A DNA stretch of 64,000 bases from Planctomycetota bacterium (GTDB lineage Bacteria; Planctomycetota; Planctomycetia; Gemmatales; Gemmataceae), in the NCBI GenBank assembly GCA_021413735.1, contig JAIOPV010000081.1:1-64000 (forward strand), given 5' to 3'. A program made the translations under genes and the position numbers. Shown piece after piece: positions 1 to 64,000 of this stretch. How positions within the stretch are numbered: the stretch's first letter is position 1; each line of letters begins with the position of its first letter. A model generated the notes under the pieces. The model made no database searches. It was given only the letters and a program-made list of their open reading frames with translations, and had not been told where the DNA came from.

Positions 1-100
1 CTGGGCTGAGGAAACGCGGTCCTTCAGACCGCAAAGACATCATCGGTGTTTGAGGTCTGAAGGACCGAGCTTCCTTAGCCCAGGCCAACGGCCTGGGGTC
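1..100. repeat. Palindromic intergenic repeat, family A (copy 1, cut by window edge)
   Basis: Nearly the same sequence recurs at 3424-3540. The inner arms pair (GGTCCTTCAGACC against GGTCTGAAGGACC), and the outer right arm at 74-100 contains AGCCCAGGCCAACGGCCTGG. The left outer arm is missing because the window starts inside it. It lies just downstream of the sirtuin stop codon, where it could act as a transcription terminator or mRNA stabiliser. It is a dispersed non-coding element and carries no transposase. Confidence 0.85.
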
Positions 101-105
101 TTGGT

Positions 106-858
106 TTACGAATTTAACCGTTCGAGCAATTTCGGCAGCACTTCCCCGGATGGCCCATACAAGCCGACATCCGCGAACTTGCTTGCCTCGGTGGGCGTCA
201 GGTTGATCTCGATGACTTTCGCGACGGGGCCCTGCCTCCGCCCCTTGGCAACCGGGATCAGCGAAGCCGCCGGGTGAACGACAGCGGACGTTCCCACGAC
301 GAGAAGCACGTCGCATTCATACGCCGCGATCAATGACGGTTCCCAGATGTCGTTCGGCAAGCCTTCACCAAACCAGACGATATCGGGTCGTAATTGCCCG
401 TAACAGTATGGGCATTCGGGAGCGTCGCCGAGCGCTTCGAGTCCGCGGTTTTCGACCTTCTTGCACTCCAGACATCGGGTGCGGTACAGGCTGCCGTGGA
501 TTTCTAGCACATTCCGACTGCCTGCGGCGCGGTGGAGGCCGTCCACGTTCTGCGTCACGAGCGTGAACTTGTTGCCCCAGCGTTCTTCGAACTTCACGAG
601 TGCGTAGTGCCCAGGGTTGGGCTTCACGGTCTTCACGTTGGCCCGACGGGCGTTGTAGAAGTTCCAGACAAGTGCCGGGTCACGCTCGAAGCCATCAGGG
701 CTGGCGACATCTTCGATTCGGTGACCTTCCCACAGGCCATCGGAAGCACGGAACGTCGGCACGCCGCTTTCGGCCGAAACGCCAGCGCCGGTCAGCACGC
801 AGACACGTTCCGCGAGCCGCAGCCAGTCCGCGGCACGGGTCAAATCATCGTTGGTCAT
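106..858 (-). CDS. cobB: NAD-dependent protein deacylase (sirtuin, SIR2 family, class III-like)
   Basis: The 250-residue sirtuin removes acyl groups from protein lysines using NAD+, in the cytoplasm. The NAD-binding GAGVSAESGVPTFR starts near residue 24, TQNVDGLH is near 102-109, and the catalytic histidine is H121 in EIHGS. Four zinc cysteines are visible at C129, C132, C149 and C152. The Tyr68-x-x-Arg71 pair in FYNARR is the signature of SIRT5/CobB-type enzymes that prefer succinyl or malonyl lysine. The start was set at 858 because GGAGGAAACC precedes this ATG; a longer reading to 924 has no such site. It follows the phosphohexomutase on the same strand, separated by a strong hairpin, so it may be transcribed separately. 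Family assignment is firm; the preference for acidic acyl groups is inferred. Confidence 0.93.
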   Translation of the reverse strand: MTNDDLTRAADWLRLAERVCVLTGAGVSAESGVPTFRASDGLWEGHRIEDVASPDGFERDPALVWNFYNARRANVKTVKPNPGHYALVKFEERWGNKFTLVTQNVDGLHRAAGSRNVLEIHGSLYRTRCLECKKVENRGLEALGDAPECPYCYGQLRPDIVWFGEGLPNDIWEPSLIAAYECDVLLVVGTSAVVHPAASLIPVAKGRRQGPVAKVIEINLTPTEASKFADVGLYGPSGEVLPKLLERLNS

Positions 859-945
859 GGTTTCCTCCGGCGCAAGCCGGTTCGACGTGAAGGATAACGA
901 ATTCCAACGAATGCGACAACTCACGAGGGCGAGAGGTTCACCATC

Positions 946-997
946 TTCGCCGCTTGCGGCGTAGCGCTCTCAAGAGCGCTACGCCGCAAGCGGCGAA
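946..997. terminator. Perfect hairpin between mutase and sirtuin genes
   Basis: Two 25-base arms, 946-970 and 973-997, are perfectly complementary around a 2-base centre. The arms carry CGCCGCTTGCGGCG and AGCGCTCT. The hairpin begins immediately after the mutase stop codon and has no U-run. It could end or stabilise the mutase transcript. A shorter related hairpin (CGCCGCTTG) sits after the carbonic anhydrase gene near 15657. Confidence 0.75.
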
Positions 998-998
998 A

Positions 999-2351
999 TT
1001 ACACCTCGGTCATCACCTTCGCGGCCGCTTCGCACAAGTCGCGGCTTTGCTCCTCGGTCGGAGCTTCGGCGATCACACGCACGACCGGTTCCGTGTTGCT
1101 GCCTCGAACGTGCAACCACCAGTCGGGACCATCGAGACGCAACCCATCGACGGTGTTCACGCGAGTATCGGGCCAATTCGCTTTCAGTGCGTCGAACGTG
1201 GCGGCCAACTTCTCGCGTGGCACTTCGTACTTCGTCTTGAGCATCGCATATCGCGGCAACTCCGCCACAAGCTGCGAGAACGGCTTTCCCTCCTGGGCCA
1301 TCAGCGACAGGATGAACGCCATGCCCACGAAGGGATCGCGAACCCAGCCGACACGCGGGTCGATGACACCACCGTTGCCTTCGCCGCCGATGATCGCGTT
1401 GCATTCTCGCATCATCGCGACGACGTTTGCCTCGCCCACTGCGGAGCGATGGCAATCGCAACCGGCATCACGAGCGATGTCTTCGACCATTCGCGACGTC
1501 GACATATTGATGACGACCGGGCCTTTGTCTTGTCGCAGGCGGTACTTCACGGCGAGTGCGAGCGTGGCTTCTTCGCTGATGCAGGTGCCGGTTTCGTCGA
1601 TGAGTGCGAGCCGGTCGGAGTCTGGGTCGAGGACGAAACCAACTGCCGATTCGGAACTCGCCACCCACGGTGCGACATCCGTAAGGTGTGCGGGAATCGG
1701 TTCGGGGGGGTGAGCAAAACGGCCCGTGGGGCTGCACTCGTACTCGACGACTGAACACCCGAGATCCTGAAGAAGCTGCGTGCCAAGCGGCCCGCCCGCG
1801 CCTGCGTTCGCATCGAGGAACACGCGGAACGCCTGGTTCGCAACCGTGGCGACGCTCACCGTATCGAGGACGGCGCGTGCGTGGTCGCCTTCCACGGCCG
1901 GCGGCACACTTTTGGTGCCGATGCCATCCCAGGCAGGTCGTGCGAAGTCGTTCGATTCGTAGAGTCCGCGAACGACGGCACCATTCTCGGCGGACAGCAC
2001 GGCACCGTCTTCGCCGAACATTTTGAGGCCGTTCCACTGTGCCGGATTGTGGCTCGCGGTGATCTGGATTCCGCCCGCTGCCTGCAATTGCCGCACGGCG
2101 AAGCCGCAGGTGGGTGTGGGTGCGATGCCGATATCTTCGACGGTGCAACCGAGTTCGAGAAGCCCCGCGATGACGGCATGACGGAGCATCTCGCCGCTGG
2201 GTCTTCCATCGCGACACAGCACGACACGCTTGCCCGCGACAGTGGAACCGAACGCGGCGGCGAATCGTGCGGCGACATCGGCGGTGAGTCCACGCCCGAC
2301 GATTCCCCGGACGCCAGAAACAGACACGATCAGGATGTTAGGCTCGGTCAT
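999..2351 (-). CDS. glmM: Phosphohexomutase, probable phosphoglucosamine/phosphoglucomutase
   Basis: A 450-residue alpha-D-phosphohexomutase that moves phosphate between C1 and C6 of a sugar, in the cytoplasm. The phosphoserine loop TASHNPAQWNG carries Ser100, the Mg-binding loop is DPDSDR at 242-247, the sugar-binding loop is GGEGNGGV, and the phosphate-binding loop RGSNTEPVVRV is near the C-terminus. All four active-site loops are present. The EGNGG loop and RGSNTEP resemble the archaeal-type GlmM (TIGR03990) more than the E. coli type, so glucosamine 6-phosphate is the likely but unproven substrate. The start was placed at MTEPN because AAGGA lies upstream; an in-frame ATG 14 codons earlier lacks a good site. 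It could instead be a general phosphoglucomutase/phosphomannomutase. Confidence 0.88.
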   Translation of the reverse strand: MTEPNILIVSVSGVRGIVGRGLTADVAARFAAAFGSTVAGKRVVLCRDGRPSGEMLRHAVIAGLLELGCTVEDIGIAPTPTCGFAVRQLQAAGGIQITASHNPAQWNGLKMFGEDGAVLSAENGAVVRGLYESNDFARPAWDGIGTKSVPPAVEGDHARAVLDTVSVATVANQAFRVFLDANAGAGGPLGTQLLQDLGCSVVEYECSPTGRFAHPPEPIPAHLTDVAPWVASSESAVGFVLDPDSDRLALIDETGTCISEEATLALAVKYRLRQDKGPVVINMSTSRMVEDIARDAGCDCHRSAVGEANVVAMMRECNAIIGGEGNGGVIDPRVGWVRDPFVGMAFILSLMAQEGKPFSQLVAELPRYAMLKTKYEVPREKLAATFDALKANWPDTRVNTVDGLRLDGPDWWLHVRGSNTEPVVRVIAEAPTEEQSRDLCEAAAKVMTEV

Positions 2352-2413
2352 ACGCGATTCCTTGCGTGATTTGGGCGAGGCAATTCTAGGCAAGAAGAGC
2401 GGTCACGGATGCA

Positions 2414-2482
2414 CACGGATGAAACACGGATAAGAACAAGACAAGAACCTGGGTTGCTTGTGTTATCTGTGTTTCATCCGTG
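2414..2482. repeat. Inverted repeat in divergent intergenic region
   Basis: CACGGATGAAACACGGATAA at 2414-2433 pairs with TATCTGTGTTTCATCCGTG at 2464-2482 around a loop of about 30 bases. It sits in the gap between the divergent mutase and NHL genes, so it would form a hairpin in the leader of one of them. It belongs to the A-rich palindromic type also seen near 44917-45022. Its role is unknown. Confidence 0.7.
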
Positions 2483-2521
2483 GCTCTCTTTCTGTGCTCG
2501 TGGCAATGCTACACTGGGAAT

Positions 2522-3415
2522 GTGAATCGACTCGCGTTGCTTCTGTTGTTGCTCGTTGGCTGTGCTCGCAGTGATCGTCCCGACAAGGTTTGGGGCAATC
2601 GCGGCGTGCAGGATGGCGAGTTCGTGCGACCACGGGCAGCGGTCATCGACCGACAAGACCGTCTGTGGGTGGTCGATTTCACGGCTCGCGTTCAGGCATT
2701 CGATCTCGACGGCAAACATCTTGGGGTTACCTTCCGCACGCCCGACTTCCGCAACGGTCGCCCCAGTGGATTGGGCATCACACGCGAGGGCGAACTGATC
2801 GTGTGCGATTCGCATTATCATTGCCTGCGAATCTACGGCGACGACGGCACAGAGCGTCGCGTCATCGGCGGCACGGCTGGCACCGGTCCCGGTCAACTCG
2901 GCTACGTTTCGGATGTCGTGCAGGACGGCGACGGCTTCTTCTACCTCTCCGAGTTTGGCGAGAGCGACCGCATCACGAAGCTCGACGCGACTGGCAACTT
3001 CGTCGCAACGTGGGGCACGTCGGGGATTGCTCCGGGGCAGTTTCAACGATTGCGAGCGCTTGCCCTCGGTCCCGACGGTAATCTCTACTGTGCTGATGCG
3101 TGCAATCACCGCATTCAAGTGCTGACGCGAACGGGCGAATTCGTTCGAGAATTCGGCGGCGAAGGGGCCGAGGCTGGGCGGTTACGCTATCCGTATGACG
3201 TGTCGTTCGGTCCGGGTGGCGAACTGTATGTTGCGGAGTACGGCAACCAGCGAGTGCAGAAGTTCACGGCGAACGGCGACTCGCTGGGCGTGTGGGGTTC
3301 GCCGGGCGGCAAGCCGGGTCAGTTGAGCAGTCCGTGGGCGCTGGCCGTGGACCGCAAGGGCCGTGTGCATGTGATCGACACCGAGAACCACCGCGTTCAG
3401 CGGGTGAAGTTTTAG
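2522..3415 (+). CDS. NHL-repeat beta-propeller lipoprotein
   Basis: The protein starts with a GTG codon followed by a lipoprotein signal peptide: NRLALLLLLLVGC, where the Cys is the lipidation site. The mature part is built of NHL repeats, visible as recurring patterns such as RPRAAVIDRQDRLWVVD, GPDGNLYCADACNHRIQV and GPGGELYVAEYGNQRVQKF, ending with AVDRKGRVHVIDTENHRVQR. Six such blades would form a six-bladed propeller, which usually binds protein or another ligand. A longer reading from 2480 exists, but it would place extra residues before the signal peptide. No catalytic residues can be assigned. It is followed by a family A palindrome and then the VWA gene. The specific ligand is unknown. 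Confidence 0.8.
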   Translation: MNRLALLLLLLVGCARSDRPDKVWGNRGVQDGEFVRPRAAVIDRQDRLWVVDFTARVQAFDLDGKHLGVTFRTPDFRNGRPSGLGITREGELIVCDSHYHCLRIYGDDGTERRVIGGTAGTGPGQLGYVSDVVQDGDGFFYLSEFGESDRITKLDATGNFVATWGTSGIAPGQFQRLRALALGPDGNLYCADACNHRIQVLTRTGEFVREFGGEGAEAGRLRYPYDVSFGPGGELYVAEYGNQRVQKFTANGDSLGVWGSPGGKPGQLSSPWALAVDRKGRVHVIDTENHRVQRVKF

Positions 3416-3423
3416 GCAAAACC

Positions 3424-3540
3424 GACCCCAGGCCGTTGGCCTGGGCTGAGGAAACGCGGTCCTTCAGACCGCAAAGACATCACCGGTTTTTGAGGTCTGA
3501 AAGACCGATCTCCCTCAGCCCAGGCCAACGGCTTGGGATC
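3424..3540. repeat. Palindromic intergenic repeat, family A (copy 2, complete)
   Basis: Outer arms 3424-3451 and 3513-3540 match over 28 bases with two mismatches, and inner arms GGTCCTTCAGACC and GGTCTGAAAGACC also pair. Copy 1 is at 1-100. The element starts 8 bases after the NHL gene stop codon, a typical position for a terminator or mRNA-end hairpin. The two copies differ at a few bases, so they are diverged copies of one family. Confidence 0.88.
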
Positions 3541-3580
3541 TTGGGAACTATGACGTTCAAGATTAGCTAAGGCAACGCCC

Positions 3581-6500
3581 ATGTCGTTCCTTTCCGATCT
3601 GCCGACGCTCTCGCTGCCTGTCGCGCTCGCGGCTGGTGCGGTGCTGTCGCTGTTCGGGATGTTCGCGGTTCTGCTCGTCTCGGGCCGCTGGTCGTTCAGG
3701 CTCGCGTCGATTTCGGGGGTGCTACTGCTTGGTTCGCTCGGCTCTCTCATCGCGGCCGATGTGCGAGACTCGCTGCGGACATTCGTGCGTTCCGTGCAGG
3801 GATTGGAAATCGTGCGGCCGTGGTGGCTGCTGCTGCTTGCGGTCGTGCCGTTCATCGCGATCGTCGCTCGCAAGAACCTCCGCGCCCTCGGACGCTTCCG
3901 GAAGTGGTTCGCGGTATCGCTGCGGTCGCTCGTTGTGGTGTCGCTCGTGTTCGCCCTGGCCGAGCCGCGAGTGCGACAAACCACCGAACACGCCACCGTC
4001 ATCTTCGTGATTGATCGCAGTCTCAGCGTGCCGCCCGACTCCGACCCCAACCGTCGCGGACCCGACGGCGACCCCATCGACCGCCGCTGGGAACGCATCA
4101 AGAAGTTCGTGGATGAGTCCGTTCGCTATCGCGGTCCCGATCACCGTTCGGATCGCGCTGGCGTCATTCTCTTCGGGCGAACGCCGCGGCTCGTGCTGCC
4201 GCCCGCTGCCGTGGATCAACTCCCCATCGACGAACGCCGGGCTGGTCCCATCGACGTCGAATACACCGACATCGCCGCCGCATTGAAGCTCGCTCTCGCG
4301 GCGTTTCCCGAAGGCACTGGTCGCCGGGTCGTGCTGATTTCCGACGGCAACGAGAACCTCGGTCGGGCCGCGGAACAAGCACGTCTCTTCCAGAAACAAG
4401 GCGTGCAGGTTGATGTGCTGCCGTTGGCCGTGGGCTATCGCAACACGAACGAAGTGCTGGTACAGGAAGTCGAGGCACCACCCGCGACAACACCCGGTCA
4501 GCGGCTTCCCGTGCGGGTGCTGGTGCGAAACGCGAACCCGACGCAACCCGTCACGGGCACACTCGAACTCGTGCAAGTGCGGGGACGTGATGAGCCGCGA
4601 TTCGTGCGGTTCAAGGGCACGCCAGCCGACCAGCAACCCGGTCCCGTGAAGGTCACCGTTCGCCCAGGCTTGAACGGCTTCGAGTTCCTCGACCTGCCAA
4701 CCGACAACGCCATCGACCGCGATTCGTTCGTGTACCGTGCCCGCTTCACTCCGGATAACCTGCTCGGCGATCGCGTCTCGAACAACAGCGCCACGGCTGC
4801 GGTTCTCGCACGCGGCCAACGGCGTGTGCTGTTGCTTGAAGACCCCTCGGCCATCGGTTCACACTCGCTGCTGCTCGACACGCTGCGAGCGGCGAAATTC
4901 CGCGTCGATACGCTCCCCGCCGACGGCCTTCCCACTGCAGCCGACCTCGGCGAATTCCTCAGCACATACGATTCCGTGCTGATCGGAGATGTGCCGGCCG
5001 AGCGGTTCAGCACGCCGCAAATGGAAGTGATTCGGAGGCAAGCGGCAGAGCAGGGCATGGGCCTCGTCATGATTGGCGGGCAGAATTCGTTCGGCCTCGG
5101 TGGGTATCAGAAGACGCCCATTGAAGCCGCGTTGCCGGTCGATTGCGACATCCGCACGGCACAGGCCGCGTTGAAGGGCGGGCTTGTGCTGGTGATGCAC
5201 GGTTCCGAGATGGCAGACGGCAACGACTGGCAGAAACGCATGGCGAAGCTGGCCATCGAACGGCTCGGTCCTGCCGACATGATCGGCGTGCTGTACTACG
5301 GAGCGAACGCGTCGTGGTACATTCCGTTTCAGTCGGTGGGCATCGACCGCAGCCGCCTCTTCACGCTGATCGACCGGATGACCCCCGGCGACATGCCCGA
5401 CTTCGACCCGTTCCTGAAGCTCGCCGCCGACACGCTCGCCGACCCGATCCACAATCTCGCGGTGAAGCACTGCGTTGTGCTGAGCGACGGCGACCCGCTG
5501 TATGGTGCCGTCGGTCAGACCGCGACGGGAAAGATGGCCAAGAATGGCATCACCTGCACGACGATCGGCGTGGCGACGCACGGCAACGTCGAAGACACAC
5601 GAATGCGGAACATCGCGGGTTCGACGAAGGGCAGTTTCTACCCGGTGAATGACCCTCGCCAACTGCCCGCGATTTACACCCGCGAGACCCGCCAGGTGAG
5701 TCGGTCATTTCTCGTGACTGACACGTTTACACCGCAGTTGCTCCCTGGCGGTGCCGGTCCGGTTGCCGAGTTGAACGCGCCGCTGCCGCCACTGCACGGG
5801 TTCGTTCGCACGACACTGAAACCCGGTAGCCGACCGGTGATGGCTGTTGAAGGGCCGCCAGCCGAGGACACACGGTTTCCGGTTGTCGCGTACTGGCAAC
5901 CGGGGGTCGGGCGTGCGATTGCGTTCACGTCGGATACTCGCGAATGGGGCCGCGACTGGGCGAAGTCGCCGACCTTTGCGAGATTCTGGCCGCAGGCAAT
6001 CGAGTGGTCGTTGCGATCAGTCGAAACCGGCCGCGTGAGCGTCTTCCCCGAAGTGCGTGATGGCCGTGTCCGCATGATCGTGGATGTTCGCGATGACAAC
6101 GAGAAGCCACTGACGGGCGTGAAACTGAAGGCGTTCGTGAGTGCGCCGCGTGCCGGCGAAGCAGCTCCAGTCGTAACGTTACCTCGCACGGGGCCAGGCC
6201 GTTTTGAAGGCTCTTTCGCGGCAACTGAAGCGGGTGCGTACTTCGTGAACGTGCGGGTTGAGCGAGATGGCAAGGACATCGACGGGCGACGTGTGGGCGT
6301 CACTGTGCCGTATTCGCCGGAGTTCGCGGACCTCGAACCGAACCCCGCACTCATGCGGCATCTCGCGGAACTGACCGGCGGCGAAGTCTACTCCGAGGAT
6401 GACGCGGAATTGGCAAAAGTGGCTCGGGCGGGCACGGTGTTTCGCCCGGCACCTTCCACGACGAAAGCCCTGTTGCCGTTCTGGGCGAGCTTGCTGATCG

Positions 6501-6877
6501 TGGCTGGCGTGCTGCTGGTGTGCGATGTCGCGGTGCGCCGGATTGCCCTGGAACCGCGCGCGTTGTGGGCGTGGGGCGTGCGTCGCTGGCACCACCTGCG
6601 AACCCGCTTCGACGTGGTCCCCGAAAGTGCGGGGCTGGGTCAGTTGTTGCGGGTGAAGGAAGCGGTCGCGGAAGTGATCGAGGAGAACCGCACGTATCGC
6701 CGCGACGAACCGCCCCCCGAAGATGACGAACCGCCGGAACCTCCACCACCGCCACCGAAACCTCCCCCTGCTGACGCAGGGGGCTCGCCAAAGCCACCCG
6801 AACCCGAAGCGGCCGACGACTATCTGAGCCGACTGAGCAAGGCGAAACGCCGCGGCAGGCCAGACGAGAATCGATAA
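3581..6877 (+). CDS. Large membrane protein with VWA domains and GATase1-like domain
   Basis: A 1098-residue membrane protein. Four hydrophobic segments lie within residues 8-125. A von Willebrand A domain follows at about 138-285, with a complete metal site: DRSLS, the Thr in YTDIA, and ISDGNEN. After a beta-rich stretch, residues 415-520 (RRVLLLEDPSAIG to GGQNSFGLGGYQ) resemble a class I glutamine amidotransferase fold without a clear nucleophile. A second VWA-like region at about 533-690 has HGSEM where DxSxS is expected, so its metal site looks broken. A last membrane segment lies near 964-985, followed by a proline-rich cytoplasmic tail. This architecture is common beside MoxR ATPases in planctomycetes, and the moxR gene starts 15 bases downstream. 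The role is probably assembly or control of an envelope complex; this is inferred. Confidence 0.82.
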   Translation: MSFLSDLPTLSLPVALAAGAVLSLFGMFAVLLVSGRWSFRLASISGVLLLGSLGSLIAADVRDSLRTFVRSVQGLEIVRPWWLLLLAVVPFIAIVARKNLRALGRFRKWFAVSLRSLVVVSLVFALAEPRVRQTTEHATVIFVIDRSLSVPPDSDPNRRGPDGDPIDRRWERIKKFVDESVRYRGPDHRSDRAGVILFGRTPRLVLPPAAVDQLPIDERRAGPIDVEYTDIAAALKLALAAFPEGTGRRVVLISDGNENLGRAAEQARLFQKQGVQVDVLPLAVGYRNTNEVLVQEVEAPPATTPGQRLPVRVLVRNANPTQPVTGTLELVQVRGRDEPRFVRFKGTPADQQPGPVKVTVRPGLNGFEFLDLPTDNAIDRDSFVYRARFTPDNLLGDRVSNNSATAAVLARGQRRVLLLEDPSAIGSHSLLLDTLRAAKFRVDTLPADGLPTAADLGEFLSTYDSVLIGDVPAERFSTPQMEVIRRQAAEQGMGLVMIGGQNSFGLGGYQKTPIEAALPVDCDIRTAQAALKGGLVLVMHGSEMADGNDWQKRMAKLAIERLGPADMIGVLYYGANASWYIPFQSVGIDRSRLFTLIDRMTPGDMPDFDPFLKLAADTLADPIHNLAVKHCVVLSDGDPLYGAVGQTATGKMAKNGITCTTIGVATHGNVEDTRMRNIAGSTKGSFYPVNDPRQLPAIYTRETRQVSRSFLVTDTFTPQLLPGGAGPVAELNAPLPPLHGFVRTTLKPGSRPVMAVEGPPAEDTRFPVVAYWQPGVGRAIAFTSDTREWGRDWAKSPTFARFWPQAIEWSLRSVETGRVSVFPEVRDGRVRMIVDVRDDNEKPLTGVKLKAFVSAPRAGEAAPVVTLPRTGPGRFEGSFAATEAGAYFVNVRVERDGKDIDGRRVGVTVPYSPEFADLEPNPALMRHLAELTGGEVYSEDDAELAKVARAGTVFRPAPSTTKALLPFWASLLIVAGVLLVCDVAVRRIALEPRALWAWGVRRWHHLRTRFDVVPESAGLGQLLRVKEAVAEVIEENRTYRRDEPPPEDDEPPEPPPPPPKPPPADAGGSPKPPEPEAADDYLSRLSKAKRRGRPDENR

Positions 6878-6892
6878 CCATACGATACCGCC

Positions 6893-7897
6893 ATGAACAC
6901 CAACGCCCCGCTGCCTGAACGCGCTGCCGAGTTCCGCAACCGCTTCGCCAACCTCGAAACCGAGATCGGCAAGGTCATCGTCGGTCAGCGTGACACCGTT
7001 CGCGGTGTGCTGACGTGCCTCTTCGTCGGCGGGCACGTTCTCCTCGAAGGCGTCCCCGGCCTCGGCAAAACGCTCCTCGTTCGCACGCTCGCCGATGCCC
7101 TCAGCCTGTCGTTCAACCGCATTCAGTTCACCCCCGACCTGATGCCGTCCGACATCACCGGCACGAACATCATCACCGAAAGTGCCGACGGTCGCCGCGA
7201 CTTCCGCTTCCAAACGGGACCGCTGTTCGCACAGATCGTGCTGGCCGACGAAATCAACCGTGCGACTCCGAAGACGCAATCGGCACTCCTCGAAGCGATG
7301 CAGGAACACAGCGTCACGGTGGCGGGCGTCGTTCGGCAACTCGAAGAACCGTTCTTCGTACTGGCGACGCAGAACCCCATCGAGCAGGAAGGCACGTACC
7401 CGTTGCCGGAGGCGCAGCTCGACCGCTTCCTGTACAAGTTGCTGGTGCCGTTCACGACCCGCGACGAACTGATGGCGATCCTCGATCGCACCACGAAGGG
7501 CGACGCTGGCAAGGCTGCGAAGGTGATGGACGGTGCCGAGGTTGCGGTGTGGCGACGGCTGATCCGCGACGAGGTGATTGTGCCGACGCCGGTGAAAGAT
7601 TACGCCGTGCGGTTGGTGCTGGCGACACATCCGAACAGCCCGTTCGCGGTGCCGGAGGTGAATCGATTCGTGCGAGCGGGTGCGAGCCCGCGTGGTGCCC
7701 AGGCTTTGCTGCTGACGGCAAAGGTGCGCGCGGTGTTGGATGGTCGTTTCAACGCGTCGTTCGACGATGTGAAGCAAGCGGTGAAGCCAGCGTTGCGTCA
7801 CCGGGTGTTGTTGAACTTCGAGGCACAGGCCGAGAACATGGCCACCGACGCCGTGCTCGACACCGTGCTGACCGGCGTGAAGGAACGCGAAGGGTAA
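6893..7897 (+). CDS. moxR: MoxR-family AAA+ ATPase
   Basis: A 334-residue AAA+ ATPase with Walker A GVPGLGKT at 53-60, Walker B VLADEINRA with D119 and E120, a sensor in ATQNPIEQEG, and PEAQLDRF as the arginine-finger region. MoxR proteins act as ATP-driven chaperones that insert metals or assemble complexes together with VWA-domain partners, and the gene directly upstream encodes such a partner. The two genes form an operon with a 15-base gap. The stop codon TAA is followed directly by the stop codon of the converging TIGR02996 gene. Length and motifs fit the family fully. Confidence 0.95.
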   Translation: MNTNAPLPERAAEFRNRFANLETEIGKVIVGQRDTVRGVLTCLFVGGHVLLEGVPGLGKTLLVRTLADALSLSFNRIQFTPDLMPSDITGTNIITESADGRRDFRFQTGPLFAQIVLADEINRATPKTQSALLEAMQEHSVTVAGVVRQLEEPFFVLATQNPIEQEGTYPLPEAQLDRFLYKLLVPFTTRDELMAILDRTTKGDAGKAAKVMDGAEVAVWRRLIRDEVIVPTPVKDYAVRLVLATHPNSPFAVPEVNRFVRAGASPRGAQALLLTAKVRAVLDGRFNASFDDVKQAVKPALRHRVLLNFEAQAENMATDAVLDTVLTGVKEREG

Positions 7898-8950
7898 TCA
7901 CACCAGTTCGGAAGCATATTCCAGTGTCATCGCCTGCCCGAATCGCTCGCGGAGTTTCTTCTCCGCGTCCGATGACAGTCGTGGTTGATCGTACTCCATG
8001 TCTTGCAGGTCGAGCCTACACAGATTCGCGAACGCGGGATTCGTAAGCAGGATGTCCACGTCTTGATCGGTGATGATTGATCCCGTCACGAACAGCGCGT
8101 GCAGGTTGCTCAAATACTGGCACGCCGCGAGGAGGTGGAACGGGATGTTGCCCAGCCAGAGATACAGCAGGCGATTCAACTCGCGTGCCGCGAAAAGCGA
8201 CTCGAATCCGAAATTCGCAGGCTGACTCCCTACAAGGTTCAACTTGTTCAGCCGTGGGAATCGGTCGCTGGCGAGAATCGCCAAGACGCCGGTGGCGGTG
8301 TAGGGAGAGCCATTGGCCATTACCAGTCCGAACCCGCGCAACTGCGGGAGCATCGCCGTATTCGCGAACGTCAACAGGTCGCTGTCCGTGAGATTCGGGC
8401 TGTACAGGGTGAGTTCGCTCAGATGTTGAACATCGGGCGAAGTGGCGAGTTCATTCAGTCCCGCTCCATTGATGTCACCCCCGTACCAAGTGAACCGGGC
8501 AACCCACCGCAGAACCGATGATGCGGCCCGAAGCACTGTTTCTGTGGTCGCGTTGTAGACAATAATGTGTTCGACGCCGACGTGCGCGAAGGCGTCCGCG
8601 AGTCTCATTAGTCCGAATTCGGAGTCGGTGAATTCGCGTGGGTTCCAATACATCACCAACCCGCGATTGAAGACAATTGAATCCAGACGTGTCCCAGGCA
8701 CAGCGGTCAGCGGCGCGAGCCAGTGCGATCGATGCTGTTGGTTTAACCGAGTCGCTTCGGCACTCTGGCAAGGCCAATCGGGGGCCCCCACCGGCGCTCG
8801 CATCATCGCGATCTGAAGACGGATGAATTCCGCTCTCGCTTGGTCGTGTTCGTCGCCGTGTTCCTGCAACCAGTCAGCGAACACCAGCCGTGGCGTATCC
8901 TCGTCCGGGTTCGCGATGATCGCTGCCATCAGCGCACGCCGTTCGTCCAT
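7898..8950 (-). CDS. TIGR02996 domain protein with leucine-rich-like repeats
   Basis: A 350-residue protein. Its first 50 residues match the TIGR02996 repeat-companion domain: ALMAAIIANPDEDTPRLVFA followed by DWLQEHGDEHDQARAEFIRL. The rest contains irregular leucine-rich segments (HLSELTLYSPNL, LNKLNLVGSQ, LYLWLGNIPFHLL, LCRLDLQDMEY), suggesting a solenoid binding surface. Such proteins are abundant in Gemmata relatives; their function is not known. The start is preceded by GTGGAG 11 bases upstream and lies 24 bases after the end of the interrupted LamG gene, so they probably share a transcript. A second member of this family is encoded at 49061-50200, next to type VI secretion genes. No catalytic motif is visible. 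Confidence 0.85.
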   Translation of the reverse strand: MDERRALMAAIIANPDEDTPRLVFADWLQEHGDEHDQARAEFIRLQIAMMRAPVGAPDWPCQSAEATRLNQQHRSHWLAPLTAVPGTRLDSIVFNRGLVMYWNPREFTDSEFGLMRLADAFAHVGVEHIIVYNATTETVLRAASSVLRWVARFTWYGGDINGAGLNELATSPDVQHLSELTLYSPNLTDSDLLTFANTAMLPQLRGFGLVMANGSPYTATGVLAILASDRFPRLNKLNLVGSQPANFGFESLFAARELNRLLYLWLGNIPFHLLAACQYLSNLHALFVTGSIITDQDVDILLTNPAFANLCRLDLQDMEYDQPRLSSDAEKKLRERFGQAMTLEYASELV

Positions 8951-8974
8951 CGTGAAAGCTCCACGCTCTGCCGA

Positions 8975-9880
8975 TCACTTCTCTGGGTACAACTCCCGAA
9001 TCCCATTCTTGAGGCCGTAAACTCGCTCGACCTCGGCGTCTGTCAGCGGACGGTCGAACACAGCCAGATCGTCCTGATACCCGACGTAAGAGGCACCGAG
9101 GACCAAGAGTACCTTGGCGGGATCCCAGTCGAACGTCAGATCCCACTTCTCGATACTGCCCTACAACTTGCCGTTGATGAAGAGCTTGCCGAGCGGCTTG
9201 TTGGTCTTGTCGTTGATGTTCTCCACAGTGAATGCAACGTGAGTCCACTTCTCACGCGAGAACGGTGCCTTCGCGACCTGCACCATTGGACGTTTCTCGA
9301 ACGGGATGTCGCCCCACGGCTTGTTGTCGGGGTTCCAGATGTTGAACAGCGGTCGGATCGCGTAGCGGAAGTAACGCGGCGTCTCATCCTTCGACCACTC
9401 GCAGAAGATGTAGCCTTTCTTGTTGTCGTCGCCGATGATCTGGATCGGATCGCAATATCCTGGCTCCAGGTCTTTGTCGGGATCCAACCGCAGCCACGCG
9501 GAGACGGTGCAACTCCAACTCTTGGCGTTGTAGCCGATCACTCCGCGATCCTTGAACGAGGGACGGGTCGCCCCCTTCTTGGGGAAATGCAGAGCCCCAC
9601 CGAACCGCCCCGCGTCGGCGACGACCTTCACCTCATCGTTCGGCTTCGCCTGCACCAACTCCTTGCCTTGCTGAACGAAACACGTCTTGTCGCCACGGGA
9701 AAAGTCCGCGTCGAGCCCCTTGTCGAACGACGCATGCATGGTGAGCGACTTGGCGAGCTTCGCCTTCGCTGCTGTCTCGGCCTCGTCCAGAAATGGCGTT
9801 GCTTCCTCGGCACGTGTGGCCGCGAGCGTACCCAGCAGGACAACGCAAAGGAACGAGATCACTTGACCGGTCCGTTTCAT
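8975..9880 (-). pseudogene. Secreted LamG/concanavalin-like protein with an in-frame TAG stop
   Basis: The reading frame begins with a clear signal peptide (MKRTGQVISFLCVVLLGTLA) behind an AGGAG site and continues as a LamG jelly-roll domain (SWSCTVSAWLRLDPD, WTHVAFTVENIND, GKLFINGK). At 9161-9163 a TAG stop interrupts it after residue 239. The same frame then stays open for 61 more codons to a TGA at 8975-8977, and those codons encode exactly the expected domain end: SIEKWDLTFDW and DDLAVFDRPLTDAEVERVYG. That ending matches the FDRALT...EI..LAG endings in the large LamG protein at 16902-23126. A single C-to-T change turning CAG into TAG explains it. It may be a young pseudogene, a readthrough stop, or a sequencing error. 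The caspase-like gene is upstream and the TIGR02996 gene is 24 bases downstream. Confidence 0.8.
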
Positions 9881-9946
9881 TTCATGGCTCCTGGAACGGC
9901 CCGCGACAACGGGCAGGTTGAATCCTCGCCTCCTTAGTCTGCCCTT

Positions 9947-11413
9947 TCATTTCGCGGCAGGCAACGCCTTGGGTTCGCCTAGGCCCGTGAACTTCTTCAG
10001 GAAGGCGAGGAACTGCTCCAACAGACTCGCGGAGTTGCCACGCCGACCCTGAATCACCACCGACTCGGGCGTCACGACCACCTTGCCCGCGAAACCAGCG
10101 AGCACAATCTCGGCCTCGTTCGCGTCGCTCGCCACGCCAACCTTCACGCCCTCCGGTGGCGAGTCCTCAATCTGATCCACGAAATCTGCCACGTCCACCG
10201 GTTGCGCGAACTCGAAGACGAGACGATCGAACATGCTCCCAAAGACCGCCTGAAAGCCCGTTGATCGCACAAACTCCGGCCCCGACAGCCGACCAATTTC
10301 GCGTTGCCAGATCACTTCGGCCAGATCATCCGGATTCACGGTCACGCTCACGCTGTATTCGAAGTCGGGCGTGCGAATGTAGCCCATGCCGTCGCGCTCG
10401 GCGGACACGTCGAGATCCTTCCGCTTGTAGCCGAACTGCTCGCGAACCATGTCGAAGGTGTTGTCGAGATCGGCCTTGATGTCGGCGACCGCGGCGCGAT
10501 TGACGTACTTGCGTGCCCAGTCGTTCACGCGGTCCGGCATGTTGTGCGACTTGCGATAGCCGGTCAAATCCTTGATCTTGCTGTTGCTCTCGGCACGGAA
10601 GACGACTCGCTTCATGCGACCCGGATCGAGCAGTTCGCTGCCCGGTCCGAGGAGCTTGCCGAGATCCGCGATCACGGACTCGGACTTGCTCTCGCCGAGC
10701 CGTTGCGGCACCTGTTCCTCGGGGGAATCGTAACTTCGACGCAGCGTTCGCGGCACTGCATCGACCAGGAATTCATGGAGTGCCTCGGCGGTGAGGCTTC
10801 CGTCTTTGGCGACGCCCGTTCGCGACTTGCCAGTGAACATCTCGATGAGGTGATGTCGCCAGATGCCGTGCCTGAGTGTTGCTGACTCGAACGACCGCTC
10901 CCCAGGCTCGCACGAGAGCAACCCGACGCAGTTCGCGGACGCATCGAACAGATTCGTCAGTTCGTCTGCATCGAGACCCGACGGCTCCACTTCGCCGGGC
11001 AACGTGAACGAATCGACATCGAGCAACACGCTGATTTCTTTGCATTTCGTCTTGTTCAACGCGGCGAGGAGATCGGCGACTGCCAGTGAGGTTTCGGCGA
11101 GATCGGGCGTGATGGTATCAGCACACGCAAGGTAGCCGCGACCCTTCTGACTGAATCCGCGTGTGACGATCAACACGAGAAGCGAGTCGGCTTTATCGAC
11201 GAGCTTGGGGAGCCGGCGGAGGTGCGATTCGATGCTGGCTTTTGTGGTGCGTGTGCCGGCGATGAGGAAGCATTTCGCCGGATTATAGCCGGCGGCGGGT
11301 AATGCTCGATGCAACTCGGCACAGTCTGAGGCCGCGTAGGGAATCGGTGGTCCGGCCTCGAAATAGGTTTCGACGGCGATAAGCAAGGCGGCGCGGTCGG
11401 CCACGGGAATCAC
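9947..11413 (-). CDS. Caspase-fold protein, catalytic residues apparently replaced (pseudo-caspase)
   Basis: A 488-residue protein starting with GTG. The N-terminal 230 residues follow the caspase/peptidase C14 layout of planctomycetes: RAALLIAVETYFE, AASDCAELHRAL, an LIAGTRTTKASIESHL segment, a core strand SLLVLIVTRGFSQKGRGYLA, then VLLDVDSF, then LLSCEPGERSFES and HGIWRHHLIEMFTG. In active members the third motif reads xxGHG and the fourth reads D-x-C-x-S. Here the His is Arg (TRG) and the Cys position is Asp (DVDS), so proteolysis looks lost. The C-terminal 250 residues are not recognised. It may act as a regulator or binding scaffold. It heads a minus-strand group with the LamG and TIGR02996 genes. 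The fold call is by motif spacing only. Confidence 0.7.
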   Translation of the reverse strand: MIPVADRAALLIAVETYFEAGPPIPYAASDCAELHRALPAAGYNPAKCFLIAGTRTTKASIESHLRRLPKLVDKADSLLVLIVTRGFSQKGRGYLACADTITPDLAETSLAVADLLAALNKTKCKEISVLLDVDSFTLPGEVEPSGLDADELTNLFDASANCVGLLSCEPGERSFESATLRHGIWRHHLIEMFTGKSRTGVAKDGSLTAEALHEFLVDAVPRTLRRSYDSPEEQVPQRLGESKSESVIADLGKLLGPGSELLDPGRMKRVVFRAESNSKIKDLTGYRKSHNMPDRVNDWARKYVNRAAVADIKADLDNTFDMVREQFGYKRKDLDVSAERDGMGYIRTPDFEYSVSVTVNPDDLAEVIWQREIGRLSGPEFVRSTGFQAVFGSMFDRLVFEFAQPVDVADFVDQIEDSPPEGVKVGVASDANEAEIVLAGFAGKVVVTPESVVIQGRRGNSASLLEQFLAFLKKFTGLGEPKALPAAK

Positions 11414-11664
11414 CTGTTTTGGTACAGCACGTCTGGCTAAGGCGTGAGTGTAGTCGAACCCAGCACGCGGTTCAAAGTCAGGTGATTTACCTCTACCTCG
11501 TTACAAGCGAGGTTCCTCACCCGCAAACAACAGCCCCACTCGGTTCAGCACTTTCGCCAGCGGCGGAAACTCTCGCTCATCGCGTCACTCCAATCACACC
11601 GACTCGTTTCCGTGACCCGTTCTGGGTATCAAGAAGAGAACCGCAATGTTCTGGAGGTTCACGC

Positions 11665-12903
11665 ATGTCCGCACCGCACGTCGAACACGTCGAGATGACC
11701 GGCCACATTGTCGATTCATTGCTGCTGCCCAAAGTGCTCGACGCCATCCTGTCTCGCGGTGGGCAATACCACATCGAAACGCTGCGTCTCGGTGAACGGC
11801 AGGACGATCCGAGTTTCGCACGCCTCGAAGTGACCGCCGCGACCGCCGAACAACTCGAACACATCCTCGCGGAAATCCATCCCCACGGGGCTGTGCCGTC
11901 GCACGCGGCCGACTGCCAGACCGTCGCCGCCGACATGGACGGTGCGTTCCCCGACGGTTTCTATTGTTCCACGAACTTCCGCACGCAGCTCAGGCTGAAA
12001 GCGGACTGGATCGACGTCGAAGATCAAGAGATGGACTGCGGCATCGTCGTTGATCCCGAGGGCGGCGCGGCTCGCTGCATTCCGATGACTACCGTGTTGA
12101 AGGGCGACCGCATCGTCGTCGGTCGGCAGGGAATGCGGGTGTTTCCGCCCGAATCCGAGATTCGCAAACACGAACTGTTCGAGTTCATGGCAAGCCCCGT
12201 GTCGAGTGAGCGGCCCAAGGGCGTAAGCGTGCGAGAGATCGCCCACGCCATGCGAAAGACGCGCGCCGCTGGCGATAAGGTGCTCGCCGTGCTGGGGCCG
12301 GCGGTCGTGCATACCGGCGGCAGCGAACTCGTCGCGAAGCTGGTTCGCGATGGCCTCATCAACGTTCTGTTTGCGGGAAACGCACTCGCCACGCACGACA
12401 TCGAACAGGCGTTCTACGGCACGAGTCTCGGTGTGTCGCTCGACAAGGGGTTGCCCACGAGCGAGGGTCACGAACACCACCTGCGAACCATCAACACCAT
12501 ACGCAGGATCGGCGGGATCAAGGCCGCGGTCGAGAGCGGCAAACTCACGTCGGGGATCATGTACGAGTGCGTGAAAGCGAACGCTCCGTTCCTGCTCGCG
12601 GGCAGCATTCGCGATGATGGGCCGCTACCGGAAGTGGTCACGGATACGCTCGTCGCTCAGGATGTCATGCGGCGATTAATTCCAGGCGTGGGCTTCTGCC
12701 TGATGGTGGCGACGACGCTCCATTCGATCGCCGTGGGGAATCTGCTGCCAGCGTGGGTGAAGGTGGCCTGTGTCGATATCAACCCGGCGACCGTGACGAA
12801 GCTCATGGATCGCGGCAGCACGCAGACCGTGGGAATTGTGTCGGACGCCGAGCCGTTCATCCGGGCGCTGGTGAACGAGTTGGATCGCTCGGCGATGCTG
12901 TGA
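11665..12903 (+). CDS. TIGR00300/LOR-SDH domain protein, probable ornithine cyclodeaminase type
   Basis: A 412-residue stand-alone LOR/SDH-family protein. Recognisable blocks are the N-terminal HVEMTGHIVDSLLLPKVLD, FYCSTNFRTQLR, MDCGIVVD, VLAVLGPAVVHTGGSELVA, LFAGNALATHDIEQAFYGTS, SEGHEHHLRTINTIRRIGGI and a final NLLPAWVKVACVDINPATVT. The same domain forms the C-terminal part of cyanobacterial ArgZ/AgrE and archaeal stand-alone proteins that convert ornithine to proline and ammonia with NAD+. The start was placed at 11665 because GGAGG stands 9 bases upstream; a longer open frame from 11419 lacks support. It is alone on the plus strand between two minus-strand groups. The enzymatic role is inferred from the family; lysine or saccharopine metabolism is an older suggestion. 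Confidence 0.83.
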   Translation: MSAPHVEHVEMTGHIVDSLLLPKVLDAILSRGGQYHIETLRLGERQDDPSFARLEVTAATAEQLEHILAEIHPHGAVPSHAADCQTVAADMDGAFPDGFYCSTNFRTQLRLKADWIDVEDQEMDCGIVVDPEGGAARCIPMTTVLKGDRIVVGRQGMRVFPPESEIRKHELFEFMASPVSSERPKGVSVREIAHAMRKTRAAGDKVLAVLGPAVVHTGGSELVAKLVRDGLINVLFAGNALATHDIEQAFYGTSLGVSLDKGLPTSEGHEHHLRTINTIRRIGGIKAAVESGKLTSGIMYECVKANAPFLLAGSIRDDGPLPEVVTDTLVAQDVMRRLIPGVGFCLMVATTLHSIAVGNLLPAWVKVACVDINPATVTKLMDRGSTQTVGIVSDAEPFIRALVNELDRSAML

Positions 12904-12931
12904 CCTGTGTGGAGCTGCGTCGAAATGCTTT

Positions 12932-12994
12932 GCGAGCCCCGGGGTGTGTGCCAATGTGAGCCAAAAGACCACGGAGGTAAACCCCGTGGCTCGC
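12932..12994. terminator. Hairpin between convergent genes
   Basis: GCGAGCCCCGGGG at 12932-12944 pairs with CCCCGTGGCTCGC at 12982-12994, with one mismatch. An inner CCACGG/CCGTGG pair is also possible. It lies between the converging LOR/SDH gene and a lipoprotein gene and could serve both directions. No U-run follows. Confidence 0.5.
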
Positions 12995-13052
12995 GAGGCG
13001 TTGGGATTTCTATTTGGCTCCGCAAGAGGAGAGGGCAAAAGCAACGCTCGTC

Positions 13053-14009
13053 TCACTTCTTTGGGAAGGCTTCGCCGGTCGGCAACTTCAGCTCGTCGCC
13101 GAAGCCGAACTTCTTGCGAAGATCGGGATACGCGGCGTGGGCCTCCTTCACTTCCTTGTCGAAGTCGAACAGCGGCTCCCCTGGCTTCGCCACGGTAATG
13201 GAACCTTCGTTCATCGATTCGCCAAGGACACGATTCTTGAAGACGTCCGGTGATGTTGCGCTTCGGTAAAACTTCCGCAGCGTCGGTCGATCTTCCGTGA
13301 GAAGCTTGTTCACGTCCGCGATGATCTTGTTGCCGTCCACGGTGTACGACGCCTTTCGACCATCCTTGACGAAGCCAACCACGGCGGTCACATCGCCGGG
13401 CAGAACGAACGTCGTCTTCATCTTGCAGTCGGTGAGCATGGCGATGAGGATGCCCTTGGCCGATTGCAGGTCGATCAAGTCATGCAGAATCTCCGCGTCG
13501 AGTTGCTCGTCGGTCAGCTTCTTGATCTCATCCGGCGTCTTCGGTTTCCGTTTATTCGGATCGGGTTTGCCGGGTTGGTCGGAGTCTTCTTTGCGGATCA
13601 GTTTCATCCCACCATCGGGGGTGCGGTCCAGCTTGAACTGTGGGTTCAGCAACGGGGAGCCGCCTTGTCGGGCGTAGTCGGGCAGTTGGCGAACGTAAGC
13701 GGTGCCGCCGAATTTGAACTTGCCATTCGGCGTGAACTCGGCGGACACATCCTTCCACGCGACCACCTTGGGGTTCTCGAGCATGCTGCGGAGGGTCTTG
13801 CGCAGCATGTCATCAATCGTCTCGTCTTGAGGGTTCTTTCCCATCGGTCCCGGAGGACCGCCCCCAAACGTTGGCGGCGCAATCGTCACGATATCCATGC
13901 GAATTTTGGTCGCGCCATCGGGGTTCATGGTGTAGGTGATCTCGCCTTCCACGCATCCCACGAGGGCAAAGCAGAATAGCCCTACAATTGCGAATCGAAC
14001 TCGTTTCAT
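13053..14009 (-). CDS. Lipoprotein of unknown function
   Basis: A 318-residue protein with a lipoprotein signal MKRVRFAIVGLFCFALVGC, cleaved before Cys19. The mature part starts EGEITYTMNPDGATKIRMD, a form often seen in proteins that report or sense a summed quantity, but no enzyme motif is visible. A lysine- and proline-rich charged linker (DPNKRKPKTPDEIKK) lies near the middle, and the C-terminal half is mixed alpha/beta. I do not recognise the family. The gene stands alone on the minus strand between the LOR/SDH gene and the small lipoprotein at 14117. The start ATG has a CTGGAG site upstream. Confidence 0.75.
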   Translation of the reverse strand: MKRVRFAIVGLFCFALVGCVEGEITYTMNPDGATKIRMDIVTIAPPTFGGGPPGPMGKNPQDETIDDMLRKTLRSMLENPKVVAWKDVSAEFTPNGKFKFGGTAYVRQLPDYARQGGSPLLNPQFKLDRTPDGGMKLIRKEDSDQPGKPDPNKRKPKTPDEIKKLTDEQLDAEILHDLIDLQSAKGILIAMLTDCKMKTTFVLPGDVTAVVGFVKDGRKASYTVDGNKIIADVNKLLTEDRPTLRKFYRSATSPDVFKNRVLGESMNEGSITVAKPGEPLFDFDKEVKEAHAAYPDLRKKFGFGDELKLPTGEAFPKK

Positions 14010-14116
14010 GTGACGGACTCCAGATGTGAGGGAACCCGTCGAAGCGTATCGCCTTCGGTGAATGGCGTCAACCGACCGCGTTGCGGAGCCAGGTCAACTG
14101 GTCGGCGTTGTTCGGC

Positions 14117-14587
14117 TTACTTCGCGGAATGCAGTTGAAACGAGAGAGAGTTTTCGCCGCTCGTGATGGTCTGTTTCAGTGTGGTCGCGGTGTTGTACTT
14201 GGCAGGAATCACTGGCACTCGTTCGTCGATCATCCCGGTTCCGTCCGTACTGCTCATGCTCTGCACCCGTCGCCCCGTCTTCTTCGCGCAAACAATCTCG
14301 ACCTTGTAATCGCCCGGTGAAGGACCGTTTTCCCCTTCGATCACGAATGTCCCGTCGTCCTGAACGATCCCTTGCGATTGCAACTGACCGACCGCAACCG
14401 GAACAAACACGATCGTTCCTGCAGGTGCTGGTTGGTCGTCCAACGTAATCTTCCCGGTCACTCGCACACGGGGCGGATTCGGGTCGGAGCTCTTCCCGCA
14501 CCCGATAATGCCGACACACAACGCGACGCAGATAATCAGTCGCGTGGAGGCGACTCCCCCACGACGAGCCAATACGTTGCCGGTCAT
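14117..14587 (-). CDS. Small lipoprotein with transthyretin/carboxypeptidase-regulatory-like domain
   Basis: A 156-residue protein with signal RLIICVALCVGIIGC ending in a lipobox Cys. The mature part has the pattern VRVTGKITLDDQPAPAGTIV, DDGTFVIEGENGPSPGDYKV typical of the transthyretin-like or CarboxypepD-regulatory beta-sandwich that planctomycetes export in large numbers. It probably sits on a membrane and binds something; no enzyme is implied. The start at 14587 was chosen because it gives a clean signal peptide and lies 55 bases after the DUF1559 stop; a reading from 14710 would overlap that gene. The same gene pair, DUF1559 then small lipoprotein, recurs at 32343-30769. Confidence 0.8.
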   Translation of the reverse strand: MTGNVLARRGGVASTRLIICVALCVGIIGCGKSSDPNPPRVRVTGKITLDDQPAPAGTIVFVPVAVGQLQSQGIVQDDGTFVIEGENGPSPGDYKVEIVCAKKTGRRVQSMSSTDGTGMIDERVPVIPAKYNTATTLKQTITSGENSLSFQLHSAK

Positions 14588-14642
14588 GAAACTACTCGGA
14601 ATGCGGTGTGGAGAATCAGGCAAGTCGTAGAAATCACAGGTG

Positions 14643-15536
14643 TCACGGCAGTGGAGTTGTTTCGCCGCCCGCGGGACTCGCAGCGGCTTGCCAGGCAACG
14701 ACATCGACATTGCTCGTCACAAATCGGACTGACCCATCCATCATCAGCAGACCCACGCCGCCAGTGTGATTGCTCTTGGCCGTGAGCTGATACGTGCCGA
14801 AATTACCCGTCCCCACACAAGGCGTTTTGGCGTCGCCAGCGCACCGTTCGGTGAGGTCGCTCACGTTTGCGTTCGGAAGGTAGTCGTGCGTGTACTGAAC
14901 ACAGCCGGTATCCGCGAACAATGCGCCGCGAGAGTCATTGTTCGATGACTTTCGGATCTCCGAGACGCCGGCCGTGTTCGATGTGCCATCGGTCAAGTCG
15001 CTGATGCTCATGTAGCCCGCGTGAATGAACGGGCCTTTCACAGTGAGTTGCGTCTGGTTGCTCGAAGGGTAGGCGCGAATCCACTTTCCGATGCCGGTGT
15101 TGCCGACGTAGTTCCCGCGAAAACCAAAATCCTGAGCGTTGTTCGAGATCGAGGCGTCGATGTCCGATGGGCATGTGAAGATGTTCAACTTGTAGCCGCG
15201 CACCGTCTGATTTTCGACCATCCACCAGCTCTTGGTGTGGTTGAACTGGTTGTACACGTTGCCCAGTTCCATGAACGGCAAAATCTGCTTGATCCACGAG
15301 CCGTACACTTTGTCGTCGCTCGCGGTTTCGGCGATGTGCCCATAGGGGAATCGACCGAGCGAGCCGTGATAATTGTGCAAGGCCAACCCGATCTGCTTCA
15401 GGTTGTTCTGGCACTTCATGCGGGCTGCCGCCTCGCGAACTTTCTGGACAGCGGGAAGCAGCAGTCCAATCAGAATGGCAATGATGGCAATAACGACCAA
15501 TAACTCAATCAGGGTGAACCCACGACGATTTGGCAT
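14643..15536 (-). CDS. DUF1559 protein with type IV pilin-like N-terminus
   Basis: A 297-residue protein. It begins with the prepilin cleavage and methylation motif [20 protein letters not shown], followed by the DUF1559 start [20 protein letters not shown] and [12 protein letters not shown]. The C-terminus has the DUF1559 ending [20 protein letters not shown]. These proteins are secreted and assembled by a type II/IV-pilus-like machinery and are expanded to dozens of copies in planctomycetes; their function is unknown. The start at MPNRRG was preferred over upstream codons because prepilin leaders are short. A small lipoprotein gene follows after 55 bases. Confidence 0.93.
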
Positions 15537-15656
15537 TTTCCACACGAGAGGAGAGAGAGCAGGCGAGCGAGATGCGCTCACTGTACGTCGCCGCTCGTGA
15601 GGTGTAAAGCGAACAGAGATGAACGTTTTCTCACATCACACTGAAGGAGTTCCGTC

Positions 15657-15686
15657 TTCGCCGCTTGCTCCGTTACAAGCGGCGAA
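15657..15686 (-). terminator. Hairpin downstream of carbonic anhydrase
   Basis: TTCGCCGCTTG at 15657-15667 and CAAGCGGCGAA at 15676-15686 are perfectly complementary around an 8-base loop. It begins 4 bases beyond the carbonic anhydrase stop codon in the direction of transcription. No strong U-run follows. It shares the CGCCGCTTG core with the hairpin at 946-997. Confidence 0.6.
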
Positions 15687-15690
15687 AACC

Positions 15691-16338
15691 TCAGCCGATC
15701 GTTGCGTGGAACTTGATATCCCCGGTGGACAATTCGTACACGACTCCGACCACACGCACGAGACCATCATCCACGGCCTTCCGCAGCGTATCGCTGCGTT
15801 CCAGCAACATGTGTACGCTGTGCTTCACATTGCAATCAACCGCGTTGTGCAGCAGGGAGCCGGGTAGTGCCTGAGCCTCCGCAACGGCTGGGGCAATTTC
15901 TCGCAGAAGGAAGCCCAAAGCTCCGGGAGCGTTGTTCATCGTGAGCGCTGCCTTCACGGCCCCACAGTTCTCGTGACCGAGGACAACCAGCAACTTCACG
16001 CCCAGATTTGCGACGGCATATTCCAGGCTCGCCACTTCTGCTTCGCCGACAATGTTCCCCGCCACCCGCACCACGAAGATATCGCCTTCGCCTTGATCGA
16101 AGATCAGTTCAGGCGAAACTCGCGAATCGGCGCATCCCAGTAACGCCGCAAGAGGGTACTGACCCTGCGCGTGGAAACCGCGATCTTCGGTGGTCACCGT
16201 CCGGTGCAACCGTTTGTTTTCGAGGTAGCGCCAGTGACCTTCGAGCAGGCGATGAAACGCCTCTTCCTTGGTGAGACCTTGACCGGGTTCACGCGAACGA
16301 TCGGCCGCATTCGACGAGTCGGTGGAGTCGGTTGACAC
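15691..16338 (-). CDS. can: Beta-carbonic anhydrase
   Basis: A 215-residue cytoplasmic beta-class carbonic anhydrase that interconverts CO2 and bicarbonate. The zinc site is complete: C69 in GCADSR, H122 and C125 in GHENCGAV, with the D71-R73 catalytic pair. The central RVAGNIV and SLEYAVANLGVKLLVVLGH strands are typical. The start codon is GTG. The STAS-domain gene lies 32 bases upstream on the same strand, so the two are probably co-transcribed. The N-terminal 20 residues are polar and likely flexible. A hairpin follows the stop codon. Confidence 0.95.
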   Translation of the reverse strand: MSTDSTDSSNAADRSREPGQGLTKEEAFHRLLEGHWRYLENKRLHRTVTTEDRGFHAQGQYPLAALLGCADSRVSPELIFDQGEGDIFVVRVAGNIVGEAEVASLEYAVANLGVKLLVVLGHENCGAVKAALTMNNAPGALGFLLREIAPAVAEAQALPGSLLHNAVDCNVKHSVHMLLERSDTLRKAVDDGLVRVVGVVYELSTGDIKFHATIG

Positions 16339-16370
16339 GACAAGTTACCTGCTTGAGTCTGGGCTTCGGA

Positions 16371-16703
16371 TTAGCTGGCGGAAAACGCCTCGTCGACGGT
16401 TTCCACGATCTTGAACATCTTGGTGAAGCCGCTGATGTCCAGAATTTTCTTGATGTTTTGGTCTGCGCCCGCGAAGACCATGTCGCCACCTTGCGCCCGG
16501 ATTTTCTTGGCGGCAACAATGAGAACCCGCAGTCCGGCACTACTAATGAATTCCAACTGGGTCACATTGAGGACCAGAATTCGGATGCCACTGTCGATCA
16601 TGGCCATCAACCGGGCTTCCAGTTCCGGGGAGGCGATCACATCAAGGCGGCCGATGACGTCAGCGACCAGATTACGGTCGCGATGTTCCTCTCGAATTTC
16701 CAT
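16371..16703 (-). CDS. STAS-domain anti-sigma factor antagonist
   Basis: A 110-residue single-domain STAS protein of the SpoIIAA/RsbV type. The conserved phosphorylation segment LEFISSAGLRVL places the likely phosphoserine at S55. Such proteins bind anti-sigma kinases in a partner-switching cascade: unphosphorylated protein frees a sigma factor or response output. No kinase or phosphatase gene is adjacent, so the partner is elsewhere. It is the first gene of a probable two-gene unit with the carbonic anhydrase, divergent from the large LamG gene across a 198-base gap. Confidence 0.92.
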   Translation of the reverse strand: MEIREEHRDRNLVADVIGRLDVIASPELEARLMAMIDSGIRILVLNVTQLEFISSAGLRVLIVAAKKIRAQGGDMVFAGADQNIKKILDISGFTKMFKIVETVDEAFSAS

Positions 16704-16901
16704 AACTCACCCTGCCGTTCCGGCGTAATAACCTCCAGCATCCTAAGAGGCACACGGACGCGAAGGAAGAGGCACCATCAAAGTTCAGGAACCAAAAATT
16801 GGGCCGTGAAGTTATTCCGTGCCGCTCATTAGCGAAGATGTTCTCGGCCGGGTATGATCGTTCTTCGCGAGTTGGTGCGAACGTGGTCGGAGGCTGCGGC
16901 A

Positions 16902-19900
16902 ATGGCGCTCGAATTCAACTGCTCCGCGTGTGAAGCGAGAATCCGCGTTCCGGACGAAATGGCCGGCCGGTTGGTTCAGTGCGGGCATTGTCGCGCGGCG
17001 GTCAAGGCATCCACCGTTGAACCGCTCGAAGCCATCCCCGTTTTGCCAGTTCCCGAGCCGCCGCCAATACCCGCTTATTCCCCACGCCGACGCTCCCCCG
17101 ATTCCGACGCAACTCCGCCTCGCGACGATCGGGACTCGTTCGACGAACTCCCGAAGCGAACTCGACGACCGCGACGACCGCGGCCTGCTCCTCGCAGGGA
17201 AGCCGCGCCGCGGATGTCCGCGACTACCGCAATGCTCATGATCTTCGGCATCGTCGGGTTCTCACTGTTGGTGATTGGTGGTTTCATCGCATGGCGATTG
17301 ATTCCGCCATCGACGAAGTGGCAATCCTTCGACTCTGTCCGGGGCGGGTTCAAGGTCGAGTTCCCAGCTCCGTCGAAAACCAATGTTGGTAACCGATTCG
17401 GAGTCTCCGCGAGATCTGGCAGCACGACTGAAGGCACGAGCCATCGCGGCATCGAGTACACGGTTGCCTGGAGCAACATTCCTGGGGGCCGCAACGCGTG
17501 GGTCACTGAGGATCAACTCTTCACCACCGCAATGGATGAGGTACGTCGTGCCGCTCCGTCGAGCGAATTCGCCACACGTGAACCTTTCAAGGTGAGCGGA
17601 TTCCCTGCCCGCGACATGGTGATTACCTCGGTGGGCGATGGCGTCTATGTCGCGCGTGTCGTCGTTGCGGATTCGCGGATTTTCGTCTTGGTTGCCGGTG
17701 GACCTTCCGCGACTGCGGAACACGCCGATGTCCGTCGATTCCTCGACTCGTTCACGATCACCGATGTCGGCTTGCTCAACAGCGAAAAGCAACGCCTGGC
17801 GAATGCGGAGCGGGACCGCATTGCGACGGAGCAGGCACGCGCTGCCGAGGCGAAACGGATCGAAGCCGAAAGGCAACGGTTCGAAGAACAGCGGATCGCA
17901 GCAGAACGGGTTCGCGAACTGGCCGAGAAGAATCGCCTTCATTCGCAGATGATCGCGGAGCAGAACGAATCGTTCCTGAAGCCCCCCCGCGATGGACCAA
18001 CATCGCCCCAACTGGAAGACTTCGCCCACGGCCTCGACGAAGTGGTCGCCTACAACTTCGAGGAGACCAAGGTCGATGGAGTGTGGGCCTCCGATGCAAC
18101 GGGATTCGGGACCAACGCATCGGGATACATCCGCAGCGCGAGGCTGGGTGTGGGTGCTCGTGGGAATGCGGCTTATCTCGTGCCCAGTTCGACTGGCGCA
18201 AGTTATGGCGTGCTTGAAGAGGACCGACCCCCGATCCGCAGAACGTTCGAGAACCCACAAGGTTTCACCCTTGGTGGCTGGGTTCGCACACGCTACCGCG
18301 GCGTGGAGGTGTTCAGGGTCGGCACGGGCGACACGCCTCTCGTTCAGTTGACGGTCGGGCGGTCCACTGTCAGCGCTCGCGTTGCGGGAAAGCAGGAGTC
18401 GGCCGAACTCACGCATCCGTGGACTGCTGACGACGAATGGCATCACGTCGCGCTCGTGGTGGAGCGGAAGCCAACGGGGGCGGTCGTGCGGCTGTACTTC
18501 GATGGAAAGCTGGTGACCGTTGGAGCCGCGTCGGGGATGCCTGCTCCAACGTGGATGGTGATTGGAGGAATCACGTCGAAGGCCGGTGAAGGAACGAACC
18601 CGCCGGACTTCGATGGCCAACCGGCTCCGCTCGCGAAGGAAACGCTCGTTGCGGCCGTCGATGAGTGCTGCATGATCGCGCGGCCGCTCGTATACGACGA
18701 GGTTCGTTCGCTCGCGGGGCGGGCACCGCCACCCTCGCCGCTTGCAGTGAAACTCACCCCGGGAAAACATCTCGGCTCGTTGTCGTCCGTCGCGTTCGAT
18801 CCAGCTCGGAAGATTGTGTGGGTCGTGACCAGTAACGACCCGTTCCGCTTCCCGCCGTTGGTGGATGGTCAAACTCCGACGGCTCCCGCAGCATCACCCG
18901 CGAAATTACGGAAGCTCTCGTATCCGGGACTGGAGCAACTCGCAAGTTACGACCTCCCCGGACCAGTGACCGCGACCGCGTTCGACCAGCCGCGAAATCG
19001 GTTGTTCATGGCGGTCACAGTTCCCAAGGGCGAACATCTCGCATCGAGCCAGGGTTGGCCCGCTGGTCTTGGCACGATTCAACGGTTCGACCTCGACACG
19101 ATGCCCGCCAACGGAAAGCTGCTTCTCCCCGATGCCGAGAGCGAGGAGAAGTTCGCGGTGCGTGCGATGGTCGTTTCGCCCAATGGGGCGACGGTCTACT
19201 TCACAGCGAATGACGCCAAGACGATGCGAGGCCGGTTACCGGGTCTGGCCGACGTGCCCGACGGCCGCCTGTATCGCGTTACCGACTCGCTCTGTTGGTC
19301 GCCAGTACCGCTGCCTGGCAATGAGCAGATCAGTTGCCCCAACCGCATCGAGTTATCGGCGGACGGCAAGACGCTGTCGTTGTTCCGTCCGGTCACCAAA
19401 GGCGCTGCCGGTGCCGAATTGCTCGACGTTGACACCGAGAAATGGCAGATCCGCGAAGGGATCATGGCACACATTTATGCAGGCGACTGGGCTTCAATGA
19501 ACGAACGGCGATACTTCGTTTCCACGGGAAGTAACGATCAGTCGATGGACGTTCACTCGCTACCGACGATCAAAAATATCTCTTCGTTATGGGGAATTGG
19601 TGCGACAGGTCGGCAGTATCTCGGCACCCTCGCGAGGGGTCGGTTGCTCGTCACTTCAGGGGCCGATCCGCTTCACATGAAACACGATCCGCAGAACCTG
19701 AACAGCCTGCGGATCTACGAGAGCACCGGGAAGAACATGGCACGATCGAAGCCGTGGAAGCCATTGGCGGAGTTGAAGGAATCAACAGATGTTCTCGTCG
19801 GCGGTCCGTTCTGGATCAGTCCCGATGGCAAGACGATCGTGTTCCGTTCCGGGCAGGTGGTGAATGTCGAGTCCATTTCGGACATCGCCCCGCGGCCAGT

Positions 19901-22900
19901 TCCCGCGACGCCAGCACCGCCTGTGGTGATTCGACCGCACACGCCGATCGCCCCGAGACCGCGAGAAAAGTTCTTGGAAGCAGACGTGGTGGCTGCCACG
20001 CAAATCCCCGGCTTAAAGTTCTACCTCCCGTGCGACAAGATCACCGACAACACGATCACCGACGCTGTTTCCGGCAAGGTCGTCGGTCAACTCGGCACTG
20101 CGGAATTGATTCATGGACCGCGGGGCCAGGCGCTGAGGCTCACCTCGGTGCGAGTCAATCCGAAACAGGAACCGATTCCTGGAATCACGATTCTTGACCC
20201 GAGGGTCATGCGTGTTCCAGCAGATAAGCCGTTCACCATTTCTCTCTGGGCACGAGGGAGTGCGGAGTTCCCCGGCGACGGAGCCTCTTGGGTGGCGTCC
20301 GGCATGTCGTGGACGGCAGACGACGAGATCAAGCGGACCTTGTGGCTCAGCAATCAGGTCAAAGTCCCGATCATGTCGCTTCGGGAACAACTCGACAGTA
20401 GCAATTCAAACAGTGACGTCAAGAACAGCGGGACTGTGCCGGTCGATGCCCCGACGAAGTGGAACCATTACACTCTGAGCCGCAACGAACAGAACGAAGT
20501 GATCTGGTGCGTAAACGGCACGGTCGTCAAGCAACGCGGGAAGTACGAACTTCCGCTCGACTACGACTCGTTCCGCTTCGTCGTGACCCACACGTTCGAG
20601 TACGTCGTGGATCTCGACGAAGTCTGCGTGTTCGACCGGGCGCTCACTTCCAACGAGATCCGTTCGCTGGCAGGTCGGCATCCTCTCGCGGCCGGTCAGA
20701 CACTTGAGATTGTCGCTGCCGATCCCGGCGACATTGCTCCGAGGCCGAAGAGCACGCCGAAGAACCCCGGCGATATGGGGACGAAGACGCCAGCCATCGC
20801 AATCGCTCCGGCACCGCGAATCTCCTCGCAGCCATACCGGGGCGGACCGGTTCCGGCGGCGAGCGACATCAAGGGCTTAACCTTCTACTTGGCCTGCGAC
20901 GAGATCGGCAACGACAACGTGAAGGATGCGGTTTCGGGCAAGTTCGTCGGAACGCTTCACACGGGCATTCTGGTAGACGGGGTACGCGGTAAGGCTCTGC
21001 GATTGGATCACGTCGCGACATCAAAACTTCCGGCGGCCCTCGACATCAGCGATCAGGCGAAGGCTTTCGCCTTTGGCGAGGGGAAGCCGTTCACGCTCTC
21101 GTTTTGGACACGTCGCATTGTCAGTGGTGCGGAGACGCAGCATTTGCTCGTATGGGGACTCGGGGATACGACCAAGTACCCATTCAGTGCGCTGGTGATT
21201 GGAGCTGAGCCTGGGATGTTCTATGGCAGCCTGGCTGAGGCCGAGAAACCGAAGTCCATCGGGGAAACGGTAGCCAGAGCGCATGGCAAGCACGACCGCT
21301 GGGCGGACTGGACGCACGTTGTCATGATTCGCGATGAGAAGAACGTCGTGCAGTTTGTCGTGAACGGCGAAGCAATGCGGACCAAGACCCCGATCAGTTT
21401 CCCGAAGCCGCTCAACTTCAAGGAGCTGTTTCTGGTTGCCTCGGAAGGCGAGAAAGTAACCTTCGACCTCGATGAGTTCTGTCTGTTCGACCGGGCACTC
21501 ACGAACGACGAAGTTCAAACTCTTGCGGGCACGAAAAACAAACCGAAGCTGAGCGATCCCGACGACATGGGTGTGAAGGGCGTATCTCGTGCTCCACTGC
21601 CCAGGCTCGCGCTCGCACCTTACAAGGGCGGACCAGTCCCCGCACCGACCGACATCAAGGGGCTTGTCTGGTACCTTCCGCTGGACGGGATCGAGAATGG
21701 GAAATTGACCGAGGCGGTTTCCGGGAAGGCCGTTGGAGAACTGGGCACTGCGGAACTGATCTCAGGCGTGCGTGGTCGAGCATTGCGTCTCACATCCGAA
21801 CCAGGACGGGGTGGTGAAGCCCCCATTCCCGGAATCACGCTTCAGGATCCGTCGCCGTTGCGGATTCCCGGGAGGAAGCCGTTCACACTGTCCGTGTGGC
21901 TGCGGTGGGAGAAAATCAACGACGCTCCAACATCGTGGGTGTTCAAGGGGAGAACGGCCAAGGAAGACGGCCTCGTGCAAGAGTTTCACCTGCGAAAAAA
22001 CAACGTGATCTTCTTCGCGACGTTCACGGAATCGAACTTCAAGAAGAACCAGGGCCAGATTCTCTCCAACCACACAACGAGGATCCTAAACGCAACCGAG
22101 TGGAATCACATCCTTATCACGCGTGATGAAGAGACCGAGATTGCCCTGTATCTGAACGGTGTCAGCCTCTTCAAGGGAAAGGCTTTCACGGGTGCGGTGG
22201 ACTACGACGTGTGTACTCTCGCGAGTGCGGGCGTCACCAAATGCATCGTGGATGTGGATGAGTTCTGCGTTTTCGACCGGGCTCTCACGATCGACGAGAT
22301 CCAATCTCTAGCGGGCACAAAAGCCAAAGCGCAGCCAAAGGATTCCGACGACATCGCACCCAAGTTGTCGAGGGCACCGATGCCACGGGTACTTCCGCCA
22401 CGGTACAGCGGTGGGCCTGTTCCGGCCGCGAGCGACATCAAGGGCTTAACCTTCTATTTGGCTTGCGATGAGATCGGCAAGAACAACGTGAAGGAGATGG
22501 TTTCGGGGAAGTTCGTCGGCACTTTGAAGTCGGGCGAACTCATTGATGGAGTTCGTGGCAAGGCACTGCGGTTGACCCATAAGCGCACCAAGGAAACTAT
22601 CGCGGCTCTCGATTTGAGCGATCAAACCGAACTGTTCGCGGTCGATGAGGCAAAACCATTTACGATCGCGTTCTGGGCACGCCGTTCTCCGACCGAGCCC
22701 CTTTTCCGGACACCTCCAACGCTGTTCTCGCTGATTTCAAGTCCGGAAACGACTCCCTACACTTCAATGTGGTTTGGGGTGGATAGGCAGAGTCTCATCG
22801 GGTCCGTGAGCCAAAGTCCGAAAGGAAATGCTGTCAACGGGCGGGTCTACAACTACCTGAAGCCCAAGGTGGACGACTGGGCGGAATGGAACCACATCGT

Positions 22901-23126
22901 TGTTCTTCGCAACGAAAAGAACGTGATCCAGTTAGTCGTGAACGGCGAGTTAGTCGCCGACCCCAAGCCACAAGTTTCCTCGATGGCGATCACCTGCAAG
23001 AATGTGTTGCTGATGTCGACGAACATCGGGGAATCGACGTACGACTTCGACGAATTCTGCATGTTCAATCGAGAACTCACGAGCGACGAGATCAAGTCTC
23101 TCGCCGGTCGTGGCGAAAAGAAGTGA
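16902..23126 (+). CDS. Giant zinc-ribbon membrane protein with five LamG domains
   Basis: A 2074-residue protein. An N-terminal zinc ribbon has C7, C10, C27 and C30, followed by a proline-rich linker and one membrane segment near residue 112 (MLMIFGIVGFSLLVIGGF). Residues 130-290 resemble a small beta domain, and 295-360 form a charged coiled coil (RIEAERQRFEEQRIAAERV). LamG 1 spans about 380-615. A WD/YVTN-like propeller region spans about 625-1000 (SSVAFDPARKIVWVV). LamG 2 to 5 start near 1037, 1325, 1587 and 1848, each ending FDRALT..EI.SLAG or similar. LamG 2 and 4 resemble each other, as do 3 and 5. The start at 16902 has GGAGG upstream; an earlier ATG at 16854 is less likely. It probably presents carbohydrate- or protein-binding domains outside the cytoplasm; the zinc ribbon would stay inside. 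Confidence 0.85.
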   Translation: MALEFNCSACEARIRVPDEMAGRLVQCGHCRAAVKASTVEPLEAIPVLPVPEPPPIPAYSPRRRSPDSDATPPRDDRDSFDELPKRTRRPRRPRPAPRREAAPRMSATTAMLMIFGIVGFSLLVIGGFIAWRLIPPSTKWQSFDSVRGGFKVEFPAPSKTNVGNRFGVSARSGSTTEGTSHRGIEYTVAWSNIPGGRNAWVTEDQLFTTAMDEVRRAAPSSEFATREPFKVSGFPARDMVITSVGDGVYVARVVVADSRIFVLVAGGPSATAEHADVRRFLDSFTITDVGLLNSEKQRLANAERDRIATEQARAAEAKRIEAERQRFEEQRIAAERVRELAEKNRLHSQMIAEQNESFLKPPRDGPTSPQLEDFAHGLDEVVAYNFEETKVDGVWASDATGFGTNASGYIRSARLGVGARGNAAYLVPSSTGASYGVLEEDRPPIRRTFENPQGFTLGGWVRTRYRGVEVFRVGTGDTPLVQLTVGRSTVSARVAGKQESAELTHPWTADDEWHHVALVVERKPTGAVVRLYFDGKLVTVGAASGMPAPTWMVIGGITSKAGEGTNPPDFDGQPAPLAKETLVAAVDECCMIARPLVYDEVRSLAGRAPPPSPLAVKLTPGKHLGSLSSVAFDPARKIVWVVTSNDPFRFPPLVDGQTPTAPAASPAKLRKLSYPGLEQLASYDLPGPVTATAFDQPRNRLFMAVTVPKGEHLASSQGWPAGLGTIQRFDLDTMPANGKLLLPDAESEEKFAVRAMVVSPNGATVYFTANDAKTMRGRLPGLADVPDGRLYRVTDSLCWSPVPLPGNEQISCPNRIELSADGKTLSLFRPVTKGAAGAELLDVDTEKWQIREGIMAHIYAGDWASMNERRYFVSTGSNDQSMDVHSLPTIKNISSLWGIGATGRQYLGTLARGRLLVTSGADPLHMKHDPQNLNSLRIYESTGKNMARSKPWKPLAELKESTDVLVGGPFWISPDGKTIVFRSGQVVNVESISDIAPRPVPATPAPPVVIRPHTPIAPRPREKFLEADVVAATQIPGLKFYLPCDKITDNTITDAVSGKVVGQLGTAELIHGPRGQALRLTSVRVNPKQEPIPGITILDPRVMRVPADKPFTISLWARGSAEFPGDGASWVASGMSWTADDEIKRTLWLSNQVKVPIMSLREQLDSSNSNSDVKNSGTVPVDAPTKWNHYTLSRNEQNEVIWCVNGTVVKQRGKYELPLDYDSFRFVVTHTFEYVVDLDEVCVFDRALTSNEIRSLAGRHPLAAGQTLEIVAADPGDIAPRPKSTPKNPGDMGTKTPAIAIAPAPRISSQPYRGGPVPAASDIKGLTFYLACDEIGNDNVKDAVSGKFVGTLHTGILVDGVRGKALRLDHVATSKLPAALDISDQAKAFAFGEGKPFTLSFWTRRIVSGAETQHLLVWGLGDTTKYPFSALVIGAEPGMFYGSLAEAEKPKSIGETVARAHGKHDRWADWTHVVMIRDEKNVVQFVVNGEAMRTKTPISFPKPLNFKELFLVASEGEKVTFDLDEFCLFDRALTNDEVQTLAGTKNKPKLSDPDDMGVKGVSRAPLPRLALAPYKGGPVPAPTDIKGLVWYLPLDGIENGKLTEAVSGKAVGELGTAELISGVRGRALRLTSEPGRGGEAPIPGITLQDPSPLRIPGRKPFTLSVWLRWEKINDAPTSWVFKGRTAKEDGLVQEFHLRKNNVIFFATFTESNFKKNQGQILSNHTTRILNATEWNHILITRDEETEIALYLNGVSLFKGKAFTGAVDYDVCTLASAGVTKCIVDVDEFCVFDRALTIDEIQSLAGTKAKAQPKDSDDIAPKLSRAPMPRVLPPRYSGGPVPAASDIKGLTFYLACDEIGKNNVKEMVSGKFVGTLKSGELIDGVRGKALRLTHKRTKETIAALDLSDQTELFAVDEAKPFTIAFWARRSPTEPLFRTPPTLFSLISSPETTPYTSMWFGVDRQSLIGSVSQSPKGNAVNGRVYNYLKPKVDDWAEWNHIVVLRNEKNVIQLVVNGELVADPKPQVSSMAITCKNVLLMSTNIGESTYDFDEFCMFNRELTSDEIKSLAGRGEKK
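20005..23115 (+). repeat. Intragenic tandem LamG units in A-B-A-B order
   Basis: Four tandem units begin near 20011, 20876, 21661 and 22446, about 785-865 bases apart. The DNA around 20854-20912 and 22424-22482 is almost identical (GAGCGACATCAAGGGCTTAA in both). Units 1 and 3 share GQLGTAELI or GELGTAELI and EPIPGIT or APIPGIT; units 2 and 4 share YLACDEIG and SGKFVGTL. A pair of units was therefore duplicated as a block. Confidence 0.85.
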
Positions 23127-23190
23127 TGCTCTGCGTTAGTAGCAGTGGGGGAATGAACGACATCGTCGCGGACATTTGGTGAAGGTAATT

Positions 23191-23380
23191 CCCCTCACCC
23201 GGCTCGCAAAGCCTCGCCGACCTCTCCCCCAAAAATCTGGGGGCGAGGTGGGGCTGGCTGGTCTTCTCTTGAAGGCTGATGGGTGTGATGAGCGGAAGAG
23301 GAATGCAATCACGCCCACCTCGCCCCCATGCTTTGATGGGGGAGAGGTCGCGACGAGTCTTCGAGTCGCGGGTGAGGGGA
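23191..23380. repeat. Nested palindromic repeat, family B (copy 1)
   Basis: A roughly 190-base element whose ends read CCCCTCACCCG and CGGGTGAGGGG. Inner arms pair ACCTCTCCCC with GGGGAGAGGT and CCCACCTCGCCCCC with the GGGGGCGAGGTGGG strand. The same element occurs at 40611-40806 and 59545-59905. It lies between the converging LamG and Ldh2 genes. No coding capacity is conserved between copies, so short ORFs inside it are disregarded. Confidence 0.9.
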
Positions 23381-23413
23381 ACAACGATTCTCCAACCTCA
23401 GCGGCAATGCGTC

Positions 23414-24496
23414 TCAGCGCTTTGCGTCTTCAATCGGTCGCGGTGGTACGATGCCGAACTTCACCGCGAAAGGTTCCAACGCCGCGAGAATGCCCGGATA
23501 TAGCTTCACCCCTTCTTTGAGCGTCTGCCGTTTGCGTTCCAACCCACGTTGCCCTGGCAGTCTCACGGCATCCACGCCTGGAACCGGCGGCGTCGCTCGA
23601 CACGCAGCCGCGAGCCAACCGGTCTCGCGCTTGAAGGCATCGGCACCGCCGAACGCTGACGGGTCGATCACCTGTATGAACACGGCCGCACCCCAGCGAG
23701 GCGGTGCGTCGGCTCGCCCGAACCCACTCAACCCCTGCGTCAGAGCTTCAACCATCAGGGCCAGCCCATATCCCTTGTGTCCGTGATCCATTCCCCCGAT
23801 CGGCAACAGCGTCCCCGGCGAGTCACCGAACAATGCTTCTGGGTTGTCGGTTGGTTGGCCTGCGGAGTCCAACGCCCACGGACCGGGAAATCGCTTGCCT
23901 TCGCGACGAAGCCGAGCAGCCATGCCGTTCGTGGTAATTGATGAGCTGATGTCGATCATGATTGGGTCGCCGTCAGTTGGGATGCCGACAGCGAGCGGGT
24001 CCGGAGTGAACACGGCCTTGCGACCACCGAACGGGGCGACACTGGCAACAGCCGGATCGGAACTGGCGATGGTTATCATGAAGCCGCGGTCGGTAGCCCG
24101 TTGCAGGAATGCCGCGAGGCAAGCAATGTGATGACTCTCGCGAATGACGATCGTGACCAATCCGTGCTCGACCGCTCGCGCAACGGCCAGATCGACCGCC
24201 TTCGCGGCGAGCCACACGCCGGGCAATCGCCGACCGTCCCAGGTGACGACCCCGCCACGATCCGCGACGGTGTCGGGTTCACCTCGTGGCGTCATGCTAC
24301 CATTGGCGAGGTCGCCGAGATACACGGACGCCAACTGAAGCCCGTGCGTGGTGTGGCCGAGCAAGTCGGCTTCGACCAACCCCGTGGCGATGGTGGTGGG
24401 TTTGTCGCCGTCGCACCCGGCAGCGGCAAACAGTGCGGTTGCGTATTCGATGAGGTCGCTGGCCTGATAACGGATGTCTTCGGCTGCGGTAGGCAT
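23414..24496 (-). CDS. Ldh2/MDH-type NAD(P)-dependent oxidoreductase
   Basis: A 360-residue member of the malate/L-lactate dehydrogenase family 2, which reduces 2-oxoacids and also includes ureidoglycolate and sulfolactate dehydrogenases. Typical blocks are DLLGHTTHGLQLASVYL, WDGRRLPGVWLAAKAVDLAV, VIRESHHIACLAAFLQRATD with the likely catalytic His, PFGGRKAVFTPDPLAVGIPT and GHKGYGLALMVEALTQGLSG. The NAD-binding fold of this family is not a Rossmann fold, so no GxGxxG is expected. It is alone on its strand, divergent from the DUF1592 operon across 237 bases. The exact substrate cannot be read from the sequence. Confidence 0.9.
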   Translation of the reverse strand: MPTAAEDIRYQASDLIEYATALFAAAGCDGDKPTTIATGLVEADLLGHTTHGLQLASVYLGDLANGSMTPRGEPDTVADRGGVVTWDGRRLPGVWLAAKAVDLAVARAVEHGLVTIVIRESHHIACLAAFLQRATDRGFMITIASSDPAVASVAPFGGRKAVFTPDPLAVGIPTDGDPIMIDISSSITTNGMAARLRREGKRFPGPWALDSAGQPTDNPEALFGDSPGTLLPIGGMDHGHKGYGLALMVEALTQGLSGFGRADAPPRWGAAVFIQVIDPSAFGGADAFKRETGWLAAACRATPPVPGVDAVRLPGQRGLERKRQTLKEGVKLYPGILAALEPFAVKFGIVPPRPIEDAKR

Positions 24497-24733
24497 CGGA
24501 TCGGGTTCCCGGGGTAAATGGGTTCACGGCTATGATTGTAGCGGTCAAGCGGAGGTGATTGCCTTTCCTCCGCAGACCGCGGGCCCGAAAAAAGACGCGA
24601 GCATTCGCCCAGAACTTCGGCTATGCTTGTTCCTACTTGCCCTCCCCAGAACTGCTCAGTCCAACCTACCCGCCATCCCGCCCGATATCCCAGCAGTCGA
24701 ACGCCGTCGCGGGATCGAATAGTGAGGCACCAG
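24497..24733. other. Divergent intergenic region upstream of Ldh2-type and DUF1592 genes
   Basis: This 237-base gap must hold promoters for both directions. I see no convincing -35/-10 pair, hairpin or repeat. A GAGG ribosome-binding site at 24724-24727 supports the 24734 start of the DUF1592 gene. Confidence 0.4.
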
Positions 24734-27700
24734 ATGTCCGAGGCTCCGCGAGTGCGCCCCGTGCCGTCGTTTGCATACGCCCTTCTCGTGCTGTTCTTCG
24801 CGAATTGCACCGACCTTCACGCCGCCGATCCGTTTCAAGAGAAGGTGCTGCCGTTCCTGAACACGTACTGCATTGAGTGCCACAACGCGAAGAAGGCCAG
24901 CGGCGAACTCAACCTTGCGAAGTTCACTTCCGCCGACAAGATCCTTGAGGACTTCAGGCAGTGGGAGCACGTCGCCACCTTCATGAAGAAGGAAGAGATG
25001 CCGCCCGCGAAGGCGAAGCAACCACCCGCCGAACTGCGTGCCGAGATCCTTGCCCATTTGGAGAAGGTGCTACTCGGGCAAGCCCGCAGACTCTCCGGCG
25101 ACCCTGGAGTCGTGCCGCCGCGCCGCCTCACCAATGCCGAGTACAACTACACGATTCGCGACCTGACCGGTGCCGACATTCGACCTGCGAGTTCGTTCCC
25201 GATTGATCCCGCGTCGGGCGAGGGCTTCAACAACACCGGCGAAGCACTGACGATGTCGCCGAACTTGTTCAAGAAGTACCTCGGTGCCGCGGAGTTGGTT
25301 GCTGACCACGCGGTTCTCACCTCGTCGGGATTGAAGTTCGCGCCGCATCCCGTGGTCACGTTCGCCGATCGGCAGAAGTTCTACGAACAGGCCATCATCA
25401 CCTTTTACGAGCAACACAACGTCGATTACGAGAAGTACCTGACTGTGTTGTGGCTTTACAAACACCGGACCGCCGCGAGAAAAGATATCACGCTCGACGT
25501 GTGGGCGAAGGAGCGCGGACTCAGCCCGAAGTATTTGAAGTCGCTCTGGGATGAATTGCAGGCAGATGCCGCCGACAAGTTCCTGATGCAGTGGTTGCGT
25601 CAGCGTTGGAACTCGTTGCCCGCCCCGAAGAATGCCGAACCGACCGCAGGCGAAGTGCAATCGGCTGTGAGGTCACTGGCTGCCGACGTCACGCGAATCA
25701 GCAAGCAACTCTGTGCCGTGGAAACGCCCGCCATCGTGGCCAATGCTGGCAACGGACCGATCGAGCATCTCGAACGTCGGCGCCGCACAGCAGCGACTCG
25801 CGACACTCTCGAAAAGAGTCTGATCAGTAATCAGCGGTTCGTGGGCGAGTTCAAGAACATCACCGACAAGCCCAGCATCAAGCTCGTGATTCAGGTCGCC
25901 GATGCTGCCGACATCAAGGCCGACGGCTCCGTGATTCTCAACGGCACGTTCACCACGAATGACCAGACCACCGACGGCAAACGGAAGTGGTCGTTGCGTT
26001 CGCTTCTCGCGGCACACGCTCCGGAACAACTCGAAAAGCTGAAATTCGACGGCGACAGCCTCGCGTTGAAAGCTCCCGGCGTGCTGGAAATCGACATCCC
26101 CAGCAAGGCGTTTCCGCTCAAGGGTAAGGGCAGCGTGACGTTCACAGCCGAGTGCAAACTCGACGGCTCAAAGACCGGCATCGCGTTGGTTCGCGTGCTG
26201 GACCGACTGCCGAAAGCCGATGAACGCCCGGACTTCGCCGGCGTGCTGCTCGACCCCAAGAGCGAGATCGCCAAGCAGTTCGAGGCGTCTGGTGGTGCGT
26301 TCTGCAAGCTGTTCCCGAATCGGTTCGTGTACGTCGATTCGACGCGAGGCCTCTCGGCTGGCTTCCACCTCATCGAAGGCTTCTTCCGCGACGATCAACC
26401 GCTGTGCAATTCGGTGCTCTCCGACAAGGAGAAGCAGGAACTTGATGGCCTGTGGAGCGAGTTGTATTTCGTCACGGGCATCTGGGAGAAGATGCTTCGC
26501 GGGTTCGTGTTCTTCGAGCGTTCGGAGCGGAACTTCCTCAAGCACGCGGATTTCGACGCCTTCCGGGAAGAAGACCCGTTCCTCGTCAACGATGATGTCC
26601 TCGTGCGGTTCAAGGAAACGTACCTGAAGCGGTCGAACGTCAAGCTCACCGGCGACGAACTCGCGAAGCATCCGATCAGTATCTTCTTCGAGGACGTTCG
26701 TAACGGCTTGCGGTATCGAAACGAAACTCTGAAGCGCACGGAGCCGATGTACCTCAAGGATTTGCAGGCGTTCGCGGAGCATGCGTATCGGCGGCCACTG
26801 ACCGATGCCGAACGCGCGAAGGTGACCCAGTTCTACCTCGATATCTGTGCCAACAAGGAGCACGGCACCGAGGCTGCAGTGCGGGCGTCGATCGCTCGCG
26901 TGCTGGTATCGCCGCACTTCTGCTTCAGGCTCGATGTTGCTCCGAGTGGCGAATCGGTCGCCGCGCTCTCGGATCTGGCGCTCGCGTCCAGGCTCAGTTA
27001 CTTCATCTGGTCGAGCGCCCCGGATGAGGAATTGCTTGCCGTCGCGAAAGCTGGCAAACTCCACGAGGAGCCTGTCCTGCGTGAGCAGGTTCGCCGGATG
27101 CTCAAAGACCCGAAGGTGAGCCGATTCGCGTTGGAGTTCTTCGGGCAATGGCTCGGCTACCGCGAATTCATGACGCAGGAAGCCGTGAATCGGCAGGCGT
27201 TCCCGGCGTTCGACGACGCACTGAAGCAAGCCATGTTCGAGGAACCGACGCGACTCACGACGCACCTGATTCAACGCGACTTGCCGATTCTCGGTTTGCT
27301 CAACAGCGACACGACATTCGTGAACAAGAAGCTCGCCGGTCATTATGGCTTGCCATTCAACGGGCAGTCCGGGGAATGGGAACAGGTCAGCGGGTTGCAC
27401 GCAGTCGGTCGTGGCGGGGCGCTCGGCATGGCGGTGTTCCTCACGAAGAATTCGCAACCACAGCGAACTAGCCCCGTGAAACGCGGCTTCTGGGTCGTTC
27501 ACAAGGTTCTTGGCGAACACATTCCCGCACCGCCTGCCGATGTCGCCGTGCTGCCCGCGAAGGAAACCGACACCAACGGCAAGACGATCCGCCAACTGCT
27601 GAAGCTCCACGTCGAGGATGCGAAGTGCGCTCGCTGTCACGTTCGGTTCGATCCGGTGGGGCTGTCGATGGAAGGCTTCGACCCGATTGGCCGCAGTCGC

Positions 27701-28045
27701 ACAAAAGACCTCGCTGGGCGCGCGATTGACAACGCGGTGTCACTGCCGAGCGGCAAGGAAGTTCGTGGCGTTCCCGAGTTCGGCGATTATCTCGCCACCA
27801 ACCGCAAGGCTGAATTCACGAACACGCTCACGCACAAGTTCCTCGGATATGCTCTCGGCCGCTCGCTGCAACTGAGCGATCAACCGCTGCTGGATGCGAT
27901 GCAAACGCAGCTAGCGGCGAACGATTACAAACTCTCCACGCTGTTCGAACTCGTGGCAACTAGCCCGCAGTTCCGGAACCAGCGCTGCAAGGATTTCACG
28001 ATCTCGAAGTACAAAGCCGAACCACCACCCGGAGGCGGAAAATGA
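24734..28045 (+). CDS. DUF1592/DUF1587/DUF1588/DUF1585 planctomycete cytochrome protein
   Basis: A 1103-residue exported protein. After a signal segment (YALLVLFFANCTDLHAAD) comes a cytochrome c motif CIECH at 46-50 (PSCyt1 type). DUF1587 follows with RRLTNAEYNYTIRDLTG near residue 125. The C-terminal half holds the DUF1595 (YRRPLTDAERAKV), DUF1592 (LASRLSYFIWSSAPDEELL), DUF1588 (RTSPVKRGFWVVHKVLGEHI) and DUF1585 (YALGRSLQLSD) blocks, with a second heme-like motif CARCH shortly before the end. Such proteins are typical of planctomycetes and verrucomicrobia and are paired with DUF1552 proteins; electron transfer linked to polysaccharide breakdown has been suggested but not shown. The next gene overlaps by 4 bases (ATGA). 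The start at 24734 is supported by GAGG. Confidence 0.93.
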   Translation: MSEAPRVRPVPSFAYALLVLFFANCTDLHAADPFQEKVLPFLNTYCIECHNAKKASGELNLAKFTSADKILEDFRQWEHVATFMKKEEMPPAKAKQPPAELRAEILAHLEKVLLGQARRLSGDPGVVPPRRLTNAEYNYTIRDLTGADIRPASSFPIDPASGEGFNNTGEALTMSPNLFKKYLGAAELVADHAVLTSSGLKFAPHPVVTFADRQKFYEQAIITFYEQHNVDYEKYLTVLWLYKHRTAARKDITLDVWAKERGLSPKYLKSLWDELQADAADKFLMQWLRQRWNSLPAPKNAEPTAGEVQSAVRSLAADVTRISKQLCAVETPAIVANAGNGPIEHLERRRRTAATRDTLEKSLISNQRFVGEFKNITDKPSIKLVIQVADAADIKADGSVILNGTFTTNDQTTDGKRKWSLRSLLAAHAPEQLEKLKFDGDSLALKAPGVLEIDIPSKAFPLKGKGSVTFTAECKLDGSKTGIALVRVLDRLPKADERPDFAGVLLDPKSEIAKQFEASGGAFCKLFPNRFVYVDSTRGLSAGFHLIEGFFRDDQPLCNSVLSDKEKQELDGLWSELYFVTGIWEKMLRGFVFFERSERNFLKHADFDAFREEDPFLVNDDVLVRFKETYLKRSNVKLTGDELAKHPISIFFEDVRNGLRYRNETLKRTEPMYLKDLQAFAEHAYRRPLTDAERAKVTQFYLDICANKEHGTEAAVRASIARVLVSPHFCFRLDVAPSGESVAALSDLALASRLSYFIWSSAPDEELLAVAKAGKLHEEPVLREQVRRMLKDPKVSRFALEFFGQWLGYREFMTQEAVNRQAFPAFDDALKQAMFEEPTRLTTHLIQRDLPILGLLNSDTTFVNKKLAGHYGLPFNGQSGEWEQVSGLHAVGRGGALGMAVFLTKNSQPQRTSPVKRGFWVVHKVLGEHIPAPPADVAVLPAKETDTNGKTIRQLLKLHVEDAKCARCHVRFDPVGLSMEGFDPIGRSRTKDLAGRAIDNAVSLPSGKEVRGVPEFGDYLATNRKAEFTNTLTHKFLGYALGRSLQLSDQPLLDAMQTQLAANDYKLSTLFELVATSPQFRNQRCKDFTISKYKAEPPPGGGK

Positions 28046-29322
28046 TTGCCAAGTCGAAAGTCTCTCGTCGTGTCGCGCTGCAAGCCATCGGCGCAACCGT
28101 CGCGTTGCCCTGGCTGGAGTCGATGCCCGTGTTCGCGGGTGAAGCCGCGAAGAAGGCACCGCAGCGGTTCGCGTGCATGTTCATCGGCGACGGCATCTCG
28201 CCCCCGCATTGGTGGTCGAAGGGCAACGGCGCTGCGATGGAACTGGGGTCGAGCCTGGAACCGCTCGCGCCGTTCAAAGAGAAGATCAACGTCATCAACG
28301 GGCTGCACAACAAGGAAGGCGACGGCGGGCACGCGAAGTGTACCGGCAACATTCTCTCGGGTGCTGCGTTGCAGCGAGGCCGCACCATCAAGGGCGGCGT
28401 CAGCATGGATCAACTGCTGGCGAAGCACTACGAGGAAGAGACCGCACAACCGAGCCTCGTGCTGGGCTGCGAACAGCCGGTCAGCGGCTTCCACGAGAGC
28501 CAGTATTCGATGGTGTATGCGTCGCACATTTCGTGGCGCAACCCGGACTCGCCGATTCCGATTGAGTTGTATCCGTCGCTCGCGTTCGACAGCCTGTTCG
28601 GCGGCAAGGCGGGCAAGCTCCAGGGCAGCATCCTCGACGATGTGCTGGGTCAGGCGAAGGATCTCAGCGGCAAGGTGAGCGGCAACGACAAGGCGAAGTT
28701 GGAAGAGTACCTGTCGTCGGTGCGTGAAACCGAGCAGCGTGTTCAGCGCCTCAACAAGATGGCAAAGGACGACGCGCCGGCGGTGCCAGCGAATCAGCGA
28801 CCGCCGGCCGGTCAGCCGAAGGACTTCCGCGAGTATTGCCGGCTGATGTGCGACATCATCGCGCTCGGGTTCCAGACCGATCGCTCGCGAGTCGCAACGC
28901 TGCTGATGTCACGCGACTTGTCAGGTCAGGTGTATCCGTTCCTCGGCATCCGCGACGACCACCACAGTTACTCGCACTCGAACGAGGGCAAGGAATTCCA
29001 GTCGATCGTGAAGTGTCACATCGAGCAGTACGCGTATCTGATCGACAAGCTCTCGAAGATGAAGGAAGGCGAGCGGTCGGTGCTGGACAATTCGTGCCTG
29101 ATGTTCGTGTCGGAACACTGGAACGCGCACAACGGCAATCAGGTTCCGCTGGTGCTGGCTGGCGGGCTTGGCGGCACGCTACAAACGGGTCGCTCGCTGG
29201 ACTACCTGAAGGCCGGCAACGACAAGCGGAAGCTGTGCAGCCTGTATCTGTCGATCATGGACCGGATGGGATTGAAACTGCCCGAGTTCGGCGACTCGAA
29301 GGAACGCCTCGCGGGGATTTGA
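28042..29322 (+). CDS. DUF1552 exported protein
   Basis: A 426-residue protein of the DUF1552 family, which belongs to the alkaline-phosphatase/sulfatase-like DUF1501 superfamily. The N-terminus SRRVALQAIGATVALPWLES looks like a Tat-type signal. Family blocks include RFACMFIGDGISPPHWW, NVINGLHNKEGDGGHAKCTG, SYSHSNEGKEFQSIVKCHIE and CLMFVSEHWNAHNGNQVPLV. Its ATG overlaps the stop of the upstream DUF1592 gene, so translation is probably coupled and the two products likely work together outside the cytoplasm. The biochemical activity is unknown. A bidirectional hairpin follows the stop codon. Confidence 0.93.
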   Translation: MIAKSKVSRRVALQAIGATVALPWLESMPVFAGEAAKKAPQRFACMFIGDGISPPHWWSKGNGAAMELGSSLEPLAPFKEKINVINGLHNKEGDGGHAKCTGNILSGAALQRGRTIKGGVSMDQLLAKHYEEETAQPSLVLGCEQPVSGFHESQYSMVYASHISWRNPDSPIPIELYPSLAFDSLFGGKAGKLQGSILDDVLGQAKDLSGKVSGNDKAKLEEYLSSVRETEQRVQRLNKMAKDDAPAVPANQRPPAGQPKDFREYCRLMCDIIALGFQTDRSRVATLLMSRDLSGQVYPFLGIRDDHHSYSHSNEGKEFQSIVKCHIEQYAYLIDKLSKMKEGERSVLDNSCLMFVSEHWNAHNGNQVPLVLAGGLGGTLQTGRSLDYLKAGNDKRKLCSLYLSIMDRMGLKLPEFGDSKERLAGI

Positions 29323-29333
29323 CGACCACGTTG

Positions 29334-29387
29334 AGCGGCGGACCCAACGGGGCGTTTCTAAAGCGTCGCCCTGTTGGGGCGACCGCT
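29334..29387. terminator. Bidirectional terminator-like hairpin
   Basis: Arms 29334-29354 and 29367-29387 pair imperfectly over 21 bases (AGCGG...CCCAACGGGGCG against CGCCCTGTTGGGG...CCGCT). It fills the 70-base gap between the converging DUF1552 and cupin genes. A similar CCCCAACGGGGCG hairpin lies between sdhC and sdhA near 45915. Confidence 0.65.
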
Positions 29388-29392
29388 AGACG

Positions 29393-29908
29393 TTATCGAA
29401 TGAATTGGTCGATGTAATCCGCTCCGAGCCCGATTGCGGCGTAGTGCGCCCGACACTTCGCGATGCGTGTGAACACGTCGTCGTAGCCCGTCGTTTTGCC
29501 ATCGGGATCGACGTAGATCATCGCCCCGTTCACCTGGAAGAACGTAATCATCTCCTCGACGTGCGGCTCCACCACCAGCGTGTGCGTTTCCCCCGGCGTT
29601 TCGTAAACGTAGCTGCCCTCGCGTGCGATCCAGTCGTGTTCGAGATATCGCCACTCGCCCTTCAGCACGAGGCCATGCACGGGTTGCGGATGGCGGTGCC
29701 GCGACAGCACTCCTGCTCGCCGAACGCGAAGCAGATTACACCAGTAACCCCGTGATGCACACATCAGCAACGGCCGAAACCAGACGTTCGGCTCGACGGG
29801 CACCCACACCCGTTCGTCGGTCGGCATGATGTGCGGCACGACCAGTTCCGGCGGCGACTCCGCGGGCTGCTTGTGACGATACGGTTGCCATTTCTCGGCG
29901 TCAGACAT
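29393..29908 (-). CDS. Cupin protein, 2,4'-dihydroxyacetophenone dioxygenase-like
   Basis: A 171-residue cupin. The metal site is visible as SRHRHPQPVHG and YETPGETHTLVV, with a central GEWRYLEHDW. The whole pattern, including EPNVWFRPLLMCASRGYWCN, matches the 2,4'-dihydroxyacetophenone dioxygenase-related family, which cleaves a C-C bond next to a ketone using Fe(II). Cupins of this group often act on other substrates, so the reaction is uncertain. The start was set at 29908 because GAGGAG precedes that ATG; a longer frame runs back into the SDR gene. The SDR gene ends 20 bases upstream, so the two form an operon, possibly acting on the same keto or hydroxy compound. Confidence 0.82.
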   Translation of the reverse strand: MSDAEKWQPYRHKQPAESPPELVVPHIMPTDERVWVPVEPNVWFRPLLMCASRGYWCNLLRVRRAGVLSRHRHPQPVHGLVLKGEWRYLEHDWIAREGSYVYETPGETHTLVVEPHVEEMITFFQVNGAMIYVDPDGKTTGYDDVFTRIAKCRAHYAAIGLGADYIDQFIR

Positions 29909-29928
29909 GATGTTCTCCTCAGTGAAGT

Positions 29929-30654
29929 TCACACGCAGAGGTAGCCGCCATCGACGGGAATGATGCTGCCCGTCACGAACCGTGCCTGTTCCGACAGCAA
30001 GAACTCCACCACGCCCGCGATGTCGCCGGGATTGCCCCAACGCCCCATCGGAGTGCGTACCATCAACGCCGCTGAACGCGCTTCGTCCTCGGCAAGCGGG
30101 CGGGTCATCTCGGTTTCGATCCAACCCGGCGCGACGGCGTTCACGCGGATACCTTCAGCGCCCCACGCTGCCGCGAGACTTTTCGTGAGCTGTGCGACGC
30201 CGCCCTTCGACGCGGAATAACCAGGAACGAATGCCGAGCCGAAGAACGCCAACATCGACGCTGTGTTCACGATGGAACCGCCAGCGTCCAAGAGCGCCGC
30301 CTTCGCAGCGAGACACATTCGCATCGTGCCGACGAGGTTTACCTCGACCGTCTGACGGAAGCGGTCGATGTCGAATTCCGCCCCGCCACGTTGGAGGATG
30401 CCGGCGCAGTTCACCAACCCCGACAATCGAGGAATGCCAGCGAGCAGCTTCGCAACGGAGTCTTGATTCGTGACATCGAGCAACTTTGTCTCGATGTCCG
30501 ATTGAGGACGGAAAGTGGAAAGTTCCGCTTCGCTGTGACTCGCGGCAATGACCCGATGACCGGTTGAAGCGAGCCGTCGGGCGACGCCTTCGCCGATGCC
30601 GCGAGTGCCACCCGTGACAAGCACCACCCGTTCCGAAACGACGTGTTCACTCAC
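29929..30654 (-). CDS. Short-chain dehydrogenase/reductase (SDR family)
   Basis: A 241-residue classical SDR with a GTG start. The cofactor motif TGGTRGIG is at 14-21, NCAG at 82-85, and the catalytic residues are S133, Y146 and K150 in YSASK. The ending VTGSIIPVDGGYLCV is usual for FabG-like enzymes. An NAD(P)-dependent oxidation or reduction of an alcohol or ketone is expected. It lies directly before the cupin gene with a 20-base gap. The substrate is unknown. Confidence 0.93.
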   Translation of the reverse strand: MSEHVVSERVVLVTGGTRGIGEGVARRLASTGHRVIAASHSEAELSTFRPQSDIETKLLDVTNQDSVAKLLAGIPRLSGLVNCAGILQRGGAEFDIDRFRQTVEVNLVGTMRMCLAAKAALLDAGGSIVNTASMLAFFGSAFVPGYSASKGGVAQLTKSLAAAWGAEGIRVNAVAPGWIETEMTRPLAEDEARSAALMVRTPMGRWGNPGDIAGVVEFLLSEQARFVTGSIIPVDGGYLCV

Positions 30655-30768
30655 GCGATTTGTCCCCTGCTGCGTCGAAGCGAGAACTCGCTATTATCGA
30701 CGAGTCCGCAGCGGCAGCAAGGGGATCGACCCATCGAGGAGAAGGAACGAGGTACGCAGAAAAAGCGG

Positions 30769-31191
30769 TTACTTCAGCTCGACGTTGTACGTGTGTGTCG
30801 GGCCGGTAACGTTCGTGACTAACCCCGAGGTTTCGGGGCTTGCGAGTGTTGCGGGGATGGAGACATACTTGAGGCTCGGATCGGGCTTGACGTCGGCAGA
30901 CGTGGGATTCGCAATCGGTTTCAGGAACCCATTTTCGATCGAAACCTTGCATTCACCTTGTGGAACGCCCACGGCTTCATACGTCCCGTCGGCTTTGATG
31001 TCGCCAGCGCTGAGTTTGTTTGCGGCGGCAGCAGCTTGAAAAAGGATGCGTCCGCCCGGTAATGGTTTCCCACCCGGCAATGTCACTTTTCCCGACACGG
31101 TGGCGGTCGGGTCCGCCTCTTTTTTCTTCTCGCATCCAAAGCAAATAATCGTGAGAGCGGTAAGCAGGATCGTCGGCGATGTTCGTGGCAT
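30769..31191 (-). CDS. Small lipoprotein with transthyretin-like domain
   Basis: A 140-residue protein with signal TILLTALTIICFGC ending in a lipobox Cys. The mature part contains ATVSGKVTLPGGKPLPGGRI and a KADGTYEAVGVPQGECKVSI strand, the same beta-sandwich pattern as the protein at 14117-14587. The gene lies 141 bases downstream of the DUF1559 gene on the same strand. It is the second example in this window of the DUF1559 plus small lipoprotein pairing. The function is unknown; an envelope location is likely. Confidence 0.8.
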   Translation of the reverse strand: MPRTSPTILLTALTIICFGCEKKKEADPTATVSGKVTLPGGKPLPGGRILFQAAAAANKLSAGDIKADGTYEAVGVPQGECKVSIENGFLKPIANPTSADVKPDPSLKYVSIPATLASPETSGLVTNVTGPTHTYNVELK

Positions 31192-31332
31192 AATCGTTCA
31201 CTGGACAGGGAAGAGGATGAATGAGGGATGCAGTCGACGCTGGATTTGTCCAACGGCAAGAACTACGAAGTGCAGCCAAATGACTGCACTTCGGGTGGGA
31301 GTATCAAATCAGTTGTCGTAGCAGACAAACTA

Positions 31333-32343
31333 TTAGGGGAGCGTCACGATTTCGCCCAGAGCCCGAGTCGAAAGTGCGACGAGTGTGACCAGGTTTGTCG
31401 AGTTGTTCAGAAAACGAACAGACCCATCTGCAAAGACCATATTCGCTCCGCCGGTGTGCCCCGAGGAATATGGGATATTATTTCCCGTGTTATCGCACGT
31501 TCCGGCTGAACAGTTATTGGCCATGCCATGTTGATTAATTTGATATCGCGTGGTGGTGGTATTAAATGCTCGGTTATCAGTACCGGATCCATAGCTTGGC
31601 GGTGTTGTAGTCCAGCCGTTGGCACCCATCGTCCAGCCATGTGGACCCTGACTGGTAATTGCACCAAACGAACCGATGATCGGCTGGTTATTCGCGTCGC
31701 GGAGGTGATCGCTTTGTTCGCCGACGAGGAGTGTGTTGCTCGTTCCGTCCGAAATGCTCGTCATCGTGATTTTACTGTTCGGGAAGAGAATTCCGCCTCC
31801 GCTCACAATCCCGGCATTCCCTGTACTGATGAGACCAGCATCGTTGTACCCCCCCGCAACGCCAACGTAGGAGCTGAACATCTCCTTGTAACTTCCCGTG
31901 TTGGAGTAGGGAGAAAAATCAGGCAGCGGCGAAGAAGGGCAGCGATAGGGCTTCAGGGTGATGTTGCTGACCAACGCGAGATTGGCACCGTTTGAATACC
32001 CGCTGCTCGAGGCGAAACTCCATTTGCTGTAGATCGCACCCTGCTCGATGTACGGCAGAATGTAAACCTTCCACGAGCTGCCCCACGAACTGGCCACCCC
32101 ACCCGTGCTGTTTTTGTCGGGTTCACAGCCCACGGGAAAGTTTTGATAAGTGTCGTGGTAAGAGTGAAGCGCTATCCCGAGCTGCTTCATGTTGTTGCTG
32201 CAAGACATCCGCGCCGCCGCTTCTCGAACTTTTTGAACAGCCGGCAGTAACAATCCGATCAGAATCGCGATGATGGCGATGACAACCAACAACTCAATCA
32301 GTGTGAACCCCTGTCGAGTTCTCGAAGAACAACGTGTACACAT
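31333..32343 (-). CDS. DUF1559 protein with type IV pilin-like N-terminus
   Basis: A 336-residue DUF1559 protein. [20 protein letters not shown] is the prepilin signal and membrane helix; [20 protein letters not shown] and MKQLGIALHSYHDTYQNFP follow. The C-terminus has GGANMVFADGSVRFLNNSTN, the usual DUF1559 ending. The start at 32343 has GGAGAGG just upstream. A likely promoter lies about 185 bases upstream in an AT-rich gap. A small lipoprotein gene follows. Its coding region is less GC-rich than its neighbours, notably in the SSGYSNG and TTTRYQINQ stretches. Confidence 0.93.
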   Translation of the reverse strand: MCTRCSSRTRQGFTLIELLVVIAIIAILIGLLLPAVQKVREAAARMSCSNNMKQLGIALHSYHDTYQNFPVGCEPDKNSTGGVASSWGSSWKVYILPYIEQGAIYSKWSFASSSGYSNGANLALVSNITLKPYRCPSSPLPDFSPYSNTGSYKEMFSSYVGVAGGYNDAGLISTGNAGIVSGGGILFPNSKITMTSISDGTSNTLLVGEQSDHLRDANNQPIIGSFGAITSQGPHGWTMGANGWTTTPPSYGSGTDNRAFNTTTTRYQINQHGMANNCSAGTCDNTGNNIPYSSGHTGGANMVFADGSVRFLNNSTNLVTLVALSTRALGEIVTLP

Positions 32344-32394
32344 GGGCAATCCTCTCCATGACGCATGAGATGAAACCACAACGCAAGATGGGAC

Positions 32395-32600
32395 CGGCAG
32401 AGCAATGATAACCGATGGGCGAGTGCAATTCGTTCATAATGATATCATTTTTTCCCGATAGACATAACCAAAAATGTCGTTCTTGTAAAGAATTTGGAAA
32501 AGATTATCCGGTGCTGAATGTTAGAATTATATGGTTTATATAATGATTAACTAATAAGCTCGGCGAACTTCACATCATTTCGCATCCTGGCTCACGCTTC
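32395..32600. other. AT-rich divergent intergenic region
   Basis: This stretch is far richer in A and T than the surrounding chromosome (for example GAATTATATGGTTTATATAA). It contains a perfect 12-base palindrome AATGATATCATT at 32438-32449, a candidate operator, and a candidate promoter on the minus strand. It separates the DUF1559 gene from the propeller/PDZ gene. No ORF is supported. Confidence 0.6.
32526..32554 (-). promoter_or_regulatory. Candidate sigma70-type promoter for the DUF1559 gene
   Basis: Read on the minus strand, TTAGTT and TATAAT are separated by 17 bases. The -10 box is a perfect consensus; the -35 box is weak. It would give a leader of about 180 bases before the ATG at 32343. 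Confidence 0.35.
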
Positions 32601-32679
32601 GATGGCGGCGATTGCGTGAACCGCGTAAAATCGGCACATTCGGTAGTTTGGGCCGTCGTCACCCTCCGAGAGCTTCACC

Positions 32680-35600
32680 GTGAGTCGCACCACCCGTCCC
32701 GGTCATCGACCGGCGTTCATTCTGCTTGCCGTGCTTCTGTTCGCGTTTCCCGTCAAGGGTCGGGCCGATGAACTCGAAGACGTCCGCAAGGAAATCGCCG
32801 AGGTCGAGAAGCAGATCCTCGAACTTGGCAAGCGACTCGAGGATCTCAAGAACCGTGCGAATCCACCGGGGCCGGGCACGGTTCCCACGTCTGCCGTGAA
32901 GAAGATGAACTGGCGATGCGTCGGTCCCGCGAACATGGGTGGCCGCATCACGGCAATCGCCGTCGTCGAGACCGACCCCAGCACTTACTACGTTGCCACC
33001 GCCTCGGGCGGATTGCTCAAGACCACCAACAACGGCACCACCTTCACGCATCTCTTCGACCACGAAGCCACCGTTTCCATCGGCGATGTCGCGGTCTCGC
33101 CGTCGGAGCCGAACACCATTTGGGTCGGCACCGGCGAGAACAACCCCCGCAACTCCGTCAGCTACGGCGACGGCGTTTACAAGAGCACCGACGGCGGCAA
33201 AACATGGACGAACATGGGACTGAAGAAGTCCTTCCAGGTTGGAAAGATCGTCGTTCACCCGAAGGACGCGAACACGGTTTACGTTGGTGCTCTCGGTCGG
33301 CTCTATGGTCCGGGCGATGAACGCGGGCTGTTCAAAACCGAGGACGGCGGGAAGACGTGGAAGAAGATTCTTTACGTCGACGACAAGACCGGCGTGATCG
33401 ACTTTCGCCTTGATCCGTTCGAGTCGAACACGCTGCTCGTTGGCATGTGGGAACGCAAACGCGACGGCTTCGACGGCGTATTCGGCGACGCCAAAGAATG
33501 GCCGAGTCCCGATCAGTACGGACCCGAGATCACCTATGGAGCGGGTGGCGGATTGTTCCGCAGCACCGACGCCGGCAAGACGTGGAAGAAGCTCACCGAC
33601 GCGAAGCTCACGAACGGTCTGCCCACCGTGAAGACCGGCCGCATCGGGCTCGACTTCTCACGCAAAACCAAGGGCCTCGTGTTCGCCATCATCGACACCG
33701 AGAACATCGGCAAAGGTCGGCAGCCGCTCACGGTCACGATGGGCATTTCAAGCGACACGAACAAGGGCGGCGGCGTGAAGATTGAATCGGTAACCGAAGA
33801 CGGACCCGTCGGAAAGGCTGGCATCAAGGACGGCGATATCATCACGGCCCTCGATGGCGTCAAGCTCACGGATTACGACGCACTGATTGAGTTCATGTCG
33901 AAGAAGAAGCCGGATGATGTCGTGAAGTTCACCGTGAAGCGGGGCGACAAAGAGCTGGACTTCGACGTGAAACTCGTAGCGAAAGCGACCGACGAACGGC
34001 CAATGGGGCCGCCGACGCTCGGCATCCAACTCGGCAACGGGTTGCTCGTCGCGGGCGTCGCTCCTGATGGTCCCGCTGCCAAGGCCGGCGTCAAAGCGGG
34101 CGACACGATCACGGCTATCGGCGGCACGAAGATTGACGACGCCAGGGCACTCACCACGGCAAGGGCAAAACTGAAAGCTGGCGACAAGGTGAAGTTGACC
34201 GTCACGCGGGAAGGTAAGCCGATGGAGTTCGAGTTGACGCTCGGAGCTGCACCGAAGGCCGTGACGCCGCCATTGCGTCCGTTTCAACTTCAGCCGGTGG
34301 TCGGTGGTCAGCAAGCGAACGTGCAGAAGGATCAAGGAACGACCGGCTACCAGACCGGTGGCGTATACGCGAGCAAGGACAGCGGCGAAACGTGGCACCG
34401 TGTGAACAGCCTGAACCCGCGGCCGTTCTACTTCTCGCAGGTGCGTTGCGATCCGAACGATGAAAAGGTTGTGTACGTTCACGGCGACTTGCAACTGTGG
34501 CGCAGCAACGACGGCGGCACGAAGTTCAGCAGTTCGCCGATCAAGGGCGTTCACCCGGATCATCATGCACAGTGGATCGACCCGAAGGACAGCAGGCACA
34601 TGCTGCTGGGCGGCGATGGCGGCTTCTACACGACCTACGACCGCGGCGAAACGTGGGACCATCACAACTCGGTCGCGCTCGGGCAGTTCTACCACGTCAG
34701 CGTGGACAACAAGAAGCCTTACAACATCTACGGTGGCTTGCAGGATAACGGCTGTTGGGGCGGGCCGAGCCAGACGCTGCGCGGCATCGGTCCCGTGAAC
34801 GACGACTGGTTGTTTCTCAACGGCGGCGACGGTTTCGTGATGCGTGTCGATTCCGCCGATCCGAATGTGGTGTATGCCGAGAGTCAGAACGGCGGCATGA
34901 ACTGGCGGAATCTTCGCACGGGGGAAAGCCGCGGCATCGGTCGCAACTCGGTGAAGCCCGGCGAGCCGCTGCGATACAACTGGAACTCGCCGTACATCCT
35001 TTCGAGCCACAACCCGAACATCTTCTACAGCGGCTCTCAGTACGTCTTCAAATCGGTGATGCGGGGCACGGATCTCAAGGCGATTAGCCCGGACATGACC
35101 TCATCGAAGAAGGGCACACTCACCGCGATTGCCGAGAGTCCGAAGAACGCGGATGTGCTGTGGGCGGGCACCGACGATGGCAATCTGTGGATCACACGCG
35201 ACGGCGGCACGAAGTGGGAGAACGTGCTCGACAAGCTGAAGGCTGCCGGGTTGCCTGGCCCGCGATGGGTGGCAAGCATCGAGCCTGGCCGCACGGTCGA
35301 AGGTCGCTGCTATGTGTGCCTCGACGCGCACCGCTCCGACGACGACAAGCCGTATCTGTTCGTGACCGAGGACTTCGGCCAGACGTGGAAACCACTGACC
35401 GCGAACTTGCCGGCGTTCGGTTCGACGCGGGTTCTGCGTGAAGACATCACGAATCCGAGCGTGCTGTATTGCGGCACGGAGTTCGGCGTGTGGGTGTCGA
35501 TCAATCGCGGCGTTGCGTGGGCAAACCTGAACAACAACCTGCCCACGGTCGCGATTCACGAGATCGCACAGCCAACGACCGCAGCGGAGATTGTGGTTGG

Positions 35601-36177
35601 CACACACGGTCGCAGCATTTGGATTCTGGACGTGGCGAGCATTCGGCAAATGTCGTCGCGAACTGAGACGGTGGGCAAGGACGAGAAGACGATCGACCCG
35701 CTTCGCGAAGCTGTGACGCTGTTCGCACCAGCAACCGCGACCCGCTGGAAAATGGAGGCCGGTCGCGAGTCGCCGTACTCGAGAGACGCGAGGAAGTTCT
35801 ACGGCACGAACCCGGTTCTCGGTGCGAGCTTCGACTATCTGCTGACGAAGTCTGCGAAGGCAGTTTCGCTGAAGGTCACCGACGCGGTTGGCACGATGGT
35901 TCGCGAGTTCCGCACGGCACCGGCTGAGGTCGGTTTCCATCGGTTGCAGTGGAACCTGAGCGGTCCGAAGGGCACGGTGCCCGCGGGTGGGTATCGTGTG
36001 ACACTCACCGTGGACGGCAAAGACTACACGCAATTGCTGACGGTGGAGAACGACTTGAAGGCCGACCCGAAGGCGATCATTTCGTTCGTGGTGAAGCGTC
36101 GCGGCTTCGAGATTGAGCAGGAAGAATACGAGAAGTTGGAGAACGCTCCGAAGGTGTCGGAACCGAAGGAGGATTAA
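32680..36177 (+). CDS. Sortilin/VPS10-type BNR beta-propeller protein with two inserted PDZ domains
   Basis: A 1165-residue exported protein starting with GTG. A signal peptide (AFILLAVLLFAFPVKGRA) is followed by a short coiled coil (LEDVRKEIAEVEKQILELGK). Propeller blades with Asp-box motifs follow: STDGGKTW, TEDGGKTW, STDAGKTW. At about 349-433 and 445-523 two PDZ domains are inserted (GKAGIKDGDIITALDG and AKAGVKAGDTITAIGG). The propeller resumes with SKDSGETW, YDRGETW, TRDGGTKW and TEDFGQTW. The C-terminal 150 residues form a FlgD-like sandwich (REFRTAPAEVGFHRLQWNLS). Related proteins are annotated as glycosyl hydrolases of the BNR type, but no sialidase active site is seen. A role in binding secreted peptides or proteins is a reasonable inference. 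Confidence 0.87.
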   Translation: MSRTTRPGHRPAFILLAVLLFAFPVKGRADELEDVRKEIAEVEKQILELGKRLEDLKNRANPPGPGTVPTSAVKKMNWRCVGPANMGGRITAIAVVETDPSTYYVATASGGLLKTTNNGTTFTHLFDHEATVSIGDVAVSPSEPNTIWVGTGENNPRNSVSYGDGVYKSTDGGKTWTNMGLKKSFQVGKIVVHPKDANTVYVGALGRLYGPGDERGLFKTEDGGKTWKKILYVDDKTGVIDFRLDPFESNTLLVGMWERKRDGFDGVFGDAKEWPSPDQYGPEITYGAGGGLFRSTDAGKTWKKLTDAKLTNGLPTVKTGRIGLDFSRKTKGLVFAIIDTENIGKGRQPLTVTMGISSDTNKGGGVKIESVTEDGPVGKAGIKDGDIITALDGVKLTDYDALIEFMSKKKPDDVVKFTVKRGDKELDFDVKLVAKATDERPMGPPTLGIQLGNGLLVAGVAPDGPAAKAGVKAGDTITAIGGTKIDDARALTTARAKLKAGDKVKLTVTREGKPMEFELTLGAAPKAVTPPLRPFQLQPVVGGQQANVQKDQGTTGYQTGGVYASKDSGETWHRVNSLNPRPFYFSQVRCDPNDEKVVYVHGDLQLWRSNDGGTKFSSSPIKGVHPDHHAQWIDPKDSRHMLLGGDGGFYTTYDRGETWDHHNSVALGQFYHVSVDNKKPYNIYGGLQDNGCWGGPSQTLRGIGPVNDDWLFLNGGDGFVMRVDSADPNVVYAESQNGGMNWRNLRTGESRGIGRNSVKPGEPLRYNWNSPYILSSHNPNIFYSGSQYVFKSVMRGTDLKAISPDMTSSKKGTLTAIAESPKNADVLWAGTDDGNLWITRDGGTKWENVLDKLKAAGLPGPRWVASIEPGRTVEGRCYVCLDAHRSDDDKPYLFVTEDFGQTWKPLTANLPAFGSTRVLREDITNPSVLYCGTEFGVWVSINRGVAWANLNNNLPTVAIHEIAQPTTAAEIVVGTHGRSIWILDVASIRQMSSRTETVGKDEKTIDPLREAVTLFAPATATRWKMEAGRESPYSRDARKFYGTNPVLGASFDYLLTKSAKAVSLKVTDAVGTMVREFRTAPAEVGFHRLQWNLSGPKGTVPAGGYRVTLTVDGKDYTQLLTVENDLKADPKAIISFVVKRRGFEIEQEEYEKLENAPKVSEPKED

Positions 36178-36183
36178 ATGTAT

Positions 36184-36377
36184 TAGCCCTGGAAGGGCGA
36201 CGGATGGTAGCCAGGGGTGGAGCGAAGCGCAACCCCTGGTCCCGAGGCGAATCGTGGAAACCGGTTGCCGTGCGTTTTCGGTCAGCGGTTGCCGTGCGTT
36301 TCCGGTGTTTGGTTCGCGTTTCCAGGGGTTGCGCTTCGCTCCACCCCTGGCTACCATCCGTCGCCCTTCCAGGGCTA
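36184..36377. repeat. Long perfect inverted repeat (family G)
   Basis: Arms 36184-36239 and 36322-36377 are perfectly complementary over 56 bases, with an 82-base loop. The loop carries two direct copies of CGGTTGCCGTGCGTTT. The arms contain AGCGAAGCGCAACCCCTGG. The element begins 7 bases after the propeller/PDZ stop codon and precedes the S9 peptidase gene. A more diverged relative lies at 56848-56990. Perfect arms suggest recent formation or gene conversion. Confidence 0.92.
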
Positions 36378-36462
36378 AAGGCATTTGCGGCGCTCATCGC
36401 TTTGTTGCGTGCGGCACATCGGGTAAAACGGAACCGTCCCTTCACGAGTTCCGAGGTTCCGC

Positions 36463-38601
36463 ATGTTCCAACAGTTCCGCCCGGTGGCCGTTGCCGCCAT
36501 GCTGCTCGTTGCCGGAGGGCTCACGTCCTCCGTGCGTCTGGAGGCCGCCGAGAAGCGGCCCATGAAGATCGAAGACCTCTACAAGTTCAAACGAGTCGCC
36601 GCGCCGCAAATCTCACCCGATGGCAAATCGGTCGTCTATCAAGTGTCCACGGTAGACTTCGACGCGAACAAGAGCAGCACCGCGTTGTGGCTCGCCGCAA
36701 CCGACGGCAAGACGCCACCGAAGCAGTTCACCGACCCGAAAGGCAAGAAAGACACATCCCCGCACTGGTCGCCGGATGGCAAGAAAATCCTGTTCGATTC
36801 CACGCGGTCCGGTTCGCCGCAACTGTGGGTGATTTCCGCCGAGGGTGGCGAGCCGAAGCAACTCACCGAGATCAGCACAGGCGCGAACACCGGCATCTGG
36901 TCGCCAGATGGTGCACACATCGCGTTTGTGTCGTCGGTGTTCCCGGAGTTCAGTGAGAAACCGTTCGCGGAAGCCGACAAGCTGAACAAGACGAAGGACG
37001 ACGAGATCGAGAAAAGCCCCGTGAAGGCGAAGGTGTTCACGAAGCTGTTCTACCGTCACTGGGATGAGTACGTCGGCGACAAACGGCAGCATCTCTTCGT
37101 GTGCAAGGCCGACGGCAGCGAACCCCGCAACGTGACTCCCGGCGACCGCGACGCGAACCCGACGAGTTCCACGTTCAGCAGCGGCGACGACTTCACGTTC
37201 ACGCCCGACAGCAAGCATCTCGTGTTCACCGCGGTTCCGGAGAAGGAGGAATCGTGGAGCACGAACTACGAGTTGTGTCGGGTTGGCATCACGAACACGT
37301 CGCCGAAGTGGGAAACGCTGACCACCGCGAACAAGGCCGCCGACACCGGACCTAAGTTCAGCCCAGACGGAAAGAAGCTCGCCTGGCGTGCGCAGAAGAA
37401 GGCGGGTTACGAGGCCGATAGGTGGGAGATCGTCGTTGCTGAGGCGAAGCCCGAGGGGACGTTAACCACGCCTCCCACAGCCATCACGAAGTTGAGCAAA
37501 TCGAGCATCTCCGTCAACGAATTTGTCTGGTTGAATGACACGGATTTTCTGACCACCATCGATATGTCAGGGTCAACCCCTGTGCTCGCGATTCCCGAGA
37601 AGGGATCAATGGTGCAGTTCGCGATCGACGGAATGCACACCGCGATCACGGCTTCTCCGAAAGCGGAGGGGCTTTGGGTGTGCATCAATTCGCGAATGGA
37701 TCAACCTGGCGAAGTGATGGCTTGTCAGCAGCACGCCGATGGTTTTGACACTCCAAACCTGAGCAAGGCGAACGACAACCTCCTCGCTCAACTCGATCGA
37801 CCGCGACCGGAATCGGTCAGGATTCCCATCGAAGGCGATGTGAAGATGCAGATGTGGGTGCTGAAGCCGCCGGGGTTCGACCCCAAGAAGAAATGGCCGG
37901 TCGCGTTCCTCGTTCACGGTGGTCCGCAAGGGGCGTGGGAAGACGGTTGGAGCTTCCGTTGGAACCCGTCGCTGTGGGCGGCACAGGGGTATGTCGTCGT
38001 GATGCCGAATCCACGGGGTTCGACCGGCTTCGGCCAGAAGTTCGTGGACGAGATCACCGCTGACTGGGGAGGGAAGTGCTACCGCGATCTCGTCGCCGGG
38101 CTCGATTACGTCGAGAAGTTGCCGTACGTGGACAAGGACCGCATCGGTGCAGCGGGGGCGAGCTTCGGCGGCTACATGATGAACTGGTTCGCCGTGAACG
38201 ACATCGGCAAGCGGTTCAAGTGCCTCATCACGCACTGCTCGGTGTGGAACTTCGAGAGCATGTGGGGCACCACCGACGAACTGTGGTTCGACGAGTTCGA
38301 GCACGGGGGGCTGCCCTGGGAGATTCCAGGGAAGTACCGCGAGTTCTCCCCGCACGCGAAGGCCGCGAAGCTGAAGGAGAACAAGACGCCGATGCTCGTG
38401 ATCCACAACGATTACGATTTCCGCTGTCCGATCGGGCAGGGGCACGAGTTGTTCACGACGTTGCAGCGTCAGGGTGTGCCGTCGCGGTTCGTGAACTTCC
38501 CCGATGAGGGCCACTGGGTTCTGAAGCCGAAGAACGGAGCGTACTGGCACAAGGAGGTGTTCGGCTGGCTCGCGAAGTATGCCCCTCCGGGCGGGAAGTG
38601 A
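36463..38601 (+). CDS. Secreted S9-family peptidase (prolyl oligopeptidase/acylaminoacyl type)
   Basis: A 712-residue serine peptidase with a signal peptide (VAVAAMLLVAGGLTSSVRLEAA). The N-terminal part has TolB/WD-like propeller repeats (QISPDGKSVVYQVS, HWSPDGKKILFDSTRSG, IWSPDGAHIAFVSS, KFSPDGKKLAWRAQ). The C-terminal alpha/beta hydrolase domain carries the triad: S567 in GASFGGYMM, D652 in HNDYDFRCP and H684 in DEGHWV. HGGPQGAWEDGWSFRWNP forms the oxyanion region. It would cleave short peptides in the periplasm or outside. The upstream neighbour is the propeller/PDZ protein, separated by a palindromic element, so co-transcription is uncertain. Confidence 0.95.
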   Translation: MFQQFRPVAVAAMLLVAGGLTSSVRLEAAEKRPMKIEDLYKFKRVAAPQISPDGKSVVYQVSTVDFDANKSSTALWLAATDGKTPPKQFTDPKGKKDTSPHWSPDGKKILFDSTRSGSPQLWVISAEGGEPKQLTEISTGANTGIWSPDGAHIAFVSSVFPEFSEKPFAEADKLNKTKDDEIEKSPVKAKVFTKLFYRHWDEYVGDKRQHLFVCKADGSEPRNVTPGDRDANPTSSTFSSGDDFTFTPDSKHLVFTAVPEKEESWSTNYELCRVGITNTSPKWETLTTANKAADTGPKFSPDGKKLAWRAQKKAGYEADRWEIVVAEAKPEGTLTTPPTAITKLSKSSISVNEFVWLNDTDFLTTIDMSGSTPVLAIPEKGSMVQFAIDGMHTAITASPKAEGLWVCINSRMDQPGEVMACQQHADGFDTPNLSKANDNLLAQLDRPRPESVRIPIEGDVKMQMWVLKPPGFDPKKKWPVAFLVHGGPQGAWEDGWSFRWNPSLWAAQGYVVVMPNPRGSTGFGQKFVDEITADWGGKCYRDLVAGLDYVEKLPYVDKDRIGAAGASFGGYMMNWFAVNDIGKRFKCLITHCSVWNFESMWGTTDELWFDEFEHGGLPWEIPGKYREFSPHAKAAKLKENKTPMLVIHNDYDFRCPIGQGHELFTTLQRQGVPSRFVNFPDEGHWVLKPKNGAYWHKEVFGWLAKYAPPGGK

Positions 38602-38635
38602 CACCAAATCCGCATCCGTATTCATTGGTCTTGTG

Positions 38636-38690
38636 CGAGCCCGAGGGCCAGCGAGGGGCCTGCAGAAACCCTCGCTGGCCCTCGGGCTCG
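38636..38690. terminator. Perfect hairpin after S9 peptidase (family D)
   Basis: Arms 38636-38657 and 38669-38690 are perfectly complementary over 22 bases (CCCGAGGGCCAGCGAGGG core) with an 11-base loop. A sister hairpin with the same design, CCCGAGCGCCAGCGAGGG, lies at 54062-54119 after tssK. Both follow a stop codon closely and lack a U-run. The base changes between the two copies are matched in both arms. Confidence 0.8.
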
Positions 38691-38784
38691 GATGGTTCCG
38701 GAGATGGGGAAATTGCACAGGAAGTTCATCAGGTTAATCAGCGAACGACGCAACCGATGCACACTCATTGGGATGTGCTTCCCG

Positions 38785-38905
38785 AGCATCCAGCTGACAA
38801 TGTTCTGATGGACTTTCTTCCGGACAGATGACATGGTTCCGGGTCTGAAATGGATGGTTCCGGGGAGGGGTGTGCATATCGCCCGGAACCAAGAATTAGC
38901 TCCAA
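38785..38905. repeat. TCCGGAA-rich repeat, family E (copy 1)
   Basis: The core at 38856-38890 is a 35-base imperfect inverted repeat beginning GGTTCCGGGGAGGGGTGTGC and ending CGCCCGGAACC. Read on the minus strand it matches 48805-48839 with two differences, and similarity continues for about 50 bases beyond the core (CTGTCCGGAAGAAA in both). A third copy lies at 42453-42486. The rest of the gap 38602-39067 holds no supported gene. Confidence 0.85.
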
Positions 38906-39067
38906 ATGGAGCTCTTTTCCTTGACATTGCAACATCCATCCTTTGGGAATTGACTGTTCGCCAAAGCGCCGCAACCGGGATTGCCCAGCCCACCCAGGGC
39001 ACGTTAAAACAATTTTACTTACCGTCGCGCCCGGACGGGCCACACGTTTTCCTTCTGAGGTCATGCC

Positions 39068-40561
39068 GTGCCCGTCGTTTCCTGTCCGAACTGCCCCACG
39101 AAACTCCGTGTGCCGGACGGGGCCACCGGCAGCGTCAAATGCCCCAAGTGTGCTAAGCTTTTCCCGATTATTGCACCGGCACCAACATCAGCCGGGTTTG
39201 AAGTGGTGGACGAACCACCCCCCAGCCCGCCACCGCCGAAATCTGCCGCTCGGCCGAAGGCCGCCGCGCCGATGCCTCTCCCACCGCCTCCGCCACCTCC
39301 GCCGCCCTCGGCAAGCAAGTTCGCGTTTGATGTCGTTGAGAAGCCAAAGAAGAAACCCGCCGTCGAAGAGGACGAGGACGAGGACGAGGACGACCGCCCG
39401 AAAAGCAAACGCCGTCGCGACGATGACGACGAGGAAGATGATCGCCCACGCAAGAAGAGTCGGCGTGAGGAAGACGACGACGATTACGATGATCGCCCAC
39501 GCAGCAAGCGTCGGCGCGACGACGATGACGACGACGATTACGATGATCGCCCACGCAGCAAACGCCGCCGCGACGACGACGACGATTACGATGATGATTA
39601 CGACGATCGCCCGCGGAAGAGGCGGCGCGACTACGACGACGAAGATGACGACTGGCACCGTGCCCCGAAGAAGAAGGGGCCGGCAGGGTTTGCCGCTGCC
39701 AAAACCGGCGTGCTGCTGCTGAATATCTCGTTCTGGCTGCACGGCGTCTCGCTGGCGCTGCTTTCATTCTTCATTTTCCTGGCGTTGGTCGGAGCCTTCG
39801 ACGGATCTTCGAGTTCGAGTTCCACTTCGCGGCGTCCTCCGCAGCGAGGTGGTTTCAACAACGACGACGACTACGGTTCATCCCGAAGCGGCAGTGGATC
39901 GGCTGAGTTCATCGCGAAATTGCCGGGTTTCCTTGGCGTTGCGAACTGGATCGTGGCGGGTGTGGGTTTTGGGTTCTGCATTGCCGGGCCTGTGAAGGCG
40001 CGGGCTATGGCAATCACCGCTGCTTCGCTCGCGGGGGCGCACCTCATTCTCGCTGGCGTTTCGATAAGTCATCTTGGGGGAGCGGTTGGGGGTTTTGGAG
40101 CGATGGGCGGAGGCGGGGACGTCGTGATGTGGCTCCTTTGGGCAACCACACTTCCGATCCTCGATACCCTCTTTCCGATCCTGATTATGGGCGGCACCAG
40201 AGGCATTGGATCGGATTACGTTCTCGCATTTCTCGCGGCGGGCTGCGAACTGGCCCGCATGATCTTCGCGATGCTGATGGTGAAGCGTCTGGCCGAGGCC
40301 GCGAAGGATTACGAGGCCGAAGAGAAGGCCCAACTCGGGGTAATGGGGGCGGTGGTCGCGGGCGGCGGGTCGGCCATTCTTGCGTTGCTCGTCACGCTGA
40401 TCTACAAGACAGGTGCGATCGATGGCATGACGTCGGCGAAGATCTTCGGTGGCGGGTCAATCCTGCTGATCTACCTCGCATTCACTGCGATGAATGCCAT
40501 GCCGATTTTCGCCACGATGACACTCCGGCGTTCCCTCGGCAGAAAAGCCAGAGGCAAGTGA
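39068..40561 (+). CDS. Zinc-ribbon membrane protein with acidic/basic repeats
   Basis: A 497-residue protein with a GTG start supported by GAGG 7 bases upstream. The N-terminus is a zinc ribbon with C6, C9, C25 and C28, much like the one at the start of the giant LamG protein. A proline-rich linker (PPPPPPPPPS) follows, then about 90 residues of alternating acidic and basic blocks built on DDRPRSKRRR plus runs of Asp. The C-terminal 290 residues contain about seven membrane segments (GVLLLNISFWLHGVSLALLS, FLGVANWIVAGVGFGFCIAG and others). I do not recognise the full-length family; zinc-ribbon plus multi-spanning membrane proteins of this kind are common in Gemmata relatives. The charged cytoplasmic stretch may bind nucleic acid or protein; this is speculation. 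Confidence 0.85.
   Translation: MPVVSCPNCPTKLRVPDGATGSVKCPKCAKLFPIIAPAPTSAGFEVVDEPPPSPPPPKSAARPKAAAPMPLPPPPPPPPPSASKFAFDVVEKPKKKPAVEEDEDEDEDDRPKSKRRRDDDDEEDDRPRKKSRREEDDDDYDDRPRSKRRRDDDDDDDYDDRPRSKRRRDDDDDYDDDYDDRPRKRRRDYDDEDDDWHRAPKKKGPAGFAAAKTGVLLLNISFWLHGVSLALLSFFIFLALVGAFDGSSSSSSTSRRPPQRGGFNNDDDYGSSRSGSGSAEFIAKLPGFLGVANWIVAGVGFGFCIAGPVKARAMAITAASLAGAHLILAGVSISHLGGAVGGFGAMGGGGDVVMWLLWATTLPILDTLFPILIMGGTRGIGSDYVLAFLAAGCELARMIFAMLMVKRLAEAAKDYEAEEKAQLGVMGAVVAGGGSAILALLVTLIYKTGAIDGMTSAKIFGGGSILLIYLAFTAMNAMPIFATMTLRRSLGRKARGK
39389..39654 (+). repeat. In-frame tandem repeat encoding DDRPRSKRRR units
   Basis: Five units of about 50-60 bases, each containing GATCGCCCACGCAGCAAG or a close variant, followed by a variable run of GAC/GAT codons. 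The reading frame is kept throughout. Two central units are almost identical, which points to recent expansion by slippage or unequal recombination. Confidence 0.85.
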
Positions 40562-40610
40562 GTTTGGATCAGTGGTGAATGAACACCGGCATCGTGACTC
40601 TTGGGCTCAG

Positions 40611-40806
40611 GTGTTTCCCCTCACCCGGCTCGCAAAGCCTTGCCGACCTCTCTCCCCGAAATCGGGGGAGAGGTGGGGGCGTTGCTTCTTCTCCTCAGCT
40701 CCAACCCACCATTGCCTTCACCAGAAGCCAACCAGCCCCACCTCTCCCCCGATTTCGGAGGGAGAGGTCGCGACGAGTCTTCGAGTCGCGGGTGAGGGGG
40801 AACACC
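40611..40806. repeat. Nested palindromic repeat, family B (copy 2)
   Basis: The ends GGTGTTTCCCCTCACCCG and CGGGTGAGGGGGAACACC pair over about 18 bases. Inside, ACCTCTCCCCGAAATCGGGG and the matching right-hand segment form further stems. The sequence matches the elements at 23191-23380 and 59545-59905. It lies between the converging zinc-ribbon and permease genes. Short ORFs across it are shadows. Confidence 0.9.
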
Positions 40807-40852
40807 TTCCTCATGTGCCAGCCACGATCTCTCGTCATCATCCCATCGGTTC

Positions 40853-42235
40853 TCAATGTGGGAGCCCGAACGCATAGTAAACGAGGCACATCAACGCCAA
40901 CACGACAGAGCCAGCGGTCAGTTCCTTGGCTCGGCCAGCCAGCACTTTCAACAGCGGATACGCGATCAATCCCGCTGTCAGCCCGTTCGCGATGTTGTAG
41001 GTAAACACAATCATCACCAGCGTCACGAACGCCGGCACCGCTTCCGTGAAATCGTCGAAGTCGATCTTCCGCACGGATGCCATCATCAACACACCCACCG
41101 CGATCAGTGCGGGGCCATAAGCATACGACAGCGTTTGCAGCGGCTGGACAAGCGGGATGAAGAACAGCGTCACCGCGAACAACAAGCCCGTCACCACCGC
41201 CGCGAGGCCAGTTCTCGCACCTTCACGCACGCCGGTCGCCGACTCGATGAACGCGCCGCTCGTCGATGAGCCCACAACTGACGAGAACACGCAAGTCACC
41301 GCGTCCACCAGCATCGGCTTCTCGGGATCGGGGAAGTTGCCGTTCTCGTCGAGCATTCCACCCGCGGCACCGACGGCGACAAGCGTACCGAGCGTGTCGA
41401 GGAAGCTCATCAGAAACAGCGTCAGCAGGATCGGCATGAAGCTGAGTTTCAACGCGCCTTCGACATTGAGATGAAACGCGATTGGGGCGAGCGAGTAATC
41501 GCCGGTGAAGGGCATCGCCACGATGCCCTTCGGTGCGGAACCGACGCCGAGCACGAAGCCTGCCGCAGCCGTGACAGTGATTCCAATCAGCAACGCTCCC
41601 TTCACTCCGCGACACAGCAGGGCTGCCATCAGGAAAAACCCGCCGACGGCGAGCAGCACCTTCGTGTCGTGGAAGTCTCCGATCTTCACGGGAACAGGCG
41701 GCTTGCGGAGGAATTCCGTATCCGCGAGACGCAGGCTTCCGATAGGTGCTCCTTCCACGAAACTGGTCACGATGCCGGTTTCGTAGAGGCCAATGAAGCC
41801 GAGGAACAGCCCGATGCCTGCCGCGAAACTGTGCTTCATGCTGAGCGAAACCGCGTTCGCCAGCCACGTGCGAATGTGCAGCAACGTGATGACGACGAAG
41901 ATCAACCCGGCGACGAAGACAGCACCGAGCCGCAACTCCCAGCCGATGCCCATTGCCGCCAAACCGAAGGCAATGAACGCATTCTCGCCCATGTACGGAG
42001 CGACCGCGATTGGCCGGTTCGCGTACAGACCCATGAGCAGACAGCCGAAGACTGCAACGAGAATCGTCGCGACCGTACTCGGGCCAATGGGCAACCCAGC
42101 GAACGACAGAATCGCGGGATTCACGACTATGATGTAGGCCATCGTCGCGAACGTAGTGACCCCGCCGAGAACTTCCGTGCGGAGGGTTGTGCCGTGTTCG
42201 GGAAGTCGGAAGTAGCGAGCGAGTGTTGTTCCCAT
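40853..42235 (-). CDS. NCS2-family purine permease (AzgA type)
   Basis: A 460-residue transporter with about 12-14 membrane segments. AzgA-type signatures are visible: GGVTTFATMAYIIVVNPAIL, VAPYMGENAFIAF, FMSFLDTLGTLVAVG and SSTSGAFIESATGVREGARTG. The family takes up adenine, guanine or hypoxanthine with protons across the inner membrane. The ATG at 42235 is preceded by a short stem (TGTTCCCACATG region) and no strong ribosome-binding site. It stands alone on its strand. I saw no purine riboswitch in the leader. Family assignment is firm; the exact base is not. Confidence 0.94.
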   Translation of the reverse strand: MGTTLARYFRLPEHGTTLRTEVLGGVTTFATMAYIIVVNPAILSFAGLPIGPSTVATILVAVFGCLLMGLYANRPIAVAPYMGENAFIAFGLAAMGIGWELRLGAVFVAGLIFVVITLLHIRTWLANAVSLSMKHSFAAGIGLFLGFIGLYETGIVTSFVEGAPIGSLRLADTEFLRKPPVPVKIGDFHDTKVLLAVGGFFLMAALLCRGVKGALLIGITVTAAAGFVLGVGSAPKGIVAMPFTGDYSLAPIAFHLNVEGALKLSFMPILLTLFLMSFLDTLGTLVAVGAAGGMLDENGNFPDPEKPMLVDAVTCVFSSVVGSSTSGAFIESATGVREGARTGLAAVVTGLLFAVTLFFIPLVQPLQTLSYAYGPALIAVGVLMMASVRKIDFDDFTEAVPAFVTLVMIVFTYNIANGLTAGLIAYPLLKVLAGRAKELTAGSVVLALMCLVYYAFGLPH

Positions 42236-42439
42236 GTGGGAACATTATGTTGGGTGGGCAGCGTTCCGCCAGCAGGCCGCATCGTCTCATCGGTCATCAG
42301 CCAGACCAGGTTTTTCGCGTCGTTGAGAAGTGGATTTTGAAGGGTATCCGCAAGCGGCGATTTGGAAAGCGATTGCGTCGGAAGAAATCCTTGGGGGTCG
42401 CTGAAACGGTCGTCATTCCGGGCTTGTGTGTGTCATTCC

Positions 42440-42540
42440 GGACTCCAAAACGTTTCCGGAAGAGGGGTGTGCATGTCGCCCGGAATCGATGAGAAGCCAC
42501 CGATTGTTTGACTTCCAGATTTTGTTCGGCTCAAACTGAT
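42440..42540. repeat. TCCGGAA-rich repeat, family E (copy 2)
   Basis: The core at 42453-42486 reads TTTCCGGAAGAGGGGTGTGC and ends GTCGCCCGGAA, matching the cores at 38856 and 48805 with several changes. Two further CATTCCGG boxes lie at 42417 and 42434. It occupies the gap between the permease gene and a small HTH-like ORF. The rest of 42236-42662 shows no supported gene. Confidence 0.75.
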
Positions 42541-42662
42541 CCCCGGAATCCGGGGCACACCAAAATCGAGTGAACGAATACCGAGCAAGTCGCACTCACG
42601 GTGGCGAGAGTTCGTATCATAGACAATGTTGTCGTGCCCGCCCCCCAAGCTGTAGGTCCCGC

Positions 42663-42860
42663 GTGCCGCAATCTCGTGATGCCCAAGACCTTCCCATCGA
42701 ACAACGCCAAACCATCTTCCGGACTCTGGTCGAAATCCAGGACACGGGCGTTGGCGTGGCTGCTGCTCGAACCGAGATCACCAAGCGATTTTCGGTAACC
42801 GATGCCCAGATCAAGGACATCGAACGCGAAGGGCTCGATCAACAATGGCCTCCGCTTTAG
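42663..42860 (+). CDS. Small HTH-like protein (hypothetical)
   Basis: A 65-residue ORF with a GTG start. The C-terminal half TEITKRFSVTDAQIKDIERE followed by GLDQQWPPL looks like a sigma-region-4 type helix-turn-helix, where the pattern is usually VAKRF.V....V..IEREGL. The N-terminal half EQRQTIFRTLVEIQDTGVGV is helical. It resembles small Gemmata proteins of unknown role. The upstream TAGGT is a weak ribosome-binding site, and the longer frame from 42570 has no good start. It lies 66 bases before the desaturase gene on the same strand. It may regulate, or be a decayed fragment of a sigma-like factor. Confidence 0.55.
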   Translation: MPQSRDAQDLPIEQRQTIFRTLVEIQDTGVGVAAARTEITKRFSVTDAQIKDIEREGLDQQWPPL

Positions 42861-42926
42861 TGGGGCCTGCCATGCGGCCGAGTTCAGTCTCGCCGCCCTC
42901 GCCGTGCTGGATACAATTCGTCCCTG

Positions 42927-44069
42927 ATGTCGAGCTTTATTTATTTTTATCTTGCTCGAATTTTGGACTCGACTGGCCCGCTTCGCTTCGCCAAACTTAA
43001 CATCCCAAGCCGCAGCAAACGCGGCATACCAATTCACTCAGGTACTCCATTGTCTAGCACAGTTATCAACGACCACGCCACAAGCCCTCCCCCAGCTCCA
43101 GAACCTGACAACACGACAGGCATCAAGCCGGTGACGCTGGGAACGTACATCCGCAACACCGTCGGAATCGTCGCCCCGATGATCGGCGTCGGCGTTGCGA
43201 TCTACCTGTTCTGGGGCCAGGGTTGCAGTTGGCTGGATCTCGGAATGATGGTCGTGATGTACCTCGTGTCGATGCTCGGCGTCACGATCGGTTTCCACCG
43301 ATTGCTGACGCACCGCGGCTTCGAGACGACGAACACGATGCGATTCATCTGGGCTGTGTGCGGTTCGATGTCGATGGAAGCGCCCGTGTTCAACTGGGTC
43401 GCGATGCACCGTCGGCACCACCAGTACAGCGATGCCGTGGAAGACCCGCACTCGCCGCACCACAGCGGCCCCGGCTTCATCGGCTGGTGCAAGGGCTTCT
43501 TCCGTGCTCACGTTGGCTGGGCGTATGAACCAGACCCCGCGAACCTGTTCCGCTATATCCCGGACCTGCAAAAAAGCCCCTCGATGCGATTGGCGAACAA
43601 GCTGTTCGTTTTCTGGATTGCACTCGGGCTGGCGATCCCGGCGATCGTTGGCGGACTGGTGACGCAAAGTTGGGAAGGCGCTCTGAGCGGGTTCATCTGG
43701 GGCGGGCTGGTTCGCGTGTTCCTCGGTCACCACGCGACCTGGAGCGTGAATTCGATTTGTCACATCTGGGGCAGTCGGCCTTACGAGAGCAACGACCTGA
43801 GCACGAACAACCTGGCTGTTGGGATCGCAGCTCTTGGCGAAGGTTGGCACAACAATCACCATGCATTCCCGACGTCGGCTCGCCACGGGTTGGAATGGTG
43901 GCAGTTCGATCTGAGTTGGTTGGTGATTCGCGGGATGGAAGTAGTCGGTCTGGCGTGGAAAGTGAAGCTCCCGAGTGCGAACGAACTCGCCTCAAAGCGC
44001 CGCAACAAGAATGGGGCGACCAGCGAGACCGCGACTGGCGATCAATCGACTGCGGGTGCGGCACACTGA
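42927..44069 (+). CDS. Membrane fatty acid (acyl-CoA) desaturase
   Basis: A protein of up to 380 residues that introduces a double bond into fatty acyl chains at the inner membrane using a di-iron centre. The three histidine boxes are present: HRLLTH at 124-129, HRRHH at 161-165 and HNNHH near 310, together with GEGWHNNHHAFP and the FLGHHATWSVNS segment. Hydrophobic stretches flank the boxes in the usual delta-9 desaturase layout. The first 41 codons do not look like family sequence, so translation may instead begin at the in-frame TTG at 43050; I kept the ATG at 42927. It acts on membrane fluidity. A hairpin of family C follows the stop. Confidence 0.93.
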   Translation: MSSFIYFYLARILDSTGPLRFAKLNIPSRSKRGIPIHSGTPLSSTVINDHATSPPPAPEPDNTTGIKPVTLGTYIRNTVGIVAPMIGVGVAIYLFWGQGCSWLDLGMMVVMYLVSMLGVTIGFHRLLTHRGFETTNTMRFIWAVCGSMSMEAPVFNWVAMHRRHHQYSDAVEDPHSPHHSGPGFIGWCKGFFRAHVGWAYEPDPANLFRYIPDLQKSPSMRLANKLFVFWIALGLAIPAIVGGLVTQSWEGALSGFIWGGLVRVFLGHHATWSVNSICHIWGSRPYESNDLSTNNLAVGIAALGEGWHNNHHAFPTSARHGLEWWQFDLSWLVIRGMEVVGLAWKVKLPSANELASKRRNKNGATSETATGDQSTAGAAH

Positions 44070-44082
44070 CACGGGTAGCCGA

Positions 44083-44141
44083 CGAGCCACGACCACAAGG
44101 GAGCGGACTCACCTTTCCCGCTCCCTTGCGGTCGCGGCTCG
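44083..44141. terminator. Hairpin after desaturase gene (family C)
   Basis: CGAGCCACGACCACAAGGGA begins the left arm (44083-44105) and the right arm is 44119-44141; 21 of 23 positions pair. The same sequence type, GCGACCGCAAGG, forms the outer end of the element at 59545-59905. It starts 14 bases after the desaturase stop codon. Confidence 0.7.
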
Positions 44142-44171
44142 CCAACCGGAATCGCTGACGTTTCCGAATTC

Positions 44172-44202
44172 TTGCGATTCCCACTCACCGCCCGGCTATA
44201 GT
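44172..44202 (+). promoter_or_regulatory. Candidate promoter upstream of the 44399 gene
   Basis: TTGCGA and TATAGT are separated by 19 bases. Both boxes are near consensus but the spacing is long. It would leave a leader of about 190 bases; that leader (44203-44398) shows no recognised riboswitch. Confidence 0.25.
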
Positions 44203-44398
44203 GGGGTCGCTGTCGAAGTTTCTTGTTTGCTCACGAGCGAACAGAATCTCTTCTCTTGGGGACGTTGTCGTGGGTTCGCCTGCGATAACTTTCCGAGATT
44301 GACCGGCGCACCATCTGGCTCCGTTGGGATTCCGACTCGCGGGCCCACGGTTCTGGTCTTCCCTTCACACGACCGCCGTCGGTCGCGGAAAGAACCTG

Positions 44399-44899
44399 AT
44401 GTCAACTGAACTGTCCGCGGGAACCCCTGCGAACGAATTGGTGCGTACTCGCAAGCCCGCCCGCCCCACCAAACTGAAACCCACGCAGCCCCCTCTCGAA
44501 GTCGCACCGGCGACTCCGGAAACCGTGTTGAACTTTCTCGTCCTCGACAGTCGTTTCGGCACGATGATCTACGTCATCCTCGAAACCGATCCGCGGAAGG
44601 AGCGTGAGTTCCCGGAGTTGAACGTGCGTGAAATCCAGTTGGAACGGCGACCCACCGCCCCGGGTACCTCGCCCCAGGACGCGGGGATTTGTGCGGGTGC
44701 CGCGATTGGCCGCGATCCGGCGCACTTGTATCGCTTCCGAGAGTTTGGTTCTGATCGTGCCGTGGCTGGTGCGGGGTTCATCCTGATCGAGCCGCGATAT
44801 GTGGGTCCGAGCTGGCCGGCGTACGTCTCGGCGTTCCGACCAGATGGTGACAAGCCGCCGAAGCGTCATCGTGAAACCTCCCGCCCTGCCCGTGGCTGA
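44399..44899 (+). CDS. Hypothetical protein
   Basis: A 166-residue protein with no signal peptide. The first 40 residues are polar and rich in Thr, Pro, Lys and Arg, probably disordered. The middle has an alpha/beta stretch, TVLNFLVLDSRFGTMIYVIL, followed by a charged segment, and the tail is basic (KPPKRHRETSRPARG). I do not recognise the family. The start has GGAAAG upstream and gives a compact protein; a longer frame from 44324 is less likely. It is alone between the desaturase and the sdh operon. An A-rich inverted repeat follows its stop codon. Confidence 0.6.
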   Translation: MSTELSAGTPANELVRTRKPARPTKLKPTQPPLEVAPATPETVLNFLVLDSRFGTMIYVILETDPRKEREFPELNVREIQLERRPTAPGTSPQDAGICAGAAIGRDPAHLYRFREFGSDRAVAGAGFILIEPRYVGPSWPAYVSAFRPDGDKPPKRHRETSRPARG

Positions 44900-44916
44900 A
44901 GAAGAAAATAAGTACC

Positions 44917-45022
44917 GAGATTGAACACAGCGCCACAGAGAGAAAACAAAGAGAAGAGTTGCGTTCGAACACTGCATTCTTCTTGTTTTCTCGGTGTCTC
45001 GGTGCCTGTGTGGTTCAATCTC
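44917..45022. repeat. A-rich inverted repeat upstream of sdhC
   Basis: GAGATTGAACACAG at 44917-44930 pairs with CTGTGTGGTTCAATCTC at 45006-45022, and an inner AGAAAACAAAGAGAAG pairs with CTTCTTGTTTTCT. It is imperfect and about 106 bases long. It lies 18 bases after the upstream gene and 80 bases before sdhC, so it could end one transcript or shape the sdh leader. Confidence 0.65.
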
Positions 45023-45102
45023 TTTCTGGAATGGTCGCCGCGAGCGTGGTCGTGTGCCTACACTAAAAGAAACGACCCTCTGTCTCGGGATCGCAACCGC
45101 TT

Positions 45103-45897
45103 ATGGCTTCCACGCAAGCCGGCCCACGCCACCCCAAAGGCCCGCCCAAAGCCGACCCCACTGAGGAGGCCGGCCCGTTTCTCTCAGCCCTTCTCGATTC
45201 CAGCGTCGGCTCCAAAATCCTCGTCGCGCTCACCGGGCTGGGTCTCGTCAGCTTCGCCGTCATTCACATGATCGGCAACCTGAAGGTGTTCCAGGGTCCG
45301 GACTCGATCAACGCTTACGCCTACTTCCTGAAGCACTCCCTCGGCGTGCTCATCTGGATCGCACGCGGTGGGCTTCTCGGTATCTTCGTGTTGCACCTGA
45401 CGCTCGCCCTGCGATTGCAGTTCCGCTCGCGTGCCGCGAGGCCGGTGCCGTATCAGTATCCGGGTAGTGTGCAGGCAACGGCCGCGAGCCGCACGATGAT
45501 GTGGAGCGGTATCGTCGTCGGGCTGTTCATCTTGTTTCACCTCGCACACTTCACGTTCGGCTGGGCGATGCAGGTGGAAACGGCTCCCGGCAAGTGGGAA
45601 AGCTACCTCGAACTGAAGGACTCGCAGCAGCGGCAAGACGTGTACAGCATGGTGGTTTTCGGCTTCACGAATCCGCTGCTCGTCGCGTTGTACACGGTCG
45701 CTCAGCTGGTGCTGTTCGTCCACTTGCTGCACGGTATCCAGAGTTCGTTTCAGACGCTTGGCTTGAAGAATCGGCGGTTCGCGTCGCTGATTAAACTGCT
45801 TGGCTTCGCGGTCGCGTTCACGATTCTGGTGGGCAATCTTGTTATCGTGTTCGGCGTGATGGCAGGTTACGCCCCGCCACTGTACAAGTCCGCGTGA
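45103..45897 (+). CDS. sdhC: Succinate dehydrogenase cytochrome b subunit
   Basis: A 264-residue membrane subunit of the b558 type (TIGR02046-like) with five membrane helices, near residues 38-58, 83-105, 128-150, 185-207 and 230-252. Conserved histidines in AVIHMIGNLKVF, FVLHLTLALRL, LFHLAHFTFGW and FVHLLHGIQSSF are candidates for binding two hemes. It anchors the SdhAB catalytic part to the inner membrane and passes electrons to quinone. It is the first gene of sdhCAB, with 60 bases before sdhA. The polar N-terminus of 25 residues is longer than usual. No separate sdhD is present, as expected for this single-anchor type. Confidence 0.95.
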   Translation: MASTQAGPRHPKGPPKADPTEEAGPFLSALLDSSVGSKILVALTGLGLVSFAVIHMIGNLKVFQGPDSINAYAYFLKHSLGVLIWIARGGLLGIFVLHLTLALRLQFRSRAARPVPYQYPGSVQATAASRTMMWSGIVVGLFILFHLAHFTFGWAMQVETAPGKWESYLELKDSQQRQDVYSMVVFGFTNPLLVALYTVAQLVLFVHLLHGIQSSFQTLGLKNRRFASLIKLLGFAVAFTILVGNLVIVFGVMAGYAPPLYKSA

Positions 45898-45957
45898 ACA
45901 AGACCGCGTGAAGCGGCCGCCCCAACGGGGCGCTGGCCTGACAGGGTATAACCACAA

Positions 45958-47892
45958 ATGAAGCTCGAATCGAAAGTGCCGTCTGGTCCGCTCGCGGAGA
46001 AGTGGTCGCATTACAAGCAGCACCAGAAGCTGATTAACCCCGCGAACAAGTCGAAGTACACGGTCATCGTGGTCGGCACCGGATTGGCTGGCGGCGCCGC
46101 TGCCGCTTCGCTCGCGGAACTCGGCTACAAGGTGTTGTGCTTCTGTTTTCAAGATTCGCCACGGCGAGCGCACAGCATCGCGGCTCAGGGTGGCATCAAC
46201 GCCGCGAAGAACTACCGCAACGACGGCGACAGCGTTTTCCGCCTCTTCTACGACACCATCAAGGGTGGCGACTTCCGCTCGCGCGAAGCGAACGTTCACA
46301 GGCTCGCGGAAGTGTCGGTGAACATCATCGACCAGTGCGTTGCGCAGGGCGTACCGTTCGCCCGCGAGTACGGCGGCTTGCTCGACACCCGCAGCTTCGG
46401 CGGCGCACAACTTCAACGCACCTTCTACTGTCGTGGCCAAACCGGGCAGCAGCTCTTGCTCGGTGCGTATCAAGCGCTGTCGCGGCAAATCGGCCTCGGC
46501 AACGTGAAGATGTTCCCACGTTGCGAAATGCTCGACCTCGTGACCGTGGACGGCAAAGCTCGCGGGATCGTGACTCGGCACCTCGAAACGGGGAAGATCG
46601 AGTCGTTCAGCGGCGACGCGGTTGTTCTCGCCACCGGTGGCTACGGTAACGTCTTTTTCCTCAGCACGAACGCGATCGGCTGCAACGTCTCGGCGACGTA
46701 TCGCGCCTATAAGCGTGGTGCGGCGTTCGCGAATCCGTGCTACACGCAGATTCACCCGACGTGCATTCCCGTGACCGGCGATCATCAGTCGAAGCTGACG
46801 CTGATGAGCGAGTCGTTGCGGAACGATGGCCGTGTGTGGGTGCCGAAGAACAAGGCCGACTGCGGCAAGCACCCGCGAGAAGTTCCCGAAGATGCACGCG
46901 ATTACTTCCTCGAACGCAAGTATCCGAGCTACGGCAACCTCGCCCCGCGAGACATTTCGAGTCGAGCCGCAAAGGAAGCGTGCGACGACGGCCGCGGTGT
47001 CGGTCCGGGTGGTCGCGGCGTGTACCTCGACTTCGCGGCAGCCATTGCGAAACAGGGTGAGCCGCGAATCCGCGAGAAGTACGGCAATCTGTTCGAGATG
47101 TACGAACGCATCACGGACGAGAGCGGCTACGAACGCCCGATGCGAATCTACCCGGCGGTCCACTACACAATGGGCGGCCTGTGGGTGAACTACGAGTTGA
47201 TGTCGAACATCCCCGGCTTGTTCGTGGTCGGCGAAGCTAACTTCTCGGATCACGGTGCGAACCGCCTCGGGGCGTCGGCGCTCATGCAGGGGCTTGCCGA
47301 CGGCTACTTCGTGCTGCCGTACACGATCACAAACTGGCTCGCGGACCAGAAGCCGGGCGTGACGCCGTTGGATCACTCCGACTTCAAACGCACCGAGGCC
47401 GAGGCGACCGATCAGATCAAGCGGTTGCTCGCGGTGAAAGGCAAGAAGACGGCCGTGGAACTGCACCGCGAACTCGGGCACGTCATGTGGGAACAGGTCG
47501 GCATGGCTCGCAGCAAGCAGAGCCTCGAAACAGCGATTGCCAAGATTCGCGGCCTGCGTGCCGAGTTCTGGTCGAACGTGAACGTGACTGGCACCGACGC
47601 AGACCTGAACGTTGCCTTGGAGCGTGCGAATCGGGTGGCGGACTTCATGGAGTTCGGCGAACTGCTGGCTCTCGACGCACTTCAGCGAGAAGAGAGCTGC
47701 GGGGCGCACTTCCGCGTGGAGTATCAGCAGAAGGACGAGACCGGTCAGCCGAACGGCGAGTGCGAACGCGATGACGACAAGTTCGCACACGTCGCGGCGT
47801 GGGAGTACGCGGGTGGCGAGAAGCAACCTGTGCGAAACGTGGAACCGCTCGTGTTCGACGTCGTGATGCCAACGAAGCGAAGCTACAAGTGA
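45958..47892 (+). CDS. sdhA: Succinate dehydrogenase flavoprotein subunit
   Basis: A 644-residue catalytic subunit that oxidises succinate to fumarate with covalently bound FAD. The dinucleotide fold [20 protein letters not shown] is at 35-54, and the FAD-linking His is H72 in [16 protein letters not shown]. The substrate and FAD regions appear as [40 protein letters not shown] and [20 protein letters not shown]. It resembles the non-proteobacterial SdhA linked to single cytochrome b subunits, as in Bacteroidetes and epsilonproteobacteria. It is followed by a 118-base spacer made of heptameric repeats, then sdhB. Confidence 0.97.
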
Positions 47893-47897
47893 CGTTC

Positions 47898-48010
47898 GTG
47901 TTTAGTGTTTGGTGTTTTGTGTTTTGGTGCGTGATTGGCGTGGCGTCGCCCCAACCACCAACTACGAACCCGCCAAACACCAAACACTAAACACCAAACA
48001 CCAAACACAA
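47898..48010. repeat. Paired heptameric repeats between sdhA and sdhB
   Basis: TGTTTAG/TGTTTGG/TGTTTTG units at 47899-47928 face AAACACC/AAACACT units at 47975-48010. Twenty bases, GTGTTTAGTGTTTGGTGTTT (47898-47917) and its reverse complement (47975-47994), pair perfectly around a 57-base loop. The right arm runs straight into the sdhB ATG, so sdhB has no Shine-Dalgarno sequence. Confidence 0.9.
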
Positions 48011-48766
48011 ATGAATCTAACGTTGCACATCTGGCGGCAGAAGTCTCGCACCGACGCGGGCAAACTCGTCTCGTACCCACTCGGTGGCATTAGCACAGAT
48101 ATGTCGTTCCTTGAGATGCTCGACACGCTGAACGAGAAGCTGATTCACGAAGGACAGGAGCCGGTGGCGTTCGACCACGATTGCCGCGAGGGGATTTGCG
48201 GAAGTTGTTCGATGGTGATTAACGGCCTCGCACACGGTCCGGAACGCGGCACGACGACGTGCCAACTGCACATGCGGAGCTTCCGCGACGGCGACCACAT
48301 TTACATCGAGCCGTGGCGAGCGGCGGCATTCCCGGTGATGAAGGATCTCGTGTGCGATCGCAGTGCGTTCGACCGGATCATTCAGTCGGGCGGCTTCGTG
48401 AGCGTCAACACCGGCGGCGCGCCTGACGGCAACTCATTGCCGATTGCAAAGGTCGACGCCGACCGTGCGATGGACGCGGCGGAGTGCATCGGTTGCGGGG
48501 CGTGCGTGGCAGCGTGTCCGAATGCGTCGGCGATGTTGTTCTTGTCGGCGAAGGTGAGCCATTTGGCACAGATGCCGCAGGGCGACACGGAACGGAAGTC
48601 ACGAGTGCGCTCGATGGTGGCGACGCACGACCGCGAGGGCTTCGGCCACTGCACGAACATCAACGAGTGCGAGGCAGCGTGTCCGAAGGAGATCAGCGTC
48701 GAGCACATCGCCCAACTCAACCGCGACTTCATCGCCAGCACGGTCAACGCCGTCGTGAATGGCTAA
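48011..48766 (+). CDS. sdhB: Succinate dehydrogenase iron-sulfur subunit
   Basis: A 251-residue subunit that carries electrons from FAD to the membrane anchor. The [2Fe-2S] ligands are C58, C63, C66 and C84 ([10 protein letters not shown] and TTTCQLH). The [4Fe-4S] motif is [12 protein letters not shown], and the second cluster motif [12 protein letters not shown] completes the set, with the isolated Cys pattern of the fumarate reductase/Sdh family. The start at 48011 gives the proper family N-terminus ([10 protein letters not shown]); the open frame back to 47909 is only the repeat sequence. The absence of a ribosome-binding site is unusual and suggests reinitiation or leaderless-like loading after sdhA. 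Confidence 0.96.
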
Positions 48767-48789
48767 CGTTTCCGCAGTGTCAAGGGTTC

Positions 48790-48990
48790 GCGTTGATTCT
48801 CATTGGTTCCGGGCGACACGCACACCCCTCCCCGGAACCATTTTACCTGTCCGGAAGAAACTATATCAGAGTATCCGGAACTATAATTGAACGAAATGGT
48901 TGTGGCCAAATTATCGCGATGCATGAATCGAAAACACGTCCGGAACCATGCCCGGAAGTGCAGGAATGTCACTTTCTCCCGGAAGAAATA
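48790..48990. repeat. TCCGGAA-rich repeat, family E (copy 3)
   Basis: The core 48805-48839 starts GGTTCCGGGCGACACGCACA and ends CTCCCCGGAACC. Five more CCGGAA boxes follow within 150 bases (near 48850, 48871, 48939, 48953, 48978). Copy 1 at 38785-38905 matches in reverse orientation. It fills the gap between sdhB and the TIGR02996 gene; no gene is supported in 48767-49060. Confidence 0.85.
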
Positions 48991-49060
48991 ATGTGAGAGC
49001 GTCGCTCGCCGATGCCGTAACCGTGAAAGTACGCCCCGACCGCTCCAGCTTCCTCTCGTC

Positions 49061-50200
49061 TCAATCAATCTGCAACCGATCTCCGAAGTGTTCACGCAAG
49101 GCGGTGAAATCGGGTCGATCAGATACTGAATCCTGAAGGCGGAAGATCAAAACGTTCCTAAACGCTGGAGAGTCGAGGATATGCAACCACTCCGCAGCGG
49201 TTGTGTTACACCCGGTGTACAATCTCAACTCTCGAAGTCGGGGAAACGGATTGCCCGTCAAATCCATCAACTGAGGTGGGTCGCGACCGACAAGAGTCAA
49301 CTTCTCAAGTCGCGGCCAGTCATTCGCAGCGAGTGCGGTGAAAAAAGTGCGCACTGTCAATTCATCTTCATCGTAAAGATTCCATACCGACAAGTTTTTT
49401 AGGCGGTGGGATAGACCCGACTGGACAGCGGCTGCCATAATCCCAAGGACGGCGTTTCGAGGGGCGGTTGGGAAAAAAGAGTTAAGGTTCAGTTCTTCCA
49501 ATCGTGGCGCCGCGGAGAAGAAAGCCGTTAAAGCCTGAGGGTTTGCCAAATCTGGGGGCTCGACAGAAATCTGTCCCACCAGCAACCTTGTTTCTTGCGT
49601 GAGTGCCACGACCCATTCTTCGGGGAACCCGAAAAAGCCCGTGAATTCCCAGTCCGTGAAATTCTGGAAGGTCAATCGGTCACAGAGATCGGGTAACAGG
49701 GCAGGGAGTTCGGACACAGTATCGGATTGCTGTCGGGCGACTTTGACACTTGGACGCGGCTCCGGAACGACGAGGCTGTCAACCGACTGCTTCAATAGCA
49801 CATCGATCGGCGTGCAAATGCGGAATACGAACCCTCGCATAAAATCGATGCGGGGAGTACGGAACGATCCTTCAGTGTCTTCTGTGACAGAGACACGAAG
49901 GTTGGGACTTCGGACATTCGGGTGCGGATGCCAAAGGTGAGGAGACTTTCCATCAAGCACCCAAGCGAAGTGTGTCGTCCAGGCCTCTTTGTGTGCATCG
50001 AGAAGTTCCCTCGCCCGTTGAGCGCCTTTCAGCGCCATCGGGTCACGTGCTGACCGAAGAGAAGCGTCGATCTGCACACGGATGAACTCGGCCCGTTCGG
50101 GCTGTCCGTTCTCCTGAAGCCAGTCGGCGTATACTAGCCGCGGCGTGTCTTCGTGCGGATGCTCCCAGATCGCAGAGAGAAGTGCCTTCTCGTCCGACAT
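49061..50200 (-). CDS. TIGR02996 domain protein with leucine-rich-like repeats, next to T6SS genes
   Basis: A 379-residue protein. The N-terminus SDEKALLSAIWEHPHEDTPR, then LVYADWLQENGQPERAEFIR, is the TIGR02996 domain. Later segments such as LEELNLNSFFPTAPRNAVLG, KNLSVWNLYDEDELTVRTFF, LEKLTLVGRDPPQLMDL and LRELRLYTGC look like irregular leucine-rich repeats, so a solenoid is likely. It lies 30 bases downstream of the TssM-like gene on the same strand and so probably belongs to the type VI operon. The start at 50200 has CGGAG upstream; a codon 24 bases earlier is possible. Whether it serves secretion or is a passenger is unknown. Confidence 0.85.
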   Translation of the reverse strand: MSDEKALLSAIWEHPHEDTPRLVYADWLQENGQPERAEFIRVQIDASLRSARDPMALKGAQRARELLDAHKEAWTTHFAWVLDGKSPHLWHPHPNVRSPNLRVSVTEDTEGSFRTPRIDFMRGFVFRICTPIDVLLKQSVDSLVVPEPRPSVKVARQQSDTVSELPALLPDLCDRLTFQNFTDWEFTGFFGFPEEWVVALTQETRLLVGQISVEPPDLANPQALTAFFSAAPRLEELNLNSFFPTAPRNAVLGIMAAAVQSGLSHRLKNLSVWNLYDEDELTVRTFFTALAANDWPRLEKLTLVGRDPPQLMDLTGNPFPRLRELRLYTGCNTTAAEWLHILDSPAFRNVLIFRLQDSVSDRPDFTALREHFGDRLQID

Positions 50201-50230
50201 CGCTTTGCTCCGATTATCCGACAATGCACC

Positions 50231-51715
50231 TCAATTGCGGGGCCACCACAGCAGTGCGAGACCGAAGACGGCCGCCGTCATGAGGACGATGAACGCATAT
50301 CCGAGAGCGGTTCGTCGGGCTGTCGCCGTCTCTTCGGCACGTCCTGCAGCCGTCCACGCGACGAAATTCTGGCCGTCCTGAAGCTGCGCCAGAACATCCG
50401 TCAGGAAGCCTTGCCGTTCCGGGCCAACGCCGGTTGCAGCGAAGAAGCATCCGCCCGGCAACACGGCCTCATTCTGTTCAGGGGCCAATACCCGCGTGAA
50501 CAGCCGAACAATCGCATCGGTTCGGGCATGGATCGCGACCGCAAGCTGAAACAGTTTCGCGTTCGCGGCCGGTTCGGTGACGGATGGCATCACGCGGTAC
50601 ACGAGTCGCGGCACCAACGTCGTCGTTTGCCAGCGAACCGACTCGACGATCAAGCCCGCACGGTCGGCAACGGATAGTCTCGCGACATACGGCAACTTCC
50701 GCCCGAGGCGTTGTTTGCGGCGAGCTACTGGAACGCGAGCCAGGAACTCGCTGAATCCGGGAATCTGCTCGGCATCGCAGACCACGCCAACGACCGGGCA
50801 CCGAACCTGAAGAACCTCGGCGGCAGTCCGAAGATCCTCGGCCGCGAAGAATCCGGCCTGATTCGCAAGGGCCGGTGAGCGAGTACACGCTTCGGGAATC
50901 AGAACGAGAATCCCGTTCACCGGGCAGAGCGGGCGTCGAGTGCCGCGGATGAGACCGCACAGATGCCGGAATCGGGCCGTGAGCAACGCAATTCGTGCCG
51001 GGTCTTTCGCAAGTGGGACGGCGACTGGTGGCGCGACCTCGGCATCCGGCGGGGCGTCGGCTGCTGCTGCGAGCGTCGGGAACTGGTCGGCGATCGTGTC
51101 GGCAGCCGGATCATCTGCAGGGGCGTCGTCGGCGTCGGCGGTTGCGGATGCCCATCCCGCGAGGCCGCCGAGCAGGGAACATTCATCGGCCGCGACGAAG
51201 AAGGCATCTTTCGAGGCGAACAGTCGGACCGGCGGATCGCCAGCGGCAGCGTACTCGGTCGCTTTCGCACGGGCGGCTTCAAAGAGAGCAGCGTCTCCGC
51301 CGCGTGGTCGCCCAATGATGAGGAACACCGGCAAGCGATCGAAGGGAACGCCGGCACGCTCGGCAGCTTCGACAGCGGCGAACCACGCGGCGTCGATATC
51401 CGGGAACGCCGACGGCCGAGCGACCGGACGGAGAAGCCGCCACAGCCAGATCGCGGCCCACGCATTCGCGTACAAGATCAGTGCGAGGAGCGGGAGCCAG
51501 ACATGGGCAAGCCACTCGGTCGGGGCTTCGATGTAGCGGATGAGATCGAACCGCTGATTCGCCCAGCCGAGAGCAACCAGCACCGCGACGAGAACGATAA
51601 CGTGCAAAGCCCAGAACAGCGTCGAGCGTGCCCCGCGAGCAGACTCGCCGATCGGGATGAGAAGCCCGAAGAACGCGACAACCTTCGACCAGATCCAGCG
51701 GAGAAAGGTGAGCAT
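50231..51715 (-). CDS. tssM: Short TssM/IcmF-like type VI secretion membrane protein
   Basis: A 494-residue protein matching only the N-terminal half of TssM. Two membrane helices (near 35-51 and 73-92) are followed by the cytoplasmic domain, and a third helix lies at 471-490 (GYAFIVLMTAAVFGLALLWW). The TssM signature CPVNGILVLIPEA and VRCPVVGVVCDAEQIPGFSE is clear. The protein ends four residues after the third helix, whereas usual TssM (over 1000 residues) continues into a large periplasmic domain. The nucleotide site is degenerate: GRPRGGDA at 135-142 replaces GxxxxGKT. The downstream frame does not encode the missing part; the next gene is TIGR02996. It would form the inner-membrane channel base with TssL. 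Confidence 0.85.
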   Translation of the reverse strand: MLTFLRWIWSKVVAFFGLLIPIGESARGARSTLFWALHVIVLVAVLVALGWANQRFDLIRYIEAPTEWLAHVWLPLLALILYANAWAAIWLWRLLRPVARPSAFPDIDAAWFAAVEAAERAGVPFDRLPVFLIIGRPRGGDAALFEAARAKATEYAAAGDPPVRLFASKDAFFVAADECSLLGGLAGWASATADADDAPADDPAADTIADQFPTLAAAADAPPDAEVAPPVAVPLAKDPARIALLTARFRHLCGLIRGTRRPLCPVNGILVLIPEACTRSPALANQAGFFAAEDLRTAAEVLQVRCPVVGVVCDAEQIPGFSEFLARVPVARRKQRLGRKLPYVARLSVADRAGLIVESVRWQTTTLVPRLVYRVMPSVTEPAANAKLFQLAVAIHARTDAIVRLFTRVLAPEQNEAVLPGGCFFAATGVGPERQGFLTDVLAQLQDGQNFVAWTAAGRAEETATARRTALGYAFIVLMTAAVFGLALLWWPRN

Positions 51716-51724
51716 GAGTCCGTT

Positions 51725-51822
51725 GTAGGTCAGGCTTTCGAGCCTGACTCTTCGGTGTTGTAGGTCGGACTTTCGAGCCTGACGCTACGGTGTTCGGAGT
51801 CAGGCTCGAAAGCCTGACCTAC
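51725..51822. repeat. Triplicated 26-base repeat with inverted arm (family H)
   Basis: GTAGGTCAGGCTTTCGAGCC starts the copy at 51725-51750, which is the exact reverse complement of 51797-51822. A third, direct copy lies at 51760-51785 with two or three changes. The set sits between tssL and tssM and could fold two alternative hairpins in their shared transcript. Confidence 0.88.
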
Positions 51823-51840
51823 GTTTCAGGGCGAAAACCA

Positions 51841-52476
51841 TCATCGCCCGCCGAGGCTCGACACGAGAATGAACGCTGCGATCGGAATCAAGACAAGCGC
51901 CACCGCGGCCCCCACGCCGAGCATTCGCTCGAATCGGAACTCGGCCCGCCGAGGTGGCGCATCGAATTCGGGGTCGGGTTCGAGGTCGAACGGCGACTCC
52001 GGAACCGGCAACTCACGGAGCGACTCCCGCGTCACATCCGACCATTCGCGGAGCTTGTTCGGATCGTCCGCGAGTGTGCCCCGGAAGCCGAGTTGAGCGC
52101 ACAAGAAGAACACTTCCATCGCATCGACGTCGGCCGCTCCGGATGCGAGCTTCGCCTGATCCCAGAATCGCCACGCACGGTCATTCGTGCCGTACAGTTC
52201 GACTTCCAGTTTCCGCTCGTTCCAGCGATCCCGCCACGTCGGCACCTGAGTGAAGAGTTCATCCACCCAGCACACCAGAGCGTATCTGATACCGAGGAAT
52301 CCGGCAGCGGGTGCGCTCGCCCGACCTGCCGGTTTCGGGCCGATCGTCGCCGTCATGGCCGCAGCCGAGAGAAGTTCCTTGAGCCGTGAGTGTTCCCGCT
52401 CGAACTCGAGTGCCCGCCCGGCGCTGAGTTGTTCGCGAACGCGGAGAGCGCTCGCGAACACCGGGTACGCGAACAT
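51841..52476 (-). CDS. tssL: TssL/DotU type VI secretion protein
   Basis: A 211-residue tail-anchored membrane protein. The cytoplasmic DotU domain shows YALVCWVDELFTQVPTWRDR and the family hallmark DAMEVFFLCAQLGFRGTL. The single membrane helix is at the C-terminus (MLGVGAAVALVLIPIAAFIL), with only a few residues beyond it and no peptidoglycan-binding domain. TssL joins TssM and the baseplate at the inner membrane. The start at 52476 was chosen over a TTG six codons upstream. It is the first gene of the leftward unit tssL-tssM-TIGR02996, divergent from tssK across 105 bases. Confidence 0.9.
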   Translation of the reverse strand: MFAYPVFASALRVREQLSAGRALEFEREHSRLKELLSAAAMTATIGPKPAGRASAPAAGFLGIRYALVCWVDELFTQVPTWRDRWNERKLEVELYGTNDRAWRFWDQAKLASGAADVDAMEVFFLCAQLGFRGTLADDPNKLREWSDVTRESLRELPVPESPFDLEPDPEFDAPPRRAEFRFERMLGVGAAVALVLIPIAAFILVSSLGGR

Positions 52477-52581
52477 CGCGGTGTCTTCGCGCAAGTGCCG
52501 TGTTCCATGGTTCTTGTTTCTTGTGCGGAGTCGATTATATCAGAAGGGGTTACACCGGCCCCCCTTCCGCGGTGAGAATCG
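52477..52581. promoter_or_regulatory. Divergent promoter region between tssL and tssK
   Basis: This 105-base gap must serve both arms of the secretion cluster. On the plus strand TTGTTT (52514-52519) and TATATC (52536-52541) are 16 bases apart and could form a promoter for tssK with a leader of about 35 bases. No sigma54-type GG-N10-GC element is evident. The tssL promoter is not clear. Confidence 0.35.
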
Positions 52582-54033
52582 ATGTCCACTCGCGCGGTCC
52601 ACTGGCACGAAGGGTTGTTCCTTCGGCCCCACCACCTCCAGGCGTCTCACCGCCATACGGAGCATCAATCACGACAACTTGCTGATACGCTCTCCCCATA
52701 TGCCTGGGGTTGCCGCGTCCTCGACATCGACCCGGATGCCCTCGCGAACTGGCGCTTTCAGGTGCGTCGGCTGCGTGCTCGTCTGCCAGACGGAACGGCT
52801 GTCGATATCCCCGAAGACACGGCCCTTCCGCCGCTCGATCTGAAGCCGGGGCTCGAACGCGGTCCCAAACTCACCGTTTACCTCGCCGTTCCGGTGCTGC
52901 AACTCGGACGGCCGAACGCGACCGAGTCTGAAACGGGGTCGGCACTGTCACGATATCGGCTCGATTCTCAGGATCTCGAAGACGAGAACGCAGCCGACGA
53001 CCGGGAAGCTGTCGTCGTTCGCCGCTTGAACGCGCAGTTGCTCACATCGGGCCAGGACTTCGCGGGCTACTCTGTGCTGCCGCTCGCGAAGATCGTGCGA
53101 TCGAGTCGGGCCGACGGCCGCCCTGAGTTCGAGGCAGGGTACATTCCGCCCGTGTTGGGCTGCGACACATGGCCAGCGCTGTCACGGGACATCTTGCAGG
53201 CGATCTACGACCGCGTCGGCACGAAGATCGACGTCCTCGCTGGCCAGGTTCTCGACCGCGGGCTTGCGTTTGAAGGCGGCAATCAGGCCGACGTGATGAT
53301 CGGGGCGCAACTGCGAGCGTTGAACGAGTTGTACGCCCTCCTTGCGGGGCTGGCGTTCACGTCGGGTCTGCATCCGGTGATGGCGTACATCGAACTCTGT
53401 CGCGGCGTGGGTCAGTTGTCGCTGTTCGGGCCGTCTCGTCGACCGCCGCCGCTTCCGCGATACGATCACGACGACATTGGCGGGTCGCTTTACTTCCTGA
53501 AGCGCTCGATCGATTCGCTGCTCGATGTGTTCGTGGAGCCGGACTACAAGAGCCGTCCGTTTGTTGGGGCCGGGCTGCGAATGGAAGTCGCCCTCGAAGC
53601 GGCGTGGGTCGAATCGACGTGGCAGATTTTCATCGCGGTGCAGAGTACGCTGTCGGGCGACGAGTTGATCCGCGTGCTGACGCAACCCGGCGTGCTTGAC
53701 ATGAAGGTCGGCAGTTCCGAGCGAGTCGATGCTGTGTTCCGAGATGGCCGCGAAGGGCTGCGGTTCACGCCGGTTCGGGCTGTCCCGCGAACACTGCCGC
53801 ACCCGACCGGTGTGACGTACTTCCAACTCGCTACGGATGCAACCGCCGCCGAATGGGCAGCCGTGCAGAAGTCGCTATCGCTTGCAGTGCGGTTGAACGA
53901 GAACCTGATCGCGGGAAGCATCCACGGGCAGCGAGACCTGACGGTGCAAGTGGCGGGCAAGACGCCGACGTTGCGGTTCACGCTGTACGTCGTCCCACGA
54001 AAGAGCCTCAGCGCCGGTGATCTGGTGGTGTGA
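52582..54033 (+). CDS. tssK: TssK type VI secretion baseplate protein
   Basis: A 483-residue TssK. The N-terminus RAVHWHEGLFLRPHHLQASH is the strongest family signature. Further blocks are RLPDGTAVDIPEDTALPPLD, GYIPPVLGCDTWPALSRDIL and a C-terminal TYFQLATDATAAEWAAVQKS then FTLYVVPRKSL. TssK connects the phage-like baseplate to the TssL-TssM membrane complex through its C-terminal domain. Length and domain order look normal. It begins the rightward arm, with tssH 148 bases downstream beyond a family D hairpin. Confidence 0.94.
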   Translation: MSTRAVHWHEGLFLRPHHLQASHRHTEHQSRQLADTLSPYAWGCRVLDIDPDALANWRFQVRRLRARLPDGTAVDIPEDTALPPLDLKPGLERGPKLTVYLAVPVLQLGRPNATESETGSALSRYRLDSQDLEDENAADDREAVVVRRLNAQLLTSGQDFAGYSVLPLAKIVRSSRADGRPEFEAGYIPPVLGCDTWPALSRDILQAIYDRVGTKIDVLAGQVLDRGLAFEGGNQADVMIGAQLRALNELYALLAGLAFTSGLHPVMAYIELCRGVGQLSLFGPSRRPPPLPRYDHDDIGGSLYFLKRSIDSLLDVFVEPDYKSRPFVGAGLRMEVALEAAWVESTWQIFIAVQSTLSGDELIRVLTQPGVLDMKVGSSERVDAVFRDGREGLRFTPVRAVPRTLPHPTGVTYFQLATDATAAEWAAVQKSLSLAVRLNENLIAGSIHGQRDLTVQVAGKTPTLRFTLYVVPRKSLSAGDLVV

Positions 54034-54061
54034 GCCGCATTCCCTTGATTCGTGTTCGTAG

Positions 54062-54119
54062 GCCGAGCCCGAGCGCCAGCGAGGGGTCCACAGTTCCCTC
54101 GCTGGCGCTCGGGCTCGGC
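54062..54119. terminator. Perfect hairpin between tssK and tssH (family D)
   Basis: Arms 54062-54085 and 54096-54119 are perfectly complementary over 24 bases (CCCGAGCGCCAGCGAGGG core) around a 10-base loop. It is the sister of the hairpin at 38636-38690. It could lower tssH expression relative to tssK or protect the upstream mRNA. Confidence 0.8.
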
Positions 54120-54181
54120 AGATCCGCATCAATCCGCATTGGTACTCCCAACACGATTCCCTTCCTCAGAGATACGCCCCA

Positions 54182-56830
54182 ATGGCCACGGTCAATCCTC
54201 GTTCGCTTTTCGAGAAACTGAACGGCACTACCAAACGCGCCCTCGAAGGGGCCGCCGGGCTGTGCCTGTCTCGCACGCATTTCCATGTCGAACTCGAACA
54301 CTGGTTGCTGAAACTCACCGAGGCCACGAACAACGATCTCGCCGCGATCTTCAAGCAGTACGACATCGACCCGGCGAAGGTCCGGTCGCAACTCGAAAGT
54401 GCCGCCAACCGATTCAAGACCGGCAACGGTCGCGCTCCGGACCTGTCGCCGGACATCCTCGACACGGTCCGCGAGGCATGGGTGCTTGCGTCGCTGGAAT
54501 ACGGGGCGAGCCGCGTTCGCACTGCCCACCTCCTCGCAGCGTTGCTCACGGACCGCTCGCTTTCGGCACGCACGACAACGGCCATCCCCGAACTCGCGAA
54601 AATTGGTGGCGAACGACTCCAACGGGAACTCAAGGATCTGCTCCCGCGATTCAATTCGGAAGAGAACGAACAGGAAGCCGCTTCCGCCGCCGGTGGAACG
54701 ACTCCGAACGGTCAGCCGGCTCCTGCGGGTTCCTCGAAAACGCCGTCGCTGGATCAGTTCACCGTGAACATGACCGCGAACGCGAAGGCCGGGAAGATCG
54801 ACCCGGTTGTGGGACGCGATGCCGAGATCCGGCAGGTGATCGACATCCTCACCCGTCGCCGGCAGAACAATCCGATTCTGACGGGCGAGGCCGGCGTCGG
54901 CAAAACCGCCGTGGTCGAAGGTCTGGCTCTGCGGATCGCTGCCGGGGATGTGCCGCCACCGTTGAAGAACGTCGATCTGCGGTCGCTCGACCTGGGTTTG
55001 CTTCAAGCCGGCGCAGGGGTGAAGGGCGAGTTCGAGAACCGACTGAAGGCGGTCATTCAAGAGGTCAAGTCGTCGCCGACGCCGGTGATTCTGTTCATCG
55101 ACGAAGCGCACACGATGATCGGGGCAGGGGGGCAAGCCGGGCAGAATGACGCGGCCAATCTGCTGAAGCCGCCGCTGGCTCGTGGCGAACTGCGGACCAT
55201 CGCGGCGACGACGTTCGCTGAGTACAAGAAGTATTTCGAGACCGACGCGGCTCTGAAGCGACGGTTCCAGCTTGTGCGAGTCGAGGAACCGCGTGAAGCG
55301 AACGCCGTGCGAATGCTTCGCGGACTCGTGCCGGTTCTGGAGAAGCACCACAAGGTTCGCGTGATGGACGACGCGATCACCGAGACGGTTCGACTCTCCG
55401 TGCGGTACATGCCTGACCGCCAACTGCCAGACAAGGCCGTGAGTCTTCTTGACACTGTGTGCGGTCGCGTGTCGCTGAGTCAACTCTCGACGCCGCCGGC
55501 TCTCGAAGACTCCAAGCGAGAGATCGAATACCTTACGAACGAGATCAGTTTCTTGGAGCGAGAAGGCCGTGTGTCTGGCGGTGATCCTGAGAAGCTTGCA
55601 GATCGGAAGGCCCGCAAAGTTACCGCTGAGAAGCGAACCGCCGAACTCGAAAAGCAACTCGCCGCAGAGCAGAAAATCGTCGAGCAGATTCACGCGGTTC
55701 GCGACAAGCTCGAAGCGGTCACCGATGCCGTCGCGGGCGATCCCGCAGCGAGCGCCGAACTCACCAAGCTGACGGACGATCTCGCGAAGATTCAGGGCGA
55801 GTCGCCGCTCGTGTATCCGGTTGTCGCGGGGCAAGCGGTCGCGGAAGTGGTCGCCCGACTGACCGGCGTTCCGCTCGGCAAGATGGTTCGCAACGAGATC
55901 GAGACGCTGCTGAATCTGCCGAAACACATGCAGGAGCGGGTCGTCGGTCAGGATCACGCGATGGAAGCGATTGCCGAGCGGATTCGCACCGCTCGCACCG
56001 ACCTCAGTGATCCACGCCGACCGGTGGGCGTATTCCTGCTCGTCGGCCCGTCCGGAGTCGGCAAGACCGAAACGGCGATGGCCCTCGCGGACCTACTCTA
56101 CGGTGGCGACCGCAACATGGTCGTCGTCAACATGAGCGAGTACAAGGAGTCGCACAAAGTTTCTCGCCTCACCGGTTCCGCGAAGGGGTATGTCGGCTAT
56201 GGCGAGGGTGGTGTTCTGACGAACGCGGTGAAGAATCGGCCGTACTCGGTCGTGCTGCTTGATGAGGTCGAGAAGGCGGACGAGTCGGTGCAGGAAATCT
56301 TCTATCAGGTGTTCGACAAGGGCGTGCTACAAAACGACACCGGCGAGGATGTGAACTTCAAGAACACGATCATCCTGCTGACGTCGAACGCGGGCACCGA
56401 CACGATCATGAAGGCGTGTGCCGACCCCGAAACGATGCCCGACGCGAAGGGACTTGCTGAAGTGCTGCGGCCCGATTTGCTGAAGTGGTTCAAGCCCGCG
56501 TTGCTGGGTCGCATGGTGGTGGTGCCGTACTTCCCGCTTCGCGCTGAGGTCTTGAAGCGGATCATCGAACTGCAACTGAAGAAGATCGGCGACCGTCTGC
56601 GGGACAACCACAAGGCGACGTTCGCTTACGATGCGGCCGTCGTGGACACGATTCTGGCACGCTGCACGGAGGTCGAGAGCGGGGCGCGGAACGTTGACCA
56701 CATCATTACTGGGACGGTGCTGCCCGCGATTTCGGACGAGATCCTGACTCGTATGGCAGAGGGCAAGACCGTGAAGTCGGTGAAGGTTGGCGTCGGCGAG
56801 GAAGGCAAGTTCACGTTCACCATTGAGTGA
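54182..56830 (+). CDS. tssH: TssH/ClpV type VI secretion ATPase
   Basis: An 882-residue Hsp100/Clp ATPase that disassembles the contracted TssBC sheath. The N-domain spans about 1-155 ([17 protein letters not shown] is typical of ClpV). The first ATPase has Walker A GEAGVGKT at 235-242 and Walker [15 protein letters not shown] coiled middle region lies near 445-530 ([20 protein letters not shown]). The second ATPase has Walker A GPSGVGKT at 622-629 and Walker [11 protein letters not shown]. ClpB is the alternative, but the N-domain and the tssK neighbour favour ClpV. Length is normal. Convergent with the HEAT-like gene downstream. Confidence 0.94.
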
Positions 56831-56847
56831 GACCTTGTATTGGTATG

Positions 56848-56990
56848 TACCCTGAAAGGGTTGCATCCCAAAGCCCAGGGTCGCCGCTTTGGGCGCACCC
56901 TGGGAAAGCGTGGCAGAACCATTTCACCGTAGGTTTCCCAGGGTGGCGCTGCGCTGACCCTGGGCTTTGGGATGCAACCCCTTCGGGGTA
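56848..56990. repeat. Imperfect inverted repeat after tssH (family G relative)
   Basis: Arms 56848-56907 and 56934-56990 pair over about 57 bases with roughly a dozen changes; GTTGCATCCCAAAGCCCAGG is identical in both. It begins 18 bases after the tssH stop and ends before the stop of the converging gene, so it is a natural bidirectional terminator. The CTTTGGGATGCAACCCC and CACCCTGGG segments recall the element at 36184-36377. Confidence 0.88.
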
Positions 56991-56993
56991 AAA

Positions 56994-58061
56994 TCAGTTC
57001 CCTGCACCCCTCGACCCGACAACACTCTTCCACAGGTCGGTGACGGTTCCTGCCGTGCGGGCGCGGGGACCGGGCTTTGCCTGCGTCGCAGTCGGCTCGG
57101 CTGCCTGCGACTTCGCGGGCGTCGGGGTGGTGGCCACCGGCGCTGGCGTCGCACCCATCGGCACGGTCGCCCCTCGCAGCGGGTCGGTGAACGCTCCAAT
57201 CAAGTGGTTGTTTTCGGCGGTGAGCTGGCGATACGCTAGCGCCGAGATGTTGACCCCGCGATTCACTGCGATGCGGGCGTCACGGATCAAGTCTGTCGGC
57301 GGATCGACCGCGACCGCATCATAGTAAGGGCACGGCCCAGCCGCGGATTCCTTTTCTTTCTCCTTCGGAGTCGCCTTCTCCGGCGGCTTCACCGGCTCCT
57401 GATACGTCGCCACACACACCTGCAACGCCGCATACGCCAGCGCTCGCACACACTCCGAGTTTTCCGACGGGAACCCATCTTTCGTTCCGCCGTTCACGGA
57501 CATCGTCAGAGCCGCGATCGTCTTCTTCGAGCAGCAGCAACCGTTTGCGAACGCTTTCGCGGCCTCGATGCGGACGCACTCGCTCGGGTCGCCACGCAGC
57601 GCCGAAATCAGGGCAGGCTCGGCTTCCGGGTAGTATTTGCAACTCACCGTGCCGAGGTATCGCACTGCCGCTCGGCGAGCAGCCGCGTTCGCTTCGTCCT
57701 GCTTGATCCGGGCTGCCGCCCCTTCGGCGCTCGTGGCAGGCTTGGCGAGATCCGCAGGACTTGGTCCGCTACACGTTGGTCCAATCAAGCCGCCGGTCAC
57801 CGCTCCGAGCGGGCTGAGCATCGAGTTGACCACCTTCCCAATCGCCGAGTTGCAGAACTTCGCCTTACACGCCGCCTTTTGGTCGGGCGTCATGCAGAAC
57901 ATGGAAAAGATGTTCCGCGGAGCCGCTGCCCCTGGAGTGGCAACTGAAGGTGTGATCGGCGGCGCCACAGGAACCGGAGCCGATGGGACCGATGGGAACT
58001 GCCCATACGCAACGAAGGTGAGCCCCGCGAACACGACGATGACCGTCCCGAATTTTCGCAT
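56994..58061 (-). CDS. Secreted cysteine-containing HEAT-repeat-like protein
   Basis: A 355-residue protein with a signal peptide (FGTVIVVFAGLTFVAYGQ), then a proline/alanine-rich linker. A cysteine-bearing stretch (FCMTPDQKAACKAKFCNSAI) precedes helical repeats resembling HEAT or PBS-lyase units: AAARRAAVRYLGTVSCKYYP, EPALISALRGDPSECVRIEA and AKAFANGCCCSKKTIAALTM, then SECVRALAYAALQVCVA. The C-terminal 70 residues are Ala/Pro/Thr-rich. The function is unknown; HEAT-type solenoids usually bind proteins. The start at 58061 follows a GGAGG site. The gene is divergent from the porin-like gene across 97 bases, and the two may be co-regulated. Confidence 0.75.
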   Translation of the reverse strand: MRKFGTVIVVFAGLTFVAYGQFPSVPSAPVPVAPPITPSVATPGAAAPRNIFSMFCMTPDQKAACKAKFCNSAIGKVVNSMLSPLGAVTGGLIGPTCSGPSPADLAKPATSAEGAAARIKQDEANAAARRAAVRYLGTVSCKYYPEAEPALISALRGDPSECVRIEAAKAFANGCCCSKKTIAALTMSVNGGTKDGFPSENSECVRALAYAALQVCVATYQEPVKPPEKATPKEKEKESAAGPCPYYDAVAVDPPTDLIRDARIAVNRGVNISALAYRQLTAENNHLIGAFTDPLRGATVPMGATPAPVATTPTPAKSQAAEPTATQAKPGPRARTAGTVTDLWKSVVGSRGAGN

Positions 58062-58158
58062 CGGACCCCCTCCAGAAGTCATCTTTCCCCGGTCGGGCAG
58101 ATACGCTATGAGCCCCCAGAACTCAAGACGAAAGTGCGGATCACGAAGGGTGCGCGGA

Positions 58159-59538
58159 ATGACCGCCCGGTTCTACATTGGGCTCGTCGGCGTGATTGCC
58201 GTGTGCGTCGGACTGACGCTCACGGTCGCGGCCCAAGGTCCGCCAACCCCGATTCCAATTCCGATCCCGGAGCCAATGGCGGCCGACAAATCGAGTGTGC
58301 GCGACGCCCTCAAAGCCGTTCGGACCGGACTTGAATTGCCAGAGGTGTCCACCCCACCAGCCGAACTCCCGCAGAGCTTGCCAGCCCCGACGCCACTGCC
58401 AGTTGCCCCAAGCCCCGTTCCTGTTCCTGTTCCTGTTCCTGTTCCTGTGCCAGTTCCAGCTCTCCCGCCCCTTCAGGTTGGCGGACTGACGGTTGACGGA
58501 CAGCAGATCGATCTCTCGATGTTCCGGAACCGGCTTGGAGGCGGCTGTTCGACCTGCGGGCACGACGACTGCGAAACCTGTGGCGGCTCACGCCACTGTT
58601 CGCCCGGTCGCAAGGCGTGCGAGCCGTTCCCGGCGAGGAACCGCTTCGAGCGTTTGATCGGCGTGATGTACGAAACCCTCTGCTGCCCGGACCCTTGCTA
58701 CGATCCGAAATGGAACATCCTCGCGGATTCGGCGTTCTTCACTCCTGGGGCTCGCCCGGTATCGCAAAGCCGCTTCCGTTGGGATGCTGGCCCCGGTGTC
58801 ATTCTGCCGGACCGAGCTGAATACTTCTGGGCACGCGCCGACGGCATGGGCCTGGGTCCGCGACCGACTTCCCCGAACAAGGTCGCCCGCAGCGTCGATT
58901 ACAACGACCTCAGCATGTACACGGAAACGTCCGTCAACGGATCGTTATCGCTGATCTTCGACCTGACTTACCGAAGCAACGAGGCCACCGGCTCATCGTC
59001 GGCATCCGGCATCGGCGACATGGTCACCGGTACCAAGGCTCTCATGTTCGACCGCGAACTCGTCCAGCTCTCGTTCCAGTTCCTGACGTACCTGCCGACG
59101 GGTTCCTCCTTCAAGGGAACGGGAACCGGGCACGTCGCGCTGGAACCGTCGATCATTGCGGGCCTGAAGATCTCGAACGATACCTTCCTCCAGGCTCAAA
59201 TCGCGGACCGGATTCCGCTCGGCGGCACGCCGGGGTACGCGGGCACGGTGCTGGCTTACAACATGAGCTTGAACCACATCCTGTGGCGGCCAGTGCGAGA
59301 CGTGCAACTGATCGGCGTGTGTGAACTCAACGGGTTGATGTTCCTGAACGGCTCGTACACCGATCCGGTGCTGGGGCCGAATCAACCAGCCTCCGGGATG
59401 ACCTATGTATCGCTCGGACCGGGCATGAGGCTGAACATCTGCGACAAATGCGACTTCGGAGTCGGGACGTCCATTGCTCTGACCGATCCACGCTTCGCGA
59501 CCGCCGTGATCCGCACCGAGTTCCGTTACCGATATTAG
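58159..59538 (+). CDS. Porin-like outer membrane protein with Cys-rich N-terminal region
   Basis: A 459-residue exported protein. The signal peptide YIGLVGVIAVCVGLTLTVAA is followed by a PIPIPIPEP segment, a run of Val-Pro repeats, and a cysteine-rich stretch (GGGCSTCGHDDCETCGG). The C-terminal 270 residues look like a transmembrane beta-barrel: alternating strands such as GSLSLIFDLTYRSNEATG, DRELVQLSFQFLTYLPTGSS, LQAQIADRIPLGG and GVGTSIALTDPRFATAVIRT, ending RTEFRYRY with a terminal aromatic residue, as expected for outer membrane proteins. The gene layout suggests a divergent pair with the HEAT-like gene. The substrate is unknown. A long open frame upstream of 58159 is a shadow of the divergent gene. 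Confidence 0.75.
   Translation: MTARFYIGLVGVIAVCVGLTLTVAAQGPPTPIPIPIPEPMAADKSSVRDALKAVRTGLELPEVSTPPAELPQSLPAPTPLPVAPSPVPVPVPVPVPVPVPALPPLQVGGLTVDGQQIDLSMFRNRLGGGCSTCGHDDCETCGGSRHCSPGRKACEPFPARNRFERLIGVMYETLCCPDPCYDPKWNILADSAFFTPGARPVSQSRFRWDAGPGVILPDRAEYFWARADGMGLGPRPTSPNKVARSVDYNDLSMYTETSVNGSLSLIFDLTYRSNEATGSSSASGIGDMVTGTKALMFDRELVQLSFQFLTYLPTGSSFKGTGTGHVALEPSIIAGLKISNDTFLQAQIADRIPLGGTPGYAGTVLAYNMSLNHILWRPVRDVQLIGVCELNGLMFLNGSYTDPVLGPNQPASGMTYVSLGPGMRLNICDKCDFGVGTSIALTDPRFATAVIRTEFRYRY
58417..58458 (+). repeat. Hexanucleotide microsatellite coding for Val-Pro
   Basis: Five perfect GTTCCT units followed by GTGCCA and GTTCCA, all in frame and coding for Val-Pro. Length changes by slippage would keep the frame and alter the spacer between signal peptide and barrel. 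Confidence 0.9.
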
Positions 59539-59544
59539 CAGTTT

Positions 59545-59905
59545 GGCGAGCGGCGACCGCAAGGGAGCGGTCTACGTTTGAAACGGTGGCGGAATGAGCG
59601 AGATTGTGCCAGGGCTTGGGGAGGTAACTCCCCCTCACCCGGCTCGCAAAGCCTCGCCGACCTCTCCCCAAAAATCGGGGGCGAGGTGGGGCTGATTGGT
59701 TTGATTTGAAGGCAATGAATCAGGATGAGTTGAAGAGAAGACACTGCGCCCCACCTCGCCCCCGATTTTTGGGGGAGAGGTCGCGACGAGTCTTCGAGTC
59801 GCGGGTGAGGGGGAACTACATTCCCTCAAATCCTTCGCACGATCCTTCATTCCGCCACCGTTTCTGAAGTGCTTCACCACGACCTTGCGGTCGCAGCTCG
59901 CCAGC
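59545..59905. repeat. Nested palindromic repeat, family B (copy 3, largest)
   Basis: The inner part 59628-59816 matches the copies at 23191 and 40611. Outside it, AAACGGTGGCGGAATGA at 59581-59597 pairs perfectly with 59847-59863, and further out GCGACCGCAAGG pairs with CCTTGCGGTCGC. The whole 360-base gap between the porin-like gene and the large minus-strand gene is thus one nested palindrome. The outer arms resemble family C. Confidence 0.88.
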
Positions 59906-59912
59906 ACCCCAC

Positions 59913-62900
59913 TCATGGCGACAGATACAGGCTCAGGTCAGCGGTCGTGGTGACACCGGCAACAGCGGTCGCGGTTGTCGATGCCTTCCGCCGCGTTGCC
60001 ACTTTCTCGGCTGTCAGCGAATACGCACCCGGCTTGAGATTTGGGAACAGATACTTCCCATCCGCGTCCGTCGTCGCCTTGAAGAGAGCCATCCCGCGAG
60101 CATCGAAGAGCGTCACTTCCAGGCCAGCCTGAGGGCGATTGCCTTCTGTCAACTGACCGCCGATTGCTGCTGGCTTTTCGGGTAGTGCTTCCACCGCTTC
60201 CACCGAAGCAAACGACGACGACGATAGTCCCGCTCCATTCACGGCAACGCATGTGATGTCGGTCATGCCCAGCTTGTCGCGCGGCAACTGCACCGCCGCC
60301 GACCATCGCGTCGGGTCTGTGTCGGAACGCACCCCAGGAATCGTCACAGTGCCCGGCAACGGCTTCCCATCCGGACCAAGTTTGCCGACGAAGAACACCA
60401 CCGATGCCACGCCCGATTCGGGGTCAGTTACCTCGACGGTGACGGGTAACAGCGTTCCCTTCTTGACTTGCTCATGCAGGCCGCGAAAGTCTGGCATGGT
60501 TGGCGGCGAGTTATCGAGGATGACCGGAATTTCCTTCGTGGCAAGGACCGTCTTGTCTGCTGCGAGCAGTCTCGCAACGACCGTTCGCCGGCCGAGGAGC
60601 TGCGGAACCTCCCACGCGACCTCCCAATCCTCGATGACAGCCGCAAGATGCAGACCACCAGCCGCGCCAGGGGTAATGGTTGCATGCCTGCGACGAACCG
60701 CAGGAAGCGTGCGAACCGCTTCCTCGGTTGGCTCGCGACCCTGATCGTATCGCATCAGGCGTGCGTCGAGAGTAGCCCCCGGCGGTACACGGTCCGCACC
60801 AATGCGGAAGGCGACCGACCGACCCGGAGTAGATACCGGAGCCGACCGAAGTTCGAGATTCGGCGTTGTGTCAACAGTCGGCGAAACCGTGTCGCCGGTC
60901 CGCACGAAATCGACGTTCAGCCTGAACGCTCGCGTCACCCCATCAACGGTGACGCTGACCTGTCCCTGCCGTCTGGCTTCAGGATCGAGCACGAGACCGG
61001 AAGCGTCGAGCGTGAGTGGGCTGCTATCTGCAGGGATGCGGCCCGCGAACCGACCGGCGCGAATTCCACGCAGGCCAGGGACGTGAGCTTGATCGACCAC
61101 GAGAGTCGCGACCGATGGGGTTGTCCCCAGGTCGCGGAGGGCGCGAACGGTCACGCCCAGACGGTTCTCGGGCCGCAGCGGAAGGGCAATCGGTTCATAC
61201 GTTGCCGCTGACAATTCCACATACTCGAATGGCTCGCTAACAGCCAGCCGGAGGAAGCGAGTCTGAATCACCGTCGTTGTGTCTGTTGCGTCCAGCACAT
61301 CAAGTCGGAGCGAGCCGGGCAGGTCGAAAGACGGAGTCGCTGCGGTTGGTGATTTTGCTGGGATTGGCGCAGCACCGGCGAAGGGCACGAGCCGCGTTTC
61401 GCCGGGACCAACCAGAACCTTGGCCTCAATCGCCGCGATTCCCGCGTCCGGAGAAACTGCACGAACCATCATTTCACGCTTCGCAGTGCCGCGATTGCGG
61501 ACGAACACGAACAACGTTTCGCCAACACCCGGACGAATCCGGATGTCGTCGCCAAGCCCGACCGGATCGACCGGGACTCGATCAACAACGATCTCGACAG
61601 GGTTCACAAGGCGGCTGCCATCAATCGCAATGCGAACGAACGCCTGCCGACCACCCGAGCGTGCTTCAATCACGACTCCATCCGGGATTCGCCCCGGACT
61701 CGCGGGGTTTGCAACCTCTGCTCGCACGATGAGAGTACTGAGAGTTCCGCCACCAGCGGGGTCGGGCTTGAAGGCAGTCATCTCCGCGGTGACTCGAACG
61801 GTGTCTCCTGGCGGCAGTGCGCGAACTGTGATTGGAGCTTCGCTCAGAGGACCGGGGTGTCTCACTGTCACTCGGATTTCTGCGGTGGGGCGGGTCGCGG
61901 TCAACACAAGCGGCGGCGGTTCCTCGAAGACCATGAGCGGCGGCGGAACCACTGTATCGTTTCCAACAGCGATCTCAGCAGAGGCTACCGATTCCAGGAA
62001 ATCGCGATCGAATCCGGCTCGCGCGATCTGCCGATGAGTCACGCCGGACCAACCGAAGAACTCGGCCCACGCGGCCTGCCTCGCCATGACTCGCGGTTCG
62101 CTGCCCATCGTATCGAAACGAGTCGGCGTGAAGCCCGGAAGCAAGATCGCGAGCATGTCTCGCTGGTCGGCCGGTGCGTCTAACAGGAGGGCGTCGAAGC
62201 CCGTACTCCAGGCCCGCCCCAGACCCACCGACAGTTCCATCCACGCTGGCGAATCCGGGCCAGCGTGTCTGGCGGTCTCAAGGAGTTTGGTGAGCGGATC
62301 GATGGTTGTGGCTGGTAGCCCAGCGAAACGCAGAATCGCGATGTGGCATTCCGCACGGATGGCCACTTGAGCGGCCGTGAACCGTCGGTCAGCAACTCCT
62401 TCTTCTGAGCCATAGGGAACGATCGGTGTCTGATGAATCGCCAGGTCGTCATTCTTATCGGCCGCGAGCGTCTTTTCGGCCAACCGGCGAGCGAGGTTCT
62501 GCCCGGCTTGGTCGAGAGCGGCTCGGCTTTCCTGGTTCAACCGTGGAAGCGAGAACAGGAACTCGATACTGCGAACCAGGTCCGGCGGGGCCGATTCTGT
62601 TGCTGCTGCCGACACTGCCCAGTCAACATCCGAGGCTCCTGTCACCAGATCGAGAGCCGTCGTCAGGCTGCTCACTCCGGCGGCGGCCCGTCGGAGTTGA
62701 TCGGCCTGATCGAGTAGCCCGGCCGCATCTGCGGGGGTACTCGGCGGCATCAGAAGTTTGACCAAGTCACCCGTTGCCTTGAGACGTGTTTTCCAGAGTG
62801 GGACACGATCCGGGAAGACTTGCAGTACGGAAGCCTCAGGTACCAACCCGGTCAGCGCGTCGTCTGCGATCGGACGCCCGCTGGCGTAGGCATCCGCGAA

Positions 62901-64000
62901 CGCATTCGCGGCGGCCGCCAGCCGAATCGTGTCGTGGAACCGTTCGTGCGGTTCCGCTGTGGGAACGCTGCCCCAGAACGTTAGCAGGATCTCGCCGGTC
63001 CAGCGTGACACGGCCGCTTGCCTGAGAACCTCAGTCGTCCACGGGTAGACATCCGGGTGCGCCGCGGCTGTTTCGTACACGATCACGGCTTCAAACCCTG
63101 TCCGGGCGACCTCGGCGGGCCATTGATCCGCGGGAATCCGTCGGGCCAACTCCGCGAGTCGGCGAAGGAAGTACGTCTCGATGTACGACGGAGTGACTTT
63201 CCGCTCGGTCAATGCGCGGTCGAGCAGTTGGATGTCGGCCGCGCGACCCGCTGCGATGCGACCACGCGACACGAGTGCGGCTTCGACCGCGAACGGAGAT
63301 TTTCCGGCCACCGCTTTGACGAACGTGGCGACACCTTTCGCGATTGCGGCTTCCTGTCCGGCGGTTGGGAGTGCGGTTGCGTCGCGACCGGCGGTTAGCA
63401 AAGCATCAACAGCATCGACGACGGCTGGGTCGTCGGTGTCGCCGAGCGCTCGGGCAAGGGCGACGGACACAATCTGAGTTGGCCGCTTCGGCGCGCTCCG
63501 GGCCGCAGCCATCTCACGACTGAGCCGCGTGACGTCGATGGCCAAATCGCTGTACCCGCGATCGTTCGCTCCTCCGAACCGGCGACCCGCTTGCGCCACC
63601 CGAACACCGTCTTGCAGCCGGCGGAAAATTCGTGGCCCCTGAGATAGACTCCCATCCGTTCGCCACTGAGTGAGCGTGTTCCACCCCGTGAGTAATGCGT
63701 CGTTGAGCATCACGCCTGGGGTGGGTGTGTCGCCACCAGAAGCCGAGACCAAATCGAAGTCGGGGCCGTCGCCGAGAAGGATCGGGATCTGTCTGCGGCC
63801 CGCGTTATCTCGGACCCAGCGATCGACACGCGCTCGGAGGAACGCGGTCAGTCCTCGCACTGTGACCCGCCGACCGCTGTGATTGCTGGGGTTGTAGGGT
63901 ACAGCCGCGCCGCGCAAGCCGTTCTCGAAGTAGTAACCGAACACCGTGCGCCCGAGGATGCGGTTCCCGTAGGGGGTCTGTCCGGGGCTCGCCGAGCACA
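59913..64000 (-). CDS. Very large protein with caspase-like domain (partial, N-terminus outside window)
   Basis: At least 1361 residues are visible; the frame stays open to the window edge and the true start lies beyond it. The first visible residues (CSASPGQTPYGNRILG, then RTVFGYYFENGLRGAA) match the last part of a caspase-like domain, aligning with SCEPGERS...HGIWRHHLIEMFTG of the protein at 9947-11413. The catalytic motifs would be outside the window. Next comes a roughly 500-residue helical region, then several Ig-like or beta-sandwich segments (VDPVGLGDDIRIRPGVGETL, KKGTLLPVTVEVTDPESGVA), and a final carboxypeptidase-regulatory-like domain (GLEVTLFDARGMALFKATTD, PNLKPGAYSLTAEKVA). The lack of visible N-terminus leaves localisation open. 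It may be a receptor or protease hub of the kind expanded in planctomycetes. Confidence 0.78.
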   Translation of the reverse strand, partial: CSASPGQTPYGNRILGRTVFGYYFENGLRGAAVPYNPSNHSGRRVTVRGLTAFLRARVDRWVRDNAGRRQIPILLGDGPDFDLVSASGGDTPTPGVMLNDALLTGWNTLTQWRTDGSLSQGPRIFRRLQDGVRVAQAGRRFGGANDRGYSDLAIDVTRLSREMAAARSAPKRPTQIVSVALARALGDTDDPAVVDAVDALLTAGRDATALPTAGQEAAIAKGVATFVKAVAGKSPFAVEAALVSRGRIAAGRAADIQLLDRALTERKVTPSYIETYFLRRLAELARRIPADQWPAEVARTGFEAVIVYETAAAHPDVYPWTTEVLRQAAVSRWTGEILLTFWGSVPTAEPHERFHDTIRLAAAANAFADAYASGRPIADDALTGLVPEASVLQVFPDRVPLWKTRLKATGDLVKLLMPPSTPADAAGLLDQADQLRRAAAGVSSLTTALDLVTGASDVDWAVSAAATESAPPDLVRSIEFLFSLPRLNQESRAALDQAGQNLARRLAEKTLAADKNDDLAIHQTPIVPYGSEEGVADRRFTAAQVAIRAECHIAILRFAGLPATTIDPLTKLLETARHAGPDSPAWMELSVGLGRAWSTGFDALLLDAPADQRDMLAILLPGFTPTRFDTMGSEPRVMARQAAWAEFFGWSGVTHRQIARAGFDRDFLESVASAEIAVGNDTVVPPPLMVFEEPPPLVLTATRPTAEIRVTVRHPGPLSEAPITVRALPPGDTVRVTAEMTAFKPDPAGGGTLSTLIVRAEVANPASPGRIPDGVVIEARSGGRQAFVRIAIDGSRLVNPVEIVVDRVPVDPVGLGDDIRIRPGVGETLFVFVRNRGTAKREMMVRAVSPDAGIAAIEAKVLVGPGETRLVPFAGAAPIPAKSPTAATPSFDLPGSLRLDVLDATDTTTVIQTRFLRLAVSEPFEYVELSAATYEPIALPLRPENRLGVTVRALRDLGTTPSVATLVVDQAHVPGLRGIRAGRFAGRIPADSSPLTLDASGLVLDPEARRQGQVSVTVDGVTRAFRLNVDFVRTGDTVSPTVDTTPNLELRSAPVSTPGRSVAFRIGADRVPPGATLDARLMRYDQGREPTEEAVRTLPAVRRRHATITPGAAGGLHLAAVIEDWEVAWEVPQLLGRRTVVARLLAADKTVLATKEIPVILDNSPPTMPDFRGLHEQVKKGTLLPVTVEVTDPESGVASVVFFVGKLGPDGKPLPGTVTIPGVRSDTDPTRWSAAVQLPRDKLGMTDITCVAVNGAGLSSSSFASVEAVEALPEKPAAIGGQLTEGNRPQAGLEVTLFDARGMALFKATTDADGKYLFPNLKPGAYSLTAEKVATRRKASTTATAVAGVTTTADLSLYLSP

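What the first reader, a model, noticed from the sequence alone, without database searches (positions are those of the whole stretch)
50231..52476. Type VI TssM that ends right after its third membrane helix
The TssM-like protein has the clear TssM cytoplasmic signature and the three-helix layout, but stops four residues after helix three. Classical TssM continues for hundreds of residues in the periplasm, where it contacts TssJ and forms the channel. The P-loop is also degenerate (GRPRGGDA). TssL next to it is tail-anchored with no peptidoglycan-binding domain. Either this planctomycete system spans the periplasm with a different protein, or the periplasmic part is encoded separately. This could be a variant membrane complex suited to planctomycete envelopes.
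Basis: partly seen in the sequence, partly recalled or inferred. Interest (0 to 1): 0.8.

Follow-up and report, generated by a model that had tools for sequence, protein, structure and literature searches.

The report
Type VI anchor lacking TssM's periplasmic half
A whole class of planctomycete bacteria has a molecular harpoon (type VI secretion) whose central membrane protein lacks its outer half, and with it they carry a matched pair of giant single-anchor proteins that probably bridge the cell envelope instead.

Summary
TssM (494 aa) ends five residues after its third membrane helix. It is no artefact: 76 of 78 TssM ORFs read from this and related loci end 0-43 residues after the last helix. 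The 16 same-class genomes with a Pfam hit have TssM frames of 517-611 aa; 61 of 67 in other classes reach 1000 or more. TssJ: 0 of 47 same-class genomes tested, 13 of 26 others.

The cluster runs past the window. It holds two paralogous ~1600-aa proteins, here BigA and BigB: one N-terminal, N-in membrane helix, then ~1500 predicted periplasmic residues (degenerate caspase fold, helical region, Ig-like chain in A or VWA in B). They track short TssM: BigA at E<=1e-14 in 102 of 126 TssM+ and 1 of 171 TssM- genomes; BigB at E<=1.2e-40 in 39 of 40, and none of 40 TssM- better than 5.1e-19. In eight fetched loci tssM lies directly between them.

Most likely TssL, short TssM, BigA and BigB, perhaps with a nearby predicted outer-membrane barrel, form a different T6SS membrane complex. 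That role is inferred. Nine paper searches found no description.

The parts
50231..51715 (-). tssM, short form, 494 aa: N-terminal helices, degenerate P-loop region, IcmF-related_N domain, third helix, five-residue tail
50249..50305 (-). third transmembrane helix of TssM (residues 471-489); stop codon at 50231-50233
   Evidence: hydropathy
51841..52494 (-). tssL (DotU family), 217 aa, C-terminal helix (alternative ATG at 52476)
   Evidence: Pfam DotU E=6e-18
52582..54033 (+). tssK, baseplate-membrane connector
   Evidence: TIGR03353 E=8.7e-84
54182..56830 (+). tssH / ClpV
   Evidence: TIGR03345 1229.3 bits, cut-off 884.95
56994..58082 (-). HEAT-repeat protein with an export-signal-like N-terminus (by eye), between tssH and the barrel gene; role unknown
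   Evidence: HEAT_2 E=1.7e-6
58159..59538 (+). predicted outer-membrane beta-barrel protein (signal-peptide-like start by eye, C-terminal ...RTEFRYRY); family found in 13 fetched T6SS loci
   Evidence: (PF13557 E=9.6e-4, below cut-off)
59913..64000 (-). bigA (continues to base 64802 of the same contig, 1629 aa): N-in single helix, pseudocaspase, helical region, chain of Ig-like domains; its likely GTG start overlaps the tssA stop by 4 nt
   Evidence: tssA, bigB (C109:66021-70973), tssB, tssC, hcp, an impE-like gene, tssE, tssF, tssG and vgrG follow outside the window

Best explanation
This is the inner-membrane hub of a type VI secretion system with a different trans-envelope complex. Shown: TssM is a genuine TssM cytoplasmic domain ending at helix 3, in this genome and in nearly all relatives read; TssJ and the TssM periplasmic domain were not found in 47 same-class genomes; two giant single-pass proteins (BigA, BigB) belong to the system by gene linkage and co-occurrence. 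Inferred: TssL plus short TssM dock the TssK baseplate from the cytoplasm. BigA and BigB cross the membrane once, bind the TssL-TssM-TssK hub through W-R motifs in their short cytoplasmic tails, and build the periplasmic scaffold: pseudocaspase domains at the membrane, helical regions above, then BigA's rod of Ig-like domains and BigB's VWA domain reaching towards the outer membrane. There a beta-barrel protein may take the anchoring place of TssJ. The loss of Walker A in TssM suggests the hub no longer uses nucleotide.
For: Short TssM class-wide. TssJ 0 of 47 against 13 of 26; TssM periplasmic profile 0 of 47 against 10 of 26, six of which supplied it; IcmF_C 0 of 47 above cut-off. BigA: 102 of 126 TssM+ and 1 of 171 TssM- genomes at E<=1e-14, or 95 of 119 TssM+ without the seven that supplied the profile; none of 67 other-class TssM-bearing genomes better than 2.3e-10. 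BigB: 39 of 40 TssM+ at E<=1.2e-40, 21 of 22 without the 18 that supplied the profile; 0 of 40 TssM- better than 5.1e-19. tssM directly between the two in L037, L039, L040, L044, L048, L049, L063, L067. In G521, same genus, tssM, L, K, H, omp, bigA, bigB, tssA, B, C, hcp, impE, E, F, G, vgrG lie in one run. One helix, mostly positive on the N side, then about 1400-1710 residues. W[RK] in 39 of 49 distinct tails against a shuffled mean of 17 (maximum 29 in 2000) and 75 of 810 N-termini of other proteins. BigB model pLDDT 85.1, caspase fold Z 18.6 and a sub-cut-off caspase family match; BigA model pLDDT 82.9, helices then a beta-domain chain. Of six genomes with two tssM loci listed, four (G393, G524, G539, G487) show two BigB.
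Against: No physical interaction, localisation or secretion data. BigA and BigB have no detectable homology to TssM's periplasmic domain. In 19 of 37 non-redundant tssM loci with at least 6 kb on both sides no Big gene is local. Where followed, the pair may lie beside hcp and vgrG (G381), vgrG (G121) or in the tssC-H run (G087, BigB only), but in G426, G410, G638, G494 and G557 no T6SS gene was annotated in the 20 kb around it. 24 of 126 TssM+ genomes lack a BigA hit at 1e-14, though G361 has the pair when read directly (L048). Of the six two-tssM genomes, G400 shows one strong BigB and G488 none; G488 has only a 730-aa BigA-like protein. Weak BigB-profile matches, nearly all to the caspase-like part, occur in 22 of 40 TssM- genomes; one (G404, E=2.0e-15) lies in a 1576-aa ORF that I did not read. 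pTM 0.53 for BigA, so its overall shape is unknown. The barrel gene could not be tested genome-wide for T6SS specificity.
Confidence: 0.66

Rival explanations
1. BigA and BigB are envelope-embedded sensors or assembly regulators of the T6SS (pseudocaspase and VWA as signalling or adhesion modules), while the tube crosses the periplasm without a stable scaffold.
For: Caspase-fold and VWA domains often act in signalling or binding (general knowledge). VWA in 19 of 25 BigB fragments. The pair is unlinked from any annotated T6SS gene in five of the stretches read.
Against: Close co-occurrence with tssM, tssM between the two genes in eight loci, 4-nt overlap of bigA with tssA. In Bacteroidota a VWA protein and a protein with PKD domains are required membrane-complex parts (PMC10781749, passages read).
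Confidence: 0.2
2. BigA and BigB are secreted effectors or adaptors, lying near vgrG and hcp.
For: A Big gene is a near neighbour of vgrG or hcp in L053, L054, L057, L058 and L069.
Against: A single N-terminal helix, mostly with a positive inside flank, across the family; invariant columns reach the C-terminal domain in both seven-row alignments (residues 1592 and 1595), unlike a variable toxin end; two BigB in four of six genomes with two tssM.
Confidence: 0.05
3. The envelope is spanned by some other protein (for example the barrel or an unlinked periplasmic protein), and the Big pair is accessory.
For: A predicted barrel with a signal-peptide-like start sits in 13 fetched T6SS loci, 12 distinct, close to tssK, tssH or tssM in 12 of the 13 and beside bigB in L065.
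Against: The barrel family was found in only those 13 of the 103 fetched loci scanned. No systematic screen for other tssM-tracking families was made, so such a protein may have been missed.
Confidence: 0.08
4. TssM is truncated by mutation or assembly error, or needs frameshifting, as in Citrobacter rodentium.
For: Precedent for tssM frameshifting at a run of 11 A (PMC4256274, abstract read).
Against: Same end point in 76 of 78 ORFs; no runs of six or more; no TssM periplasmic coding found elsewhere in the genome.
Confidence: 0.01

Closest known systems
T6SS type i membrane complex TssJ-TssL-TssM
   Same: TssL (DotU) and the TssM cytoplasmic domain with its helices; TssK, TssH, TssA, B, C, E, F, G, Hcp and VgrG present
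   Different: No TssM periplasmic domain, no TssJ detected, no Walker A; two giant single-pass proteins and a predicted barrel in the cluster
T6SS type iii (Bacteroidota) membrane complex TssN-TssQ-TssO-TssP-TssR
   Same: Periplasmic scaffold from separate proteins, three of them with a single N-terminal helix; TssP has PKD-like domains and TssR a VWA-like domain (PMC10781749, passages), as BigA has Ig-like domains and BigB a VWA
   Different: Type iii lacks TssJ, TssL and TssM; TssR is a lipoprotein; no caspase fold appears in the passages read; homology of BigA/BigB to TssNQOPR was not tested beyond family scans that listed no such family
Acinetobacter T6SS membrane complex
   Same: Lacks TssJ and recruits lineage-specific envelope proteins (PMC10564176, abstract)
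   Different: By its abstract TssM there gains a new domain for homo-oligomerization; here the periplasmic part is absent

Membership tests
TssM / IcmF family | IcmF-related N domain between helices 2 and 3 | tested here: met
   (54.7 bits, cut-off 25)
TssM / IcmF family | NCBIfam TssM equivalog score | tested here: not met
   TIGR03348 30.2 bits against cut-off 388.15; only the N-terminal part aligns
TssM / IcmF family | Large periplasmic C-terminal region (IcmF-related, IcmF_C) | tested here: not met
   note that PF06744 is insensitive in this phylum (1 of 6, sub-threshold)
T6SS (any type) | TssA, TssB, TssC, Hcp, VgrG, TssE, TssF, TssG, TssK, TssH present | tested here: met
   TssA, B, C, F, G, VgrG above NCBIfam cut-offs, Hcp just below (55.9 bits, cut-off 58.9); TssK, TssH; TssE by GPW_gp25
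T6SS type i | TssJ lipoprotein | tested here: not met
   0 of 47 same-class genomes, own included; 13 of 26 other-class genomes positive
T6SS type iii | TssL and TssM absent | tested here: not met
   TssL and TssM are present
T6SS type iii | TssN, TssO, TssP present | not tested
   not searched for in the genome
Caspase-fold peptidases (C14) | Caspase fold | tested here: met
   BigB model residues 43-290, Z 18.6, rmsd 3.3, 213 aligned to MALT1; NCBIfam NF047832 E=5.1e-5, below cut-off; for BigA only by profile similarity to BigB's N-terminal part
Caspase-fold peptidases (C14) | Catalytic His-Cys dyad | tested here: not met
   the own BigB has D-A-T where D-x-C is expected, own BigA D-L-A; a Cys at or next to that place in 6 of 26 BigB and 1 of 31 BigA rows; expected motif recalled, not from a call

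The most novel reading that the evidence does not exclude
Planctomycetia carry a new T6SS type whose trans-envelope channel is built by two giant paralogous pseudocaspase proteins (an Ig-rod form and a VWA form) on a minimal TssL-TssM hub, with a beta-barrel replacing the TssJ lipoprotein. This would be a further independent solution to crossing the periplasm, beside TssJLM and the Bacteroidota complex.
Probability: 0.55. Interest if true: 0.87.

Novelty: new variant of a known kind. Interest (0 to 1): 0.78.

Why it matters
TssM's periplasmic domain is treated as the core of the channel of the best studied T6SS type (general knowledge). A bacterial class that has the system with only the cytoplasmic half of TssM separates the docking function from the spanning function. 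It gives named candidate genes for the missing half, in named strains (Thalassoglobus neptunius KOR42, Singulisphaera sp. GP187), and a natural comparison within one phylum: other planctomycete classes keep full-length TssM, half of those tested with a TssJ hit. It also makes the parallel with the Bacteroidota complex (PKD and VWA domains in separate subunits) testable.

Tried and rejected
Assembly error, frameshift and pseudogene: rejected. Remote homology of BigA/BigB to TssM's periplasmic domain: none by hhalign (probability 0.1 and 0.0). PF06744 as test of the missing domain: run (three sub-cut-off hits), but found to be a weak detector in this phylum, so a profile of planctomycete periplasmic parts was used as well; six of its ten positive genomes supplied the profile, so it found 4 of 20 independent ones and its zeros are only moderately strong. 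Solved structures by sequence: the TssM profile found nothing meaningful; the BigB profile matched VWA chains best. Foldseek on BigA listed ciliary central-pair proteins, complement C5 and other beta-domain chains, VIA-align UafA/SdrD-type domains, best Z 12.0 with rmsd 11.2: read only as a chain of Ig-like domains. No TssM or TssJ was among the rows listed, which shows nothing by itself. Papers: nine searches gave no description of the planctomycete T6SS membrane complex; Boyer 2009 (PMC2660368, passages) notes a T6SS in Rhodopirellula baltica, and PMC5394234 (passages) T6SS-related genes there; PMC4793230, PMC8999054 and PMC3482391 (passages) gave nothing on it. Many subscription papers are not in the library.

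Dropped or qualified rows: the two exceptions are 202-aa N-terminal TssM fragments (L112, L115) lying beside a complete tssM; some loci in the 78 are the same sequence fetched twice (for example L040/L087, L042/L097, L066/L073), and several ORFs are cut at the 5' end. Of the 49 loci, 48 gave a TssM ORF (not L119). Six of the 67 other-class genomes have no frame of 1000 aa (G197, G230, G268, G271, G282, G288); contig ends were not checked. and row lists are truncated; their samples are taken to be the same 297 genomes, and the one TssM- genome with BigA at 1e-14 (G415) shows it on a 4332-base contig. The 40 TssM- genomes were 20 listed without a match and 20 listed without a match. The 47 genomes are 47 of the 126 TssM+ ones; one search used 40 of these 47; the 26 others are 26 of 67.

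Full report
What was claimed and what is there. The finding points to tssM and tssL (window 50231-52476). The reading frame is intact, 494 aa, with helices at 32-50, 72-90 and 471-489 and five residues after the third. Residues 247-428 match IcmF-related_N (E=1.2e-14); TssL matches DotU (6e-18), with tssK and tssH on the other strand. Against six full-length planctomycete TssM the profile comparison gives probability 99.3, E=4.1e-20, ending at the start of helix 3. So this is a real TssM cytoplasmic half.

It is the rule in the class. Of 392 phylum genomes, 83 matched IcmF-related_N. The 16 in the same class have open frames of 517-611 aa. Of the 67 in other classes, 61 have at least one frame of 1000 aa or more. 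With a profile of 16 short TssM, 126 of 297 same-class genomes matched (row list truncated); the longest listed frame, 962 aa, belongs to G488, and the ORF read there (956 aa, L062) ends three residues after its last helix, so its extra length is not at the C-terminus. Across 78 TssM ORFs read from fetched loci, 76 end 0-43 residues after the last helix, 75 of them within 22. The other two are 202-aa fragments beside a complete tssM (L112, L115). 51 of the 78 come from 48 loci with record titles: mostly Planctomycetes, with a few titles that do not fit (L071 Bacteroidales, L082 Alphaproteobacteria) or name another planctomycete group (L072 Kuenenia), which I did not resolve. That the class is GTDB Planctomycetia is my inference from names such as Blastopirellula, Thalassoglobus, Singulisphaera and Gemmataceae.

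What else is missing. TssJ (PF12790): 0 of 47 same-class TssM+ genomes, 13 of 26 other-class ones. TssM periplasmic profile: 0 of 47, and 10 of 26, six of which supplied it. IcmF_C: 0 of 47 above cut-off, three weak hits below it, a weak test here. Walker A: 0 of 66 non-redundant short TssM, while 28 of 30 full-length loci have an ORF with it and a DTAGR-like motif.

What is present instead. The window cuts the cluster. On the same contig follow bigA (59913-64802, -), tssA, bigB (66021-70973, +), tssB, tssC, hcp, an impE-like gene, tssE, tssF, tssG and vgrG. BigA and BigB are paralogues: their profiles align over the tail, helix and first ~400 residues (probability 99.8). Each has a short cytoplasmic tail, one helix with mostly positive N-flank, and about 1400-1710 further residues. 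BigB is a caspase fold (model 43-290, Z 18.6 to MALT1; a sub-cut-off caspase family match), a long helical region, a beta part and a VWA domain (Pfam VWA_2 in 19 of 25 fragments; model pLDDT 85.1). BigA residues 430-1629 are about 520 helical residues and then a chain of beta domains (pLDDT 82.9, pTM 0.53), the last a CarboxypepD_reg-type domain. The expected catalytic Cys is absent in most rows.

Link to the T6SS. BigA at E<=1e-14 occurs in 102 of 126 TssM+ and 1 of 171 TssM- same-class genomes (95 of 119 without the seven profile sources; related genomes are not independent). At the laxer 1e-5 it is 120 of 126 against 54 of 171, because generic caspase-like proteins also match. Inside the window's own genus, 8 of 9 TssM+ genomes have BigA at E<=1e-11 and 0 of 8 TssM- genomes. 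BigB: 39 of 40 TssM+ at E<=1.2e-40 (21 of 22 without the 18 profile sources); among 40 TssM- genomes the best was 5.1e-19, a match to the caspase-like part in an ORF of 1137 aa; 22 of those 40 show weak matches, one of them (G404) in an unread 1576-aa ORF. None of 67 other-class genomes with TssM gave BigA better than 2.3e-10; 10 of 67 matched at 1e-5. tssM lies directly between the two genes in L037, L039, L040, L044, L048, L049, L063 and L067. Of 67 non-redundant tssM loci 29 have a Big gene in the stretch fetched; of 37 with 6 kb or more on both sides, 18. In G381 and G121 the pair sits elsewhere beside hcp and vgrG, or vgrG; in G087 BigB sits in the tssC-tssH run; in G426, G410, G638, G494 and G557 no T6SS gene was annotated in the 20 kb around it. 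In G521, of the same genus as the window, everything lies in one run.

Tails. A W-R or W-K pair is in 39 of 49 distinct cytoplasmic tails, against 17 on average after shuffling (maximum 29 in 2000 shuffles), and in the first 50 residues of 75 of 810 other proteins of these loci. It is a candidate docking motif; its partner is unknown.

The barrel. Between tssH and bigA lies a gene for a predicted outer-membrane protein (58159-59538) ending in RTEFRYRY, with a sub-threshold match to a barrel family. Its family was found in 13 of 103 fetched loci scanned (12 distinct), close to tssK, tssH or tssM in 12 and beside bigB in L065, ending in F or Y in 12 of 13. Whether it is T6SS-specific was not tested.

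Reading. I take TssL and short TssM as the cytoplasm-facing hub, and BigA/BigB as the periplasmic scaffold. The presence, linkage and predicted architecture are shown; the spanning role, the docking by the tails and the barrel's part are inferred. The nearest parallel is the Bacteroidota complex, where separate proteins with PKD and VWA domains do this work (PMC10781749, passages read). No shared ancestry is claimed.

Weak points. I found no experiment. The exception G488 has two tssM, no BigA or BigB hit in the genome searches, and next to one of them a 730-aa BigA-like protein with the same kind of tail. 24 of 126 TssM+ genomes miss BigA at the strict threshold; G361 is one whose pair is divergent (L048); the rest were not followed.

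Noticed in passing
L112 6034-6642 and L115 5984-6592: A second, 202-aa N-terminal TssM fragment next to tssL and bigA, beside a complete tssM and tssK: a possible split or duplicated TssM.
   Followed up: partly
L080 11793-16559, L081 13290-18014: bigA appears as two consecutive ORFs (879+707 and 877+682 aa), perhaps a natural gene split.
   Followed up: no
L061 6313-8505: G488 lacks full-size BigA/BigB hits but has a 730-aa BigA-like single-helix protein directly after tssM.
   Followed up: partly
short TssM, between P-loop region and IcmF domain (A1 columns about 226-440): A low-complexity, often Pro/Ala-rich linker of very variable length lies where full-length TssM has its Walker B region.
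   Followed up: no
window 56994-58082: Exported-looking HEAT-repeat protein inside the T6SS cluster on the opposite strand; relatives were not searched for.
   Followed up: no
C109:81169-84633 (L034, L035): Proteins w11-w14 after vgrG, also present after vgrG in G521; possible effector, adaptor or immunity genes.
   Followed up: no
window 7898-8950 and 49061-50224: Two proteins with a similar N-terminus by eye (TIGR02996 scored only for the second); the second lies directly downstream of tssM.
   Followed up: no
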